A stretch of 64,000 nucleotides of DNA from Phycisphaeraceae bacterium D3-23 (lineage in GTDB: Bacteria; Planctomycetota; Phycisphaerae; Phycisphaerales; Phycisphaeraceae), in contig CP114179.1 in the NCBI GenBank assembly GCA_039555135.1, positions 930,001-994,000 on the forward strand, in the 5' to 3' direction. Every line of letters begins with the position of its first letter. The first letter of the stretch is position 1. Shown here piece by piece: positions 1 to 64,000 of the stretch. The translations under genes and the position numbers were made by a program. Below the pieces are notes generated by a model. It did no database searches. It had not been told where the DNA came from and was given only the letters and a program-made list of their open reading frames with translations.

Positions 1-2
1 GC

Positions 3-1850
3 TTCAGCTCCTCGCCCGGGCTCAACCGCGTCCGGCTCGAAAACGAGATCCTCAACCAGTTCGCACAGCTCGATCCGCAGATGCGCGAGATGCTGCAGGG
101 CCGCATCGTCGAGATGGTCCTCGGTGCAACGCTCGGCCACCCGCGCATGTCCGACACCGCCATCCGCCACGTCGTGCAAGAACAACAGGCCCAGCTCGGC
201 GGGACGCTCGTCGTTTTCGAAGCAGAGGAATTGACCGACGCGCCGACCGAGGAAAAACTCCAAGCGCTCTTCGACCTGTACAAGGCCGACTTCGCGGGCC
301 AAGGCGACACGTACGGCTTCGGCTATCGCCAGCCAGGTCAGGTCCGGCTCGAATCGCTCCGCATCCCCTTCGACGCCGTGCGCGTCCTCGCCGCCGGTGA
401 AGTCAGCGAGAGCGACGTCCGCCGGTACTACGACGCGAATGTCATCCTCTACCTCGACTGGCAGCCGCGCGACCAGGAGCCGGAAGAGGAAGACGCCCTA
501 GAAGACACCGCCGACGATACGACCGTTGACGGTGAAAACGAAGCAGGACTTGAGACCGAGGGTGAAACAGACGACGCCACAGAAGTCGAAGCAGACGCTG
601 AGCCCGAAGCCGAGGGCGAAGAAGAAGCCCAGCCGCGCATCGACGAGCGGGTGCGGATCGACTACCGCCTGCGTGAAGAGATTCGGCAGGTGCTGATCTA
701 TCAGAAGACGAACGAGATGATGGCCGACATCGTGCGCGACATCCAGCGGATGCTGGCCGAGGACGCGCGGGTGCTTAAAGAAGACAACGGCTTCAAGGTG
801 ATCCCTGACGGCTTCGCGCCGACACCGATGGCGCAGATCGCCGCCCGCATCCAGGAAGACTACGATGTCACGCTCGAAGTCATCGCCGACAACGGCGCGT
901 GGGTGTCGCTGCCCGACTTCGACGCGGCCGCAAACTTCGTGGGCGGCATGGTCCGGCTGATGCCGACACGCTCGATCTGGGCACCCGACGGCCGTGGGTT
1001 CCAACTCGTCGAGCTACCGCTGACCTCGCTCCCGCTGTCAGGCCGACTGGGCCTGCTCGCCAGCTTCATCCAGCAGCCCTCGCAGCAAGGCCCGCAGGTC
1101 TTCACGCTGCGTCAGCTCACCGCCGGGGCCAAAGAGCTCGTGCCCGAGGGGACGGCCGGCAACCCGCAGCGGCCACAGGTTGGGCTCGCGCTGCCCTTCC
1201 CCACGCGCGACCTGGCCGGGTCGGTGTACATCTCCCGCCTGACCGATGCCGAGCGCGACCGCCCCGCCGCCACGCTCGCCGAAGTGCGCGAAGACGTCGA
1301 ACGCGATGCGCAGCTGCTCGCCGGCTACGAGGCCATGATCGCGCGCAAGGACTCGCTGCTGACGATCGCCCGCGACAACTCGATCTTCGACATCGCCGTC
1401 GGCGGCAACAGCCAGAGCGTCGAGCCATTCAGCCGCAGCGCCGCCCCGGCCATCGACGGCGTGTTCAATGTCCAGCCGCTGGTCACTGCCGCGTTCGACC
1501 TCGCCGAGGAACTCCGCAGCGGTGCGGGTGTCGAGGGCACGCTCTCGGCCCAGCGCCTCGTCGGGGTCGAGCTCCCCCGCGAGCGCAAGCTCCTGATCTT
1601 CCAGGTCGACAGCTACAAGCCCATCTCACGCACCGCCTACCAGGAATTGCTCGACCCCAGCGGCGGCGTGCTCGGCAACATCGCGCTGATGCAGGCGAAC
1701 ACCCCGGATGCTGACCCCGACAGCGGCATCTTCGAGACGCTCTCACTCGACGCGATGATCCGCCACACCGGGTTCAAGTACGCCGAAGGCGAAGGCCCCA
1801 CCCCCGCCGAGGGCGCGGGCGACGGTGGGGATGACAACGCCGATGAGTAG
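3..1850 (+). CDS. PpiD/SurA-like peptidylprolyl isomerase-type protein, 3' part
   Basis: The reading frame is open from the left edge of the window, so the true start lies upstream and only the C-terminal ~615 residues are present. A helical segment followed by a stretch around 'FGYRQPGQVRLESLRIPFD' resembles the chaperone region of SurA/PpiD-type periplasmic foldases. The C-terminal part has the PpiD-like pattern of a short catalytic-type hairpin followed by 'ATLAEVREDVERD' and a long helix. Between them is a strongly acidic low-complexity insert (Glu/Asp/Ala-rich, about 480-640 nt). I cannot see an unambiguous PpiC catalytic domain, so enzymatic activity is uncertain. The role in folding exported proteins is inferred from family resemblance. 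A strong intrinsic terminator follows 27 bp after the stop. Confidence 0.6.
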   Translation, partial: FSSSPGLNRVRLENEILNQFAQLDPQMREMLQGRIVEMVLGATLGHPRMSDTAIRHVVQEQQAQLGGTLVVFEAEELTDAPTEEKLQALFDLYKADFAGQGDTYGFGYRQPGQVRLESLRIPFDAVRVLAAGEVSESDVRRYYDANVILYLDWQPRDQEPEEEDALEDTADDTTVDGENEAGLETEGETDDATEVEADAEPEAEGEEEAQPRIDERVRIDYRLREEIRQVLIYQKTNEMMADIVRDIQRMLAEDARVLKEDNGFKVIPDGFAPTPMAQIAARIQEDYDVTLEVIADNGAWVSLPDFDAAANFVGGMVRLMPTRSIWAPDGRGFQLVELPLTSLPLSGRLGLLASFIQQPSQQGPQVFTLRQLTAGAKELVPEGTAGNPQRPQVGLALPFPTRDLAGSVYISRLTDAERDRPAATLAEVREDVERDAQLLAGYEAMIARKDSLLTIARDNSIFDIAVGGNSQSVEPFSRSAAPAIDGVFNVQPLVTAAFDLAEELRSGAGVEGTLSAQRLVGVELPRERKLLIFQVDSYKPISRTAYQELLDPSGGVLGNIALMQANTPDADPDSGIFETLSLDAMIRHTGFKYAEGEGPTPAEGAGDGGDDNADE

Positions 1851-1876
1851 TTCGAACTAGAAACAACAGCACCCAG

Positions 1877-1907
1877 CCCCGCATGTGAATGCGGGGTTGT
1901 TTTTTTA
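1877..1907 (+). terminator. Rho-independent terminator after the PpiD-like gene
   Basis: A perfect 8-bp stem (CCCCGCAT / ATGCGGGG) with a GTGA loop is followed directly by a T-rich tract (TTGTTTTTTT). It lies just after the stop at 1850, the textbook position for an intrinsic terminator. Confidence 0.9.
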
Positions 1908-1924
1908 ACTTTGACGCGGATCTC

Positions 1925-2000
1925 GTTTAGCCGCCGTCCAACGGACGGCGCAAGGTTTGTCCAGCGCTCCGGCGCGCCGCCCGCTGGGCGACGGCTAAAC
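1925..2000. repeat. Palindromic repeat, family A, copy 1
   Basis: A ~75-bp imperfect palindrome begins with GTTTAGCCGCCG and ends with GGGCGACGGCTAAAC. Near-identical ends and similar size occur at 7720-7794 and 18575-18646, so it is a dispersed REP/MITE-like element. It fills the gap between two convergent genes. Confidence 0.8.
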
Positions 2001-2023
2001 GACAACGTTGCAATACATCGCCC

Positions 2024-2374
2024 CTACCCCACCGACGAGCCTGCGGGCACCGGCTTGCCCGGCGTCAGCAGCACGACGTCGGCCAGTGTCTCGCCGTCCA
2101 TCACGCTCGCGGCCATCAGCATGCCGTTGGATTCTTCACCGCGGATCGTACGCGGCGCGAGGTTGGCGACCACGATGATCTGCTTGCCCACCAGGTCTTC
2201 GGGGTTGTAGAACTGCTTGACGCCGGCACAGATCTGCCGCTTCTCGTCGCCCAGGTCCACTTGCAGCTTGAGCAGCCGGTCGGCGTTGGGGTGGAGCTCG
2301 GCCTCGACGACCGTCGCGACCCGCAGGTCGAGCTTCGCAAAATCGTCGTACTGAATCGTCGGCTTGGTTTCCAT
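2024..2374 (-). CDS. tRNA-binding domain protein (CsaA / MetG C-terminal type)
   Basis: A 116-residue protein that is essentially a single OB-fold tRNA-binding domain. Family signatures are visible: 'FAKLDLRVATVVEAELHPNADRLL' in pieces near the N-terminus, 'RQICAGVKQFY', and 'ANLAPRTIRGEESNGMLMAA'. These match the free-standing version of the methionyl-tRNA synthetase C-terminal domain. The start is placed at the Met just before ETKPTIQYDDF because upstream codons encode no domain sequence. It could act as a trans-acting tRNA-binding or dimerisation module or as a CsaA-like chaperone; the sequence does not separate these. It is transcribed alone, convergent with the PpiD-like gene. Confidence 0.85.
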   Translation of the reverse strand: METKPTIQYDDFAKLDLRVATVVEAELHPNADRLLKLQVDLGDEKRQICAGVKQFYNPEDLVGKQIIVVANLAPRTIRGEESNGMLMAASVMDGETLADVVLLTPGKPVPAGSSVG

Positions 2375-2525
2375 GGCGGTCGCGGTCCGTATTGGCGATA
2401 AAAGAAAAGCCCGGCGCGGGCTGAACCCGGGGGCGGGAAAGGATACTGCATTCACGCCGGGCGTGACCGGCGTGTGCCCGCGCCGAGCGTTACCCGCCGC
2501 GTTGCCGGATACACTGACCTAAGCC

Positions 2526-5500
2526 ATGCCCGCCCAAAAGAACAAGCCGCGACGACGACGCCTGCGCCGGCTCCTGGCCGTGCTCGCGGTGCTCCTGCTG
2601 CTCGCCGGCGGGCTCCCGCTGGCGGCGCTGTACTGGTACACCCGGCCCGCACAGCTCAAGCCCGTCGCGCAACAAGCATTGAAGGACCTCACCGGCTGCG
2701 ACGTCGTCGTCGGCCACGCCGAGGTCTCACGCGACGGCCGAGTCCACCTCGAAGATGTCGAGCTCCGCGTGCCCGGGCTCGATGGCGAGTACGCCCTGCT
2801 CGCCACGATCAAAACCCTCGACCTCTTCGGCGAGCCGCGCGGCCTCATCGACGGCACCTACGCCCCCCACCGCGTCGAGGTCGACGGGCTGTCGTTACGA
2901 CTCACCGAGGACGCCGACGACGGCACGTTCAACTACGAGCAGCTCGTCCTGCCCCAGGATACCGAGACCCAAGAGGCGGCCGCGATCCCGATGATCCGGC
3001 TCCGCCGCAGCGCCGTACGCTTCGGCCGGCGCGGCGAAGGCGACCGCGTCGAGCCCTTAGGCGAGATGCACATCGAGGGCGACCTCAACGCCGAGTCGCT
3101 CACCGACCGGCTCTATACCTTCGCGCTGCGCGAGACCGATGCGCAGACCGGCCAGCCCGACCCGCAAGGCGCGGAGTTTCTCGGCCGCTTCAGCATCGAG
3201 TCCCCGCTCGTCGAGCTCACCGTCAACCGGTTCAGCCTCGCCGACGAGCAGCGATTCTTCGTCCCCGCCGAGTTCCGCGACTACTGGGCCCGGCTCGCGC
3301 CCGAGGGCGACGTCACCCGCCTCACCCTCGCGCTGGGGCCTGATGCACAAAACCGCTTCTCCGAAGAAAACGCCAAGCTCGAGATGGAACTCGAAAACAT
3401 CGGGCTCAACCTCAACATCCTGGGCGCTCAGGACCCCGACATGCGCGAGGCCGCGCTGCTGCTGAACACGATCGAGACTCGGCTGACCGGGCTGCGCGGC
3501 AAGCTCATCCTCGAAGGCGGGCGTTGGCGGCTCGAAGAATCGACCGGCCGCGTCAGCCAGTACGGCATCGGGCTCAGCCCCGTGGTCTACCACATCGACG
3601 CCCAGGGCGGGCTCGGGCTCAGCGATCCCTACGACATCGCGATCACCACCGAGCCGTTCACGCTCAAGGACCGCTTCGAGTTCCTCCTTGCGATGTCGCC
3701 ACTCACCAGCGAGGGCTACCGCCGGTTCCGCCCCAGCGGCGCCATGTCGCTCTCCGCCCGCTTCACCTCCGACGGCTCGGACGCGCCGCCCGACTGGGGC
3801 ATCCGCCTCAACCTCATCAACGCAAAGATGGTCCACGAGCTCTTCCCGCTGCCGATCACATCGCTGCGCGGGACGATCGACATCACGGGCGAGCAGGTCA
3901 CGATCGACGGGCTCACCGGCGAGACACCGTCCGGCGCGGCCGTCTTACTCGCCGGCACCGCGACCCCCGCGAGCGATATCGCCGAGGTCGACCTCACGAT
4001 CGATATCACCGGCCTCCCCATCGACGAGCACCTGCTGAGCGTGCTCAAGCCCAACGAGCGCGACAACCTCAACCGCTTCCTCGACCAGACCGCATACGAC
4101 GGGCTCGTCGAACGCGGGCTCATCAGCACGGACGGCGACGGCGCACCGCGCTTCGTCCTCGGCGGCAGCGTCGATGTCCATGTCCCGGTGTTTAGGCCCT
4201 ACGGCGAGGAAGCCGACTACTCCATCGTCCCCGTGCTCGAACTCGCCGGGCTCAACGCGCTGATGCGCGACTTCCCCTACCCCGTCACCGTCACCAGCGG
4301 CAGCGTGCAGGTCGGGCCCGACTTTGTCGTCGTCGACAAGCTCTCGCTCGCGTCGCCCACCGGCGGCGCGCTCACGGTCGACGGCCGGGCCGACAAAGAC
4401 TCCGACACCGGCGACTACCTCCCTGTCCTGATGGTCACCGACGCCGCGCTCCCCGCCGACGCCCTGCTGCTCGCCGCGATCGGCGGTGAGGCGGAAACAC
4501 TCCTCACCGACCTGCACCTCACCGGGCTCCTGCGCATCGCCGGGCCCATCGAGCAGCGGACCGGCGAGATCGACCCGGGCATGACGCTCGACGTCGTCCT
4601 CACCGACGCCAGCGTCAACCCCTTCGGCGGCGCGGTCACACTCCACAACGTCGCCGGCGCACTCACGCTCCACGGCAAAGCGATCACCGACCTCCGCTTC
4701 ACAGGCGACTGGCGTGACGGCGCTTCGCTCGTTGTCACCGGCGGCGTCGAATGGGGCAGCGACGACCCCGACTCCGGCAACCCCATCACCGAGGCGGACC
4801 TGCTATTCAGCGCCGCCGATTTCTTCTTTGATGACGACCTGCTGGACCTCTTGCCCGCCGACAGCGACACGCGCGCAGAGTTGGCGGAGCTTTACGCGAT
4901 CTACGACCCCGTCGGCGGGTTTGACGCCCAGCTGACCTGGCGGCCGACGAGCCGGCATGCCCCGGACGACTTCGAGGTCGAGCTCTCGCCGCGCGACCTT
5001 GCACTCAACCTCTTGGGCGGTCGGCTTTCACTCACGGGGATTACCGGCGGGGCGCATATCTCGCCCGACCTGCTGACGCTGCACAACCTGGGCGGGACGT
5101 TCACCGACGCCGACGGCGCGACGGGCACGCTCGAGGCCGACGGCACAGTCACGATCGCCGACGACCCCGACATCGCGCTGCGGCTGGCGGGCGAGACCAG
5201 CGCGATCGGCGCGACCGCTCGGCTGCTGCTGCCCGACAAGACGGTGGGTGTGCTCGACGCGATCGCGTGGGACGGCGGGTTCACGATGCGCGACGGCCGG
5301 CTGGAGATGACCGAGGTCGGCGGCACCGAGCAGGCCACAAGCTTCGACGCCACCGCACAGTTCGCCGGCGTCGGGATGACGATCGGTGGTGTGCCGCTCA
5401 CCGAGGTGGACGCGACGCTCGCGGTGGTCGTCGACGACACGCCTCGCCGCGACATCCCGCGCATGTCGTTCGAGCTGGACTGCTCGTCGCTCATCGCGAT

Positions 5501-6266
5501 GGATCGACGGGTGACACGCCTGCGCGGCCGGGCGGACAACCACGACCGCGCGGAAATCCTGCGCACCACGCGCGTCACCGGCTCGATCTACGGCGGGACC
5601 GCCATCTTCGAGGCCGCGATGGGACTGGGCGAGGTCGACCGCTCGTCGCTACGGCTGTCGATGCACGACGTCGAGCTCGACGCGTTCATGGAACCCGCCG
5701 AAGTCGAGCCAAACACCGACGGCCCGGGCGCGGTGCTTGAGCGCGACCGCTCACTCGGGCTCATCTCCGGTGAGATCGCAATCACCACGGGCTACGGCGA
5801 GGGTGCGCCGCGCACCGGCCGGGGCAGCATCCGCGTCGAGGACGCCTCGCTCTACGGCGACAACCCGCTGGGGCTGGGCATGGTGGAGCTACTCAACTTC
5901 AACATCCCGACCGGCCGGGGCTTTGACCAGGCCGCGATCGACTTCTCCGTCGTCGATGAAACGATCCTATTCAACCGGATCATGATGCAGACCCCCGAGC
6001 AGACGATGACCGGCCGGACCCTGAAGATCACCGGCGGCGGCACGCTGACATTTCCGCAACTCGCGCTCGACCTCCAGCTCCGCACCCAGAGCGGCGGGTC
6101 GTCGCGCCTCCCGTTCACCGGCATGTTCAACGCGATACGCAATGAGCTCGTCGGCATCACCGTCGCCGGCACCCTCACCGAGCCCGACGTGAGCTACACC
6201 GTGCTGCAGAACACCCGCGACGCGCTGAACGAACTGCTGACGGGACGGCCGCGGGTCGGGGAGTAG
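2526..6266 (+). CDS. AsmA-like large envelope protein
   Basis: A 1246-residue protein with an Arg/Lys-rich N-terminus and one transmembrane helix at about residues 15-37, followed by a very long beta-rich periplasmic region with repeated amphipathic strand patterns (for example 'LTLHNLGGTFTDADG', 'LSLTGITGG'). The C-terminal ~250 residues contain the AsmA-C-like pattern around 'GRGSIRVEDASLYGDNPLGL' and 'GGGTLTFPQLALDLQL'. Such proteins (AsmA, TamB, YhdP class) are anchored in the inner membrane and are implicated in moving lipids between membranes. That role here is inference from architecture. The frame is intact over 3.7 kb, useful as a control for the frameshifts elsewhere. It precedes a zinc-ribbon membrane protein by 63 bp. 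Confidence 0.75.
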   Translation: MPAQKNKPRRRRLRRLLAVLAVLLLLAGGLPLAALYWYTRPAQLKPVAQQALKDLTGCDVVVGHAEVSRDGRVHLEDVELRVPGLDGEYALLATIKTLDLFGEPRGLIDGTYAPHRVEVDGLSLRLTEDADDGTFNYEQLVLPQDTETQEAAAIPMIRLRRSAVRFGRRGEGDRVEPLGEMHIEGDLNAESLTDRLYTFALRETDAQTGQPDPQGAEFLGRFSIESPLVELTVNRFSLADEQRFFVPAEFRDYWARLAPEGDVTRLTLALGPDAQNRFSEENAKLEMELENIGLNLNILGAQDPDMREAALLLNTIETRLTGLRGKLILEGGRWRLEESTGRVSQYGIGLSPVVYHIDAQGGLGLSDPYDIAITTEPFTLKDRFEFLLAMSPLTSEGYRRFRPSGAMSLSARFTSDGSDAPPDWGIRLNLINAKMVHELFPLPITSLRGTIDITGEQVTIDGLTGETPSGAAVLLAGTATPASDIAEVDLTIDITGLPIDEHLLSVLKPNERDNLNRFLDQTAYDGLVERGLISTDGDGAPRFVLGGSVDVHVPVFRPYGEEADYSIVPVLELAGLNALMRDFPYPVTVTSGSVQVGPDFVVVDKLSLASPTGGALTVDGRADKDSDTGDYLPVLMVTDAALPADALLLAAIGGEAETLLTDLHLTGLLRIAGPIEQRTGEIDPGMTLDVVLTDASVNPFGGAVTLHNVAGALTLHGKAITDLRFTGDWRDGASLVVTGGVEWGSDDPDSGNPITEADLLFSAADFFFDDDLLDLLPADSDTRAELAELYAIYDPVGGFDAQLTWRPTSRHAPDDFEVELSPRDLALNLLGGRLSLTGITGGAHISPDLLTLHNLGGTFTDADGATGTLEADGTVTIADDPDIALRLAGETSAIGATARLLLPDKTVGVLDAIAWDGGFTMRDGRLEMTEVGGTEQATSFDATAQFAGVGMTIGGVPLTEVDATLAVVVDDTPRRDIPRMSFELDCSSLIAMDRRVTRLRGRADNHDRAEILRTTRVTGSIYGGTAIFEAAMGLGEVDRSSLRLSMHDVELDAFMEPAEVEPNTDGPGAVLERDRSLGLISGEIAITTGYGEGAPRTGRGSIRVEDASLYGDNPLGLGMVELLNFNIPTGRGFDQAAIDFSVVDETILFNRIMMQTPEQTMTGRTLKITGGGTLTFPQLALDLQLRTQSGGSSRLPFTGMFNAIRNELVGITVAGTLTEPDVSYTVLQNTRDALNELLTGRPRVGE

Positions 6267-6329
6267 CATGCCGACACGCCACCGCGACGACATCGCAACG
6301 ACATCGCCCAGCCACACGCCGAGCCCCGC

Positions 6330-6839
6330 ATGTACTGCCTCGACTGCGACTACTGCCTGATCGGATCGCCCGGCCGTGTGTGCCCGGAGTGTGGGCTTGG
6401 GTTTGACCTGGACGACCCGGCGACGTTCCAGCCCGAGGCGTCGGGTGTGCGGGTCGGGAGCGGGCCGAAGAAGCGGCGGCTGGCGATGGCGTTGGCGGCG
6501 GTGCTCTGGTCTTATCCGTTTGTTTTGATTGCGGCCCACTACCTGACATGGTTCACGGCATGGGGTGCGCTCGGGCATCGGCCGCGTCTCTACATCGACG
6601 ACCCGAAGTACATCTCAGCCTGGGTCACGGCCTGTTTCAACATCACGGTCCTCGTCATGATCGCCTTCCCAGCCGCGTTTCTGATCGGTTTCTTCGCGAC
6701 TTCGTGGTACTGCATCAGCCATCGCAGGTCGTTCTTCGCCACCTCGGCGTTGCTGGTCACATTCCTCGGGCTCTGGGGCGCAATGATCGGTTTTGTCGCG
6801 TGGGACCCGAACAACGTCATCAACTGGTTCATGGACTAA
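6330..6839 (+). CDS. Zinc-ribbon membrane protein (paralogue of 11062-11622)
   Basis: A 169-residue protein opening with a CxxC...CxxC zinc ribbon (MYCLDCDYCL ... VCPECGLGFDLDD), then three or so hydrophobic helices (about residues 50-72, 90-125, 130-155). The N-terminal signature MYC-DCDY-L...CPECG-GFD-D is shared with the gene at 11062-11622, although the membrane parts have diverged. I know no function for this group. The ribbon may sense metal or bind a partner at the cytoplasmic face; that is speculation. Its 3' end overlaps the 3' end of the convergent bioD locus by about 11 bp once the bioD frame is restored. Confidence 0.75.
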   Translation: MYCLDCDYCLIGSPGRVCPECGLGFDLDDPATFQPEASGVRVGSGPKKRRLAMALAAVLWSYPFVLIAAHYLTWFTAWGALGHRPRLYIDDPKYISAWVTACFNITVLVMIAFPAAFLIGFFATSWYCISHRRSFFATSALLVTFLGLWGAMIGFVAWDPNNVINWFMD

Positions 6840-7645
6840 ACCCCGTCGGCACGCGCTTGCGTCGGCCCGGGGGCTTGGCCAAGCTCCACCAGGCGGTGGC
6901 GCCGAGCTCTTCGAGGATGGCGGGGTCGATCCGGCCTTCTTCGGGGGCGACCTGCTTGGGGTCGGCCTGCGGCGCGACGGCGACGACGGGGCGCGCCTGT
7001 CAGCTTCCGAAGCCAGTTGCGGTTGCTCCCACGCGAGGGGTCGTCCGCCATGGCCATCGCTTCATCCGCGGCGTAGCCGTTCATCACGACCCCTGCGACG
7101 CGGAGCCCGCGCACCTTAAGCAGCGCGACGGTCATGGCCGTGTGGTTGAGCGTGCCCAGGCCGGAGCGCGCGACGACGAGCACGGGGTAGTCCAGGTGCG
7201 CGGCGAGGTCGAGCACCGTGCGCGAGGGCACGGCGGGGTCGAGCGGGACCATCAGCCCGCCGACGCCCTCGACGATGACGGCGTCGCTGTGCGTATCGAG
7301 GCGGGTGAGCGCGTGCGCGATGGCGTCCCAGTCGGTCGGTTCGCCCAGTTGCTCGGCCGCGACGGCCGGGGCGAGCGGGGCGCGGTAGCGGACCGGGTTG
7401 ATGACATCCAGCGGCAGCCGGCAGTCGGAAAAATGCGCGAGCGCCTCGGCGTCCGCCGCGACCAGCCCGCCGCGGTCCTTGCGGCAGCCCGACGCAAACG
7501 GCTTGCACACGCCGACTGCGCTGCCGGGCCGCTGATGACGCAGCGCCCACGCGATACCGCAGGAGACGACGGTTTTGCCGACGTCGGTATCGGTGCCGGT
7601 GACGAAGAGCCCGGGCTTGTTGAGTGCTAAGGAGTCCCACGACAT
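6829..7645 (-). pseudogene. bioD: Dethiobiotin synthase with a frameshift
   Basis: The N-terminal two thirds is a clear dethiobiotin synthetase, the ATP-dependent ring-closing step before biotin synthase. It has the P-loop GTDTDVGKT near residue 16, 'CKPFASGC', 'EGVGGLMVPL' and 'VVARSGLGTLNH'. After 'NWLRKLTGAP' the frame turns into an Arg-rich nonsense tail. Shifting by one base at a run of four G on the + strand (6988-6991) gives VVAVAPQADPKQVAPEEG..., a normal BioD C-terminus ending at 6829. One extra base in a homopolymer explains it. This may be a sequencing or assembly error or a genuine null allele. The uncorrected frame ends at 6836. No other biotin gene is nearby. Confidence 0.85.
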
Positions 7646-7719
7646 GCGGGCATGATAGGCCTAGCCGCATCGCTACGCGATGCCGGAGCGACGCAAGTTT
7701 CGCGTGGCGATACAACCCC

Positions 7720-7794
7720 GTTTAGCCGTCGCCCGCCGGGCGGCGCGTTTGGTTTTCACACGACGACGCGCCGCCCGTTGGGCGACGGCTAAAC
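7720..7794. repeat. Palindromic repeat, family A, copy 2
   Basis: A 75-bp near-perfect palindrome. The left arm starts GTTTAGCCGTCGCCCGCCGG and the right arm ends GGGCGACGGCTAAAC, with a short spacer (7748-7766). The same ends occur at 1925-2000 and 18575-18646. It lies between the start of bioD and the 3' end of the channel-subunit gene. Confidence 0.85.
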
Positions 7795-7820
7795 AGCAGC
7801 AGTCTTGCATCGCTACGCGG

Positions 7821-9191
7821 CTACTCCGCATCTGGCGCATCGGGCTCCAGCAACTCAAGCTGCGGCGCGCGGTTCACGAATCCCGTCGGGCGCAGGCACT
7901 CCTCCATCACCCACTCGGGCAACTCATAAGGCCCGAGCGCCCCGAGGTATTCGACTACCGCCCCGCCGCCGCCCAGCGCATCGAGCACCCGGCGGAACTG
8001 CTCGGGGCTGAAGCGTTCACGTTCGATGATGATGTCGCCCCGACGTTCATCGACATCGAACAGCAGTGTCGGCCGACCGGCGACAGCACGCTGGTCGTCC
8101 GTCCGACTAAAGTTCTGCCAGACCACACCCGACGCCTCGCCACGCTGTAGCTTGCCCCGCAGCGCATCGGCCAGCGCGGGGGCCCACAGGTAGCGGTACT
8201 GCGCATCGACCGCGCCGCTGGCGACCATGCTCAGGTCAGTGCGGTACGCCTCGACCAGTGCAACCAGGCGGTTGGGCAGGAAACTCAGCGTTAGCTCGAC
8301 CCTCTCGCCGCGCCGCATCAGCGTCAATGCCGCCTCGTCGCCGGGCCGATAACGCGTGAGCACCTGCGGCACGGTTTCTGGTGTCAGCGCTTCGCCATCA
8401 AGCGTAAGGAGTTCATCGTCCAGCAGCACACCCGCCTGCTCCGCATTGCCGCCGGGCACGAGACGCGCGACGCGCGTCGTCGGCGTGCCATCGCTCAGCA
8501 CGCGGAACCCGACGCCGAGGTCGCCGATGCCGCCAAGCTCGCGCTGTGTCATCGGCTCGATGCCCAGCGACACCCCCCGGACCAGCGCACGGTACTGCCG
8601 GGCCGTGAGCGGGTCGACCTCGGCCGCGACGACGAGGAACTGGCCCCGCAGCGCCGCCTGGTACTCGGCCCGCTGCGCATCACTGAGCCCCGCCGGCGTC
8701 GTATTCAGTTGATCCACCAGCCAGGTCGGCACGGGGTGGACCAGGATCCGCCGCTCCTCCCACTGGTACGCCACCACCAGTCGCGGCGGCGCGGGCGGGT
8801 CGGTGAAGCGTCGGCTGCCCAGCGCCTGCTCGTACCGCAAACGCTCGCGTTCGGCCAAGGCACGCTGCTCGGCCAGCAGCGCCTCTTGCGCCATGCGTTC
8901 AAGCTCCGCCGCGGCCGCCAAACGCTCGGCCTCCTCACGGATCAGCCGCGCCTGCTCGGTCTCCGACGCCGCCCGGTCCCGCTCCGCCTGCAGCGCGACC
9001 AGGTCGGCCGCGAGCGCTTCGTTCTGCGCCGCGACGACCTCGCTTTCTTCCGCCACCTGCTCCTGCTTCTCGTTCACGTTCATCGCCAGGAACAGCACGA
9101 GCACCAAGAACATCACCAGCGTACAGAACACCAGGTCGCTGAACGACTCGAAGAAGTTAAACGTCGACTTGCGCTTGGGGAGGTTGAGCAT
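7821..9191 (-). CDS. MotB/ExbD-like channel subunit with coiled coil and PDZ domain
   Basis: A 456-residue protein. One N-terminal transmembrane helix (about residues 20-37) is preceded by 'FFESFSDLVF', whose Asp19 sits where MotB and ExbD carry the proton-binding aspartate. A long Glu/Ala/Arg-rich coiled coil (about 40-125) follows. A PDZ-like domain ('GIGDLGVGFRVL' ... 'PGGNAEQAGVLLDDELLTLDGE', about 220-305) and a further unassigned domain complete it. The Met of MLNLPKRKS is used as start; earlier in-frame codons encode spacer repeat. It lies downstream of a MotA/TolQ/ExbB-like gene in the same direction, so the two probably form a proton-driven complex. The PDZ domain replaces the usual peptidoglycan-binding or TonB-interacting domain. 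Substrate and role are unknown. Confidence 0.75.
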   Translation of the reverse strand: MLNLPKRKSTFNFFESFSDLVFCTLVMFLVLVLFLAMNVNEKQEQVAEESEVVAAQNEALAADLVALQAERDRAASETEQARLIREEAERLAAAAELERMAQEALLAEQRALAERERLRYEQALGSRRFTDPPAPPRLVVAYQWEERRILVHPVPTWLVDQLNTTPAGLSDAQRAEYQAALRGQFLVVAAEVDPLTARQYRALVRGVSLGIEPMTQRELGGIGDLGVGFRVLSDGTPTTRVARLVPGGNAEQAGVLLDDELLTLDGEALTPETVPQVLTRYRPGDEAALTLMRRGERVELTLSFLPNRLVALVEAYRTDLSMVASGAVDAQYRYLWAPALADALRGKLQRGEASGVVWQNFSRTDDQRAVAGRPTLLFDVDERRGDIIIERERFSPEQFRRVLDALGGGGAVVEYLGALGPYELPEWVMEECLRPTGFVNRAPQLELLEPDAPDAE

Positions 9192-9193
9192 GG

Positions 9194-9318
9194 GGGGAAG
9201 TGGTCTAGTGGCCGAGTGGTCCAGTGGCCAAGTGCCGAACCGAAACGTAATCACTTTCACACATTGCAGGGCTGTCACTTTCCATCACTATTGCGATAGG
9301 TCACTTGGTCACTTCCCC
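9194..9318. repeat. Inverted-repeat element filling the exbB-motB-like spacer
   Basis: Imperfect terminal inverted repeats of ~20 bp (GGGGAAGTG... at the left, ...CACTTCCCC at the right) flank internal GTGGCC/AGTGG direct repeats. The element occupies almost exactly the gap between the two channel-subunit genes. Related AGTGGCCAAGTG / GGGGCCGAGGGG wording recurs inside miaA at 59769-59868. Confidence 0.6.
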
Positions 9319-9319
9319 C

Positions 9320-10345
9320 TCACGCCATCGTCTCACCCGACGGGTCGATGGTTTCGCCCTGCGGGGGCATGGGCGCGTTCGTGTCGGTGACGCGGGCGTC
9401 GGGCACGCTCCCGGGCACGGGCACGCCGGGCGGGAGTCCGACGCCGCGCTCGCGGAGTTTGCGCTGGTGCTCTTCGTTGATCCGCCCTGCGCGGCGGAGG
9501 ATCGGCAAGATGTAAATTTCGGTCAGCTCGGCGATGTGGCTGACGACGTGCTCGATGTTCGAGTCGACCAGGCTGGAGAGCAGCCGGAGGCAGACCCCCC
9601 CGAGGATCGCGCCCAGGAGTGTGGTGTAGAACGCGATGCCCATGCCTTCGAGCGTGGTGCGGACGCCGGACATGATGGACGTGTCGCTGTTGCTCATCGC
9701 CATGAACACATCCGTGAGCCCGTCGGCCGACTGGATGAGCCCGATGATCGTGCCCACAAGCCCGAGGGTGACGAGGATGCTCGACGCGAAATCAACGACC
9801 TTGGTCTTCGCGAGCAGGCGCGCCTGCAATAGCGTCACGAGGTTGTCCTGCGAGATGTTGTAGTCCCGTCGGAAGATCTCGTGGAGGTTGTCGATATGGT
9901 CGCGGAACAAACTGGGCTCGGAGTTTTGCAGGAAGACGAAGATGTTGTTCGTCTCGCGGAGCTGGTCGATCTGTTGGTTGGTGAGGCGGCGCTGCTTGGC
10001 GATGAAGGCGACGTCGCTGAAGTTCTTGAGCAGCGCGAAGCCGAAGATGCCGAGGATGATCGACGCGATGATCCACGAGTCGCCGCGGACCGACTGGGCG
10101 ATGATGGGCCCGGCGAGGACGACGACGAGCGCCCCGAGCGCGACAACGTACAGCGACCACTCCAAGAGCGGCCGGCCCTGCTTGCCCATGTCGACGCGCT
10201 GGCTGCGGTGGGACTGGATGTTGCCGGCTTTGGGCGGGCGCGACCCGGGCGGGGCGGCGGCGGGCGCAGCGGCAGCCGGGGTGGTCGCAGGCGGGTTCGG
10301 ATTTGCGGGGGCCCCGGCGGGTCCGGGGCGTGGCTCGGTGGGCAT
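9320..10345 (-). CDS. MotA/TolQ/ExbB-family proton channel protein
   Basis: A 341-residue membrane protein. A Pro/Ala-rich N-terminal tail (about 1-45) precedes two hydrophobic helices ('LLEWSLYVVALGALVVVLAG', 'WIIASIILGIFGFALL'). After a cytoplasmic loop comes the conserved MotA_ExbB region: 'SILVTLGLVGTIIGLIQSAD', then 'GVRTTLEGMGIAFYTTLLGA'. This layout is typical of the pore subunit of proton-driven machines. It is upstream of the PDZ-containing MotB/ExbD-like gene and is presumably its partner. The start at MPTEPRPG is chosen over an in-frame ATG seven codons upstream; either is possible. The gene is divergent from the FHA gene at 10529. Confidence 0.85.
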   Translation of the reverse strand: MPTEPRPGPAGAPANPNPPATTPAAAAPAAAPPGSRPPKAGNIQSHRSQRVDMGKQGRPLLEWSLYVVALGALVVVLAGPIIAQSVRGDSWIIASIILGIFGFALLKNFSDVAFIAKQRRLTNQQIDQLRETNNIFVFLQNSEPSLFRDHIDNLHEIFRRDYNISQDNLVTLLQARLLAKTKVVDFASSILVTLGLVGTIIGLIQSADGLTDVFMAMSNSDTSIMSGVRTTLEGMGIAFYTTLLGAILGGVCLRLLSSLVDSNIEHVVSHIAELTEIYILPILRRAGRINEEHQRKLRERGVGLPPGVPVPGSVPDARVTDTNAPMPPQGETIDPSGETMA

Positions 10346-10412
10346 GGCGGCGATTATACGGCCCACGCCAGCGACCGGGACGACCCCGGGGGCCCGATTA
10401 CTCGTAAAACCC

Positions 10413-10441
10413 TTGGGCCGACCGCGTCCCTCGTGTAGACT
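10413..10441 (+). promoter_or_regulatory. Candidate sigma-70-type promoter for the FHA gene
   Basis: TTGGGC (10413-10418) and TAGACT (10436-10441) are separated by 17 bp, about 90 bp before the FHA start codon, in the divergent spacer. The match is partial, so this is a prediction only. Confidence 0.35.
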
Positions 10442-10528
10442 AGTTGTGTTGCGGAACCCAATCGGCCGATCAGTTCAGGGGGCCGACCCTCTCGACTCAC
10501 CCGCACCTTTCACCACAGGGGTAGACCG

Positions 10529-10996
10529 ATGCCAGCACTCGTTGTGATCCACGGCGACCGACGCGGAGAATACTTCAACCTCCAGGTCAAGGCCGCGCTC
10601 GTCGTCGGCCGGGACGACTCCCTGCTCGCGCAGATGACCGGCGACGCGGGCATCTCCCGCAGGCACGTCGAATTCATCCGGCATGACACCGACCACAAGT
10701 GCTTCGCCATCGACCTGGGGTCAAGCAACGGCGTCCGCATCAACGGCGCGAAGATCGACCACTCGGCCGAGTGCCACGACGGCGACCTCATCCAGGTCGG
10801 CCACACCCTCCTCGTCTTCGTCAACAAGGACCTCGACGACACCAGCCCGGTCAAGACGTTCCTCAAGGCCTGCGAAAAACTCTACGGCGACTCACTCGAC
10901 AAGATGCGCGAACACGACCGCAAGATGGCCGCCCGCGAAGCCAACAGCAACACCGGCACGATGAACCTCGGCGTCGCGACGAAGAATCGGAAGTAG
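10529..10996 (+). CDS. FHA-domain protein
   Basis: A 155-residue protein. The N-terminal ~100 residues form a forkhead-associated domain, a phosphothreonine-binding module, with the key pattern 'VVGRDDSLLAQM', 'GISRRHVEF', 'LGSSNGVRING' and 'LIQVGHTLLVF'. The C-terminal ~55 residues are charged and helical ('VKTFLKACEKLYGDSLDKMREHDRK'). An AGGGG Shine-Dalgarno-like sequence lies 8 nt before the ATG. It likely links Ser/Thr kinase signalling to a target, but no kinase is in the window. It is divergent from the MotA/MotB-like pair, so shared function is possible but unproven. Confidence 0.9.
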   Translation: MPALVVIHGDRRGEYFNLQVKAALVVGRDDSLLAQMTGDAGISRRHVEFIRHDTDHKCFAIDLGSSNGVRINGAKIDHSAECHDGDLIQVGHTLLVFVNKDLDDTSPVKTFLKACEKLYGDSLDKMREHDRKMAAREANSNTGTMNLGVATKNRK

Positions 10997-11008
10997 CCGT
11001 AGCGTCGG

Positions 11009-11029
11009 AACACGAAGCGTAAGCGAGTG
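11009..11029. repeat. Half-copy of the 12069-12136 palindrome
   Basis: The word ACACGAAGCGTAAGCGAGTG matches one arm of the perfect inverted repeat at 12069-12136 with one or two changes. It sits between the FHA gene and the zinc-ribbon gene. Confidence 0.55.
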
Positions 11030-11061
11030 ATCCGGGCTGATGCAACCTATCATGCCCCTGC

Positions 11062-11622
11062 ATGTACTGCCGCGACTGCGACTACCCGCTGAAAGAACTC
11101 GCCGAACCACGATGCCCGGAGTGTGGGCGCGGGTTTGATGCGTCAGACGCGACGAGCTATCTTCCGAAACGCAAGCAACGCACATTCAAGCGGTGGATGT
11201 TCTATCTCCGGGCCACCGTACTGCCGCTCGCACTCATATGGTTGTTCTTTGTCGCTTGGCATGACCGCGCGACAAGTATCAGCTCAGAACAGACCAGCAG
11301 CTTCGTACAAGTGTTCAGTTTCCTCGCGGTCTTCTTCATTTTTCATGGTCTAATCAGCCGCGCATTTCTAATCCCATTCTTATGGATCGGCATGCGTCTG
11401 CGCATCTTTCTGCTCGGCACCGTTCTAAGCCTGCTTCTCCCGCTATGCGCAGCCGAGGGAATCGCACGCTATGAAGAAGCGTTGTTTGTAAGACAGTGCC
11501 AAACCAACCCCGCCAGCATGAACAAACATGCGGGCGAGTTATGGCGTCGACGCTGGTGGCCCAATGATGAAAACATACTGTTCTATAACCCGAAAACACA
11601 AGAACTGATCGACGGAAACTGA
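11062..11622 (+). CDS. Zinc-ribbon membrane protein (paralogue of 6330-6839)
   Basis: A 186-residue protein starting with a CxxC...CxxC ribbon (MYCRDCDYPL ... RCPECGRGFDASD), then hydrophobic helices at about residues 47-65, 85-120 and 112-130, and a polar C-terminal tail. The N-terminal signature matches the gene at 6330. The membrane region is more AT-rich and diverged. Function is unknown. The cupin gene begins 5 bp after its stop, so the two are probably cotranscribed. Confidence 0.7.
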   Translation: MYCRDCDYPLKELAEPRCPECGRGFDASDATSYLPKRKQRTFKRWMFYLRATVLPLALIWLFFVAWHDRATSISSEQTSSFVQVFSFLAVFFIFHGLISRAFLIPFLWIGMRLRIFLLGTVLSLLLPLCAAEGIARYEEALFVRQCQTNPASMNKHAGELWRRRWWPNDENILFYNPKTQELIDGN

Positions 11623-11626
11623 AGCG

Positions 11627-12025
11627 ATGCACACCCTCCCCACCCTCATCACCGACGAACACGGCGTCTCCGTCTTCACCACCGCCCAGTGGCCCGAGGA
11701 ATCGCGGGGCGGGATGGTGTTGTCGCCGCGCATCGGGGCGTCGTCGCTTCGGCTGCGCACCAGTAGAGCGGGCTACAAAGCCGACTGGCATGTCGCCGAC
11801 GAGCCCGTGCTGATCGTTGTGCGGCGCGGGACGCTTCGCATCGGGCTGCGCGACGGGTCGCACCGCGACTTCACGGCGGGCGACGCGTTTGTCGCGGCCG
11901 ACAGCGTGCCCGAGGGCGAGGCCTTCGATGCCGAGGTGCATGGGCACACCGCAAGCGTCATCGGCGACGAAACGCTTGAAGCGGTGCATATCAAGCTCGC
12001 GGCGCTGCCGGACAACGGGCAGTAG
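11627..12025 (+). CDS. Cupin-like small protein
   Basis: A 132-residue protein with a single cupin-like beta-barrel pattern: 'DWHVADEPVLIVVRRGTLRIGLRDG', then 'DFTAGDAFVAADSVPEGE', then 'EVHGHTASVIGDE'. The expected His/Glu metal ligands of classical cupin motif 1 are only partly present, so catalytic activity is doubtful. It follows the zinc-ribbon gene by 4 nt. Its stop codon lies inside the terminal inverted repeat of the element at 12022-12181. Confidence 0.6.
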   Translation: MHTLPTLITDEHGVSVFTTAQWPEESRGGMVLSPRIGASSLRLRTSRAGYKADWHVADEPVLIVVRRGTLRIGLRDGSHRDFTAGDAFVAADSVPEGEAFDAEVHGHTASVIGDETLEAVHIKLAALPDNGQ

Positions 12026-12181
12026 GACAGGGATCCCTGCCTGTCACAGGCCGAAGGCCTGGCTTTGTCAGAGCACGAAGCGTCAGCGAGTGATTGCTCG
12101 ACCTGGGTGCCACACTCGCTGACGCTTCGTGCTCTGTTTGCTCGGGCTGCGCCCGATGACAGGCAGGAATGCCTGTCCTAC
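12022..12181. repeat. 160-bp nested palindromic element (MITE-like)
   Basis: The outer arms (12022-12046 and 12157-12181) are 25-bp inverted repeats with about three mismatches. Inside are a perfect 24-bp inverted repeat (12069-12092 / 12113-12136) and small hairpins such as CAGGCCGAAGGCCTG. The outer sequence carries the GGCAGGAATGCC word seen at 16947, 12938 and 46311. The element abuts the cupin stop and ends 13 bp before the recQ start. Confidence 0.85.
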
Positions 12182-12193
12182 TATGTGCGGCCC

Positions 12194-13783
12194 ATGCCCA
12201 ACGCAGCACCCCCCACGCTCGACGACGCCCGCGCAGTGCTGCGCGATGTCTTCGGGCACGACGATTTCCGTGGCATACAACCCGACGCGATCGGGCGCAC
12301 CCTCGCGGGCCAGCACACACTCGTCCTGATGCCCACAGGCGGCGGAAAATCCGTGTGCTACCAGGTACCCGCCCTACTCTTCGACGGGCTGACGGTGGTG
12401 CTCTCGCCGTTGGTCGCGCTGATGAAGGACCAGGTCGATGCGCTCGTGGCCAAGGGGGTGGACGCGGCCTACATCAACGCGACGCTGACCCGCAAAGAAC
12501 GCGACGCCCGCTACGCCAACCTACGCGCTGGCCGATACAAACTCCTGTATGTCACGCCCGAGCGCTTCCGCAAGGGCGACTTCCGCGCGGCCCTCGCGGA
12601 GCGCGACATCGACCTGTTCGCCATCGACGAAGCGCACTGCGTCAGCGGGTGGGGACACGACTTCCGGCCCGACTACACCAGGCTCGCCGAGCTGCGCAAC
12701 GTCATGGGCAACCCGACCACCCTCGCGCTGACCGCGACCGCGACGCCACGTGTGCAGCAGGACATCGTCACACAGCTCGGGCTCGATGACGGCATGGCCA
12801 TCCTCAGCGAAGGGATCGACCGGCCCAACCTGTCGCTCGATGTCGCCGAGGTCTGGGGGGATGATGACAAGCTGGATGCGATTGTGGCGGCGGCAAAAGA
12901 CCTTGAAAACAAAGGGGATTCAGGCCTGCGGCCTGACGGCGGGCAGGATGCCCGCCCCACCGCCTGCCCCACCGCTTCCGGGGGCGGGGGCGGCAGCGGG
13001 GTCGTCTACTTCGCACTCATCCGCACGCTCGAATCGTTCAGCGAGCAGCTCCGCGAGCGCGGCGTCGCGCACCTGTGCTACCACGGCAAGCTCGAACGAC
13101 GGCAACGCAAACGTGTTCAGGACGACTTCCTCTCGGACAGCCCCGACAAACTCCCTAGCCATCGGCTCGTCCTCGCGACCAACGCATTCGGCATGGGTAT
13201 CGACAAGCCCGACATCCGGTTCGTGATGCACGCCGAGGTGCCCGGCTCGGTCGAGGGCTACTACCAAGAGATCGGCCGCGCGGGGCGCGACGGGATGCCC
13301 GCGCGGTGTACGCTGCTCTACGACGAGCGTGACCTTGAGACGCAGATGATGTTCATCCGCTGGTCCAACCCCGGGGACGAGTACCTGCAACGGGTCGTGC
13401 ATCACCTCGAACACGACGCGGAGCAGGTCCACGCGTTCGGCACCGACTGGCTCCGCGAAAAACTCCACCACAAGCAGCGCGGCGACTTCCGCCTCGAAAC
13501 CGCGCTCAACCTGCTCTACCGCCACGGCGTCATCGACACCCCGCCGCCCAAGCTCGACACCGCCCGGCCCCCGGCGATCGAGGACGCGATGCAGTCAGGC
13601 CAACTCGAAGTCGTCGCCGACCTCCCCGCCGCGCTGCTCGACGAAGATCGGCTCGCGGAGAAGCTGCGCGGCGACCAACAGCGGCTCTACGGCATGGTCG
13701 AGTACGTGCGCTGCGACGGCGACCGCCGATCGTTTCTCAACAGCTACTTCGGCGTCGCCCCGGAAGTCGGGGCCGACCCGTGA
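12194..13783 (+). CDS. recQ: RecQ-family ATP-dependent DNA helicase
   Basis: A 529-residue superfamily 2 3'-5' DNA helicase of recombination and repair. Visible motifs are Walker A 'MPTGGGKSVCYQ' (residues 46-57), the DEAH box (from residue 145) in 'IDEAHCVSGWGHDFRPDY', 'ALTATATPRVQQDI', 'YHGKLERRQRKRVQDDFL' and 'LATNAFGMGIDKPDIRFV', and motif VI 'YYQEIGRAGRDG'. Two oddities: the linker between the two RecA lobes carries a ~30-residue Gly/Pro/Asp-rich insertion encoded by palindromic repeat DNA (12920-12956). The protein also ends just after 'YVRCDGDRRSFLNSYFG', so three of the four zinc-binding cysteines and the HRDC domain are absent. The start at MPNAAPP is chosen because upstream codons lie in the repeat element. 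The stop overlaps the GTG of the next gene. Confidence 0.9.
   Translation: MPNAAPPTLDDARAVLRDVFGHDDFRGIQPDAIGRTLAGQHTLVLMPTGGGKSVCYQVPALLFDGLTVVLSPLVALMKDQVDALVAKGVDAAYINATLTRKERDARYANLRAGRYKLLYVTPERFRKGDFRAALAERDIDLFAIDEAHCVSGWGHDFRPDYTRLAELRNVMGNPTTLALTATATPRVQQDIVTQLGLDDGMAILSEGIDRPNLSLDVAEVWGDDDKLDAIVAAAKDLENKGDSGLRPDGGQDARPTACPTASGGGGGSGVVYFALIRTLESFSEQLRERGVAHLCYHGKLERRQRKRVQDDFLSDSPDKLPSHRLVLATNAFGMGIDKPDIRFVMHAEVPGSVEGYYQEIGRAGRDGMPARCTLLYDERDLETQMMFIRWSNPGDEYLQRVVHHLEHDAEQVHAFGTDWLREKLHHKQRGDFRLETALNLLYRHGVIDTPPPKLDTARPPAIEDAMQSGQLEVVADLPAALLDEDRLAEKLRGDQQRLYGMVEYVRCDGDRRSFLNSYFGVAPEVGADP
12920..12956. repeat. Palindromic repeat pair inside recQ
   Basis: Two adjacent hairpins, AGGCC-TGC-GGCCT (12921-12935) and GGCGGGCA-GGA-TGCCCGCC (12938-12956), lie in the recQ reading frame. 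The second has the same GCAGGATGCC core as intergenic repeats at 12157, 16947 and 46350. Confidence 0.8.
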
Positions 13784-14475
13784 ACACCGCAGCCCCCCCG
13801 AGCGCCGCGCGGCGCGCCTGGCTCTGGGCCGAGATGGCGCTGATCTTCGTCGGCGGGCCCGTCGTGCTGTGGCAGGTGCCCGCGATCTTCCAGGCGGGGC
13901 TCCTGTTCCCCGTGCTCTGGGCGGGCGGCGCGGCGGCACTCATCTACCTGCTGCGGGATCGATCGTTCACACGGCGCAAGCTCTGGAACTTCCGCGTCGC
14001 GTACGATCGATTCGGCGTCGTCGTGCTGCGCTGGATCATCCTCACCGCCGTCGTCATGCTGCTGTTTGGATTGGCGGCGGGCCAGCGCATCGGCGGGCTG
14101 CAGTTCCCGGCCGGGCTCTTCGGGCTGCCGCGCGAAATTCCGGTGCTGTGGGGCATCATCATGCTCGCCTACCCGTGGTTTTCGGTCTTCCCGCAGAACC
14201 TGATCTACCGCGCGTTTTTCTGCCAGCGTTACGCGCCGGTGCTCGGCACGGGCTGGGCGATGATCCTGCTCAACGCCGTGCTCTTCAGCTTCGGCCACGT
14301 CATGTTCGGCAACTGGGTCGTGCTAGGGCTCACCCTGCTGGGCGGCGCACTGTTCACCCGCACCTACCTCAAGCACCAGTCGCTCCTGCTCGCGACGATC
14401 GAACACGCGCTCTACGGCAGCTTCTGCTTCTCCGTAGGGATCGGGATCTTCCTGCTGTATGGTTCGGGGAACTAG
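13780..14475 (+). CDS. CPBP-family-like membrane protein, catalytic Glu apparently replaced
   Basis: A 231-residue polytopic protein with about six hydrophobic helices and the CPBP/Abi core: 'FPQNLIYRAFF', 'LFSFGHVMFGNW' and 'IEHALYGSFCFSVG'. Active members of this intramembrane protease family have Glu in the first motif (EExxR or PQE-x-x-xR); here it is Asn, so proteolysis may be lost while the His residues of motifs 2 and 3 remain. A GTG start overlaps the recQ stop (GTGA), implying translational coupling. The function of the pair is unknown. Confidence 0.75.
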   Translation: MNTAAPPSAARRAWLWAEMALIFVGGPVVLWQVPAIFQAGLLFPVLWAGGAAALIYLLRDRSFTRRKLWNFRVAYDRFGVVVLRWIILTAVVMLLFGLAAGQRIGGLQFPAGLFGLPREIPVLWGIIMLAYPWFSVFPQNLIYRAFFCQRYAPVLGTGWAMILLNAVLFSFGHVMFGNWVVLGLTLLGGALFTRTYLKHQSLLLATIEHALYGSFCFSVGIGIFLLYGSGN

Positions 14476-14520
14476 CGGGTCAAGCGCGGCCGAAGCACAC
14501 CCATTGCATGGGTGGGTGGC

Positions 14521-14547
14521 ACCCACGGATGGAGTCCGTGGGCTTCG
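14521..14547. repeat. Palindromic repeat, family D, copy 1
   Basis: CCCACGGAT-GGAG-TCCGTGGG followed by CTTCG forms a hairpin. A near-identical copy in the same orientation is at 15561-15587. The two flank the EamA transporter gene. Confidence 0.7.
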
Positions 14548-14549
14548 TC

Positions 14550-15500
14550 CTACTGTGCACTGCGCAGGAACAGCACCGCGACGCCGATGATCGAGATCGC
14601 TGCGCCGACCGCGGCGCGCCAGGTGACGCGCTCGCCCAGGAACAGGACGATCGGCAGGACAAACAGCGGGCTCGTGGAGAGCAGCGTCTGCGCGACGCCG
14701 ACTTTGGCGTCGCTCTTGAACGCGACCTGCTGAAGCCAGATGCCTAGGAACGTGCCCAGGAACATCGCGCAGCAGACGAGCAGCCAGGTGCGTTTGACGC
14801 TGGGGCGTTTCGGGTGGTTTTCGGCGCTCCCGCCGGCCTCGGGCAGGAGCTTGTCGAGCGGGAGCATGAGCACGAGGACGGCCGAACCCGCGACGATACG
14901 GACGATCGCGCTGGGTGCGGCGGCGATGTCGCCGTGGTCGAAGACATAGCGGGTCATGAGTGCCCCGCCGGCCTGGCACAGCGCGGCCGCAAGGGCGAAG
15001 CCGATCCCCAGTGCGTCGACGTGGCCGTCGGACGTGGTGTGGTTGCGCTCGGCGATGACCCAGACGACCCCGCCAACCGTGATGGCGATGCCTGCGGACT
15101 GCCACAGGCCGACCGACTCGCCGAGGATGGGCCAGGCGAGCGCGGCCGTGGCGACCGGCGCGAGCATGAAGAGCAGCAGCGTCCGCCGCGCCCCGATGCG
15201 GTTGAGCGCCGCGAAGAAACACGTGTCGCCGATGCCGATGCCGACGACGCCGCTCAAGAGGAGCAGCCCCATCAACGGCAGCGCTAACGCGAAGGGCTGA
15301 CCTTCCTCCGGCGACATTACCCACATCGAGCCGACGACGATCCCGAGCAGCGTCGTCGCCAGGATGTTCTTGGTCAGGTTCATCCGCACCGGCGGCAGCA
15401 CCCGGCCGATGCGTCGGTACATGACGGTCCCGCCGGCCCAGAACATCGCGGCGGTGGCGGCCGCGCCGAGGCCGAAGAGTGCGTGGGTCGTGTCGAGCAT
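14550..15500 (-). CDS. EamA/DMT-family transporter
   Basis: A 316-residue protein with ten predicted hydrophobic helices in two five-helix EamA repeats. Examples are 'FGLGAAATAAMFWAGG', 'LPLMGLLLLSGVVGIGIGD' and the C-terminal 'AAVGAAISIIGVAVLFL'. This is the drug/metabolite transporter fold; the substrate cannot be told. The start at MLDTTHAL is used because the 22 preceding codons lie in repeat DNA. The gene is bracketed by two copies of a small palindrome (14521-14547, 15561-15587). Confidence 0.85.
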   Translation of the reverse strand: MLDTTHALFGLGAAATAAMFWAGGTVMYRRIGRVLPPVRMNLTKNILATTLLGIVVGSMWVMSPEEGQPFALALPLMGLLLLSGVVGIGIGDTCFFAALNRIGARRTLLLFMLAPVATAALAWPILGESVGLWQSAGIAITVGGVVWVIAERNHTTSDGHVDALGIGFALAAALCQAGGALMTRYVFDHGDIAAAPSAIVRIVAGSAVLVLMLPLDKLLPEAGGSAENHPKRPSVKRTWLLVCCAMFLGTFLGIWLQQVAFKSDAKVGVAQTLLSTSPLFVLPIVLFLGERVTWRAAVGAAISIIGVAVLFLRSAQ

Positions 15501-15560
15501 GGCGGGACGTTGGGTGTCCGGTGAAAGTTGAGCGAAACACCACCGGCATTTGGCTCGGTG

Positions 15561-15587
15561 TCCCACGGATGGAATCCGTGGGCTTCG
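15561..15587. repeat. Palindromic repeat, family D, copy 2
   Basis: CCCACGGAT-GGAA-TCCGTGGG with the same CTTCG tail as the copy at 14521-14547. Confidence 0.7.
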
Positions 15588-15719
15588 CTACTGCGCCCAA
15601 GCCCGCGCGGTGCCGGGGCATCATGGCGATTGTGCTTCCCCGTGCAACCCGGCGGTGTTACAATCGTCCGCTCAGCCCCGTGCCGCATCGACGGGCTTCA
15701 TCTCGGCACACCCCACACC

Positions 15720-16874
15720 ATGACCATCCCCGCCCGCCGCAAGGCCAGCCGACGCGACCCGCGTGTCCGCGCCACGATCGCGCTGCGCGCCGCGCAGCTC
15801 ATGTACCACCGTGAAGAGACCGAGTACTTCACCGCCAAACGCAAGGCCGCCCGCCACCTCGGCGTCGACTGGAAGCACGCGCCCCAGGACCTTCCCAGCA
15901 ACGCCGAGATCCGCGAACGCCTGCACACCCTCGCGTCCATGGTCGAGGGCGAACAGCGCGGCGACGACCTCCAGGCCATGCGCCTCGTCGCGCTGCGCTA
16001 CCTCCGCCTGCTCGACCCTTTCCGCCCCCGGCTGATCGGCTCGACCCTCACGGGCCACACCCGCAAGGGCTCGGATATCGACCTGCACGTCTTCACCGAC
16101 CGTTTGAGCGCGATCACCGACCTGCTCGACGACTACGCGCTCCCCTACACCGTCGAGCACAAGCCGGTCCGCAAGCACAACCAGACCACGGTCTACACCC
16201 ACATCCACCTCGACGACGCGTTCCCCGTCGAGCTCACGATCTACACCGAGGCCCAGCACCGCACGGTCTTCCGAAGCTCGATCACGGGCAAGGCGATCGA
16301 GCGTGCGAACACTAACGCGTTCGAAAAATTGATGGGCGCGTGGTACCCGGAGATCGACCTCGACCTGGCCTGCGCAACGGCCGACGACGCAGCATGTAAC
16401 GATGCGCAGCGGCTGTCGGTGTATCGTCTGCTGCTTCCGCCGCTGGAGCACGTCAAGCAAGACCCGCGCTGGCACCCGGAGGGCGATGCGCTGTACCACT
16501 CATTGCAGGTGTTTGAGCTGGCGCGGGCCGAGCGCTACTGGGATGTCGAGTTCTGCGAGGCGGCGCTGCTGCACGATGTCGGTAAGGCGATCCACCCGGG
16601 GGACCACGTCGCGGCGGGTGTCGATGCCCTGATGGGTGTCGCGTCCGAGCGCGTCGTCACCCTCGTCGCGTACCACATGACCGCCCACGCCTACCGCGAC
16701 GGGTCGCTGGGCGCAAGGGCGCGTCGGCGGTTCGAAGCGCTCGATGATTTTGAGGACCTGCTGCTGCTGAGTGCGCTCGACCAGGCGGGGCGCACGCGCG
16801 GCGCACACAGGTGTGCACCGTGGACGATGCGCTCGCGTGGCTGGTGGAGCAGGACGCGTAAGCGCATACCGTGA
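15720..16874 (+). CDS. Nucleotidyltransferase / HD-domain protein, C-terminus frameshifted
   Basis: A two-domain protein of 384 residues as read. A nucleotidyltransferase-like domain (about 85-190) has 'LTGHTRKGSDIDLHVF' with the GS...DxD pattern and 'DDAFPVELTIYT'. An HD phosphohydrolase-type domain follows: 'DALYHSLQVFELA', 'EAALLHDVGKAIHPGDHV', 'VVTLVAYHM'. After 'DQAGRTRGAH' the frame reads into an Arg/Trp-rich tail. In another frame the same DNA encodes VCTVDDALAWLVEQDA then a stop at 16861, the expected type of ending. The shift lies at a (CA)3 tract, 16804-16809. The loss affects only ~20 terminal residues, so the protein may still function. Its nucleotide substrate is unknown. Confidence 0.75.
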   Translation: MTIPARRKASRRDPRVRATIALRAAQLMYHREETEYFTAKRKAARHLGVDWKHAPQDLPSNAEIRERLHTLASMVEGEQRGDDLQAMRLVALRYLRLLDPFRPRLIGSTLTGHTRKGSDIDLHVFTDRLSAITDLLDDYALPYTVEHKPVRKHNQTTVYTHIHLDDAFPVELTIYTEAQHRTVFRSSITGKAIERANTNAFEKLMGAWYPEIDLDLACATADDAACNDAQRLSVYRLLLPPLEHVKQDPRWHPEGDALYHSLQVFELARAERYWDVEFCEAALLHDVGKAIHPGDHVAAGVDALMGVASERVVTLVAYHMTAHAYRDGSLGARARRRFEALDDFEDLLLLSALDQAGRTRGAHRCAPWTMRSRGWWSRTRKRIP

Positions 16875-16968
16875 GGCAGACATTCTTGTCTGCCGCAGGC
16901 CGAAGGCCTGTCGATCTCGGACGTGCGACTTCGGCGTCGCCGAACGGCAGACCGGAATGTCTGCCCCA
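16873..16968. repeat. Palindromic repeat cluster
   Basis: Successive hairpins GGCAGACA-TTCT-TGTCTGCC, CAGGCCGAAGGCCTG and GGCAGACC-GGAA-TGTCTGCC. The middle word is shared with the element at 12022-12181, and the last has the same layout as the GGCAGGATGCC repeats. Confidence 0.75.
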
Positions 16969-17095
16969 CGTCGAGGTGCGCTCCGCCGATAACCCCGCCC
17001 CGCGCTTCCGATAACAACCACGCGCACCCGAGTGGCGACGCCGACCCGGCCCGCCCGAATAATTCTACGTGACCCCGCCCACATGGAGCAGCGCG

Positions 17096-17374
17096 ATGGC
17101 GACGATGACGATGCGGCAGTGGAAAGAAGCGCTAGGCGAGCACGTCGCCCTCGAACAGGTGCCGCGCGAGCTCGGCCTGCCGTCGATGCAGGTGATCCGC
17201 GCGGTGAACCAGGGCGAGCTTCGGATGCACACCTTCCGCGCCAGCGACGGGCGGGTCTTCCGCGCGGTGCGCGTGCGCGACCTGCTGGCCTACCGCGAGC
17301 GGCTGGCCCACCCCGCGCCCGAGGTGACGATGGAGGGCATGAAGCGTGCGTTCGCCGAGATGGCCGAGGCGTAA
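17096..17374 (+). CDS. Small helix-turn-helix-like protein
   Basis: A 92-residue protein (101 if the GTG at 17069 is used). The segment 'ALEQVPRELGLPSMQVIRAVNQGELR ... GRVFRAVRVRDLLAYRERL', written here in two parts, looks like an excisionase/MerR-type winged helix: helix, turn, recognition helix, then a short beta wing and a 'DLLAYR' helix. No catalytic residues are seen. It may bind DNA. There is no clear operon partner; the MOSC gene begins 134 bp downstream. Confidence 0.55.
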   Translation: MATMTMRQWKEALGEHVALEQVPRELGLPSMQVIRAVNQGELRMHTFRASDGRVFRAVRVRDLLAYRERLAHPAPEVTMEGMKRAFAEMAEA

Positions 17375-17507
17375 CGGCAAGCACACCCAACCGACCGGCC
17401 CGAATCAAGCGGTCCGCGGCGCGTCTGGTGGGACGCCCCGGGCCGCGTTTCTGTCGTGCGCAAAGACATAGCTATGATGCGGTGACCTTCCACTCCGGAG
17501 CCGTGCC

Positions 17508-17993
17508 ATGACCAACCCCGCAACCCATATTGGCGACGTCCAGGCCCTCGCGCTTCGCCCCGCGAAGGGCGAGCCGATCGTGCTGGTCAAACAGGTCACG
17601 GCCGAGCAGGACGGCGGCCTGCTTGAAGAAGCGCGCGGCGCGAAAAAGAAGCGCGGCGTCACGCTGCTCGCGGCCGGTCAATGGCCTGCGGTATGCGACG
17701 CCTTGGGGCGCGATGTGCCGTGGACCGCGCGTCGGGCGAACATCCTCATCGGGTGCGATGCCCTGCTGCAGCACCTGGGCAAGACCCTGTGCATCGGCGA
17801 CGACGTCCGGCTCGAAGCGACACTCGAAACCGTCCCGTGCGGCCATATCGAGTCGCTCACGCCCGGGCTCTTCGAGGCGCTCAAGCCCAAGGGACGCGGC
17901 GGGCTGTGCTGCCGGGTCGTCACCGGGGGCGTGATCCGTGTAGGCGATGTAGTACGGGTGGAAGACACCGTCGCGGCGGGCGAAACGGTTTAG
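17508..17993 (+). CDS. MOSC-domain protein
   Basis: A 161-residue protein made of a single MOSC (molybdenum cofactor sulfurase C-terminal) beta-barrel. It starts with 'HIGDVQALALRPAKGEPIVLVKQVTAEQDGGL', given here only as a pointer to residues 7-38. It has 'RRANILIGCDAL', 'GKTLCIGDDVRLEATLETVPCGHIE' and 'GGVIRVGDVVRVED'. The cysteine in 'VPCGHIE' sits where MOSC proteins carry the conserved Cys. Members act on molybdopterin-linked sulfur or N-hydroxylated substrates; the exact role is unknown. No moco genes are nearby. Confidence 0.85.
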   Translation: MTNPATHIGDVQALALRPAKGEPIVLVKQVTAEQDGGLLEEARGAKKKRGVTLLAAGQWPAVCDALGRDVPWTARRANILIGCDALLQHLGKTLCIGDDVRLEATLETVPCGHIESLTPGLFEALKPKGRGGLCCRVVTGGVIRVGDVVRVEDTVAAGETV

Positions 17994-18091
17994 CGCAGCG
18001 CCGACGACGCTTGCCGCAACGCGGACGTTATCATCATGCGGCTGACGCGATACTGCGCCGCCGTCTCACACCCGACTCCGGAGTCCACACC

Positions 18092-18568
18092 GTGAACGCA
18101 CGCGAAATCCGCAAGCTCATCACCGTCGACGACCTCCACGCCAACTGCAAGCTCGGCAAGCGCGGCTGCTGGGTGTGGACCGGCCCTCTGCATAGCGACG
18201 GCTATGGCGCATGGAACGCTGCGGGCCGACAGGTCAAGGCCCACCGGGCGTCCTACCTCCTCCAGGTCGGCCCCATCCCACGCGGCCGATTCGTCACGCA
18301 CACCTGCGACAACAAACGCTGCATCAACCCCGACCACCTCCATCTCGTCACCCACAAAACGCTCTACCTACACAACAAGAAGAACGGCCACGTCGCACGC
18401 GGCGAACGCAACGGCTTCGCGACCCTCACCGCTAAAGACGTCCGCCGCATCCGCAAGCTCGCGAAAGCCGGCAAGTACCCCCACCGCACAATCGGCGACA
18501 TGGTCGGCTGCCACCAGACCAACGTCACGCGCATCCTCAACGGCACGTACTGGGCGCACCTGAAGTAG
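18092..18568 (+). CDS. HNH endonuclease with C-terminal HTH
   Basis: A 158-residue protein. The HNH region has 'GCWVWTGPLHSDGYGAW', 'KAHRASYLL', 'VTHTCDNKRCINPDHLHLVTH', the ββα-metal arrangement with paired Cys and the catalytic His. A C-terminal helix-turn-helix ('RTIGDMVGCHQTNVTRILNG') would give DNA specificity. This layout is that of phage- and intron-associated homing-type HNH nucleases. No intron, phage gene or methyltransferase adjoins it, so it may be a solitary mobile gene. A GTG start is used, after GGAG (18080-18083). Confidence 0.8.
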   Translation: MNAREIRKLITVDDLHANCKLGKRGCWVWTGPLHSDGYGAWNAAGRQVKAHRASYLLQVGPIPRGRFVTHTCDNKRCINPDHLHLVTHKTLYLHNKKNGHVARGERNGFATLTAKDVRRIRKLAKAGKYPHRTIGDMVGCHQTNVTRILNGTYWAHLK

Positions 18569-18574
18569 AAAAAA

Positions 18575-18646
18575 GTCTAATCGTTGCCCAGTGGGTGGCG
18601 CGTGAGCGAACCGGGAAGCGCGCCGCCCGCTGGGCGACGGCTAAAC
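18575..18646. repeat. Palindromic repeat, family A, copy 3
   Basis: A degenerate left arm (GTCTAATCGTTGCCCAG) and an intact right arm ending GGGCGACGGCTAAAC, matching the copies at 1925-2000 and 7720-7794. It starts just after the HNH gene. Confidence 0.75.
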
Positions 18647-18684
18647 CGCTGCGCGTCTGCGCTCTAACGAACCACACAACACGC

Positions 18685-20928
18685 TCACCCGCGCGACCCC
18701 GGGAACAGCTCCGGGTCGGGCGCGGGGCCTGCGGCAGGGTTGACGATCGGCATCGCGCGGTCGTAGTTGCGTAGCAGCACAATCAGGTCGCGCCAGCCGG
18801 TGCGTGCGTTCTCGAGCGCATTGCCATCTTCGGCACCGCGGAGCGTCTGCTTGAACGTGTCGATCCGGCTCGCAAGTTCCCGACTGTAGCCCGCCTGCCC
18901 CGCGAGCTCGGTGATGCGGCTGAGCGACTGACTGATCCGGCGCGACTGCGCTGCGGACAGCCGGGGGTTGTCGAGCGTCTGCTGAACGATGCGGAACTGG
19001 AATCCGATGTGGTAGCTGAGCTGGGCTTCGAGGCCAAGTTCCTGCGTGATCGCGTCGCGTGCCTGAGTCACCAACACCCGCGCACACGCGCTGTAGTCCG
19101 GCGAATCGCCATCGGGCAACGCGCCTACGAGGTCCGCGCTGAGCGTGAGGTCTATAAATGCCTCACGCAGCAGCTCCCGTTTCTCGTCGCGGAGCCCGTC
19201 TCCCGCCGCGACCGCGATCAGCGCGTCCGTTGCACTATAGCCCGCGGCGAAGGCGTAGAACTTCACACCATGCGCCCGCTTCACGCCGCGCTCCGCCTGG
19301 TCCAGCCGAAGCATCGCGATCTCGAATGCGTCTTGTGCATCGAAGTACGAGAACGACTCCAGGTACTCCCGGCCGCGCTGCTGGAGCTGGAGCATCTCGG
19401 CATAGGCCTCGCCGCCGAAGGTCTCGAGTTCTTGTGTCGAAAATGTCTGCGCGATCGTCTGCTCCAGCGTCTCGCCCGCCTGCACCGCGAGGAAGCCGCG
19501 CGACGCCTGCGATCTGGCGTACTGGTAGTCCGACACCGCCCGGCGAAACTCGCGCTGCGCCTCGACCAGCTGTTCCACTTCACCGCCCGACAGCGCCGCC
19601 TGGCCCGCCGCGTAGGCCTCCTCCGCCAGCGCCCAGTCCGGCGGGGCCCAGCGCATCGCGTCGTCCGCCATTGCCGCCTGCCGCGCCTTCTCCGCCTCGC
19701 TGCGCATCGCAACCGCCTGCTCACGCTCGTCCATCTGCGCAACGTGATCCGCTACGGCGTATTCGACTGCGCCCGCCGCCTCACCGACTTCACGGTAAAC
19801 ACGAAACGCCGTATCCAGGTCCCCCGCCTCGTGCGCGCTGGCCGCCTGCTCGACCCGCGCCAGCAGCGCGTCGTAGTCCTCACGCAGCGCAGCGGGGATC
19901 GTCGTCTGCCGGAGCTGGTCCACAAGCGGCATCGCCTGCGCTCGTGCCTCAAGCACCGCCTGCTCACTGCGCTGCGGGCGCGGCGGCACGGGGTCAGCCG
20001 GCGCTGGCCCATCAACATCCGACGGATCACCACCGTCCCCGCCGCCCGGCGTCATGTCCGCCAGCTTGTCGTCGTGGCTGTTCGACGCCGCCTGCATCGC
20101 GAAAAAGCCCGCGGCGATGATGCCCAATAGCGCGACGATCCCCAGCCCGATCAGCAGCGGGTCGGGCCCGCCACGCTTGGCCCGTCGCCGGCGCGTCGGC
20201 GCGGCCGACCACAGCGCTTCGATGTCGTTGTCCTCGTTGTCGTAGCCCACGTAATCGCCATCGCCGTCGGCCCCGGGCTCTATCGCCGAACCCAACGTCT
20301 CAAACGATTCCTGCTCGCTCGTCACACCGTCGGGGATCGGCCGCAGCACCGCAGCGCCCGCGCGCGTCGGCGGGGCACTGCTGGATGCCCCCGCGCCACG
20401 CGCCGGCGGCGCAGTCGCAACCGGCGCACTCGACGGCGCAACGCGCGGCTTCACAGCCTCTGCCCGGCGCCCCGCCGCGATCGCGATCTGCGCCGCAGTA
20501 CGTTCTTCACCCGTCGTATACTGCAAACCCAGACGGTCCGTCTCGTCCGGCAGTGTCAGGTCCGCCTCGCACTTGGGGCACTTCTTCGCGTGCGGCGCGA
20601 CCTGCACAGCGCACGCATGGCACTTGCCCAGAAGCCGCGACACGCCGGGCACCCGTATCGCCGGCACCCAGAATTGGTGCGTCGTCGGGCCTCGCAGCGG
20701 AGTCTCCGGCTTGATCCGCCCCGCCATCACTTGATGCTTCAACACCTCGGCGCTAAAGCCCGGCATAAACGGCTTGCCCTCGTCCCGCACAAACCAAGGC
20801 CCCATCGCAAGCTGCGTCGCCTGCCGGCTCAGCGGCTCAAACAAACCGCCACACGCCCCGCAACGCGCCGGGTCCATCTGCGTGTTTCCGCAATAGGGAC
20901 AGCAAACATCAGCCACGGGCAACTCCAC
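18685..20928 (-). CDS. Zinc-ribbon/GYF-like protein with one TM helix and coiled coils
   Basis: A 747-residue protein. N-terminal zinc ribbon (CCPYCGNTQ...CGACGG, residues 9-28), a GYF_2-like stretch ('GPWFVRDEGKPFMPGFSAEVL' region, about 43-100, ending in 'FWVPAIRVPGVSRLLG'), then a second CxxC/CxxC ribbon (about 102-123). A disordered Pro/Ala/acidic linker and an Arg-rich patch lead to a transmembrane helix 'LLIGLGIVALLGIIAAGFFA'. The remaining ~460 residues are acidic and largely helical, probably extracytoplasmic. This is a recognisable planctomycetal architecture without a known function. Many genomes have several such GYF-containing proteins. It is transcribed alone, divergent from the CAP gene. 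Confidence 0.75.
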   Translation of the reverse strand: MELPVADVCCPYCGNTQMDPARCGACGGLFEPLSRQATQLAMGPWFVRDEGKPFMPGFSAEVLKHQVMAGRIKPETPLRGPTTHQFWVPAIRVPGVSRLLGKCHACAVQVAPHAKKCPKCEADLTLPDETDRLGLQYTTGEERTAAQIAIAAGRRAEAVKPRVAPSSAPVATAPPARGAGASSSAPPTRAGAAVLRPIPDGVTSEQESFETLGSAIEPGADGDGDYVGYDNEDNDIEALWSAAPTRRRRAKRGGPDPLLIGLGIVALLGIIAAGFFAMQAASNSHDDKLADMTPGGGDGGDPSDVDGPAPADPVPPRPQRSEQAVLEARAQAMPLVDQLRQTTIPAALREDYDALLARVEQAASAHEAGDLDTAFRVYREVGEAAGAVEYAVADHVAQMDEREQAVAMRSEAEKARQAAMADDAMRWAPPDWALAEEAYAAGQAALSGGEVEQLVEAQREFRRAVSDYQYARSQASRGFLAVQAGETLEQTIAQTFSTQELETFGGEAYAEMLQLQQRGREYLESFSYFDAQDAFEIAMLRLDQAERGVKRAHGVKFYAFAAGYSATDALIAVAAGDGLRDEKRELLREAFIDLTLSADLVGALPDGDSPDYSACARVLVTQARDAITQELGLEAQLSYHIGFQFRIVQQTLDNPRLSAAQSRRISQSLSRITELAGQAGYSRELASRIDTFKQTLRGAEDGNALENARTGWRDLIVLLRNYDRAMPIVNPAAGPAPDPELFPGSRG

Positions 20929-21136
20929 AAAAGGACAACATCAACCATTCAAGCCCGCTCGACCACAAGGCGGCGGCGCGAGGCCGGGCACTGTCAAACG
21001 GGGCGACCCACCAGCCGATTGCAGCAACAATTTCGGCCAGTTCGCGGGTTGGGGGTAGGCGGGGGCCCGCTCGGCCGATAGTATAGGGGACCCACCCGCC
21101 TTGCTATACCCAAGCCCCACACGACGGAGTACCACG

Positions 21137-22105
21137 ATGACCCTCCCGCGCACCGGCTGGCTCGCCACCCTGATGGCGTTGACGCTCTGCACCCTCGCCG
21201 TGTTACCCGCATCCGCGCAGGACGAACGCGAGATCGACATCATCGAGACGCTGGGCGAAGAGCAGGTCGCCGCCCGTGAAGCGCGCGAGCAGGCCGCCGC
21301 CGAACGCGAACACCGCGAGCGTCTCGAAGAACAATCACAGCTCCGCCAGGCGTTCCAGGAATACCTCGGCGTCGCCCGCCGCACCGCGACCCAGGCCGTC
21401 CGCGCCAAGGCCAGCCGCGCCGACGCCCAACAAATCACCCAGCTCCGCGAGCAGGCCCGCACCATCATCGACCGCCAAGGCCTCACCAAAGCGATGGTCC
21501 AGGCCGAGCTCGACCCGATCTACGAACGCCTCGACCAGATGCTCGTCCCCACCCAGGAAGAGCTCTACGCCGTCAACCCCCAGCTCCTCGAACTGCGCCG
21601 ACGTATCGCGCCCGGCAGCGGCAACGACGTCGACTGGATCGAAGAGATCGCCATCCAATACGCCCTCGCCACCAACAACCGCGAGCGCGAAGTGATCGCC
21701 GGCAACGTCGCCCAGCGCGACCCAAACCAGTTCGATACCACCGCCGGCGAAGCCGACGGCATCGACCTGTGCAACCGCCGACGCATGGTCCTGGGCCTCA
21801 ACCCACTGGCCGTCGACCACAAACTCATCCTCGCCGGCCGCGACCACTCCAACGACATGGCCACCCTCGGCTTCTTCGACCACACCTCCCCCGTCGCCGG
21901 CAAAGAGACCCCGTGGAAACGCGCAGAGCTCTTCGGCACCTCCGCCTCGGGTGAAAACATCGCCGCGGGCTACGGCAGCGAGCTGCAGGCCACCATGGGC
22001 TGGTGGTACTCACCGGGCCACCTCAAAAACATGATGGGCCAGGGACACAACCGCATCGGCCTGGGCACCCACGGCCAACACTACACCCAACTCTTTGGCC
22101 GCTAG
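21137..22105 (+). CDS. Secreted CAP-domain (SCP/PR1-like) protein
   Basis: A 322-residue protein. A signal peptide (residues 1-29, ending ASA|QDE) is followed by a Glu/Arg-rich helical region (30-130). The C-terminal CAP domain has 'CNRRRMVLGLNPLAVDHKLILAGRDHSNDMATLG', cited as residues ~212-245, then 'FFDHTS', 'ASGENIAAGYGS' and 'WYSPGHLKNMM'. The His and Glu residues that line the CAP cavity are present. Bacterial CAP proteins are extracellular and of varied function. A good Shine-Dalgarno (GGAG at 21126-21129) supports this start over an in-frame upstream codon. Confidence 0.9.
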   Translation: MTLPRTGWLATLMALTLCTLAVLPASAQDEREIDIIETLGEEQVAAREAREQAAAEREHRERLEEQSQLRQAFQEYLGVARRTATQAVRAKASRADAQQITQLREQARTIIDRQGLTKAMVQAELDPIYERLDQMLVPTQEELYAVNPQLLELRRRIAPGSGNDVDWIEEIAIQYALATNNREREVIAGNVAQRDPNQFDTTAGEADGIDLCNRRRMVLGLNPLAVDHKLILAGRDHSNDMATLGFFDHTSPVAGKETPWKRAELFGTSASGENIAAGYGSELQATMGWWYSPGHLKNMMGQGHNRIGLGTHGQHYTQLFGR

Positions 22106-22137
22106 CAGAGCCCCCCAAGCGTAGCCCACCCCTCTGA

Positions 22138-22159
22138 CCCCGCCACTGCGCGGGGTTTT
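22138..22159 (+). terminator. Rho-independent terminator after the CAP gene
   Basis: Stem CCCCGC / GCGGGG with a six-base loop, followed by TTTTC. It lies 32 bp after the stop at 22105. Confidence 0.75.
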
Positions 22160-22590
22160 CGATGCCCGATCGAGTATCCATGCCGACGGGATCGCCGAAC
22201 CCTCGTCAGCAGATCGGGCCACATGAATCCGATACGGCCTACCGCGCCTCGTTTCGGGTCGCTTTCGATGCCCTAAGCCACCGCACAAGGTCGTGGTGGT
22301 GATGACCTGGGCCCGACCGACAGGCCGGGCTGAACGGCAAAAACAACGAAAGCAGAGTTGGCAGGTTTTGGTCAACCGGAAGCCGGTCTGCACGCCACGA
22401 CACCGGCTGTTTGAGCTTCGGGCACCCACGCCCCTGAAAACAGCACAGCGCGGCCTCAATCAGTCCAGTTTCTTCGACGAATCTGGATAAAATCTCCTTT
22501 ACATCCCCCTATTTTTGTATATTGTATCCCAATATCAACTTTGGGCACGGGCCTGCTGTCGTCGGCATCGCCCTTACCCGCCCCCAACCG
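22160..22590. other. Spacer without recognisable gene
   Basis: No convincing coding frame, RNA gene or repeat is seen. The AT-rich stretch at 22485-22540 probably contains the promoter of the next gene, but no clean -35/-10 pair can be picked. Confidence 0.5.
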
Positions 22591-22603
22591 CTGGAGAACA
22601 GAC

Positions 22604-23361
22604 ATGCAACAACGGAAACACTCACGCCCCGCCACGACCCCACCACGTCGCCGAGCCCTGTTCGCCGGGTCATCGGCCCTGCCTGCGTGACGGCCACCCT
22701 GCTGGTGGGTCCGGCCCAGGCGGACGTCATCGCCCGATGGACGCCGGTCAGCGGGGACGCCACCGCGTCGGACTACCACAACACGACCCAGACCCCCGCC
22801 GCGGATGAGACGGCGTCGGGCGTCAGCGCCTCGACCCTCGCGCGGGTGAACCACGGCAACTTCACCAACGGCGGCACCAACTGGGCGGGCATCGCGACAC
22901 TGGGCAACGACGACACGGTCTACACCGAGTTCACCCTCACGCCCGGCGGGGGCCAGTCCATCGACTTCACGACCCTGACCTACACCACGGTGGGCAACTC
23001 GGAATCCAACACCGCCACGGGCATGACGATGTTCCTCAGCACGGACATCGGCGGGTTCGGGATCGCCAACAGCGTCGCGTCGGACACCGTCGACGCGGCC
23101 TCGATCACCGCGGGCGATCTGCGGTACGACCTGGACATCTCCTCCCTGACCGGCGTGGCCACGCCGGTCACCGTCCGGCTGTACATCGTGGACAACAACG
23201 ACGACGTCGGCCCCGGCGGGAACAGCTTCGCACCGCTGGCCGGCAGCAACTCCGCCACGGACGTCGGGCTGATCGTCAACGGCACGGTCGTGCCCGAGCC
23301 CGGGTCGCTGGCGCTGCTGTCGCTGGGCGGGCTGTTCATCGCCCGTCGCCGACGCGCCTGA
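22604..23361 (+). CDS. PEP-CTERM secreted protein, signal-peptide region frameshifted
   Basis: The mature protein (from about 22720) reads 'ADVIARWTPVSGDATASDYH' through a beta-rich domain to a C-terminal PEP-CTERM signal: 'VPEPGSLALLSLGG', a hydrophobic run and RRRRA. The ATG at 22604 has a strong Shine-Dalgarno (GGAG, 7 nt spacing) and encodes an Arg-rich signal-peptide start (MQQRKHSRPATTPPRRRALF). That frame stops at 22690, whereas the main frame has no good start. A one-base shift between about 22660 and 22690 joins them into a plausible 50-residue signal peptide. It may be an error or a mutation. PEP-CTERM proteins are exported and sorted by exosortase; none is in the window. Confidence 0.7.
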
Positions 23362-23481
23362 TTGGCGCAAGCAGCCTCCTTCCGCGTCGCGCTGCCGAGA
23401 GGCGGCGCGACGCTTTCGGGACCGCCGTCGCTGCTGTGGCGCGGTGGTCCACCGCCACCCCCATCTGATCAGGACGCTGCT

Positions 23482-24312
23482 ATGAAACGCCGGACTGTTG
23501 GCTTCACGTTGATCGAGCTTCTTGTCGTCATCTCGATCATCGCACTGCTGATCGGGATCCTCCTGCCGGCGCTGGGCGCGGCGCGCAAGGCCGCCCGCAA
23601 GACCGCGAACTCTACCCAGCTCCGCGGCTGCCACCAGGGCCTGGTCATCCACGCACAGGACAACAAAGGATACTTCCCCGGGCTGACCAGCAAGGGTGTC
23701 CTCGGCAACGCCGGCGACCTGGGCGTAGGGCCATCCACCGACATCTACTCGGTCAACAACCCCTTCGTTGGCGGCGCGACCACCCGGGCCCGCTCGGCCA
23801 TCCTGCTGAACACCAACATCGTCACCCCCGAGTACCTCATCAACCCCGGCGACACCGACCTCGTCCCCGCCACGAAAGACTCGCCGGTCAACGCCTTCCC
23901 CAACCTGTCCTACGCCATGCTGATGCTGCGCGACGACACGGCCGTCGGCGGGAACATCAACGGGCAGCCGCCGTTCGGATCGCGCGGGCAGGACTGGAAA
24001 GACTCGATGAACGGCTCGGCGATCGTCATGTCCGACCGCAACACCGGCAACGACGCCGACGCTCAGGTCAGCTCCGTCTGGACCGAGCAGGACGGCGGCA
24101 AGTGGGAAGGCACCGTCGTCCGCAACGACAACTCGACGAGCTTCGAGAACAGCCACCTCATCGACGCCAGCCGCTACGGCAGCGGGCCGACCATCGAGGG
24201 CGACAACCTTTTCGATGTCGGCACGGGGACGGCGGGTAGTTCGTTCTACAATGCCAACGCCGCGATGGTGATGCGCAACCTCTGCGACATCAACGCGATG
24301 GCGAATCAGTAA
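23482..24312 (+). CDS. Pseudopilin-like protein (prepilin N-terminal methylation signal)
   Basis: A 276-residue protein with a classic type IV prepilin leader: [28 protein letters not shown], cleavage after Gly with the conserved Glu5 of the mature protein. The C-terminal domain ('HAQDNKGYFPGLTSKG', 'LINPGDTDLVP') resembles the large planctomycetal family of pseudopilins, thought to be secreted or envelope-associated. AGGA 8 nt upstream supports the start. It lies 120 bp after the PEP-CTERM gene in the same direction and 108 bp before a sulfatase. Confidence 0.85.
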   Translation: MKRRTVGFTLIELLVVISIIALLIGILLPALGAARKAARKTANSTQLRGCHQGLVIHAQDNKGYFPGLTSKGVLGNAGDLGVGPSTDIYSVNNPFVGGATTRARSAILLNTNIVTPEYLINPGDTDLVPATKDSPVNAFPNLSYAMLMLRDDTAVGGNINGQPPFGSRGQDWKDSMNGSAIVMSDRNTGNDADAQVSSVWTEQDGGKWEGTVVRNDNSTSFENSHLIDASRYGSGPTIEGDNLFDVGTGTAGSSFYNANAAMVMRNLCDINAMANQ

Positions 24313-24420
24313 CGGCCACCCCGGGACAGAGCGGGGGGTCCGTCCCGGGGAGTCGCTGCGTCCAACCCGACCTACAAGTCACTTCGTTGACCCAACGATC
24401 CCAGCCCCGGAAAGCCCACG

Positions 24421-26232
24421 ATGATCCAGCGTTGTTACCTGACCGTGACCTGCCTCCTGTTTGTGTTGGCTTGCGGCACGAGCTGCGCCGCGCAGGCACC
24501 TGCGCAGCGAGTGGCAGCCGCGCCCGCCCCCGACACCCGGCCCAACATCCTCTTCATCGCGGTCGACGACCTCAACGACTGGATCGGCTGCCTGGGCGGG
24601 CACCCCCAGTCGGTCACGCCCAACTTCGACCGCCTCGCCGCGTCGGGCGTGCTGTTCACCAATGCCCACTGCCCCGCGCCGTCGTGCAACCCCTCGCGCT
24701 CCGCAATCATGACCGGCATCGCGCCCAACGTCTCGGGCATGTACCGCAACCAGCAGGACATGCGCCACGTCCTCCCCGACGCGCCCATCATGCCGCGCTA
24801 CTTCGCCGACCGAGCGGGCTACAACGCGATCGGCTCGGGGAAGATGCTGCACTACTTTATCGACGCCCCGTCCTGGGACGACTACTACCCCGACAAGGAA
24901 ACCGAGAACCCCTTCCCCCCCACCATGCAGCCGCCGTCCCGCCCGGTCTCGCTCCCACGCGCCGGCGACTGGCAGTACTACGAGACCGACTGGGGCCCCA
25001 TCGACGCGACCGACGAGGAGTACGGCGGGGACTACCGCGTCACGCAGTGGGTCGGTGACCAGCTCGGCCGGGAACACGACCAACCCTTCTTCCTGTGCTG
25101 CGGGCTCTACCGGCCCCACGAGCCGTGGTTTGTGCCGGTCGCGCACTTCGACGCCTTTCCGATCGAGGATATCCAGCTCCCGCCCGGCTACCTGGCCGAC
25201 GACTTGGCGGACCTCCCCGCCGAGGGCCAACGCCTCGGCCCCAACCGCTACTTCGATCACATCCAAAACGAGGGCCAGTGGAAGCAGGGCGTGCAGGGCT
25301 ACCTCGCGTCGATCCGCTACGCCGACGCGATGCTCGGCCACGTGCTGGACGCGCTCGACAACGGGCCCAACGCCGACAACACCATCGTCGTCCTGTGGAG
25401 CGACCACGGCTGGCACCTGGGCGAGAAAGAGCACTGGCAGAAGTACACCGGCTGGCGTGCGTGTACCCGTGTGCCGCTCATGGTCCGCGTACCGGCGGGG
25501 ATCAGTACGCTTGCAACCGGCACGGCCGCAGGGACGGTCTGCGACGAGCCGGTGTCGCTGCTGAGCTTGTTCCCGACGCTGACCGAGTTGGCCGGCATCG
25601 AACACAAGGACGACAACGATGCGCCGTCGATCGTGCCGCTGCTGCGCTACGGCGCGGCGAGCGCGGGCGAGCCGTGGGACCACGTCGCCGTCACCTACCT
25701 CGACCGGCCCGGGTCCTACAGCATCAGCGACAACGACTACCGCTACATCCACTACGCCGACGGCGGCGAAGAGCTGTACTACATCCCCGACGATCCTTAC
25801 GAGTGGAACAACCTCGCCGACAACCCCGAGCACGCCGGCCGACTCGCGGCGCTGCGGGCAATGGGCCCGACCGAGTTCGCCCCCATGCCCCCGGAACCCG
25901 AGCCCGCCGCAGACGCCCCCGAGATCGACCCCGACGCCACCCTCACTTTCATCCCCGCCACCCGCGAAGACCCGCCCGCCTCTGAGCCCGAGGGCGAGCC
26001 GTTCCGCATCCGCTTCATCAACCGCACCGACATCCCCGTCGTGATGCACTGGATCGACCGCGACGGCGTGTTGCAGCCGTACGCCACCATCCCGCCCGGC
26101 CGGCAACAGCGGCAATCCACCCGCATCGGCGCGGCCTGGCAGATCCAGACCGAAGACGGCACCCCCCTAGGCCACTTCGTCGTCGATGCCCACGCCGGCC
26201 AAGCCGTCGTCCCCGCCGACGCCAACGAGTAA
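24421..26232 (+). CDS. Sulfatase (iduronate-2-sulfatase-like) with C-terminal VHL-beta-like domain
   Basis: A 603-residue exported sulfatase. A signal peptide (1-24) is followed by '[16 protein letters not shown]' with the metal-binding Asp pair. The sulfatase signature C-x-P-S-R is at Cys89 ([12 protein letters not shown]), the cysteine converted to formylglycine. Later come '[14 protein letters not shown]' and '[11 protein letters not shown]'. After the sulfatase ends near residue 480, a Pro/Glu/Asp linker leads to ~65 residues starting '[23 protein letters not shown]' and continuing '[14 protein letters not shown]', which resemble the beta domain of the VHL tumour suppressor. Such a fusion is unusual. 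It likely desulfates polysaccharides; the substrate is unknown. A strong terminator follows. Confidence 0.9.
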
Positions 26233-26290
26233 CACGCTCGGACCAAGCGCCCCCCACACAAACCCATACACAAACCCCCGGACTGCCCCC

Positions 26291-26322
26291 GACTGCCCGC
26301 TTCAGCGGGCAGTCTTTTCTTT
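26291..26322 (+). terminator. Rho-independent terminator after the sulfatase
   Basis: A 10-bp stem (GACTGCCCGC / GCGGGCAGTC) with a TTCA loop is followed by TTTTCTTT. The same hairpin recurs at 27441, 31700 (opposite strand) and 56688. Confidence 0.9.
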
Positions 26323-26435
26323 GCCCCCCACCTCTTGCCAACACCCCACCCCGGACTTTCCCCTACCCCAACCCCACAATCCCCCGTACACTAGAGACAA
26401 CCCTGTCTTATCAATCACATCCACACTCTCCCGTC

Positions 26436-27344
26436 ATGCCACACCCCAAGCCACAAACCCCAACGCCCAAACCCATGTGCGTCGCACGCTCCCGCTTCCG
26501 GGCCTTCACCCTCGTCGAGCTCCTCGTCGTCATCTCCATCATCGCCCTGCTCATCGCCATCCTCATGCCCGCACTCGCCAGCGGACGACGCGCCGCGCAG
26601 CTCGCGCAGTCCCTCTCCAACCTCCGACAGATCGGCATCGCCTCCGCCGCATACGCCGCCGACAACGACGGCTCGCCCCCCTTCGTCCCCACCGGCGAGC
26701 AGTACGGCACCACCGTCATCACCGCCGGCTGGTGCACCTGGTCCTTCGGCGGAAAGTTCAACGACCCCTACTGGGCCTCACGCTCCGGCGGCATCTTCGA
26801 CCTCGCGCCCGACGGCCGACCCATCAACGCCTACGTCTACAGCGAAAAACTACACCCGCCCGTCACCGGCACCATCGGCTACTCCGGCCACGAACGACCC
26901 GCCAACGAATCACAACGCATCGAAAACCTCGAACTCGAAGTCTTCCGATCCCCACGCGACATCGCCACCATGCAACGCACCTGGCCCAACCCCATCTACG
27001 ACGCCAGCAGCTACGACGACGTCGGCACCTCCTACCACTCCAACAAAAAATGGGTCCTCCAGTTCCGCGACGCCGGCCTCAACATCAACGACGCCTTCCA
27101 ACGCGGACACCGCGCCTTCAAAACAACTTCAGGCATCGACCCCTCACGCTTCGTCCTCTACCACGACCAGGTCGCCGACGTCATCCTCACCCCATGGTCC
27201 CCCGGCCTCCCCGTCGTCAACGCCGACTTCGGACGGGAAAACCAATCCGCCATGACCTACTTCGACGGCCACGCCAACCTCACCGAAATCCAGCCCAACC
27301 AACCCGAAGGCGACGACTACACCTTCACGATCGACACCGACTGA
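26436..27344 (+). CDS. Pseudopilin-like protein
   Basis: A 302-residue protein with a long basic leader and a prepilin signal ('[20 protein letters not shown]', cleavage expected before the Phe of FTLVE; the residue before it is Ala, not the usual Gly). The rest is the planctomycetal pseudopilin domain: '[20 protein letters not shown]', '[14 protein letters not shown]', ending '[19 protein letters not shown]'. It is a paralogue of 23482-24312 only in the first ~40 residues. It is located in the run of exported proteins. Confidence 0.85.
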
Positions 27345-27440
27345 TTCCCCTCGGGTGCCACATCGCCGGGTGCCACATCGCGAGTCCGCGAGCTTTGTGC
27401 CTATAAACAGACGGACACATTCCCCAACCCCCACCCCGGA

Positions 27441-27462
27441 CTGCCCGCTTCAGCGGGCAGTA
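27441..27462. repeat. Hairpin repeat identical to the sulfatase terminator stem
   Basis: ACTGCCCGC-TTCA-GCGGGCAGT, a perfect palindrome, but here without a T-tract. It lies 11 bp before the next start codon, where it could affect translation. Confidence 0.65.
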
Positions 27463-27472
27463 AACTACCCCC

Positions 27473-28429
27473 ATGCCCAAACTCCACCTCCCCCTCTTCA
27501 TCGCCGCCCTGCTCTGCCTCATCACCCCCCCCGCCCACGCCCAGCACATCCTCTTCGTCCGCGGGGCCGACCGCAGCGGCGGGTTCCTCGAAGCCGGCAA
27601 CGACGACTCACGCACCGAGCACCTCGCCGGCATCGATAACGACGCCGACTTCCGCGGCAACCACGGCTGGTCACAGCTCGCCAACCTCCTCACCGAACAC
27701 GGCTACACCCTCACCCAGATCACCGAAACCGTCGAACCCGGCAACACCCAAGGCCAGTCCCAAGGCGAACCCATCGACTTCGCCTCCATGGACCTCTCCC
27801 AATACGACGCCATCGTCTTCGGCTCCAACAACGCCCGCTACACCGAAGCACAAGTCGACGCCATCGAGCAGTACCTCCGCGAAGGCGGCGGCGCGATCTT
27901 CATCAGCGATACCAACTTCGGCGGCGACTGGGCCGACGCCCCCGACTCCGACCGCCCCTTCCTCGAACGCTTCGGCCTGACCGTCAACCAGGACCACGGC
28001 ACGTACACCCTCGACCGCGCGGACGGCGAATTCACCCTCCCCGACCACCCCATCCTCCAGGGCGTCGACACGTTCGACGGCGAGGGCGTCACCCCCATCA
28101 CCGTCCCCGCCGACCCCGCCGACCTGCCCGAAGGCGTCGCCGTCCAGGTCCTCGTCCCCGCCCAGGGCCAGGTCCGCCGCAACCACGCCCCCTTCGGCCA
28201 CAAAAACCTCGGCCCCACCACCGACGCCACCCCCCAGGACGCCGCCCTCCTCACCGCCACCATCGACCAAGGCCGCCTCGTCGGCTTCTTCGACCGCAAC
28301 ACCTTCTTCAACCAACACGGAGCCGGCACCAACCTCCACCGCTTCAACAACACCCAACTCGCCCTGAATTTGTTTGCGTGGGTGACGGACAATGATGGCA
28401 AGGGCGAGGGCGAATCGACAGATCATTGA
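27473..28429 (+). CDS. Exported glutamine-amidotransferase-like (ThuA/DUF4350-type) protein
   Basis: A 318-residue protein with a signal peptide (1-23, ending AHA|QHI). The mature part starts 'HILFVRGADRSGGF' and has a flavodoxin/GATase-like pattern: 'LANLLTEHGYTLTQI', 'LSQYDAIVFGSNNARYTEAQVDAIEQYLREGG', the last cited as residues ~108-139, then 'GAIFISDTNFGG' and 'FTLPDHPILQGVDTF'. That pattern is typical of ThuA-like or GATase-like domains in secreted planctomycetal proteins. No catalytic Cys is evident. The sugar-related role is inference only. Confidence 0.7.
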   Translation: MPKLHLPLFIAALLCLITPPAHAQHILFVRGADRSGGFLEAGNDDSRTEHLAGIDNDADFRGNHGWSQLANLLTEHGYTLTQITETVEPGNTQGQSQGEPIDFASMDLSQYDAIVFGSNNARYTEAQVDAIEQYLREGGGAIFISDTNFGGDWADAPDSDRPFLERFGLTVNQDHGTYTLDRADGEFTLPDHPILQGVDTFDGEGVTPITVPADPADLPEGVAVQVLVPAQGQVRRNHAPFGHKNLGPTTDATPQDAALLTATIDQGRLVGFFDRNTFFNQHGAGTNLHRFNNTQLALNLFAWVTDNDGKGEGESTDH

Positions 28430-28489
28430 CTCGCCGAACAAGCTAAGCCAATGAGACCTCGGCATGCAAGATGCAATTGATGAGATGAC

Positions 28490-29698
28490 CTAAGCCACCA
28501 ATTCAGTATCCGTCACGCCTTGCTGATTCGCCTCGTAGATAGGCGTCAGGATGTTTTGATCGATCCACTCGATCGCCGGTACACAGACTGCATCACCAAA
28601 GCCGTAGAGCGCTTGAATCTCTGGTACTTTGATCGCAAAATCATCTGCACCCTGCAGTCGGGCATATTCACGAGATGACATCCAACGCATCTTGAGCTGC
28701 CCGCCAATCACTGCAACGACAATCTGCTTGGCACTGCCCCCCTTGGGTGTTCGCAGACACCCGGCCAAATCAAAACGCACCTCCGTACGCGCTTTGCCCC
28801 GTCGTGTTCTGCGAAACGCAGTACCTGCAAGCGTTTCCCGCTGATCGATCAGCCGATCGACACGCGCCCGCGAGGGCGTTTCCATCATCTCATAGTGCTT
28901 CGTTGTGGCTTTTTCATCCCACCAATCTTGATCGTCATCAATATCGATCACGGCAGTCAGCGAATAGTCCATTTGGGTCGGAGTCTTCAACGGCAGGTGT
29001 ACCCACCCGGTGGGGAGATCAAACTTCTCGATCGCCTCGCGAATTTTCGCAGGCCGTAGCACCGACTCGCTGCGCGCCGCATCTACCCATTGTCCATCGA
29101 GCGCCAACTGAGTAGGAGCCGAGCGTGTGTCAGGCAGTTTGCAGGATTCATGGAAGCCGAACACGAATAACCGAGGTCGGCTTTGCGGCACAAACCATTT
29201 CGCATCAATCACCAAAGCATCGATGTGGTACCCAAGCTCAGCCAAACCAATGATGGCACGCTCAAAGTCCTGACCTTGATTTGCGGTAAGAAAACCTACA
29301 ACATTTTCCAGCATCACGATCTTGGGCCGTCGTTTTTCTAGCCGACGGAGCAGTTGTAGAAAACCGAAGTAAGTTGACGAACGTTCTCCGGAAAAACCCT
29401 TCCAATTGCCCGCTAAGGACAGATCGACACAGGGGAAGGAGGCGGTTGCAAGGAAAGGAGCACCCTCATACTTCCGCAAGACCTCGTCTGTCTGCCAGAC
29501 ATCACCCACGTGATATTCGGGTGCATCCCCAAACTCATCGATATACATCCGATGTTTCTTCGGCTCGATGTCGTTCGCATAGGCGCACCGCCAACCCGAC
29601 GACTGCAGGCCGCGCTGTACCAAGCCGATCCCTGCAAAGAATTCCGCGAAGTCTTTACCGTTCGGCGCACTCGCATTGTGTTCAATCACCATGCCCAC
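28490..29698 (-). CDS. Type II DNA cytosine-5 methyltransferase
   Basis: A 402-residue 5-methylcytosine methyltransferase. Motif I 'FAEFFAGIGLVQRGL' (residues 17-31), catalytic motif IV 'SFPCVDLSLAG' with Cys90, motif VI 'MLENVVGFL' (Glu131-Asn132), motif VIII 'QSRPRLFVFG', and motifs IX-X 'SSREYARLQG' and 'FGDAVCVPAIEWI' are all present. The gene is noticeably less GC-rich than its neighbours. It is divergent, with a 68-bp gap, from a controller gene whose C-box occupies the gap, followed by a GIY-YIG endonuclease. It therefore protects host DNA from that endonuclease. Confidence 0.92.
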   Translation of the reverse strand: MGMVIEHNASAPNGKDFAEFFAGIGLVQRGLQSSGWRCAYANDIEPKKHRMYIDEFGDAPEYHVGDVWQTDEVLRKYEGAPFLATASFPCVDLSLAGNWKGFSGERSSTYFGFLQLLRRLEKRRPKIVMLENVVGFLTANQGQDFERAIIGLAELGYHIDALVIDAKWFVPQSRPRLFVFGFHESCKLPDTRSAPTQLALDGQWVDAARSESVLRPAKIREAIEKFDLPTGWVHLPLKTPTQMDYSLTAVIDIDDDQDWWDEKATTKHYEMMETPSRARVDRLIDQRETLAGTAFRRTRRGKARTEVRFDLAGCLRTPKGGSAKQIVVAVIGGQLKMRWMSSREYARLQGADDFAIKVPEIQALYGFGDAVCVPAIEWIDQNILTPIYEANQQGVTDTELVA

Positions 29699-29720
29699 AT
29701 TCTACCCCATTCCGAATGGT

Positions 29721-29745
29721 ACTCATAGTCCGTGGACGCGAAGTC
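29721..29745 (+). promoter_or_regulatory. C-box operator of the restriction-modification controller
   Basis: ACTCATAGTC, then CGTG, then GACGCGAAGTC lies 22 bp before the controller start. It matches the known C-protein operator layout of two ACT...AGT half-palindromes with a central GTGGAC. In studied systems such operators give positive feedback then repression of the C and R genes, delaying endonuclease expression. Confidence 0.75.
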
Positions 29746-29766
29746 CTCGGCCGTCACAATGGCCGG

Positions 29767-29997
29767 ATGAAACAGGTCGATGTCAAAGCCGAGTTTGGCA
29801 GACAAGTCCGGGCACTCCGAGAAGAAAAAGGTTGGAGCCAAGAACACTTGGCCGCTGTCGTCGGGCTCGACCGGAGTTACGTAGGCGGGGTTGAACGCGG
29901 GGAACGCAACATCAGCATCGAGAACATCTGCAAGCTTGCTGCCTCACTGGATGTGAGCCCCGAAGTCATGTTTGTTTGGTGGGAGAAAAGCCGATGA
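29767..29997 (+). CDS. Controller (C) protein of the restriction-modification system
   Basis: A 76-residue XRE-type helix-turn-helix protein. 'GRQVRALREEKGWSQEHLAAVVGLDRSYVGGVERGERNISIENICKLA' spans residues ~11-58 and carries the ERGERNIS-ENIC wording typical of type II controller proteins, which dimerise on C-boxes. The start at MKQVDVK lies just after the C-box. The stop overlaps the endonuclease start (ATGA), so C and R are translationally coupled. It should delay and then limit endonuclease synthesis. Confidence 0.9.
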   Translation: MKQVDVKAEFGRQVRALREEKGWSQEHLAAVVGLDRSYVGGVERGERNISIENICKLAASLDVSPEVMFVWWEKSR

Positions 29998-30551
29998 ACA
30001 CCCAGACATTCCGAAAAGATGCACTGAGGGGCCTACCCGATTCGGCAGGCGTTTACGCGCTGTGTGATCTTGACAACGTTCCGATCTATATTGGCCAAGC
30101 GACCGCAAGCAAAGACACAAGTATCCGAAAGCGTGTCCAGCGACATCTGACCAGTGCGCGGTCAGATGTGATCGCAAACCGGCAACTCGACGTCTGGGAG
30201 ATCGCATACGTACGTGGTTGGATATGTGAAGACAACCAAACACGAAAAGTGCTAGAGTCGCAACTCGTCGATTTATTCGACAGCCAAAGTCCGCTCGTAA
30301 ATGGCACAATACCCAACAGGATCGGCGACCCGCTCACAGAAGTGCCCGAGGCGATCAGCGTCCAAGTCATGACAAACGAACTTATAGCCGTTCGACTCGA
30401 TCCGGCGATTCGGTTCCCAAGACAAGCTGAAACGTTCACGCAGCTGCTTGATTATGTATTGAATGTCTATGACAAAGCGCATCTGAGGCGAGCCCTACGC
30501 GTTCATCATGCAAGAATGACAAAGTATCTTGAAGCCTTCCTGAGCACGTAG
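29994..30551 (+). CDS. GIY-YIG type II restriction endonuclease (Eco29kI-like)
   Basis: A 185-residue protein. The GIY-YIG core is 'AGVYALCD' (GVY, residues 19-21) and 'PIYIGQA' (YIG, residues 32-34). Downstream are Arg47 and His51 in 'RVQRH', Glu88 in 'VLESQLVDLF' and Asn103 in 'LVNGTIPNRIG'. This order of Tyr, Tyr, Arg-x3-His, Glu and Asn is that of the Eco29kI/Cfr42I group. Those enzymes cut CCGCGG, so this target is a guess here. The start overlaps the controller stop by 4 bp. The AT-richer composition suggests transfer of the whole three-gene unit. Confidence 0.85.
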   Translation: MNTQTFRKDALRGLPDSAGVYALCDLDNVPIYIGQATASKDTSIRKRVQRHLTSARSDVIANRQLDVWEIAYVRGWICEDNQTRKVLESQLVDLFDSQSPLVNGTIPNRIGDPLTEVPEAISVQVMTNELIAVRLDPAIRFPRQAETFTQLLDYVLNVYDKAHLRRALRVHHARMTKYLEAFLST

Positions 30552-30659
30552 TCAGCCAACCCTAGCTTTACACACTCAGCGGCGCGGGATCTCACTCCGC
30601 CTCCTACTGGTCCGCGAAGAGAGGCCAAGGTGCATCCTGAGTGCCCGAGGTCGGGGTGT

Positions 30660-30990
30660 TCTGGCCTTGGCAACCGCCCCGCTTCCCTTGGGGACGGCCG
30701 AAGGTTCCGGGGGGGATCGTTGGGGTTTGTCGGGGGGTTGGCGGGGATTTGTGGGGAGGCGGCAGGGCATCTTGGGGGAGCGCGGACGAAGCTGCTGGAC
30801 ACGGCGAGTAATCCCCGGGAATCGCCGCGGTTTCCTGGGGAGACGGCAAGGTTTCCCGGGGATACGCGGAAGTTTCCCGGGGAACTGGCGAAGTTTCCAA
30901 GGTAAATGAGGAAGATTCCATGGAAAACGTGAGGCAAACCATGGAAAATGCGGTATTTCCTATCGTTTTCGTTATGCAAACCATGGAAAA
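30660..30990. repeat. 21-bp-periodic degenerate repeat array 1
   Basis: About 15 units recur every 21 bp (two spacings are 22). Each has a TTCC-x-x-GGGGA-like core and a variable remainder, for example TTCCCGGGGATACGCGGAAG and TTCCCGGGGAACTGGCGAAG, then TTCCAAGG..., and finally ATGGAAAA... units spaced 21 and 42 bp. The array starts about 110 bp after the endonuclease gene and holds no credible gene. Read on the minus strand it gives Pro-ending heptapeptides, a consequence of the period. The array at 46425-46664 has the same period. Confidence 0.75.
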
Positions 30991-31007
30991 CACGGCGGCG
31001 GGCAGGA

Positions 31008-31086
31008 CACGAACGAGCCGCGACCGTGAGGGAGCGGGGCCACCACCTTGGCTGTATGCCCCGCTCCCTTACGGTCGCGGCTCGTT
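31008..31086. repeat. Long inverted repeat before the LURP-one gene
   Basis: Two ~30-bp arms (31008-31040 and 31058-31086) form a hairpin. The left reads ACGAACGAGCCGCGACCGTG... and the right ...CGGTCGCGGCTCGTT. The arms differ at one or two positions. The repeat directly follows the 21-bp array. Confidence 0.8.
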
Positions 31087-31173
31087 GTGGATCGCTGTGG
31101 GAGGGATGCGCCATGCCACGGGCACCGTGTTAGGATCGGTCGGTACTTTGTCGCGCCACTCTGGGAAACTGCC

Positions 31174-31662
31174 GTGCTCTACCGCATCAAGGAAGCGTTC
31201 TGGTCTTGGGGGGATGATTTTTCGATCACGGATCGGGAGGGGCGGGAGGTGTATCGGGTGGATGGGGCAGCTTTTAGCTGGGGGGACAAGCTCGCGCTGC
31301 TGGACATGCGGGGCAACGAGCTGGCGCGGATCGGGCAGCGGCTGTTGTCGTTCAAGCCGTGCTACACGATCAGCGTGGGCGGGGAAGTGTTTGCCGAGGT
31401 GCGTAAGGAGTGGAGCTGGTTCAAACAGACGTTCACGCTCGACGTGCCCGGGCCCAATGACTATGCGATCACGGGTTCGTTCTGGCGTCACGAGTTCACG
31501 TTCGAGCGCGGCGGGCGGGTCGTGGCGACGGTGAGCAAGAAGCATTGGTCGTGGACCGACAGCTACGGCGTGGACATCGCGGACGGTGAAGACGACGTTG
31601 CGATCCTGTGTGCGTGCATCGTGATCGACCAGGTGCTGCACGATGGGGACCAGCGGGATTGA
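31174..31662 (+). CDS. LURP-one-related / scramblase-fold protein
   Basis: A 162-residue protein covering one LURP-one beta-barrel. 'AFWSWGDDFSITDREGREVYRVDG' (residues ~7-30), 'FSWGDKLALLDMRGNEL', 'VPGPNDYAITGSFWRHEF', 'GGRVVATVSKKHWSWTDSYG' and 'VDIADGEDDVAIL' are close to family consensus at full length. The GTG start is placed at the first residue of the domain (VLYRIKE). Bacterial members are cytoplasmic and of unknown function. The gene is monocistronic and convergent with a PEP-CTERM gene. Confidence 0.9.
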   Translation: MLYRIKEAFWSWGDDFSITDREGREVYRVDGAAFSWGDKLALLDMRGNELARIGQRLLSFKPCYTISVGGEVFAEVRKEWSWFKQTFTLDVPGPNDYAITGSFWRHEFTFERGGRVVATVSKKHWSWTDSYGVDIADGEDDVAILCACIVIDQVLHDGDQRD

Positions 31663-31692
31663 TGAGGGGTGGTTGGGGTCGGATTGGAGGAT

Positions 31693-31721
31693 AAAAAAAC
31701 CTGCCCGCTGAAGCGGGCAGG
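31693..31721 (-). terminator. Rho-independent terminator of the PEP-CTERM gene 31753-32466
   Basis: On the minus strand a 9-bp stem (CCTGCCCGC / GCGGGCAGG) with a TTCA loop is followed by seven T. It is the same stem as at 26291 and 27441. It may also stop transcripts from the convergent LURP-one gene less efficiently. Confidence 0.88.
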
Positions 31722-31752
31722 CCAGGGGGGAGACGGGTTGTTGTGTGGGCGT

Positions 31753-32466
31753 TTAGCGTCGTCGGCGGAGGAGCGTCAGGCCGCCCAGGCCCAGTAGCGC
31801 GAGGGAGCCGGGCTCGGGGATGGCGCGTTCCCACATGACGCCTGCGGTGCGCTGCGAGACGAATGAGTTGACATTCGCTTCAACCGTCACGGTATAGGTA
31901 TTGCCTGCGGTCAGATCGACGGTGCCGATGAGGAGCCAAGAATTGTTCGCGCCGCCGACAAAGGCGGGGCCGGCATCGAGGTCCGGGCCCGTTCCGCCGT
32001 CGTTGAAGTCGAGCGCGGGGATGACATCGGTGGTCCCGCCGTCGCCGTTGACGGTGACGAGCGAGCCGGCGGGGTTGACGTTGGTGGATGACGGGGAGCT
32101 GATATAGACGTTGTAGGTCCCCGAGGCACCGCCCGCGAGGCCTGACGCGGTCTCGGTCCCGAAGCCGGTGACCGAGCCGAGCAGCGAGCCGGCGGCGGGC
32201 GAGAAGTTGTCGGCGTCGGTGCCCGGGGTGTAGGAGAAGACGTAGGTGTCGGGGGAGTTGTTGCCGTCGCCGCCGAAGAGGCTCACGCCGGTCAGGCCGA
32301 CCGCCGCGCTAGTGGCGGATGCCGACGCGGTCGTGGTGTCGCCGCCGAAACCGAAGTTGGTTGCGGTCGCCGGACCACCGCTGGCATCGACCACAAACGC
32401 GGCCTGCGCGCCCGTGGCGATCAAGGCGCTGGCGGCCATGCCGATGATTAGTTGATTCGTGTTCAT
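31753..32466 (-). CDS. PEP-CTERM secreted protein
   Basis: A 237-residue protein. Signal peptide MNTNQLIIGMAASALIATGA (cleavage near AQA|AFV), a Ser/Thr/Gly-rich beta domain, and the C-terminal sorting signal 'IPEPGSLALLGLGG' plus a hydrophobic run and RRRR. A GGAGAG Shine-Dalgarno precedes the chosen ATG. The central domain matches nothing I can name. It is probably exported and exosortase-processed. Confidence 0.88.
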   Translation of the reverse strand: MNTNQLIIGMAASALIATGAQAAFVVDASGGPATATNFGFGGDTTTASASATSAAVGLTGVSLFGGDGNNSPDTYVFSYTPGTDADNFSPAAGSLLGSVTGFGTETASGLAGGASGTYNVYISSPSSTNVNPAGSLVTVNGDGGTTDVIPALDFNDGGTGPDLDAGPAFVGGANNSWLLIGTVDLTAGNTYTVTVEANVNSFVSQRTAGVMWERAIPEPGSLALLGLGGLTLLRRRR

Positions 32467-32704
32467 GTTTTTCTCTCCGTGAAGTGGGGTGAATGGCGAC
32501 CGAGGCCGCAAAGAGTTCGTAGATCCTTGGCAACGGGCCTTGCCCATCAGGTTGACGCAAGATCCAATCAAGTCGGCCACGAAAGTCGGGACCAACTCCC
32601 AATCATAACCAACAATAGTCACCCGTCCAACGATTTAATGAAAAACGCTTGGACAGACCGTTAGACAGTCGCCCCAAGCGTAAACCGGCCGCATGGATCG
32701 CGTC

Positions 32705-32777
32705 GGCCTTGGGGTTTGGGGGTTTGGGGGTTTGGGGGTTTGGGGGTTTGGGGGTTTGGGGGTTTGGGGGTTTGGGT
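32705..32777. repeat. Tandem TTTGGGGG octamer array
   Basis: About eight copies of TTTGGGGG with the first unit one G short. The run of G5 tracts could form G-quadruplexes on the plus strand. It lies in a 490-bp gap upstream of the PEP-CTERM gene. The rest of the gap (32467-32704, 32778-32956) shows no gene. Confidence 0.9.
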
Positions 32778-32956
32778 TGTTTCGATCAGATCGTTCTGCG
32801 TCGCCGGCACAAGTCGTTCAGACCGCCGATCACCTGCCCTGTGGGGGGCAGGGCTTCCAAGGGATCGCCTGCGCCTTCCCGCCCGGCTCTCAAAACTGAC
32901 GAGCCGGGCCAGTGCAGTCTGCCCAGGTCGGGCCCCGGACCTGGGTCACATGTGGC

Positions 32957-33670
32957 CTACTCCAGCGGCGCGAGTTGGATGTTGCGGTACTCGATGGCGT
33001 CGCCCTCGGACTGGAGCGCGATCGGGCCTTGGGTCCGTGCGGCGTCGAAGCCGGCGTTGGCGGGCTCGCCGTTGATCTGGACTTCGATGTAGCCGCCGTC
33101 ACAGAGGACGCTGAGCGTGTTCCACTGGCCGGCTTCGTTTTCCTGCGCGGCGGGGTCGCGCATGACACGGCCGGAGGTCTGGGGCTGGTCGGCGTCGAAG
33201 GGTGTGAGCGCGACGCCGACGAGCCAGAAGTCGCCGGCGTTGCCGTGCTCGAGCTGGACCTCGATGCACTGGGGCCAGATGTTGACGCCCTGGCCCGGGC
33301 CGACGTGGAGGAAGACGCCCGCGTCGCCGGTCGTGACGCGGGCGTTGTCGTCTGCGGGCCAGCGCCACTCGAGCGTGAGGATGTAGCCGGTGTAGCTTTG
33401 CTCGGTCTTGAGGATGCCGCGTCCTTCGCCGGTGCAGCGGAGGACGCCGTCTTCTGCTTCGAACAGCGCGGTGTCGCCGGCCCAGCCGTCGAGCGACTCG
33501 CCGTCGAACAGTTCGATCGGCTCATCGGGCTCGATGGGTTCGACGGGCTCGGCTGGGTCTTCCCCTTGCGCGCCGGCGTGCATCGGGGCCCGGCCCAGAG
33601 CACAGGCCAGCGTGCCGATCGCCACCAGCATCACTGGGACCGGCAGGACGTTTCGCAGGCGCTGCATCAT
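32957..33670 (-). CDS. Exported DUF1080 / 3-keto-disaccharide hydrolase-like protein
   Basis: A 237-residue protein with a signal peptide (1-35), a Glu/Pro linker, then a concanavalin-like domain: 'IELFDGESLDGWAG', 'DGVLRCTGEGRGILKTEQSY', 'FLHVGPGQGVNIWPQCIEVQL', ending 'EGDAIEYRNIQLAPLE'. This is the DUF1080 fold common in planctomycetes; characterised relatives act on keto-disaccharides or bind glycans. AGGAG 7 nt before the first ATG fixes the start. Substrate unknown. Confidence 0.88.
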   Translation of the reverse strand: MMQRLRNVLPVPVMLVAIGTLACALGRAPMHAGAQGEDPAEPVEPIEPDEPIELFDGESLDGWAGDTALFEAEDGVLRCTGEGRGILKTEQSYTGYILTLEWRWPADDNARVTTGDAGVFLHVGPGQGVNIWPQCIEVQLEHGNAGDFWLVGVALTPFDADQPQTSGRVMRDPAAQENEAGQWNTLSVLCDGGYIEVQINGEPANAGFDAARTQGPIALQSEGDAIEYRNIQLAPLE

Positions 33671-33740
33671 GGTGTGACTCCTGGGTTCAATCGCGTCATC
33701 ATCCGCCCCCGTCGGATCACCACTTTAGCAGGGCCGCATT

Positions 33741-33769
33741 AAAAAACACCCCGGCCTATGCCGGGGTGT
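33741..33769 (-). terminator. Rho-independent terminator of the PEP-CTERM gene 33807-34943
   Basis: On the minus strand a 9-bp stem CACCCCGGC / GCCGGGGTG with a four-base loop is followed by a T6 tract. It is 38 bp past the stop. Confidence 0.9.
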
Positions 33770-33806
33770 CGTGGGAGAGCGGGTTGCAGTGTGGAGTTTT
33801 ATTCGC

Positions 33807-34943
33807 TCAGCGTCGTCGCCGCAGGAGGGCGAGCCCGCCGATGGCCATCAACGCGAACGAGCCGGGCTCGGGGATTTCGTCGAAGAGCTGGATCTCGGCG
33901 ATCTGGAACGAGTCGGCGCTGGCACCGTCGCGGACGCCGGGGAAGACGACGCGGTAGCTGGTGTAGGAATCGCCGTTGTTGATGACGACAAACTCGCCGT
34001 CGGTGAAGCGGTCAAAGGGCAGATCGAGGTCGCCGGCCTGGATAAGGGTCCAGTTCTCGCTGCTGCCGTCGCCGTCGGCGGGCGAGGTGATGGGGTCGTT
34101 GGTGCCGTAGATCTCGTAGCTGTCGGGGTCGCGTTCGACGAAGTCGTTGGCGGTGGTGATGACCATGCCCTGGACGATGGACGGGCCGCCGGAGGGCGTG
34201 ACGATGAATCCAGCGCCGGACTGGCCGAAGTTGAGGAACTTAGTATTGACGTCGCCGTCGATCGCGTTAGCTGCGGCTTCGGCGGGTGGGCTGAGCGGCG
34301 GCGGTGTGCCGTCGGTATCGATGGCGAGGATCGGTCCGCCGGCTGCGAAGATGTTGGTGCCGGTTGCGCCGGCGCCGTTGAAGAGCTGGACCTCGGCAAT
34401 CTGCATCGAGTTCGCCAGGCCCTCATCGACCAGCGTCGGGAAGAGCAGGCGGTAAGAGGTGTAAGCCGCAGCGTTGGCGAAGTCGACAACGGGGTATGGC
34501 GTGTCGCGTGCGGCGGGCGGCGCGAGGGCACCCGACGAGATCGCGGTCCAGTTCTCGGCGTTGCCGAAGCTGTTGTCGGTGCTGTTGATGGTGTCGTTAG
34601 TGCCGAACAGTGCATAGGACAGGGGGTCGCGTTCGGGCGCGTCGTTGGCGGAGAACAGGGCCAGGCTCAGGGCGATGCTCGACCCGAAGTTGGGTGTGAT
34701 GATGAAGCCGGAGTTGGCGGCACCGAAGTTGAGGTACTTGGTGCCGAAGTCGCCGTCGATCGCCATGCCGGGCGCTTCATTCGGGTCGGGGTAGGCGCTC
34801 TGGCCGGTGAACGGCGTGGGCGTGGTGTCGATCGCGATGATGAAGTCGCCGGGCGAGAGCAGCTCGGCGCTCAACGCGGCGGTGGTGGGCAGCGCGGTGA
34901 TCAGTGCGGCGGTAGCGATACGGGCGAGACGATGCGAGGGCAT
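33807..34943 (-). CDS. PEP-CTERM protein with two discoidin-like repeats
   Basis: A 378-residue protein. Signal peptide (1-25), then two homologous halves of ~160 residues, each running from an 'AIDTD/TTP' start through 'AIDGD-x-TK-LNFG', 'FIITP/FIVTP', 'ERDP-SY-L/IFGTND', 'ENWT', and 'YTSYR-VFP' to 'QIAE(V/I)QLF'. This is the pattern of galactose-binding F5/8-like domains that attach to glycans. The C-terminus is 'IPEPGSFALMAIGG', hydrophobic residues and RRRR. AAGGAG supports the start. Confidence 0.88.
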   Translation of the reverse strand: MPSHRLARIATAALITALPTTAALSAELLSPGDFIIAIDTTPTPFTGQSAYPDPNEAPGMAIDGDFGTKYLNFGAANSGFIITPNFGSSIALSLALFSANDAPERDPLSYALFGTNDTINSTDNSFGNAENWTAISSGALAPPAARDTPYPVVDFANAAAYTSYRLLFPTLVDEGLANSMQIAEVQLFNGAGATGTNIFAAGGPILAIDTDGTPPPLSPPAEAAANAIDGDVNTKFLNFGQSGAGFIVTPSGGPSIVQGMVITTANDFVERDPDSYEIYGTNDPITSPADGDGSSENWTLIQAGDLDLPFDRFTDGEFVVINNGDSYTSYRVVFPGVRDGASADSFQIAEIQLFDEIPEPGSFALMAIGGLALLRRRR

Positions 34944-35080
34944 GGATAACTCCTTCCGAGGGGATGTGTAGTGAAACTTACCCCCGAGTATACCTGCCAA
35001 CTGGCTGAGATGAAAGGCCCAACCGCCCTGCGTCCGCGTGATGACCCAGATTAACTGGCCGCATCGGCTGCGCCCAAACC

Positions 35081-35461
35081 CTAACCCACCGTCCGGCGCA
35101 AGCGCGCCTCGGCCGCCTCCAGATTCACCGACGCCGCAAGGTCCTGCGCGGCCGTGGCATGCTCCTTCGTCACCGCGAGCTCCACGACGCCCGCGACTTG
35201 CCCGGGGATGCCTTCACCGGCCTTCATGTCCGCCAGCCGAACCGACAGCACCCCGCCGCCGAGCATCTTCCCCTTGAACCGCACCTCGGCGACTCGATGC
35301 AGCTCCACCTTCACCTCGCGCACCGCCGTCTTGATCAGGCCGAACACCGAGTCCTTGGTCTGGAACTGGAAACAAAGCAGCTGGCCGTCGAGCACCAAAA
35401 GCCCGTCGGCCTCCGCCCAGCCTCCCGCCACCTTCTTCACCCTGAACGGCACACTCGTCAT
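35081..35461 (-). CDS. Small conserved-looking protein downstream of sulfatase
   Basis: A 126-residue soluble protein I do not recognise by name. It starts 'MTSVPFRVKKVAGGWAEADG', continues with beta strands and basic patches ('GLIKTAVREVKVELHRVAEVRFKGKMLGGG'), and ends with a helical tail ('EHATAAQDLAASVNLEAAEARL'). The pattern resembles PH-like small domains, but that is weak. The start lies 20 bp past the sulfatase stop, so the two are probably cotranscribed; no functional link is evident. Confidence 0.65.
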   Translation of the reverse strand: MTSVPFRVKKVAGGWAEADGLLVLDGQLLCFQFQTKDSVFGLIKTAVREVKVELHRVAEVRFKGKMLGGGVLSVRLADMKAGEGIPGQVAGVVELAVTKEHATAAQDLAASVNLEAAEARLRRTVG

Positions 35462-35480
35462 GCCGCAAGGATACCCCAAC

Positions 35481-36914
35481 TCAATCTCTATCGTCTCGGC
35501 CGTAGACCTCGCCCTGGCGCGGCGCTTCATGTTCAACCGACGCGATCTCGGCCGCACGCGCCACGACATCGGGGTGGGCCCCCGCCAGGTCCGTGGTCTC
35601 GCTGATATCCGCGGCCAAGTCATAGAGCTCCCAAGCCGCCGCGCGGCCGGGCTTGATGGCCTTCCAGTCGCCCATGCGTACCGCGACCTGGCCGTTGTAT
35701 TCCCAATACAAAAATTCGTGCTTCCGCTGCTCGCCTTCGCCCAACAGCGTGGGGAGGATCGACAGCCCGTCGCTGCTCTCAGGCGTCGCCACCCCCGCCA
35801 GGTCCGCCAGTGTCGGCATCACATCCGGGAAGTACCAAAGCAGATCGCTCACCGCCCCGGCCTCGATCGTCCCGGGCCAGCGCACCATCATCGGGATACG
35901 CAGCCCGCCCTCCCACAGGTCGCGCTTCTGGCCGCGGAACTCGACGCCCGTCTGCGGGTCCACGTTCGGCGCAAAAAAGCCACGCGGGTACCGCCCCGCA
36001 TCGTGGAAGTAGTCCTGCCCGCCGTTATCGCCACAGAGGAAAATGACCGTGTTTTCGTCGATCCCATCATCTTTCAACTTCTGTATCAACTCCCCTAACT
36101 GCCGATCAAGCATCAGCAGCATCGCCGCGTAGGTCCGCGCGTCTGTCTCACGCCGCTGACCCGCCGTCCACGGCCGATCGGCAAACTCCAACCACGCCGG
36201 GTCGTCCGTCGGCATCCCCCAGTGCCCGTGCGGCACCGTCACCGGCAGGTACAAAAAGAACGGCCCATCCTTGTGCGCATCCAGCCACGCCATCGCCGCG
36301 TCCCAGATCACATCGTGCGAAAACGTCTCGCCCTCGTACGGGTCGCCGGTGTTCCCCGCAAGCGCCACCCGCTCGCTGTTGTGGATCAAAAATTCCGGGT
36401 AGTACGAGTGCGCATGGCCCTGGTTGTAGTACCCAAAAAAATCGTCAAACCCATGCGCCTCGGGCACGCCCGACGTATCCACATCCCCGCACCCCCACTT
36501 CCCGAACCCGCCCGTCGCGTAGCCCGCATCGTGAAGGACCGTCGCAACCGTCACATCATCCGCTCGGATCGGCGTGCCCCCACTGTTAATCCGCATCGAC
36601 GTGTGCCCCATGTGCTGCCCCAGCATCAACGACGCCCGCGTCGGCCCGCACACCGGCCCCCCCGCCAACGCCTGCGTAAACCGCATCCCCTCCCCCGCAA
36701 ACCGATCCATAGTCGGCGTCTGAATATGCGGGTGCCCCAGCATCGACATCTCGTAGTACCCCCATTCATCCAACATCAGATAGATAATGTTCGGCCGCAC
36801 GCCCTGCCCAACGTCCTGCCCCGCAGGCCGCCCCGTTGTTGCACACCCCATCAGGGCGAATAACGCAGCGCAAACAAACAGGCGACAGGCCAAGATTCCC
36901 GCATACTTCTTCAT
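35481..36914 (-). CDS. Lipoprotein sulfatase (arylsulfatase type)
   Basis: A 477-residue sulfatase with a lipoprotein signal peptide (lipobox ALMGC, Cys24). Metal site 'PNIIYLMLDEWGYYEMS'; sulfatase signature C-G-P-T-R at Cys89 (GGPVCGPTRASLMLG), the Thr variant of CxPSR common in this phylum; 'GFGKWGCGDVDTSGVPEAHG'; 'FLCGDNGGQDYF'; 'WEGGLRIPMMVRWPG'. The GHG-like His residues in 'PVTVPHGHWG' are present. It probably desulfates a polysaccharide at the cell surface. No formylglycine-generating enzyme lies in the window. Confidence 0.9.
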   Translation of the reverse strand: MKKYAGILACRLFVCAALFALMGCATTGRPAGQDVGQGVRPNIIYLMLDEWGYYEMSMLGHPHIQTPTMDRFAGEGMRFTQALAGGPVCGPTRASLMLGQHMGHTSMRINSGGTPIRADDVTVATVLHDAGYATGGFGKWGCGDVDTSGVPEAHGFDDFFGYYNQGHAHSYYPEFLIHNSERVALAGNTGDPYEGETFSHDVIWDAAMAWLDAHKDGPFFLYLPVTVPHGHWGMPTDDPAWLEFADRPWTAGQRRETDARTYAAMLLMLDRQLGELIQKLKDDGIDENTVIFLCGDNGGQDYFHDAGRYPRGFFAPNVDPQTGVEFRGQKRDLWEGGLRIPMMVRWPGTIEAGAVSDLLWYFPDVMPTLADLAGVATPESSDGLSILPTLLGEGEQRKHEFLYWEYNGQVAVRMGDWKAIKPGRAAAWELYDLAADISETTDLAGAHPDVVARAAEIASVEHEAPRQGEVYGRDDRD

Positions 36915-37265
36915 CACACACCTATCACATTCAAGTTCAGACCACCGCGCCAAAACACAAGACCCGAGCATACCCCACCCGCGCCCAACCCGCGCGCCGA
37001 CGGGTGCCCGGTACGGCGTCCGCGAAACGCGCAACCAAACACAAGGGCCGATGCCATGGGCCCGCCCCGCGAGCACTCACAAGCATCCTTGGTGCCAAGC
37101 ATACCCCCACGTTTCCTGGGTCTGCCACAGCCCGCCACTTTAAGCCACCCGGGGAGGGCTGGGGTGGGGACTGGCGGTCAGACCCGATGTGTCAGCACGA
37201 GCCAGTGGTGTCTCCATGAATAGACTGCTCATACACGGCTTGATTGTCTTCGAATGGATCGTGTC

Positions 37266-37297
37266 AAAAAAACAACCCCGTCTGTTTAGACGGGGTT
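37266..37297 (-). terminator. Rho-independent terminator of the RRM gene
   Basis: On the minus strand a 10-bp stem AACCCCGTCT / AGACGGGGTT with a four-base loop is followed by T7. Confidence 0.9.
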
Positions 37298-37343
37298 GCC
37301 AAGGTGAACCTTTTGTGGCCTGGCTTAGTAAGCCCGACGTTGT

Positions 37344-37652
<309 letters not shown>

Positions 37653-37761
37653 CGGGTAGCTCCGGTTGCGAGGCGAACGGTGGGCGTCCGGCAACAGACC
37701 GGGGGGCTTATCGAGCGTCTCAATTCATTGTGGCCAAGATTGCCTGGCCGGGGAAATAGGC

Positions 37762-37783
37762 AATTGCCAATCAGTTGGCAATT
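37762..37783. promoter_or_regulatory. Candidate operator palindrome between RRM and adk genes
   Basis: AATTGCCAA-TCAG-TTGGCAATT is a perfect 9-bp inverted repeat, AT-rich in a GC-rich context, about 110 bp upstream of the RRM start and 220 bp upstream of adk. It could bind a dimeric regulator; which gene it serves is unknown. Confidence 0.4.
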
Positions 37784-38002
37784 AAGGGAGAGCATGGTAC
37801 CACGATTTCGCCCACCGGGCCTAAGCCCGCGGGCCCGCGGAACAACCCCCCCTCCCAACGGTTCTATAACCCCATCCAAGGGTTGGCTGTGCCATGCCGC
37901 GCCCCTCCACCGAGCGGTTACGCCGCAACACGCCATGCAACAGATGTCGCCAAGCCACGGACGTACAATCCCACGCCACGCACCCACCGAAAGACTTCCG
38001 CG

Positions 38003-38638
38003 ATGAACCAGTACATCATCATGGGCCCGCAGGGCTCGGGCAAAGGCACACAAGCCAAGCTCCTCGCGGAGCAACTCGATCTCGTCCACATCTCCGTCGG
38101 CGATATCTTCCGCTGGAACATCCAGGTCCACACCAAGCTCGCCGCACGCATCAAACGCACCATCGACGCCGGCGGCCTCGTGCCCGACGAGATCGTCGAA
38201 GACATCGTCCGTGACCGCCTGGACAAGCACGACTGGAACTACGGCTTCATCCTCGACGGCTTCCCACGCAACGCGTCCCAGGCCGCGTTCTATCTCGAAA
38301 GCTACAGCATCGACGCCGTCATCTACATCGACGTGCCCGAACACGTCGTCATGAAACGCGCCCTGGCACGCCGCGTCTGCGACCAGTGCGGGCTCGACTA
38401 CAACCTCATCCACCACCGACCTGCCGTCGAAGGGGTCTGCGGCGTCTGCGGCGGCACGCTCATCGCCCGCGACGACGACACCGAAGAAGCCCTCAAACAA
38501 CGCCTCCACGATTTCACAACACAAACCAAGCCCGCCGTCGACCTGTTCGAAAGCAAACAGCGCGTCCTCCACGTCGACGGCCAACGCACCCCCGAACAGG
38601 TCCACGCCGCCATCCGCGACGGCCTGGGCCTGGGTTAG
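38003..38638 (+). CDS. adk: Adenylate kinase
   Basis: A 211-residue nucleotide kinase that interconverts ATP+AMP and 2 ADP. P-loop 'GPQGSGKGTQAKLL' (residues 8-21), AMP-site 'VGDIFRWN' and 'GFILDGFPRNASQAAF', and a zinc-binding LID with four cysteines ('RRVCDQCGLDYN' and 'GVCGVCGGTLIARDDD') followed by 'RLHDFTTQTKP'. Slight departures from consensus in the AMP-site ('FRWNIQ' rather than FR) leave open that it is a paralogue. It is transcribed alone. Confidence 0.93.
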   Translation: MNQYIIMGPQGSGKGTQAKLLAEQLDLVHISVGDIFRWNIQVHTKLAARIKRTIDAGGLVPDEIVEDIVRDRLDKHDWNYGFILDGFPRNASQAAFYLESYSIDAVIYIDVPEHVVMKRALARRVCDQCGLDYNLIHHRPAVEGVCGVCGGTLIARDDDTEEALKQRLHDFTTQTKPAVDLFESKQRVLHVDGQRTPEQVHAAIRDGLGLG

Positions 38639-39277
38639 AAGCGACGGGCAACGCCTTCGAGACATGCCGAAGCAGCCCCACGGCCCATCACACCCATCCC
38701 CGCCAACACCTACAACCCCAGCCCCATCCACGGGATGGCTACGCGCAGTCTCGGCTGCCCCTGCGCCCCCTTTGTTGTCGCACAGCGACCTCACCTCTGC
38801 CGCAAGATTCAACACCGCACCGCGAGGGTTACACACAAACTGCCTAACCGCACGCCCGTGCCGGATAAGTCTGGCCCATTCCACCGACCCAACGCGTCCC
38901 TGAATCACTCAGGCAAGACAGGGCACCCCACCTGCGTGCCCGACGGCGTGTCTTCGGCCGGTAGCAACAACGACATCACCAGTTTCGTCGCGTTCCCCGC
39001 CAGGGTACGTGCGCCGATATCCGGACACGATGACTTACGAATCTGCCCAGAGCGGAGTAGAGTGGAGGACGATGGCCCCCTCGGCCCCAGGTCCTTCCCT
39101 GAGTTCCCGACTGCGCGATCTCTGTCCCCGAATCCACACACCGCCCGCAGATTCGCACCACACGCGACCGACGACACCGCGAGGAATCGAGTCGATGAGT
39201 CGGGGTCGAGAATCGACTTCTAAGTGCGTCGCGTGGCATGGGCAGCGTCCAAGACGCCCCGGAGCCAAGCCACTACT
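38639..39277. other. Spacer without recognisable gene
   Basis: Several frames are open, but none encodes a recognisable domain and composition is irregular. No clear repeat, tRNA or terminator is seen. Confidence 0.5.
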
Positions 39278-40297
39278 ATGCGTGTGATGGCCCGGTCGGT
39301 CATGCCGGCGTTCCATGTCAATACCGCCCAGCCCGGGGCATCGCCGAGCCTCTGCCCTGCCGCCCAACGGGAGACCGGATTGGTCGATCCGAACAGAGAA
39401 TGGGAATCGGCGACGCCCGGCGATCCCGCGCCAACGCCCAACCGGCTTGCAGCACTGGGCCGAGGGCTGGACGCCGGCTACCTGAGGCTCCGCCATAAAC
39501 TCTGTTGCACCCGCGAAAAACTGCTTGCCCGCCGAGGGACACGACAGCGCATCCTCTTCTCAAACCACGACGGCTGGGAAAAGCCCATCCGTCTCGGCTT
39601 CGAAAACACAGGCCATCACATCCACTTCGACCGCTTCACCCCCGAGTCGGTCCGCGGCTACGACATGGTGGTCCCGCTCTCTATCGAGGATGCGCTCTTC
39701 ATGGATGGGAACCCCGACCTGTTGCCAGACAACCCCCTGCCGATCCCCTCGGCCAAGGCCATAGCCATCTGCGACGACAAGGTGCGCTTCCACCAAACCC
39801 TCACCGAGCTGGGCTACAGCGCGTACCTCCCGCCGATGGAAGGGGAACTCGGCTACCCACACATCCTGAAAAAGAAAGTCGATCAATGGGGCCAGAGCTG
39901 CGTCGTGATCCACAACCCCCGGCAGGAAGCCGAGCACCAAAACCTCCTGCAAACCCCCGACTATTTTCGACAACGCATGGTCCCCGGCTACGACGAATAC
40001 GCCACGCACATGCTCATGAAAAACGGCCGCCTGCTCCGCGACCTGAACATCCGCTACCACTTCAACACCCCTACCCCGATCAAGGGCCAGGACACCATCG
40101 CCTGGATGCGCCGCTGCCCCAGCACCCACCGCGAACGATTCGTCAAGATCCTCAAGGACCTCGACTACGACGGCCTGTGCTGCTTCAACTACAAACACGA
40201 CGAGCAGGGCCAACCCCTCATCTTCGAGATCAACCCCAGGTTCGGCGGCAGCCTCAGCCGTTACTTCTTCGGCTTCGTCCGGCACCTCTGCCGTTGA
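39278..40297 (+). CDS. ATP-grasp-like protein
   Basis: About 340 residues. From 'RQRILFSNHDGWEKPIRLGFEN' onward the protein has an ATP-grasp-like plan: 'AKAIAICDDKVRFHQTLTELGYSAYLPP' (residues ~165-192), 'YPHILKKKVDQWGQSC', 'MVPGYDEYATHMLMKNGRLLRDL' and 'FEINPRFGGSLSRYFFGF', where the Glu-x-Asn-x-Arg motif binds Mg-ATP. The product and partner of the ligation are unknown. The first ~85 residues look unstructured, so the true start could be anywhere from 39224 (GTG) to about 39480. Confidence 0.7.
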   Translation: MRVMARSVMPAFHVNTAQPGASPSLCPAAQRETGLVDPNREWESATPGDPAPTPNRLAALGRGLDAGYLRLRHKLCCTREKLLARRGTRQRILFSNHDGWEKPIRLGFENTGHHIHFDRFTPESVRGYDMVVPLSIEDALFMDGNPDLLPDNPLPIPSAKAIAICDDKVRFHQTLTELGYSAYLPPMEGELGYPHILKKKVDQWGQSCVVIHNPRQEAEHQNLLQTPDYFRQRMVPGYDEYATHMLMKNGRLLRDLNIRYHFNTPTPIKGQDTIAWMRRCPSTHRERFVKILKDLDYDGLCCFNYKHDEQGQPLIFEINPRFGGSLSRYFFGFVRHLCR

Positions 40298-40569
40298 CCC
40301 CCCTCTCCCCCAAGCCCACGGTTTTGCCAAGCCATGCCGTGGGGCGCCGCCTTTCCCCCGCATCGCCGACGCACGCCCCGTCCTCTTCAACGTCCGCCGC
40401 CCCGCCGCCCAACCTACCGCTCCCATTCGGACCCAAAGCAGATGAGTACGCCCAACAGCCCGAAACCACAGCATTTCGGCAGCACAAATCTTCGCTTCGC
40501 CTCGACCGCGTGCTAAACTTCGATCGGTAGCGCCTCGACGGCGTCGGGCCGAAGCAGGGGAATGGCCAG

Positions 40570-42156
40570 GTGAGCAAGATGACCGCGATGCGATTGAACT
40601 GTCAGCGTGTTTCTGTCCTGACCGCGGGTGTCCTGTGCCTGGTCGCCGCCGGTACCGCGTGCGCCGTGCCCGGGTACGACCAGATCAACGTGGTCGGCTT
40701 CGGCAATGTCGAAACCGACGCCGACTACATCCCCCACGTCGTCTACTTCGAGAACGGGCTGGCCAGCTACGAAGCCCTGCTCGCCCAGGCGGTCGCCGCA
40801 CGCAGCTACGCCTTCTACCGCATGGAGACCGGCGGGCAGATCAACAACGGCACGATCGACCAGGTCTACTTCCGCAACAACGCCGGGCTCCCCTCGTCGA
40901 TCCACTTCAACGCCGCCGCCGATACCGAGGGTGTCGTCATCAGCTTCGCCGACATCCAGGTCGCCGCCTTCTACGTCGCCGGCGCGATCCCCTCGGGCCC
41001 CACCGCCCGGCCCAACCCCGGCGACCCCGACCCAACCAGCACCGAGCAGTGGGTCACCTACCCGCTCTACGACGGGCTCGAAGGCAACAACAACATCGGC
41101 ACCCCCCTGGGCTTCCAGGGGTCGCCGAGCAACCCGTTCTACCGCAACCGCGGCGCGATGAGCCAGAACGGCTCGGACTTCCTCTCCGACAATTCAATGC
41201 ACTACCTCGACATCCTCCGCGTCTACTACGGCGCGGACATCCAGGCCGAGGTCGCCGTGTCCCCCGGCATCGGCACAAACTCCGCCGGCTACGGCTACCG
41301 GACGCTCGTCGATTTCGACAACTACTCCGATCGCTCGGGCAACACCTTCCAGGGCCACGAGGGCACCTTCGGCTGGAGCCCCAACTACTCGGGCTCGACC
41401 ACCGACAACATCGCCGGCTCCACCGCCGTCCGCGACAGCGCGTTCTCTTTCACCGGCGGGCACGCGCAGCGCATCGACATCAACTACGACGAATCCGAAG
41501 GCGGCGACTTCCTGCTCCGCCACGTCTCGGGCGCACAGCTCGCCGGCACGTCCCGCGCCGCCACGCAGACCGCCAACCTGCTCATGCAGGCCGACGGCTC
41601 GGTCGGGTTCTGGCTGCGCACACTCGACGACGGGCTCCAGGTGTCGCTCGCGATCGACGAGCCCACGACCGGCGACCGCGGGCTTCGCCAGGACGTCATC
41701 GCCGACGGCCAGTGGCACCGCTATTTCTGGGACCTCGACAACAACGACGAGTGGGAGGCCTGGACCGGCGGCGGCGACGGCACGCTAACCGACCGCTTCA
41801 CCCTCGACTCGATCCAGCTCTTCGGCAACACCGACGCGACCGTCTGGCTCGACGAAGTCTTCTGGGACCCGACGCTCAACGCGCTGCAAGGCGACATCAA
41901 CCGCGACGGCTACGTCGGCATCGACGACCTGGACCTGGTCCTCGCCAACTGGGGCGCGGCCCCGCAGCTCACGCTGGGCCAAGGCGACTTGAACGCCGAC
42001 GGCCAAATCGACCACACCGACCTCGCGCAGGTCCTCGCCCACTGGAGCCAGGGCACCCCGCCCGCCGGCGTCATCCCCGAGCCCACGTCGCTGGCCTTAC
42101 TGCTGCTGGGCACCGCACTGGCGACATCCCGGCGTCGCGGAACTATCCGTCGGTGA
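40570..42156 (+). CDS. SpoIID/LytB-like + dockerin-type + PEP-CTERM protein
   Basis: A 528-residue exported protein. After a signal peptide (~1-32), residues ~65-220 resemble the SpoIID/LytB amidase-enhancer domain ('EALLAQAVAARSYAFYRM', 'AAADTEGVVISFADIQVAAFY'). Residues ~230-440 form a beta-rich domain. Two dockerin-like EF-hand loops follow ('GDINRDGYVGIDDLDLVLANWG', 'GDLNADGQIDHTDLAQVLAHW'). The C-terminus is 'IPEPTSLALLLLGTA' with a basic tail. The combination suggests a surface protein acting on peptidoglycan or glycans. The start could also be the ATG at 40579 or 40588. Confidence 0.75.
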   Translation: MSKMTAMRLNCQRVSVLTAGVLCLVAAGTACAVPGYDQINVVGFGNVETDADYIPHVVYFENGLASYEALLAQAVAARSYAFYRMETGGQINNGTIDQVYFRNNAGLPSSIHFNAAADTEGVVISFADIQVAAFYVAGAIPSGPTARPNPGDPDPTSTEQWVTYPLYDGLEGNNNIGTPLGFQGSPSNPFYRNRGAMSQNGSDFLSDNSMHYLDILRVYYGADIQAEVAVSPGIGTNSAGYGYRTLVDFDNYSDRSGNTFQGHEGTFGWSPNYSGSTTDNIAGSTAVRDSAFSFTGGHAQRIDINYDESEGGDFLLRHVSGAQLAGTSRAATQTANLLMQADGSVGFWLRTLDDGLQVSLAIDEPTTGDRGLRQDVIADGQWHRYFWDLDNNDEWEAWTGGGDGTLTDRFTLDSIQLFGNTDATVWLDEVFWDPTLNALQGDINRDGYVGIDDLDLVLANWGAAPQLTLGQGDLNADGQIDHTDLAQVLAHWSQGTPPAGVIPEPTSLALLLLGTALATSRRRGTIRR

Positions 42157-42238
42157 CTCACACCTTCATGTCGTGTTCAGCGCCGCCGACTGAGCAACGC
42201 CCGCTCCCCATCACCGCGCGAAATCTCCACCCCTGCGC

Positions 42239-42847
42239 TCACCGCCGACGGCGGAACAAGAACAACCCGCCCAACCCCAGCAGCGCCAACGACCCCGGCT
42301 CGGGCACCGCAAAACGCAGGTCGTCGATCGCGAATCGGCCGTCCTCGGGCGGAAGGTTCACCACCGTCATGTACGACACCGGCGTGTCGGTGACGATGCC
42401 CAGGAATGTCTGCGCCGTCGTGTTGGTCATCTCGCCAACGATCTGGTCGTTCGCGTCGTACAGCCGCAGCCGGTTGGCCTCGTTGGGGTTGTCCGTCAGA
42501 CTCACCGCAAAGACCGGGGTGGTGAAGTCGATACGGATACCGTTGACAAACTCATCAAAGCCCAGGTTGTTGCGGTTGGTCAGCCAGCCGCCGCCGAAAG
42601 GCGAGTCGTTATCAATCCGCGGCGACGACGCAAGCCCCTGGTAGTTCTGCACCACCCCGCCCGGCCCGAGGTCCATCCCCCCGGCCTCCGTGCCGTCGGC
42701 GAAGCCGTCGAAATCGACCAGCGTCACCGGGGCCGACACCGCCGCCTCCCAACTCGCCAGGTCGCCGTAGTTCGTCGACGCCGCCCACGCCCCCACGGCA
42801 GAACTCGACAACACCACCAAGCACCCACCTACCAATCCAATTCGCAT
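42239..42847 (-). CDS. PEP-CTERM secreted protein
   Basis: A 202-residue protein. Signal peptide MRIGLVGGCLVVLSSSAVGA (cleavage near AWA|AST), a beta-sandwich ('TNYGDLASWEAAV', 'VTLVDFDGFADGTEAGGM', 'VNGIRIDFTTPVFAVSLT', 'FAIDDLRFAVPEPG') and a C-terminal PEP-CTERM signal ending RRRR. An AGAGG Shine-Dalgarno precedes the chosen Met. Convergent with the SpoIID-like gene. Confidence 0.88.
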   Translation of the reverse strand: MRIGLVGGCLVVLSSSAVGAWAASTNYGDLASWEAAVSAPVTLVDFDGFADGTEAGGMDLGPGGVVQNYQGLASSPRIDNDSPFGGGWLTNRNNLGFDEFVNGIRIDFTTPVFAVSLTDNPNEANRLRLYDANDQIVGEMTNTTAQTFLGIVTDTPVSYMTVVNLPPEDGRFAIDDLRFAVPEPGSLALLGLGGLFLFRRRR

Positions 42848-43114
42848 GTTGGCCTCTTTTCTCTCTACCCGAGCCGAGACAGGATCCCACCGAGTCACCT
42901 CCGATTGTACAGGCCACCCCCGCCGCCACCAAGGGATTCTGAAAAACCCGCAGCAGTCATCCGCCCCACCCTTAGCGCATTCCTAAACAGAGGGCTTGGG
43001 GTTGCGTCCCCCGTTCCCGCCCCACGGTCCCCGAGTCCACCGGCGAAACAAAACCCAACAATAGAAGGCAGGTGTACGGGCTAGAGCAAAGCGAACCACC
43101 AGAGGGTGGACGCG

Positions 43115-43357
43115 CTACTCGATCGCTTCGCCGCAGTGCCTACAAAACTTGCCGACCCAGTTCCGCTTGAAAGTCAGGTACCCGCCGCAATGCGGGCAGC
43201 GGCTTGCCCAGCCCGCAGCGAACGTAAAGAGCAGCGCGGCAATGAAACAGACCCACGCCAAGACAGCAGACGACGAATGCAACAATGCACCAACACCGAC
43301 ACAGCCAAAGCACAAGAAGCTAAACATTCTCGCCTTGTGAATCTTGTGCTTCTTCAT
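43115..43357 (-). CDS. Small zinc-ribbon membrane protein, copy 1
   Basis: An 80-residue protein: basic N-terminus MKKHKIHKAR, two transmembrane helices (about 12-32 and 33-50), then a zinc ribbon 'CPHCGGYLTFKRNWVGKFCRHCGEAIE' (residues 54-80). It is ~75% identical by eye to the gene at 46740-46982, including the N-terminus and the ribbon. Function unknown. The protein is short but the paralogue makes it convincing. Confidence 0.75.
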   Translation of the reverse strand: MKKHKIHKARMFSFLCFGCVGVGALLHSSSAVLAWVCFIAALLFTFAAGWASRCPHCGGYLTFKRNWVGKFCRHCGEAIE

Positions 43358-43582
43358 CATTCAGCCAAGCGTGCGATGTGACGCGGCATAGACACGGATC
43401 AGGTCCCCGACACCTTATCGAGACCCCGCCCAACCCGCCTACCGCCCGTCCCGACCGCGATGTGGCGGAAGATGCTTTGTTTGGGCCCGCCGAAGCGGTA
43501 GACTTGATGCAAAGGCCCCGCGTCGGCGTCGCCGGGGAATTCAAACGGGAAATGCCATGTCACCATGGGAAGCGGAGGTCCT

Positions 43583-45470
43583 ATGTCTTTCAAGCTCAAT
43601 GATCAAAAGCCGGTCGTTTTTCTGCTGCCCCTCGTGCTGCCGGCGGCCTCGGCCTGGGCAGACGTCTCCACCACCGGGTCGGTGACGAATAGCCCGCCGG
43701 TCGGCGGCGGTATCTTTCATTCGACGCAAGTGGTGGTGGGCGATGCCGACGCGAGCTCCCCCAGTCTGCTGGGCACGATGCAGATCGACGGCGGCACAAA
43801 CCTAGGGCTGGACCGCCTGATCATCGGCGACGAGACGTCCTACCTCGGCGACGTGCGGGTCACCGGCGCGGGCACGGTCCTGGACCTGGACTCGAGCTTC
43901 ACCAGCAACCCCGCGCTGCAGGTCGGGCACGAGGGCACCGGCTACCTCACGATAACCCAGCAGGCCGCGGTGTTCGTCTCCGACACCAACGGCCACCTGG
44001 TCATCGGCCGCGACGCGACCGCGGCGGGCTTCGTCCACGTCGACGGCCTACTGACCCAGCTCACCTTCGGCGAGGACCTGGTCGTCGGCAGCCAGGGCTA
44101 AGGCGAGCTGAGACTCACCAACGGGGCGTTGATGTACACCACAGACATCGCCGGCAGCACCGCGATCATCGGCGCGGCCGTCGGCGGGGTCGGCCGGGTC
44201 GAAGTCGACGGGGCACAGACGCTCTGGCAGCTCCCCGGTACGCTCAGCATCGGCGTCGTGGGCACCGGCACGCTGCACATCAGCAACGGCGCGACGGTCG
44301 ACGGCAACGACGGCGACGCGCCCGGCATCTCCGTCGGCAGCATGGCACCATCGAACTCGCCGACGGCGGGCGGCTGCTCACCGACCTGCTGACGGTCAAC
44401 GGCCGGCTGGCCGGCGACGGGCTGGTCACCGGGCCGGTGTCGGTCGGCGTCGGCGGGGAGATCGGCGCGGTCGTCGGGCAGCGCCTGCAACTCACCGGGG
44501 CCGTGACCAACGCCGGCCAGATCGAGGCCATCGGCACCGAGTTCACCCCCGCCGACATCCGCTTCGACGCCCCGGTCACCAACAGCGCATCGACCGGCGT
44601 GATCCTCAGCCGAAACGCCGCGATGCGCTTCAACGGCGGGCTCAACAACCACGGCGCACTCGCCGTCAGCTTCGGCACCTCCGACATGTTCGGCGATATC
44701 ACCAACAACGCCGCCGGCTCCATCGTCCTCTCCGGCGGATCGAACACCACCTTCTACGACGACATCACCAACAACGGCAGCATCATCGTCGCCGCCTCGG
44801 GCCCCGTCTCCTCCACCGCCGTCTTCTTCGGTGCCGTCTCCGGCAGCGGCTCGATCACCGGCGGCGGCAGCGCCTTCCTCCACGGCGACCTGCGACCCGG
44901 CAACAGCCCCGCCGCCGTGTTCCACGACGCACACCTCTTCCTCATGGCCACCGCCACCACGCAGATCGAACTCGGCGGGACGACCCCGGAAGTCAGCACG
45001 ACCAAGTCAACAACCTCAAGTCCACCGCCCTCGGCGGCACGCTCGACATCCAACTCATCAACGGTTTCGACCCCGAGCAGGGCGACACGTTCGATATCTT
45101 CAACCTCGCCACCTCGACCGGCACGTTCGCAGACATCCTGCTCCCCCTGCTCGATAGCGGACTTGGCTGGCACCTCGGAAAGCTCTACATCGACGGCGAG
45201 CTGCACGTCGAGCTCGAAGGCGACCTCAACCAGGACGGCTTCGTCGGCGCGGCCGACCTCGACATCCTGCTCGCCCACTGGGGCGACAGCGCGCTGGCGT
45301 TCGACTACGCCGCCGGCGACGCCTCGGGCGACGGGCTCGTCGGCATCGCCGACCTCGCGCTGGTCCAGGCCAACTGGGGCAACGGCACACTGCCGGCCAA
45401 CGTCCCCGAACCCACCTCCCTCGCCCTCCTCACCCTCGGCGGGCTCACCCTCCTCCGCCGACGGCGGTAG
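43583..45470 (+). pseudogene. PEP-CTERM autotransporter-like protein with three lesions
   Basis: The gene opens well: GGAGG Shine-Dalgarno, ATG, signal peptide MSFKLNDQKPVVFLLPLVLP (cleavage near AWA|DVS), then 'VGHEGTGYLTITQQ'-type beta-helix repeats. It ends with a dockerin-like pair ('GDLNQDGFVGAADLDILLAHWG') and 'VPEPTSLALLTLGG' plus RRRR. In between are an in-frame TAA (44099-44101), a one-base deletion near 44340 and a one-base deletion in a C-run near 44995. Each correction restores family-like sequence, for example GTIELADGGRLLTDLL and GSQHDQVNNLKSTALGG. Three lesions in one gene favour real decay, but at least one is in a homopolymer. Confidence 0.8.
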
Positions 45471-45499
45471 CAAACCCCGGCACCCTGTAACTCGCTATG

Positions 45500-45526
45500 A
45501 AAACCGGCCCCTGCGCCCGGGTTTTC
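45500..45526 (+). terminator. Terminator after the PEP-CTERM pseudogene (possibly bidirectional)
   Basis: AAAACC...GGGTTTT arms with an inner GC-rich loop, ending in TTTTCTC. A-run and T-run on the two sides would allow action in both directions, serving also the convergent gene at 45578-46278. Confidence 0.6.
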
Positions 45527-45577
45527 TCATCCCCCGCCCGCCCGACCCATGCGAATGCCCCGCCGAGGCGACAGGCC

Positions 45578-46278
45578 CTACGCCGCCTTCAACACCGACC
45601 CATACCCCACCCGCGCCGACACCGGCTGCGCCGCACGCCCCGGCTTGAGCCGCGCATCCAGCCAGCTCGCCGTCACCCACACCATGGTGCCCGGCGGCGC
45701 GACACCCGCCGGCAACGTAAACGCCATCTCCAGCTTCGTCGTGTTCCCCGCCAGCGTGTATTCCTCCAACGTCCGCGGCGGCTCATCCGCGATCGCCCAG
45801 TACACCGCCGCACCCACCGAACCGCTCGGCCGCCTGCGCGCGCATACCCCTCACCCCGCAGCGTCACCAACACACGCCGGCTGTCCGCCTTCACCCGCAC
45901 CTTCGGCCCACGCCCCTGCTCAACATTCGCCGCCGCGCCCTCCGCGCCCACCGCCTCGCCACCGGCACGCAGCAGGCCCAGCTTCAACAGGACTTCCGGT
46001 GTCACGCCCGGCTGCGCCCGCACCAGCCGCGCCAACACCCGCGTCTCCTTCACCACCGCCTTGCGCATCCGGTCCTTCACCATTACCGTCCGCACCCCGC
46101 GCGTCATCGGCTGCTGCGACGCCAGGTACGCCGCCGCGAACTCCTGCTGCAGGGCCGCGTAGTCCGCCGCCTGCTGCGCCGTCAGCCCCAGCCCGGCCGG
46201 GTCATGCTGAATCCCCTGCGCAAACACGCGCGTCCAATCCCTCAGTGCCGCATCCCGCCGGGGCAAGAAATCCGCCAT
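45578..46278 (-). pseudogene. Conserved planctomycetal protein, frameshifted at a GC-dinucleotide run
   Basis: A protein of ~233 residues when corrected. The first part reads MADFLPRRDAALRDWTRVFA, a helical domain with 'LTAQQAADYAALQQEFAAAY', then 'PKVRVKADSRRVLVTLRGEGYA'. The frame then becomes Arg/Trp-rich, while another frame continues with 'GSVGAAVYWAIADEPP', 'EEYTLAGNTTKLEMAF' and 'VWVTASWLDARLKPGRAAQP'. The junction is an extra GC in GCGCGCGC (45835-45843). This two-domain family is frequent in planctomycetes and of unknown function. GGAG lies 7 nt before the ATG. Confidence 0.8.
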
Positions 46279-46310
46279 GATTGAAGCTCCCAAAAAAAGG
46301 AGAGAAGAAA

Positions 46311-46372
46311 AGGTGGCACAGGCATCTTGCCTGTGTGTCTTGGGATTCACAGGCAAGATGCCTGTGCCACCG
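46311..46372. repeat. Inverted palindromic repeat (GGCAAGATGCC type)
   Basis: GGTGGCACAGGCATCTTGCC and its inverted counterpart GGCAAGATGCCTGTGCCACC flank a short spacer. The same layout occurs in the repeats at 12157-12181, 12938-12956 and 16947-16968. Confidence 0.85.
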
Positions 46373-46424
46373 CCCAAACCGCCCTATCGGCCAACGTTTC
46401 CGCCCGAGTTCAACCCCCGCCCCC

Positions 46425-46664
46425 AAGTCCGATAGACCCGCCCCCGGATACCAAACCCCCGAACCCCGAACCCCAATCCCGGTCCCTAAGTTCCGGGGGC
46501 CCGTCCCTAAGTTCCGGGGGCCTGTCCCCGGGTCCCGACCATCCGCCCCCGGGCCCCGATCCCGCGTCCCAGGATCCCGCAAGCCCGTCCCCAAGCCCCA
46601 AAGCCCCGTCCCCGGGTTCCGGGGGCCCGTTCCCGGAGTCCGGGGGGCCGTTCCCGGGCACGGA
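46425..46664. repeat. 21-bp-periodic degenerate repeat array 2
   Basis: Eleven consecutive 21-bp units without a single indel, for example AAGTTCCGGGGGCCCGTCCC (first 20 of a unit, twice in a row) then GGGTCCCGACCATCCGCCCC. The conserved positions are xxG-T/C-CCG at the start and CG/CC-TCCC at the end, with a variable core. The plus-strand frame gives heptapeptides ending in Pro (KFRGPVP, GSRPSAP, KPQSPVP), but flanking sequence does not look like a protein. Period matches array 1 at 30660-30990. Confidence 0.85.
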
Positions 46665-46739
46665 TGCGGGAATCATGCCGCTAAGAGAACCAACAGGCCC
46701 GGAAACAAGCACAGCGAACCCCCGGGAGGGGAGAACAAG

Positions 46740-46982
46740 CTATTCGATCATCTCGCCGCAGTGCTTACAGAACTTGCCGATCCAGTCTCGCTTGAAAGTC
46801 AGGTACTCCCCGCAGTGCGGGCAACGGCTCGCCCAACTCGCGCAGAGCATGAAGAACAGCGCAGCCACAATACACCCCCACATCAGACCAGTCGAAGTCT
46901 TGCCCAACAAAGCACCCACGCATGCACACCCCAGGAACAAAAAGACAAACCCCCTCGCCTTGTGAATCTTGTGCTTCTTCAT
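46740..46982 (-). CDS. Small zinc-ribbon membrane protein, copy 2
   Basis: An 80-residue paralogue of 43115-43357: MKKHKIHKAR, two hydrophobic helices ('GFVFLFLGCACVGALLG', 'GCIVAALFFMLCASWA') and the ribbon CPHCGEYLTFKRDWIGKFCK...HCGE. The near-identical ends and different middle show recent duplication with drift under constraint. Function unknown. Confidence 0.75.
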   Translation of the reverse strand: MKKHKIHKARGFVFLFLGCACVGALLGKTSTGLMWGCIVAALFFMLCASWASRCPHCGEYLTFKRDWIGKFCKHCGEMIE

Positions 46983-47228
46983 ACTGCCAAAAGTATAAGG
47001 GTGTGCGATGTGACAGCGATGAGAAAACAGCATACGCCATCACCATTACCGGGGAGTCACAGCCCGCCACCTCGACCATCCCCAAAGCACAAGAACACAC
47101 ACCCGACACCCCATCGCGTGGGAACCAAGCCAGTAAGAAGCGTGTGACTGCCCCGGTGCATTCCTGCCAGCATCAAGGTCAAGCCCCACCCGTTCCGGGG
47201 CATCGCCAATCCTCTGCCATCCGGCGTA

Positions 47229-49376
47229 TTAATCTGAGTCGTTTTCTGGGGCTTCATCTAAACTCACCACTTCTTCAGCCTCTGCATTGAAATATGCCTG
47301 ATTGGCTTGATCAGTTAACTCAAATGTACGCCGCCCGCTCTCACCTCTACTACGTTCTACTAGGCCCCGATCATCTAAGTTTTTTCCACGCCTACCTATT
47401 AATTGGTACGAACAATCCAACTCTCCAGCGATTTCTCCTGCAAACATTGGACGATCTTCCGAATGGAGAGCGTAGACAATGTTAAGCTCAGTTTCAGGAA
47501 GCAGAAGCGCGTCTTCCACCTGTTCGAGAATCTCTTTGTACTGCTCAGAACGATTTTTTACCTGACACGTTCCCGCAAGGCACTTAGGGCACTTCATGCC
47601 GTACAGCTTCAGCGCATCCAATTGTTCAAAAGAAAACACGTCGCCACAAGCATCGCAACTGATCTCTTGATTGCTCGCGATATAGGCTTGTATGATAGAT
47701 GTATAATCAAATATCCGCTCTACATAATAAAGCCGATACTTCCGATCCCATTCAGGCCTGCCAAACGAGATTGTTGCTTTTTGGCATAGCCCATAATTCA
47801 GGCAATAAATCGACACTTTTTGCCCGTCTCGATCCTTCATTTCATAGTACTTTGTGACGAAAAAGTTAAGTTCTAACGTTGAGAAAATTCGCTCGAAATC
47901 AGCACCTATATGAAAATGGCTTGTGGGTGGTCGCCCTGAAATACCTGACATTATCCCGCTATCATACGACCTCAACTCACGAGACCTTCTCACGACTTTC
48001 TCAAGCAACTCCTTCAATCCAAACATTGACGATCGCTCTTCAAAAGATGCTTGCCAGAACTTTCGCATGGTAAAGAACGGCTCGATTTTCTCCACATAAT
48101 ATCGCCTAGCCGCATCTTGTACGGCTCGCACTCCAATTCTCTTTTCATAGATTACATGAGATTCATACAAGTAATACAGCATATATCCCAGAGTGCGCGG
48201 ATTACCCATCGTAGCAAAGAAAATTGTCCTCCAAATGGCATCCACATTACTTTCGAAGAAATCCACTGGCTCGCAAGATGTAAAATGACTCATTCGCGCA
48301 TTTGCAAGACGTTTCGTAAAGTCAATCGCTTTGGCCTCCATCGCACTAACATCTGCACCTCCATACAAATCATATGGATCCAGAAAAACCTCATCAATCT
48401 TGCCGCGATCAATTGCACCATAATAAACGCGTCCAGGATAAGCTGCGACCTTAAATTTAATCCACTCATTCGACCAGTTATTAAGTGGAGCCAGCAGAGT
48501 GTCCACAGCTATTTCCATAGTTTCTGCAGGCAATTCCGAGAAATCATCAATGAAAACAAATAACCTCCGAACACCTACGTTCCGAAGCAATGATTCGATA
48601 CGCTCGATAAATTCTCGGATATTGAAGGTGCGAATTAGTATTTCCGAGTAGTTTTCATTTGTCACGGCCTCTCTACTGTCTCGCGTGACTTTATCAATAT
48701 GAAAACCAGCCTTCGGTACCGAGCTAAGCTCCAAAGTAGCCCCAGCACTGGCCTCATCGTCGTGTTTTCTTGAAACAGAATCAGATTTTATGGCGCTTTT
48801 TGCACCAGTGATATTTTCAAACCTTGCTGTATTAGCGTCATTGATGATTTGATCAAGTTCACCGAACAACTCTTCAACACTACCCGAGAAACCCTCCTTG
48901 AGCTTACTTATGAAAGACGACTCGACTCTTTTCCGCATCTCAGCTTTGATCTCGCTAATTAATGCGGAAAGAAAACTACGATGGGCTTGAAGTCGCCTAA
49001 TGGCGTCTGCAGATAAGCAGCCGTCATCTTGTTTTGCCTGTGTCAAAATTGCTGGATCGGCTAGCGATGACTCGTATAGAGTTTTGATGTCGACATATGC
49101 AGAAATGTTATCTGATCGTTTTCGCAACTCATGCTGGCACCTCTGAAAAACCGTTGATTTACCGGTCCCTTTCCGACCAATGAGGAAGGTAGTGCTCGGT
49201 TTTAGCAGCGTTTGAAAAACATGCTCCCTTGGTAAAGGGTCGACGTAAAGAGGTTCGATCAAAGGCTTTCCGTCATCATCATTAGTGAGTTCCGCACGTC
49301 GATACAGTTTCAGAGACTGTGCCGCATCACGGAAGCCATTAAGTTTGTCTTCAAGCCCTTGCGTTTCTCTTGCCAA
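47229..49376 (-). CDS. AT-rich P-loop ATPase of unknown function
   Basis: A 715-residue protein. Walker A 'LIGRKGTGKST' (65-75), then a helical region. Walker B-like 'RLFVFIDDFSELPAE' (271-285), 'MGNPRTLGYMLYYLYE' (a sensor/lid-type segment, ~390-405), a zinc ribbon (Cys574, 577, 596, 599) and a C-terminal winged-helix ('AGELDCSYQLIGRRGKNLDDRG', ~630-660) complete it. The layout recalls the KAP/STAND-like ATPases found in defence islands, but I recognise no named family. Codon choice is far more AT-rich than any other gene here, implying horizontal transfer. It has no co-oriented partner; the small zinc-ribbon gene and an acnA-like fragment flank it. Confidence 0.75.
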   Translation of the reverse strand: MARETQGLEDKLNGFRDAAQSLKLYRRAELTNDDDGKPLIEPLYVDPLPREHVFQTLLKPSTTFLIGRKGTGKSTVFQRCQHELRKRSDNISAYVDIKTLYESSLADPAILTQAKQDDGCLSADAIRRLQAHRSFLSALISEIKAEMRKRVESSFISKLKEGFSGSVEELFGELDQIINDANTARFENITGAKSAIKSDSVSRKHDDEASAGATLELSSVPKAGFHIDKVTRDSREAVTNENYSEILIRTFNIREFIERIESLLRNVGVRRLFVFIDDFSELPAETMEIAVDTLLAPLNNWSNEWIKFKVAAYPGRVYYGAIDRGKIDEVFLDPYDLYGGADVSAMEAKAIDFTKRLANARMSHFTSCEPVDFFESNVDAIWRTIFFATMGNPRTLGYMLYYLYESHVIYEKRIGVRAVQDAARRYYVEKIEPFFTMRKFWQASFEERSSMFGLKELLEKVVRRSRELRSYDSGIMSGISGRPPTSHFHIGADFERIFSTLELNFFVTKYYEMKDRDGQKVSIYCLNYGLCQKATISFGRPEWDRKYRLYYVERIFDYTSIIQAYIASNQEISCDACGDVFSFEQLDALKLYGMKCPKCLAGTCQVKNRSEQYKEILEQVEDALLLPETELNIVYALHSEDRPMFAGEIAGELDCSYQLIGRRGKNLDDRGLVERSRGESGRRTFELTDQANQAYFNAEAEEVVSLDEAPENDSD

Positions 49377-49412
49377 AATAAATCTCGCTTCCTTTGTTTC
49401 AGGATCAAGTGC

Positions 49413-49504
49413 TTATCTCTTTGCCCGGATGAAAATCACCGTGTGAAAACTGCCACCGTTGAGGTAGTGTTCGACTTTGACGGGGGTGTCGATGCGGCGG
49501 GTCA
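49413..49504 (-). pseudogene. Fragment resembling the aconitase C-terminus
   Basis: The minus strand reads TRRIDTPVKVEHYLNGGSFH then TVIFIRAKR and a stop. It aligns with the end of the intact AcnA in this window ([20 protein letters not shown]...). The DNA word CGACGGGGGTGTCGATGCGG (plus strand) is nearly shared with 52606-52625. No upstream aconitase coding sequence exists. The fragment starts about 40 bp before the ATPase start codon. Confidence 0.75.
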
Positions 49505-49556
49505 TCGCGATCGGTGGTTGGGCCAACATCGGCATCTGAGACATCTCCGGAAAGTG

Positions 49557-49692
49557 TCAGTCCCGATTGTACACCACCGGCATCCGCCCTTCCCACTCCG
49601 CGAAGCGGGGGTGGTCGGTGAGCAGGTCGGCCATGAAGTGGGCGGTGTTGATGCGGCTGGTCTTGCCCGAGTTGAAGATCGCGCTGCGGGTC
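49557..49692 (-). pseudogene. 3' fragment of an NAD(P)-binding protein gene
   Basis: The minus strand encodes RSAIFNSGKTSRINTAHFMA then DLLTDHPRFAEWEGRMPVVYN, ending in a stop. This matches the last ~45 residues of the gene at 50872-51621 (RSAIFNPGKTHRINVAHFIA...). The rest of the gene is missing. It abuts the stop of the PLC-like gene. Confidence 0.85.
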
Positions 49693-50839
49693 AGTGGGGG
49701 TTGTGCGGGATGGCGGGGGCTTCGTGTTCGGTGGGATTGTTGAGCCACTCGGCCAGCTCCCCCGGCGTGTCGGTGTTGATGAGTTGGAGGCCGGCGGTGT
49801 GGAGTTGGTGCCAGGTGTTGGGGTGGTCGGGGGTGGCCCAGATGCGGGCGAGGCGGCCGTGGGTGGTGGCGTGGTGGGACAGGGCGTGGAGGGTGGTGTG
49901 GATCGTGTGTTCGGGGTCGTCGGTGGGCTGGGCGAGGTCGAGGAGGGTCTGGGCGGACATGGAGACCATGGGCATGAGGTGGGCGGGGGCGTTTGAGTCG
50001 GCGTCGCTGGGCCAGCGGCCGTCGTAGCCGCAGTAGCGTGCGGGGGCGTGGGTGATGGCGGCGATCGGGCGGTCGCCGGAGACGACGACGAGGACGGGGC
50101 CGGGGGTGAGGGTGGGCGGCCCAGCCGGGGGGTTGGGGTTTGGCGCATTTTTCAGATGAATGTGGCGGCTGCCTTGGCTCCCCCTCCTTGCTCGGAGGGA
50201 GGGGGCTAGGGGGAGGGTCGGGTGCTGCGGTTTGCGTGTGATGGTGCTGTGGGTTGGACTGGCGACCCCCACCCCAGCCCTCCCCCTGGAAGGGAGAGGG
50301 AGCCGGAAGTCGCCGGCACACTGACCTGCAAGATGCTCTGGGTGCTGGACGTGTCGGGCGAGGCCGGGGTACTGGGCGAGGAGGGTTTCGAGGGCGAGCC
50401 AGGCGTTGAGCCCATCGTCTTTGAGGTCGACCATGAGGACGAGGGGGACGCCCGAGTCGCGGACGGCCCCGCCGAAGAGGTGGTCGGGCTGGGCGCCGCC
50501 GCGCTCTTGGAAGCGCTGCCAGAGGGGGTCGAGGTAGAGGGCTTGGAGGGTGCGGTCGGGGGTGATGTCTTCTTGGTCGTGTGCGACGTAGAGGGTGGCG
50601 TCCACGAGGAAGACGTCGGCCTCGATGGAGAGCATGCCGGCGTCGAGGGCGGCGTGGAGCGGGTCGGGGCTGACGTAGTCGTTGTGGGCGTGTCCCATGG
50701 GCGCGGCGAGGCGGAGTTGGCCGTCGGGGGACGCGGTGACGGGGAGTTGCTGCGCCGGCGGGCCGGGGGTGGCGGCGCAGCCGACGGCGAGTGCGTACAG
50801 GGCGAGGGGCAGGCAGGTCCAGCGGCGCAGAGGGTGCAT
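49691..50839 (-). CDS. PLC-like phosphodiesterase lipoprotein with internal repeat insertion
   Basis: A 382-residue protein with a lipoprotein-type signal peptide (ALAVGCAATPG, Cys20). The domain starts 'MGHAHNDYVSPDPLHAALDAG', 'SIEADVFLVDATLYVAHD' and 'PLVLMVDLKDDG', a TIM-barrel phosphodiesterase pattern of the PI-PLC/GDPD type with catalytic-type His and Glu/Asp. Between 'HVQHPEHL' and 'GPVLVVVSGDRPIAAI' sit ~75 Pro/Arg/Gly-rich residues encoded by repeat DNA (50105-50325). The second half is 'TPDHPNTWHQLHTAGLQLINTDTP'. The enzyme may hydrolyse phosphodiesters at the cell surface. Activity with the insertion is uncertain. Confidence 0.75.
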   Translation of the reverse strand: MHPLRRWTCLPLALYALAVGCAATPGPPAQQLPVTASPDGQLRLAAPMGHAHNDYVSPDPLHAALDAGMLSIEADVFLVDATLYVAHDQEDITPDRTLQALYLDPLWQRFQERGGAQPDHLFGGAVRDSGVPLVLMVDLKDDGLNAWLALETLLAQYPGLARHVQHPEHLAGQCAGDFRLPLPSRGRAGVGVASPTHSTITRKPQHPTLPLAPSLRARRGSQGSRHIHLKNAPNPNPPAGPPTLTPGPVLVVVSGDRPIAAITHAPARYCGYDGRWPSDADSNAPAHLMPMVSMSAQTLLDLAQPTDDPEHTIHTTLHALSHHATTHGRLARIWATPDHPNTWHQLHTAGLQLINTDTPGELAEWLNNPTEHEAPAIPHNPH

Positions 50840-50871
50840 GGGGTTTGGCTCGTGGGGGTTGCGGGGGCGTG

Positions 50872-51621
50872 TCAGGGTTTGTTGTAGAGCACGGGCATGC
50901 GGCCGGCCCACTGGGCGGAGGTGTCTGGGTCGGTGAGGAGGTCGGCGATGAAGTGGGCGACGTTGATGCGGTGGGTCTTGCCGGGGTTGAAGATCGCGCT
51001 GCGGGTGGGTGCGGGGTGGGTGTCGTAGGGGGTGACGGCGTCGTGGTCGGTCAGGGTGTCGGGTCGGACGACGGCCCAGCGGACCGGGCCGTCGGGGTCG
51101 ACGCGGGTGCGGAGGTGCTCGGCGGCGTGTTCGTTGTCGGCGTGGGGCGGGACGAGGAGGCGGAGCAGCGCGAGCACGGCACGCTGGGCGAGTGGGACGG
51201 GCTCGGGTTGGCCGCGGTGTCGGACGCCGGCGGAGCACATCAGCACAAACCGGGCGGGGGCGTCTTCGGTGGCCCGGGCCGCGAGGGCGTCGCAGACGCG
51301 GCGGGCGGTGTCGGTGACGAGCCGGCGGGGCTTGCCGTAGATACCGCGGAAGGACAGGGTGTGCCCCAGACACGACGCCGCGGCCGAGCAGCCGTGCAGG
51401 TAGTCGGCCAGTTCGGCGTCACTCAACTCCGACACCGACGCCTCGACGACGGTCAGCCCGGCGTGGTCACGCAGCGGCTCGGGCAGCACCTCGCGCATCT
51501 TCGTGGCCGAGCGCGCGACGGCGCGGACCCGGACGCCGCGCGCCAGCAGCTCGGCGACGAGGAGCCGGCCCGTCGCGCCGGTCGCGCCGAAGACCGCGAT
51601 TGTTTGCTGGCTTTCCATCAT
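50872..51621 (-). CDS. NAD(P)-binding atypical short-chain dehydrogenase-like protein
   Basis: A 249-residue Rossmann protein with 'TIAVFGATGATGRLLVAELLARG' (residues 7-29), the GxxGxxG dinucleotide motif, 'RAVARSATKM', 'FVLMCSAGVRH' and 'VRWAVVRPDTLTD'. It lacks a canonical YxxxK, as in NAD(P)H-binding (PF13460-type) proteins. Its 3' end is duplicated as a fragment at 49557-49692. Role unknown; probably a redox enzyme or sensor. Confidence 0.85.
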   Translation of the reverse strand: MMESQQTIAVFGATGATGRLLVAELLARGVRVRAVARSATKMREVLPEPLRDHAGLTVVEASVSELSDAELADYLHGCSAAASCLGHTLSFRGIYGKPRRLVTDTARRVCDALAARATEDAPARFVLMCSAGVRHRGQPEPVPLAQRAVLALLRLLVPPHADNEHAAEHLRTRVDPDGPVRWAVVRPDTLTDHDAVTPYDTHPAPTRSAIFNPGKTHRINVAHFIADLLTDPDTSAQWAGRMPVLYNKP

Positions 51622-51651
51622 CGGGGGGTGCGGGTAGGGAAGGCCGGTGCC

Positions 51652-52257
51652 CTACGCCTTCGCCATGTTGCGGAGGACGGCGGGGAGGTTTTTGCCGCGG
51701 TGGTAGCCGCGCTGGGTGATGAGGTCGAGCAGGGGCGGGACGGCGGCGCGGTCTTCATCCGTCGCGGCGGCGAGGAGGGCCTGGAGGTCGAGGCGGTCTT
51801 GGAGGCGTTCGTCGGACTCGGACAGGACCTTCATCGCGATCAGGTGCGGGATGCGGGCGGTGGGCAGCGTGAGCCCGGGGGCGATCGTGACAGGTGTGGC
51901 GGCGGCGACGAGTTCGGGCTCGATGCCGCAGGTGGCGCAGATGATGTCGGCGATGGGGTTGCCCTCTTCGGGGTCGGCGCCGGTGTCGAAGGGGGCGATG
52001 AGGCGCATCGTGGCGAGCCGGCCGGCGCGGTCCTGGTTGATCTCGGCCTGGGGGCGGTAGCCGCGCTGGATGAGTCGGCCCAGCACCTGCTCGGCCTCAT
52101 CGTCGGAGGCGACAGAGACAGCCAGGTCGACATCGCGGGTGAACCGTGGGCCGGTGCGTGCGCCGATGGCGAGCCCGCCGACCAGTGCGTAGGCCGCGCC
52201 CGCGTTTTTCAGGTCGTCGGCCAGCCGGCGGGCGAGGATTTCGATCGGTGGGGTCAT
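51652..52257 (-). CDS. Nucleotidyltransferase (AbiEii-like), acnA-like tail
   Basis: A 201-residue protein. 'AYALVGGLAIGARTGPRFTRDVDLAVSV' (residues 21-48) holds the GG...DxD nucleotidyltransferase motif with a variant spacing. 'IPHLIAMKVLSESDERLQDRLDL' (about 136-158) is typical of AbiEii-type or DUF6036 enzymes. The C-terminal 'LPAVLRNMAKA' mirrors AcnA's '[11 protein letters not shown]', and 28 of 31 bases match the acnA 3' end. The upstream small gene overlaps it (ATGA at 52254-52257). A toxin-antitoxin-like role is possible; the acnA-derived tail suggests recombination. Confidence 0.75.
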   Translation of the reverse strand: MTPPIEILARRLADDLKNAGAAYALVGGLAIGARTGPRFTRDVDLAVSVASDDEAEQVLGRLIQRGYRPQAEINQDRAGRLATMRLIAPFDTGADPEEGNPIADIICATCGIEPELVAAATPVTIAPGLTLPTARIPHLIAMKVLSESDERLQDRLDLQALLAAATDEDRAAVPPLLDLITQRGYHRGKNLPAVLRNMAKA

Positions 52258-52499
52258 GCGCCCTGCCGGAGGTATTGTTCGCGGGTGAGGGGGCTCTGGA
52301 GCCAGTCGTTGAGGCGGCGGTTGATCTGGTCGTCGGGCTCGTCGGGGTGTTGTTGGCGGAGCTTGGCGCGCATCATGCGGACGCCGGCGCGGTGCAGCTC
52401 AAGGGCCTGCCGGAGGCGGGCGGCGACCTTTTCGGGCGACTGGTCTTTACAGACGGGCGGCTGCATGGGTACTCGTTCGGGCGGGGACTGCGATGGCAT
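52254..52499 (-). CDS. Small protein coupled to the nucleotidyltransferase
   Basis: An 81-residue protein: polar N-terminus, then a helical domain 'SPEKVAARLRQALELHRAGVRMMRAKLRQQHP' (residues ~21-52) and 'DDQINRRLNDWLQSPL'. The family usually sits before a nucleotidyltransferase gene. Its stop overlaps the start of the nucleotidyltransferase (ATGA), so they are co-translated. It could be the antitoxin or a partner subunit; no HTH is seen. The start could also be Met12. Confidence 0.65.
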   Translation of the reverse strand: MPSQSPPERVPMQPPVCKDQSPEKVAARLRQALELHRAGVRMMRAKLRQQHPDEPDDQINRRLNDWLQSPLTREQYLRQGA

Positions 52500-52539
52500 C
52501 GGCGGCTTTTGGGGCTTCCGGGGGGGGGACTTCCGGGGG

Positions 52540-55407
<2,868 letters not shown>

Positions 55408-55621
55408 GGGGGTGTCTTTCCGATCGCATCCGCACCTTCGCTGCGCTCAGGTACGGCTTATGGGAGGGGTCGGCGGATGTTGTGCTCCAGTGCAGCTACC
55501 GCCGAGCGTTCCATCATCGGGCGCTTGGGGGGTTGTGGCAAGTTGGGGGCGCGCGGGAAGCAGACGCTTCGCTCGCGGACTCGCTCGGCGTCGGCGTGGG
55601 GCTTTGCGGGCAGGCGCGTGG
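55408..55621. repeat. Intergenic copies of the acnA palindrome family
   Basis: The acnA leader region holds ACCTTCGCTGCGCTCAGGT (55433-55453) and GACGCTTCGCTCG...CGGCGTC (55562-55592). Both share the core with the palindrome inside acnA. No gene is seen. Confidence 0.65.
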
Positions 55622-56644
55622 TTACTCGTCTTCGACGGGTTCGAGGTCGTCGGGGATGAGTGCGGCGCGGAGGGGGACGGGGGTGGCGTTGTTCGTGTTG
55701 ACCCGGACGAACCAGGTATCGCCGGCGTTTGCGTGGAACATGAGGGCTTCGTTGCCGCGCCGGCCACTGCGGTTTCGGTTCATCGTGTAGCGGGGGTCGG
55801 CGAATTGGCCGTCGCGGAAGGCGCTGAGTGAGACCTCGTTGTTGCCGGCACGGGAGACGACGACAAGCGTGCCGGGCTCCTCGGCGACAACCTTGACCCA
55901 GCCCACACCGTCTTCGATCTCGAGCTCGAGTGCTTCGCCTGTTGCAAGGTCGGTTGCGACCTCGGTCGGGTCGAAGGGGGGCGGCGGGGGCGGCGGGGGC
56001 ACGACGGGCGGGGCCGGCTGCACGGGGACGCCGGCGACCTGCTCGAACGCGACCCATGAGCCGCCGACCTGGACGCTGGCTTCGGTCTCTCCGACGACGG
56101 TCATCTCGATGCGGTAGTCGCCTGCTTCGGGGAGTGGGACGGTGATGTAGGAGAGCCCCGGCAGTGCGCCGGTGGGGTTGCCGAACTCGTCGACGACGAT
56201 GCGTGCGCCGCGGCCGCCGAGCTGCGCGTTGCCGTTGACGAACCCGCCGGGGACGACACCGCCCTCGGCGTCGGTGAGCTGCATGCGGACGCGGGCCTGG
56301 TTGTCGGGGAGGTAGGTGAGGAGGGTGAGCATGCCGGGCTGGTCGGCCTGGAAGCGGAAGGTCGCGTGGTCGGGCTCGACCTCGATCGTTTCGCCGATGG
56401 CGAGGTCTTGGGCTTCGACGGTGGGTGGCGGGTCGTTGTCGCCGTCGGTTGCGTCGGGGTCGGCGAAGAGGCCGTCGTCGTCTTCATCACCAGCGGGGTC
56501 GGCGGCGGGCGCATCGTTGTTCGCAGGGGCGGGGCCAGGGTTGGGGCGAGACTGCGCCGCGTCTTGCGCATGCGCGGTTGCGCCGACGACACCCAGGGTG
56601 AGCGCGGCGAGCAGAGCGGCGGTGGTGATGCGTGGGGTCAACAT
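55622..56644 (-). CDS. Secreted two-domain beta-sandwich protein, paralogue 3 of 3
   Basis: A 340-residue protein with a signal peptide (ending AHA|QDA), a Pro/Asp-rich linker (30-75) and two related ~100-residue beta-sandwich domains separated by a Pro run. The domains show 'FRFQADQPGMLTLLTYLPD', 'LPEAGDYRIEMTVVGE', 'VKVVAEEPGTLVVVSRAG', 'NRNRSGRRGNEALMF' and 'GDTWFVRV'. The pattern resembles bacterial pre-peptidase C-terminal (PPC) domains. It is the last of three co-oriented paralogues (55622-59002). Role unknown. Confidence 0.75.
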   Translation of the reverse strand: MLTPRITTAALLAALTLGVVGATAHAQDAAQSRPNPGPAPANNDAPAADPAGDEDDDGLFADPDATDGDNDPPPTVEAQDLAIGETIEVEPDHATFRFQADQPGMLTLLTYLPDNQARVRMQLTDAEGGVVPGGFVNGNAQLGGRGARIVVDEFGNPTGALPGLSYITVPLPEAGDYRIEMTVVGETEASVQVGGSWVAFEQVAGVPVQPAPPVVPPPPPPPPFDPTEVATDLATGEALELEIEDGVGWVKVVAEEPGTLVVVSRAGNNEVSLSAFRDGQFADPRYTMNRNRSGRRGNEALMFHANAGDTWFVRVNTNNATPVPLRAALIPDDLEPVEDE

Positions 56645-56687
56645 GGCGGGACTCCGCGTAGGCGGTCGGGGTTGTTGGGGCGAGTCC

Positions 56688-56709
56688 CCTGCCCGCTTTA
56701 GCGGGCAGG
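56688..56709. repeat. Hairpin of the CTGCCCGC family
   Basis: CCTGCCCGC-TTTA-GCGGGCAGG, the same stem as the terminators at 26291 and 31700, but without a T-tract. It lies between two of the tandem paralogues. Confidence 0.65.
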
Positions 56710-56740
56710 CCTGGGGCGAGCTTGGTCGATCGATACCGGG

Positions 56741-57838
56741 CTACTCGCTGGTGTCGACGAACTGTGAGCGGACGTTGAACTCGATGTCCCGTCCCGTGCT
56801 GAGCGGGCGGACCTTCATATAGATCACCTGGCCCTCAGCCATATCGACGAGGATACGTTCGTTGCCGGTGCTGCCGTTGCGGTCCTGGTCGGAGTAGTCG
56901 AAGTAGTTCTCGAAGTCGCCGTCGGCGTAGGACTCGATGACGAGGTCGCCGTTGTTGGTGGCGGTGTTGAAGATGAGGAGGCCTTCGGTGGGCGCGGTGA
57001 ATGTGAACCACTGCTCGGTGGGGCCGGCGGCGGCGATGGTGGCTTCCTGCGCCTGGCCGGGCGTGATCTCAGTGGCGTCGTCGGGGGTGACCGGGGCCAT
57101 GGCTTCGAGCGCTTCGAACGCGAGGAAGGACGAGCCGATCCAGAACGCGCCGCCCGAGCCCAGCGGCTCGACGACCACGCGGTACGCCCCGGCCTCGGGC
57201 AGCGGGACGGCCAGGTGCTCGGCGCCGGTGTTGCCGCCGAAGTCGATGTCGCACCGCGCGAGCTGGTGGCCGCGTGCGTTGTAGACCTCGATGGTCATGT
57301 CGTCGCGGTTCTTGGCGCGGACGGCGACGGTGAGAAGCCCGGGGCCCTCGGCCTCGTAGCGGTAGCTGCTGGGGTCGGCGTCGCGGGTGACGCCGTCGGT
57401 CACGGCACACATCTCGAGCTCGGGGAGGGCGTCGAGTTCGCTGTTGAAGCTTCGGGCGACACCGCCGTTGAACCCGCCGGCGGCACCGAACTGGACGTTG
57501 CCGCGGACGACGAGCTGCTGGACCTGTGCGGGGGCGACTTGCGCCGCCTGAAGGCGCTGCGCGGGGACGGCCTGGGCCGGGGCGATCGGGCCGTTGTTGT
57601 CGTCGAGCATGTGGTCGTCGGGCTCGACCGCGGGATCGGCTTCTTCGGCTTGGGCGGCTTCTGCCTCTTCGACCGCTTCAGCGACAGCTTCCTCGGCCGC
57701 TTCCGCAGCGGCTTCAGCTGCGGGCTCATCGGCCACCGGCTCGGCCACCGGCGCGGGGGCGTCGTCCTGCTGCGCGATCAGCGGCGAAACCGCGAGGGCA
57801 AGCAGCGCGGCGGCGAGGGTGGCGGTCTTGTACTTCAT
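56741..57838 (-). CDS. Secreted two-domain beta-sandwich protein, paralogue 2 of 3
   Basis: A 365-residue protein with a signal peptide (ending LIA|QQD), an Ala/Glu-rich linker (25-80), then the two related domains: 'GPGLLTVAVRAKNRDDMTIEVYNARG', 'LPEAGAYRVVVEPLG', 'WFTFTAPTEGLLIFNTATNNGDLVIES', 'DYSDQDRNGSTGNERILVDMAEGQVIYMKV'. These are given as pointers to residues ~170-355. It shares layout and order with the genes at 55622 and 57911, so the three arose by tandem duplication. No enzymatic motif is seen. Confidence 0.75.
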   Translation of the reverse strand: MKYKTATLAAALLALAVSPLIAQQDDAPAPVAEPVADEPAAEAAAEAAEEAVAEAVEEAEAAQAEEADPAVEPDDHMLDDNNGPIAPAQAVPAQRLQAAQVAPAQVQQLVVRGNVQFGAAGGFNGGVARSFNSELDALPELEMCAVTDGVTRDADPSSYRYEAEGPGLLTVAVRAKNRDDMTIEVYNARGHQLARCDIDFGGNTGAEHLAVPLPEAGAYRVVVEPLGSGGAFWIGSSFLAFEALEAMAPVTPDDATEITPGQAQEATIAAAGPTEQWFTFTAPTEGLLIFNTATNNGDLVIESYADGDFENYFDYSDQDRNGSTGNERILVDMAEGQVIYMKVRPLSTGRDIEFNVRSQFVDTSE

Positions 57839-57910
57839 CGGGGTGTCCTTCCAATCAAATCTTGGTGTTCTTGGTATTCGTGATCGAATGTACGTGTTGA
57901 CGACGCGCCT

Positions 57911-59002
57911 CTACTCTGCGGCCGGCACCCAGCCCGCACGCACCTCAACGCCGCAGCGTTCGCCGCTGCGCATCTCGACACGGACGTAATAAACCTGGCC
58001 CGCGACGGCATCGACGATCAGCCCCTCATTGGCGACCGAGCCGTTCATATCGCTGTCCACGTGCTCGATCGGGTTTCGGTACTGGCCTTCGTTGAACGAG
58101 GACATGGTGATGTCGCCCTGGTCGGCATTGGCGAGCACGACGAGTTGGCCGTCCTCGGTCGCTTCGAACCGGCACCAAAGGTGGTAGCGGTCCGGGTCGG
58201 ACTGGTCGATGGCGCCGGTCATCATCCGGTCGGGGACCAGCACGATCTCCGTCGTCGGCTCGGGGCTGGGGACGATCACAGCCGAGACGCCCTCGACCTG
58301 CGGGAACGGGAGCCACTCGCCGCCGAGCGTGAGCTCGCCCTCGCCCAGCGCGCCCAGGCGGATGGTGAACTCGCCCTCGCCGCCGATCGGGATCAGCGCG
58401 TGACGCACGGGCGACGTCGACACGCCGCCAAAGCCCGAGTTGTCTTCCCACGCCAGGCGTCGGCCGCTCGCATCGACAACTTCAACCTGCGTCGTCTGGA
58501 CCGCCCCGCCGTAGGCCACGGTCAGCATCCCCGGGCCGTCCGCGACGAAGGGCAGCTCGAGCGTCGTGCCGCGTTCGAGCGCGAATTTCTTGGTCGTCCC
58601 CAGCGGCAGGTACAGCGCGCTGCCGTCTGGCGCGGCGTCGACAACAGTGTTCTCCGCGTCGATCACCGGGCCGACTTCGACTGTCCCGCCGAGCATCTGC
58701 TGGATCTGCTCGATCGGCACACCCTCTTGCAGGAGCTCTTTGATGATCTGCTGGCGAAACGCGTCGTCAACCTGGACGAAGGGGTCGCCGTCCTGCACGA
58801 CAACGAGCCGCGGCGCATCGTCGCCGATGTCTACGATCGTGATGTCCTCCGCCTCAACAACGACGCCATCGACCTGACCCTCAACGGGCACGGCCTCAAC
58901 AGCTTCGGCTTCGTCGGCGTCCTGCGCGACCGCCGTCGCGAACATCGCCAGCGACAAACACGCCCCGCCGCCGAGCATCCAGGTTATCTTGGTGTGGGTC
59001 AT
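57911..59002 (-). CDS. Secreted two-domain beta-sandwich protein, paralogue 1 of 3
   Basis: A 363-residue protein with a signal peptide (MTHTKITWMLGGGACLSLAM, cleavage near AVA|QDA), an acidic linker (24-120) and two related beta domains: 'GPGMLTVAYGGAVQTTQVEVVDASG', 'IGGEGEFTIRLGALG', 'LWCRFEATEDGQLVVLANADQGDI', 'DSDMNGSVANEGLIVDAVAGQVYYVRVEM'. The start at MTHTKI is chosen because upstream codons encode no signal peptide. First of the three tandem paralogues. Confidence 0.75.
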   Translation of the reverse strand: MTHTKITWMLGGGACLSLAMFATAVAQDADEAEAVEAVPVEGQVDGVVVEAEDITIVDIGDDAPRLVVVQDGDPFVQVDDAFRQQIIKELLQEGVPIEQIQQMLGGTVEVGPVIDAENTVVDAAPDGSALYLPLGTTKKFALERGTTLELPFVADGPGMLTVAYGGAVQTTQVEVVDASGRRLAWEDNSGFGGVSTSPVRHALIPIGGEGEFTIRLGALGEGELTLGGEWLPFPQVEGVSAVIVPSPEPTTEIVLVPDRMMTGAIDQSDPDRYHLWCRFEATEDGQLVVLANADQGDITMSSFNEGQYRNPIEHVDSDMNGSVANEGLIVDAVAGQVYYVRVEMRSGERCGVEVRAGWVPAAE

Positions 59003-59207
59003 GGTTGTTGCCCCTTGACGTCTTCGTCGGCATGATCGGTCGTGAAGCTCCGCCTCTACTATACCTATCGGTACGCCTTGGACGCCCCAGACGTTCAAGC
59101 GGTTCCCCCATACCGGATGAGGCCACCCATACGACCCAAACCCACGGTTTGCCGTCTGCGGCACGCCGTGGGAGATCGCCCCCACCCGATCCCCCTAGAC
59201 TGCTTCC

Positions 59208-60356
59208 GTGCCCACGCCGCCCGCCACAATCCGCCCCATCGTCCTCTTGGGCCCCACCGCCGGGGGTAAGAGCGGCCTCGCGCTCGAACTGGCCAGGCAC
59301 TTGGACGGCGAGATCATCGGCGCCGACTCCATGCAGGTCTACCGCCACCTCGACGCCGGGACCGCCAAGCCCACCCACGCGATGCGAAAGCAGGTCCCCC
59401 ACCACGGCGTCGATATCGTCGAACCCTCCGAGCGCTTCACCGTCCATGACTGGCTCGCGATGGCAGAGCGTGAGATCACACGCATCCAAACCTCCGGCGG
59501 GGGCACGCCCATCGTCGTCGGCGGAACCAACCTCTACCTCAAGGCCCTGCTCAATGGGCTCTTCGACGGGCCCGGCCAAGACCCCGCCTTCCGCGCGTCG
59601 CTCGAAAATACCGAAACGCCAACGCTGCACGAACGCCTGCAAGAGGTCGACCCCGAAACCGCATCACGCCTCAAGCCCGCCGACCGCCAACGCATCGTGC
59701 GGCCCTCGAAGTCCACGAACTCACCGGCCAACCCATCAGCGCGCTGCAGACGCAGTGGGAAGAGCAGGGGCTAAGGGGTCAAGGGGCCGAGGGGTCAAGT
59801 GACAAGGCAGAAACGTCCGGCCCGCAGCACTTGGCCCCTCGGCCCCTTGACCCCTCGGCCCCTCCCCCCCTACCGCCTCCTCGGCCTGCGCTGGTCCGCC
59901 GAGCACATCAACCCGCGCATCAACCTCCGCGTCAAAGCCATGTTCTACCCCGACAAGGTCGACCCACAACTCGCACAAGAAACCTGCATCAACGGCGAAT
60001 CGCTCATCGACGAAGTGAAGCGACTCAAAGACGAAGGCAGGTTCGACCCGATCCCCTCCGTCCATCCGCCATCCCCCATCCCCCATCCCCCATCGACCCC
60101 CACCCCCAACCAGGCCCGCGAAGCCCTCGGCTACAAACAACTCCTCGCCGTCCTCGATCAGACCGAACCCAAACTCAAAACGATCGACGACGCCTTCGAG
60201 CGCACCAAGGTCCTCACCCGCCGCTTCGCCAAGCAGCAACGCACCTGGCTCAAACGGTTCACCAACACCCACTGGATCGACTGCGACCCCCGGAAGGATT
60301 CTGATCCCAGCAAAATCCTCGACGCGGCGCTCGCGTGGGCCCACGCCGAGGGCTGA
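59208..60356 (+). pseudogene. miaA: tRNA dimethylallyltransferase disrupted by frameshift and repeat insertion
   Basis: MiaA adds the dimethylallyl group to A37 of some tRNAs. The 5' part has P-loop 'LLGPTAGGKSGLALELA', 'GEIIGADSMQVYRHLDAGTAKP', 'HHGVDIVEPSERFTVHDW' and 'VVGGTNLYLKALLNGLFDG'. At 59702 one base is missing ('RQRIV' then nonsense; the other frame gives ALEVHELTGQPISALQTQWE). A ~100-bp palindromic element (59769-59868) with a TAA follows, then the frame returns with 'YRLLGLRWSAEHINPRINLR', 'EALGYKQLLAVLD' and 'KQQRTWLKRF'. A second in-frame insert (60050-60105) carries CATCCCC repeats. It is either inactivated or carries assembly errors. Confidence 0.85.
59769..59868. repeat. Palindromic element inside miaA
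   Basis: GGGGTCAAGGGGCCGAGGGG with AAGTG, and the inverted CACTTGGCCCCTCGGCCCC... further right. Related wording (AGTGGCCGAGTGG) is in the element at 9194-9318. It interrupts the sequence between 'WEEQG' and 'YRLLGLRW' of MiaA. Confidence 0.8.
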
Positions 60357-60702
60357 TCCTCGAAGCCCGGATCGCCCGCCTGATAGGCGAACTCCCATCA
60401 GTCGGTGGTGCCTCACAACGCAACCGAATCGGACCCGCCCGCAAGCAAACCGTACGGGGCATCGCATTCGTCGGATTGCGTAATTCGTTTATTCACAGTT
60501 ATTTACAAAACCCACTTGACATCCCTCCCCCGCCCTGCTCAAGTGTTCCGCCCATCCGGGGCGATAGACCGCCATAGGATGACCCGCCCGATGGGGTCGA
60601 ATTGACGCCCAAAGGCCCGCCCCGGAAGAAAAATACCGGCCGGCCGGTTGGCGGTGATATCTGGCCCCGAACACGACTCCCTACGCGATAGCAAACCCCG
60701 AC
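60357..60702. other. topA leader region
   Basis: About 345 bp without a recognisable gene. It contains the promoter-like motif at 60516 and a CGGCCGGCCGG run near 60647. Confidence 0.5.
60516..60544 (+). promoter_or_regulatory. Weak candidate promoter for topA
   Basis: A perfect TTGACA (60516-60521) with a poor -10 (TCAAGT) 17 bp downstream, in the only AT-rich stretch of the leader. Low confidence. Confidence 0.25.
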
Positions 60703-63528
60703 ATGGCCAAGAAAACGACCAAGAAGAAGTCCAGCAAGAAGACGACGCGCAAGAAGTCCGCGTCGAAGGGACGCTGGACCGCCAACCCCAAGGCCGCCGA
60801 GGGCAAGCACCTGGTTATCGTCGAATCGCCGACCAAGGCCAAGACCATCAACAAGTACCTCGGCCCGGGCTACCACGTCATGGCCAGCGTCGGCCACGTC
60901 CGTGACCTGCCCCCCCGGAATCCCAAAGGGGTGAAACGCCCTGTCCCAGGGGTCGACCTCGACAACGACTTCGAGCCCGACTACGAGGTCATGGCCGACT
61001 CGAAGAAGACCGTCAGCGAACTACGCCAGGCCGCGAAGCTGGCAGAAGACGTGTGGTTCGCGACGGACCTCGACCGTGAAGGGGAGGCGATCGCCTGGCA
61101 CGTCGCCCACGCGTTGAAGTACCCGATTGAAGACGCCAAGCGCGTCGTCTTCAACGCCATCACCAAGAAGGCGATCGAAGAAGCGTTCAGCCACCCGCGG
61201 CCGCTCGAAACCAACCGCGTCGATGCGCAGCAGGCCCGGCGGATCCTCGACCGTATCGTCGGCTACCAGGTCTCGCCATTACTCTGGAAGAAAGTCGCCG
61301 GGGGCTTGAGCGCTGGCCGGGTACAGTCCGTCGCGACGCGACTCGTCGTCGAACGCGAACGCGAGATCGAGGCGTTCATCCCCGACGAGTATTGGCGCAT
61401 CGGCGGCATCTTCGCGACGAACGTCGCCGACGCGGCAAAGCTCGCCAAGCAGTGGCACGACTTCTTCTACGTCGGCGAAGAGGAAAACGACAAGACCGTC
61501 AAAGAACAGAACGCCTGGCTCAGCGAACGCGCCTGCCTGCGCAGCGAACTGGCCGAGTTCGGAGGCAAACCCTTCAGGCCGACCGACCGCAAACAGGCGC
61601 TCGCCGCGGCCCAGGCGCTGGGCTTCAAACGCAGCGACACCAACGAGTGGGAAGACGAAAAGGCCAAGGGCCCGGCCAAAGACCGATGCGTCTACCTCGG
61701 CGACATCGCGGGCGATGCGCCGGCGTACAGCATCGAATCCATCGAGACCAAGCGCACGACCAGCCGGCCCTCCCCGCCGTTCATCACGTCCACGTTGCAG
61801 CAGCAGGCGTCCACCCGGCTGGGCTTCCAGCTCAAGCGCACCATGCGCGTCGCGCAGCAGCTCTACGAAGGCATCGACCTCAAGGGCGCTCGCGGGCAGA
61901 CGGGTTTGATCACCTACATGCGGACCGACTCGACGTTCCTCTCACCCGAGGCCATCAACATGGCCCGCGACTTCGTCAAGCAAAAACACGGCGGCGACTA
62001 TCTGCCCGAAAAGCCCAACTTCTACAAATCGTCAAACAAAGACGCGCAGGAAGCCCACGAAGCCGTCCGCCCCACCGACGCGACGATCACCCCCGAGTCG
62101 ATCTGCGGCGCGCTCAACGAAGAGCAGTACAAGCTCTACGATCTGATCTGGCGTCGCTTCGTCGCCTGCCAGATGGTGCCCGCGAAGTGGGACTCGACCG
62201 CGATCACGATCAGGCCCGATTCCGTCGATGCACGCTTCCGCGCGACGGGGCGAACGCTCGTCTTCGACGGCTTCCTCAAGGTCATGGGCATCCCCAAGTC
62301 CGACGACGTGATCCTCCCGCCGCTCGAAGAAAAGCAGCCACTCGGCCCCGTCGATCTCAACCCGACGCAGCACTTCACCAGCCCCCCGCCGCGCTACAAC
62401 GAGGCCTCGCTCCAGAAGAAGCTCGAAGAAGAGGGCATCGGCCGCCCCTCCACCTACGCCGCGATCATCGGCACGATCCAGGACCGCAAGTACGTCGAGA
62501 CCGTCACCCCGCGTGACCGCCGACTCCGCGCGACGGACATGGGCAAGGTCGTCACCGACATGCTCGTCAAGGCCTTCCCCAAGATCCTCGACCTGGGCTA
62601 CACCCGCGAGATGGAAGCGCACCTCGACGAGATCGAATCCGAGAACAAGGATTGGCGCGAGACGCTGCGCGAGTTCTACGACCCGTTCAAGGATGCGCTC
62701 GAGCACGCCCACGAGAACCTCAAGCACGCCAAGGCCGAGACCCAGCCCGCGCCCGACGACCTCAAGTGCCCCAAGTGCGGCAGCCCGACCGAGTACAAGT
62801 TCGGGCGCAACGGCCGATTCCTCTCGTGTACCGCCTTCAACGTCCCGCCCGTCGAGGTCGCCCTCGAGGGCCATCCCGGCACGTGGTTCCTGCACAAAGC
62901 CAAGGGCAAGGCCCGCCCCAAGGTCATGAGCGAAGACCAGAGCGAAAAGGTCAACTGGACCAAACTCGCCAAAGACGACCAGAAGACGTTTATGGCGCTT
63001 TCGGATGAAATGCCAGAACCGTGCAAGTACGCCGCGCCGATCGACGCGGAGGGGCAACCCATGGAGCCTGAGCAGACCGACATCCTGTGCCCCGACCCGC
63101 CCGAGGGCGATGGGCTGCCGATGATCAAACGCACCGGGCGCTTTGGCCCGTTCCTCGCGGCGGCGAGCTACCCGGACGTGCAGTACATCGTGAAGCTCAA
63201 CGCGAAGACCGGCGCGGTCGAGCTGCCCAAGCCCCCGCCGATGCACACCGACCTGACGTGCAGCAAGTGCGAGTCGATGCTGTACGTCCGCGACTCCAAG
63301 CGAGGCTTGTGGCTGAGTTGTTCGGCCTTCCCCAAGTGCCGTGGCCGCGAGAGCTTCGGCAAGCTGGACGAGGACGTGCAGGCCAAGCTCGAAAAGCAGT
63401 GGAAGAAGCACCTCAAAGACAACCCCCTGCCCGACATCCGCACGACCGACGGGCGGGTTTTAGAGGAAGGCGACAACTACATCCCGGTCGTCCAGGGCCA
63501 GGACGAGCCCGCGGAGGTTGGGGGATAG
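60703..63528 (+). CDS. topA: DNA topoisomerase I
   Basis: A 941-residue type IA topoisomerase that relaxes negative supercoils. The N-terminus is Lys/Ser-rich (1-35). The TOPRIM domain has 'LVIVESPTKAKTI' with Glu41 and 'DLDREGEAIAWH' with Asp122, Asp124 and Glu126. The active-site tyrosine is Tyr405 in 'GLITYMRTDST'. Later are 'EEGIGRPSTYAAII' and C-terminal zinc-ribbon-type segments (CPKCG from Cys689, CSKCE from Cys853). The first ribbon lacks its fourth Cys ('CTAFNVPP'), and ~110 unusual residues separate the two. The frame is intact over 2.8 kb. Confidence 0.95.
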   Translation: MAKKTTKKKSSKKTTRKKSASKGRWTANPKAAEGKHLVIVESPTKAKTINKYLGPGYHVMASVGHVRDLPPRNPKGVKRPVPGVDLDNDFEPDYEVMADSKKTVSELRQAAKLAEDVWFATDLDREGEAIAWHVAHALKYPIEDAKRVVFNAITKKAIEEAFSHPRPLETNRVDAQQARRILDRIVGYQVSPLLWKKVAGGLSAGRVQSVATRLVVEREREIEAFIPDEYWRIGGIFATNVADAAKLAKQWHDFFYVGEEENDKTVKEQNAWLSERACLRSELAEFGGKPFRPTDRKQALAAAQALGFKRSDTNEWEDEKAKGPAKDRCVYLGDIAGDAPAYSIESIETKRTTSRPSPPFITSTLQQQASTRLGFQLKRTMRVAQQLYEGIDLKGARGQTGLITYMRTDSTFLSPEAINMARDFVKQKHGGDYLPEKPNFYKSSNKDAQEAHEAVRPTDATITPESICGALNEEQYKLYDLIWRRFVACQMVPAKWDSTAITIRPDSVDARFRATGRTLVFDGFLKVMGIPKSDDVILPPLEEKQPLGPVDLNPTQHFTSPPPRYNEASLQKKLEEEGIGRPSTYAAIIGTIQDRKYVETVTPRDRRLRATDMGKVVTDMLVKAFPKILDLGYTREMEAHLDEIESENKDWRETLREFYDPFKDALEHAHENLKHAKAETQPAPDDLKCPKCGSPTEYKFGRNGRFLSCTAFNVPPVEVALEGHPGTWFLHKAKGKARPKVMSEDQSEKVNWTKLAKDDQKTFMALSDEMPEPCKYAAPIDAEGQPMEPEQTDILCPDPPEGDGLPMIKRTGRFGPFLAAASYPDVQYIVKLNAKTGAVELPKPPPMHTDLTCSKCESMLYVRDSKRGLWLSCSAFPKCRGRESFGKLDEDVQAKLEKQWKKHLKDNPLPDIRTTDGRVLEEGDNYIPVVQGQDEPAEVGG

Positions 63529-63726
63529 CGTTTTAGCGACGCGACACCCTTTGGCTCCAAGCACGTCCGCCCATCTTGGCGGTATCGCCACACACTGGTC
63601 CTTTTACGCTGCGCCCGGGTTTTGCTTCGGCCGGCGGGGCCGGCGTGGTATGCTGGGGCTCGTTTCTTTTGGGCGTTCTGCCCGGGATGATGGGTGGGCA
63701 CGGATCATCAAGCTTGGAGACAGAAG

Positions 63727-64000
63727 ATGAAACGCACGGCACTGCTCTTGGGCGCGGCGATGGTGTTTGGCTTCCCCCAGCACGCAATGGCGGGGACCGA
63801 GACCGTTGCGGTGACGGGTGAGCAGGCGGGCGGTGTACCGGCGGGGGCGGTGTTCGACGCCCTCTACGCCCCCATTCTCAACGACTTGGGCCAGGTCGCC
63901 TACAGGGCCGAGCTATTGACCGGCGCGGGTGGTGTCACGAGCGACAATGACCGAGGGATTTGGCTCGGCTCAACTCTCATCGCGCGTGAGGGGAACGAGG
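63727..64000 (+). CDS. Secreted protein with choice-of-anchor-type repeats, 5' part
   Basis: The reading frame runs off the right edge. It opens with a signal peptide (MKRTALLLGAAMVFGFPQHA, cleavage near AMA|GTE) followed by 'PILNDLGQVAYRAELLTGAGG' and 'DRGIWLGSTLIAREGNE'. This is the start of the beta-propeller-like NxxGxxxxN repeat proteins common in planctomycetes. A GGAG Shine-Dalgarno lies 7 nt before the ATG. Confidence 0.75.
   Translation, partial: MKRTALLLGAAMVFGFPQHAMAGTETVAVTGEQAGGVPAGAVFDALYAPILNDLGQVAYRAELLTGAGGVTSDNDRGIWLGSTLIAREGNE

Follow-up and report, generated by a model that had tools for sequence, protein, structure and literature searches.

The 21-bp array in the window belongs to a recurring two-part module, in which a degenerate tandem array is followed by a gene of one, apparently undescribed, protein family. 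Dozens of like-spaced arrays lie before family genes, and the window array therefore looks like part of a genetic module that has gone unrecognised so far. The window is the whole stretch of DNA analysed here, 64,000 bp long (bases 930001–994000 of the source genome, a single contig of 4.62 Mb).

The window array and its ortholog

The following features of the window were recognized, with the evidence for each in brackets:

46416–46667, no strand assigned: 21-bp array of 12 units, top conserved block GGGGACGGG on the minus strand (lag identity and ortholog in genome G002)
46377–46392, minus strand: conserved stretch flanking the array toward the gene, GGCCGATAGGGCGGTT, with no difference in G002 (direct sequence comparison)
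46312–46371, no strand assigned: dispersed palindrome between array and gene, with 24-bp arms and a 12-bp spacer (own-genome search)
45581–46278, minus strand: family gene (helical plus FN3-like; label “MADFLP” coined here), frame broken (profile matches)
46740–47033, minus strand: small protein gene with weak zinc-ribbon matches below the Pfam cut-offs (conserved, at the same place in G002)
30660–30987, no strand assigned: second 21-bp array of another sequence, with units like TTTCCCGGGGAACTGGCGAAG (lag scan)

The array is a real 21-bp periodic repeat. Its 12 degenerate units, each exactly 21 bp long, follow one another from 46416 to 46667 without a slip. The original prediction had placed eleven units in 46425–46664; the array was thus recognized correctly, and its extent has to be enlarged. 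Within 46425–46664 the identity at lag 21 was 0.626, compared with a mean of 0.321 (sd 0.033) in 2000 dinucleotide-preserving shuffles, none of which reached 0.626 (z 9.2). This bears out the slip-free periodicity that had been proposed. A lag of 42 also gave a signal (z 6.4), as did a lag of 7 (z 4.5), the latter pointing toward a weak heptamer sub-period.

The minus-strand consensus of the array is CCTTCGGGACCCGGGGACGGG. The most conserved unit columns were 13–21 and 6–7 (0.6 to above 0.9), and the most variable were 1–4. The predicted division of the unit into conserved and variable parts therefore stands, but not the idea that all conserved bases face one side of the helix: the main conserved block is nine contiguous bp long and so spans almost one turn of the helix, and its bases do not all lie on one face.

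The array sits between the zinc-ribbon-like small gene (46740–47033) and the family gene, which starts at 46278. Two profile matches cover the family gene, 45796–46278 for model positions 1–160 and 45581–45841 for positions 143–228, and the frame changes around their overlap (45796–45841). The palindrome gave 28 matches at E ≤ 0.01, in about 15 places of its own genome, and looks like a REP-type element; it was not seen at the G002 ortholog locus. A search of the own genome found the array sequence nowhere else (next best match E 0.011), and other arrays there have the same period and a different sequence.

G002 is a relative from the same genus. Its array (L042, about 4341–4550) consists of ten 21-bp units and is flanked by the counterparts of both window genes. 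The two arrays have 81% of their consensus letters in common and their column information is correlated (r 0.71), so that both the period and the column conservation recur in a related genome. In G002 an extra open frame separates the array from the family gene, in the gap occupied by the palindrome in the window.

Arrays precede many genes of the family

The loci were gathered by protein search, not by array, and the upstream DNA was examined afterwards. An array was called when the best lag among 10–49 was 20, 21, 40 or 42, with an identity of ≥0.6 over 84 bp, at most 1200 bp 5' of the gene. Arrays were found upstream of 53 of the 70 family members and of 2 of the 264 control genes, with the 0.6 threshold picked after arrays had been seen and the controls taken from the own genome only. 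Both control matches were at one family locus (L051), and belonged to the family gene itself and the gene next to it. With L042 hand-placed on its array, a threshold of 0.5 gave 63/70 family members and 33/264 controls, and a threshold of 0.65 gave 48/70 and 0/264. In the figure of 53 of 70, L042 was counted as a miss, since another gene intervenes and its true upstream 1200 bp reached 0.54 at lag 18. Left out of the 70 were L127 and L131, whose genes were already represented by L078 and L073, and left out of the association test were L140 and L145, whose gene start is missing. Identities of 0.55 at any lag from 10 to 49 were reached by 58 regions (hand-placed L042 included). All of them had their best lag at 20, 21, 40 or 42, which makes the period one of whole helical turns.

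The frequency of arrays varied between the sets. In the first-search set 26 of 40 members had an array and 14 had none, and all 12 members from G051 and G100, both distant genomes within the phylum, had one. The named MAG loci carried an array in 15 of 18 cases (15 of 19 with L131, a miss, counted), and those labelled Bacteroidota, Azoarcus/Zoogloeaceae or Treponema in 10 of 11. The single locus of G034, outside the 70, had none. A later class-wide set, judged by the same criterion, had 11 members with an array and 12 without, of 23; L168, with only 261 bp upstream, and L186, where the N-terminus was not reached, were kept in this count. The array is therefore a frequent, not a universal, partner of the family gene.

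We also scanned 464 kb of the own genome (20 evenly spaced stretches plus the window) for identities of ≥0.6 at a best lag of 21 or 42. Four regions were found: the two window arrays, one at L051 (2037) beside a family gene, and one at window position 62617, coding as judged by eye.

Array architecture

The 60 arrays that we delimited had a median length of about 14 units. Spacing was 21 bp, sometimes 20 (period 20/40 at L084, L087, L091 and L093, where the 20 was assigned by hand after the lag scan), and in 11 of the 60 the doubled lag outscored the single one by over 0.05. Unit sequences differed between most loci and the spacing was kept (unit comparison: 32 of the 40 first-set regions); examples are GCACTGATGCACAGGCCTTCT (L064), ACTGGAACGACGGGTTCCAGA (L078) and GGTGTAAACGACCTGTTTACA (L006). 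A unit sequence common to different loci, as in an iteron or operator array, was not found. The median gap between array and gene was 207 bp in the Phycisphaerae sets versus 24.5 bp at 24 other loci. Outside the first set the arrays came to about 100 bp or less from the gene, and at L111 the array lay 249 bp before it.

Phase persisted over about 800 units, between whose neighbours 6462 mismatches were counted; this strictness is partly built in, because a fixed lag had been used to delimit the arrays. TRF with relaxed settings, noisy for indel statistics, gave some indels in 41 of 64 arrays among the matches listed. Conservation power peaked at periods of 21 and 10.5 bp, corresponding to one cycle and two cycles per unit. 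Predicted curvature, calculated with wedge parameters, was barely above that of permuted arrays (mean z 0.69).

Dyad symmetry was significant at p < 0.05 in 35 of the 60 arrays (3 expected) and at p < 0.01 in 20 (0.6 expected). The other 25, including the window array (z 0.9), had no significant dyad. Averaged over 33 dyad arrays, complementarity ran from about 3 bp off one centre, and there was none from about 5 bp at the other; the average dyad unit has two arms and a spacer of about 5 bp. Double changes were complementary in 257 of 561 cases (46%) at the dyad axis versus 1764 of 4970 (35%) at other axes, the cells not being independent. Covariation with a z of about 12, obtained by arm shuffling, was discarded, since a control for relatedness cut the effect to this difference. 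In G100 the units of L117 mostly read CGCTA...TAGCG, and those of L188, a relative array before a family-like gene (named by eye), mostly CGTTA...TAACG, a paired change in both arms. A minor leader motif, TTAAG-N8-24-GGCCGA, was present in 5 of 42 leaders, in none of 23 from the class set and in none of 264 controls.

The protein family

Family proteins are ~230 aa long. In the predicted structure (mean pLDDT 91.6, pTM 0.56) residues 10–100 are helical and the C-terminal part forms a sandwich, with FN3 domains as best Foldseek matches; a fold of the ToxN/CptN endoribonuclease type was not found in the model. No PDB chain matched the family protein below E 0.5. The family alignment used 29 of the 33 listed proteins. 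Among the 29 members searched, a single one had a Pfam match, and the NCBIfam matches comprised three models with one member each, all at E 0.002–0.008; PADLOC and PHROGs gave zero matches at 0.01. To judge by these comparisons the family appears undescribed, as none of the matches in Pfam, NCBIfam, PADLOC and PHROGs was convincing.

Matches at E ≤ 1e-6 were found in at least 29 of 150 genomes of the class and at least 4 of 119 genomes of the phylum (one borderline, 4e-7). The richest genome had at least 19 (19 candidates scored per genome). Named relatives include MAGs labelled Prevotellaceae, Bacteroidales, Azoarcus, Zoogloeaceae and Treponema, labels that can err. No relatives were found among viral contigs (queries A2 and L112), phages (one query, L112) or plasmids (two queries, L112 and L071).

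A GNAT-like gene was near the family gene in 22 of 72 loci, downstream wherever read, and matched Acetyltransf_7 at E 5e-5, below the Pfam cut-off. Ala-Ala ended 35 of the 37 family proteins from order-level relatives (L042, L063–L100) and was absent from 16 other members listed from G051/G100 and other phyla. Such an end resembles that of the tmRNA tag. An LDAA end was seen in 5 of the 12 GNAT-like neighbours listed.

A phased DNA element as the preferred reading

Our preferred reading, held tentatively, is that a helically phased DNA platform controls the downstream gene in cis. The array would act at the level of double-stranded DNA, where dyads in even phase, two turns each, would form a platform for copies of a putative dimeric DNA-binding or nucleoid-type protein. 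These copies would sit on one helix face and bind cooperatively, and the bound platform would set the expression of the downstream gene, probably by silencing or insulating it. Units could be gained or lost in steps of 21 or 42 bp and recombine between paralogous loci, so that their sequence would drift or be replaced with the function kept, because phase and symmetry would be read rather than one sequence.

In favour of this reading are the association of arrays with loci gathered by protein search, the confinement of best lags to 20, 21, 40 and 42, the complementary double changes at the dyad axis, the like numbers of G.T and A.C mismatches in the stems, and the conservation peaks at 21 and 10.5 bp. 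Judged from sequence, the two-turn dyads could suit such a phased element. An orphan array with a conserved leader (L187, 4740–5120), which is 74% identical to that of L071 and lies in front of a gene named by eye as NeuB-like, with no family gene, could also fit a cis element. The DNA platform has to be weighed against the 25 arrays with no significant dyad, the moderate compensation, the predicted curvature barely above that of permuted arrays, the TRF indels, the short gene gaps at which a transcribed leader would be equally natural, and the first-set and class-set members with no array. The phased protein-binding array first proposed is partly supported, in that the two-turn spacing is kept in dozens of arrays of unrelated sequence, over half of them (35/60) dyad-symmetric; as one sequence bound by one protein it is not supported.

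Iterons and phased operator arrays, such as those of plasmid origins and ParR/omega-type centromeres, consist of short repeats set in tandem and in register with the helix, many of them dyad-symmetric, and have one common sequence and one dedicated protein. The arrays described here are likewise tandem, in register and often dyad-symmetric, but their sequence varies by locus, and the sole neighbour family seen at many loci is the GNAT-like gene. They resemble REP/BIME elements with RAYT as intergenic palindromic repeats in many copies, and differ in being tandem, of fixed period and unrelated in sequence between loci. PARCEL elements are dyad-symmetric tandem repeats across phyla that encode 25-residue protein repeats (PMC2996958); our arrays share the symmetry and the spread over several phyla with them, but look non-coding.

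A literature search covering few subscription papers found no description of these arrays. They are possibly, if rather doubtfully, a new class of element, in which spacing and dyad symmetry, not sequence, hold the information, and which is paired with a mosaic multi-copy family in MAGs of four phyla. If so, a private array sequence would tag most copies, and one machinery could read them all, with the paralogs staying distinct. It would also be a rare case of selection on DNA architecture rather than on sequence. The dozens of unlike arrays are a natural experiment, and the element gives a first handle on a family with no annotation in the libraries searched.

Alternative explanations

We consider it fairly unlikely that transcription makes the array a leader or a small RNA with consecutive 21-nt stem-loops, by which the gene would be controlled or its product counteracted, as by the RNA of a type III toxin-antitoxin system. 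Arrays do lie directly 5' of the gene, often near the ribosome-binding site (as at the 24 loci outside the first set), and hairpins could form from dyads whose arms are about 5 bp apart. Folding energy was lower than in column-permuted arrays (37 arrays), but the two strands gained almost the same amount (mean z of −1.8 for sense and −1.5 for antisense). Stem mismatches were G.T in 109 cases and A.C in 97, both depleted alike, with no sign of G.U tolerance. With G.T about as common as A.C, the pairing looks unlike that of an RNA strand, and RNA helices were not supported. Sigma-70 hexamers matched 12/12 ahead of one array (L117), but promoters with a score of ≥9 were found at 26% of 23 5' edges versus 17% of 250 control windows, no clear enrichment.

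As in the type III systems ToxIN, CptIN and TenpIN, tandem repeats lie immediately 5' of one small protein gene, an arrangement found at 53 of the 70 loci; the product as a toxin is only putative. ToxIN examples have repeats of 34–36 nt in 2.8–5.5 copies, with a terminator before the gene, and the repeats are conserved among close toxins (PMC5086642). Compared with these examples, our units are 20 or 21 bp long and number about 14, the predicted protein fold is another one, no RNA-type pairing was seen, and the units of close proteins are mostly unrelated.

It is unlikely that a mosaic family uses the arrays as exchange points for its FN3 domains and 5' modules, in which case misalignment in register would add or remove entire units and so preserve the phase. 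C-terminal parts with 85–94% identity do occur behind unrelated arrays and differing N-termini (L064/L065 and L065/L074), and many copies share one genome. Between L074 and L075 the sequence is the same from the middle of the array across the leader and up to the gene start; farther upstream the two diverge, and their alignment has one exact 21-bp gap. The pair shows exchange of a partial array, leader and gene start. The unlike units of each locus would, however, be poor substrates for exchange between loci, and the dyads and the common period in MAGs of other phyla are left unexplained. Array similarity did not correlate overall with whole-protein similarity (276 pairs, 24 loci). It exceeded 0.5 in the four pairs closest over the first 30 residues and was elsewhere independent of protein similarity.

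Functionless minisatellites, made by local mutation in 21-bp steps (e.g., protein-limited slippage, with quasi-palindrome correction giving the dyads), are quite unlikely. Turnover is rapid and not every array is next to the family (exceptions at window 30660–30987, L101 and L187), but the arrays are associated with one gene family, orthologs have conserved columns in common, and phase is kept over the mismatched units noted above, in arrays picked at a fixed lag.

Hardly credible is the heptapeptide coding repeat, remnant or live, that the original prediction had offered as an alternative: long open frames span the window array on both strands, an open frame of G002 (L042, 4305–5735) passes through the array into the following frame, and similar repeat ORFs exist at L149 and L156, but codon phases did not contrast (0.118, against 0.137 after permutation of the arrays), there was no 3-bp peak in conservation, 23 of 56 arrays had no open frame over their (ragged-edged) length, open frames numbered 1.30 per array vs 1.14 expected, and period-20/40 arrays exist at four loci. 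The arrays are thus apparently non-coding.

Other repeats and neighbours

Rfam gave one match in 20 loci, a DUF3800-VIII RNA near a family locus (L087, 3740–3803, minus strand), outside the array. At L101 two adjoining 21-bp arrays with unlike units (505–875 and 990–1205), one of them with TGTAAAC-GACCT-GTTTACA dyads, lie between restriction-endonuclease-like and HPF-like genes (named by eye).

The second window array (30660–30987) has no family gene beside it. Its neighbours, named by eye, are a methylase/XRE/GIY-YIG-like cluster and a LURP-one-like gene. The latter matched only in its own genome, among 41 genomes, and therefore allows no comparison. At 32711–32776 the window contains a perfect 8-bp repeat, GGGGTTTG, in 8.2 copies.
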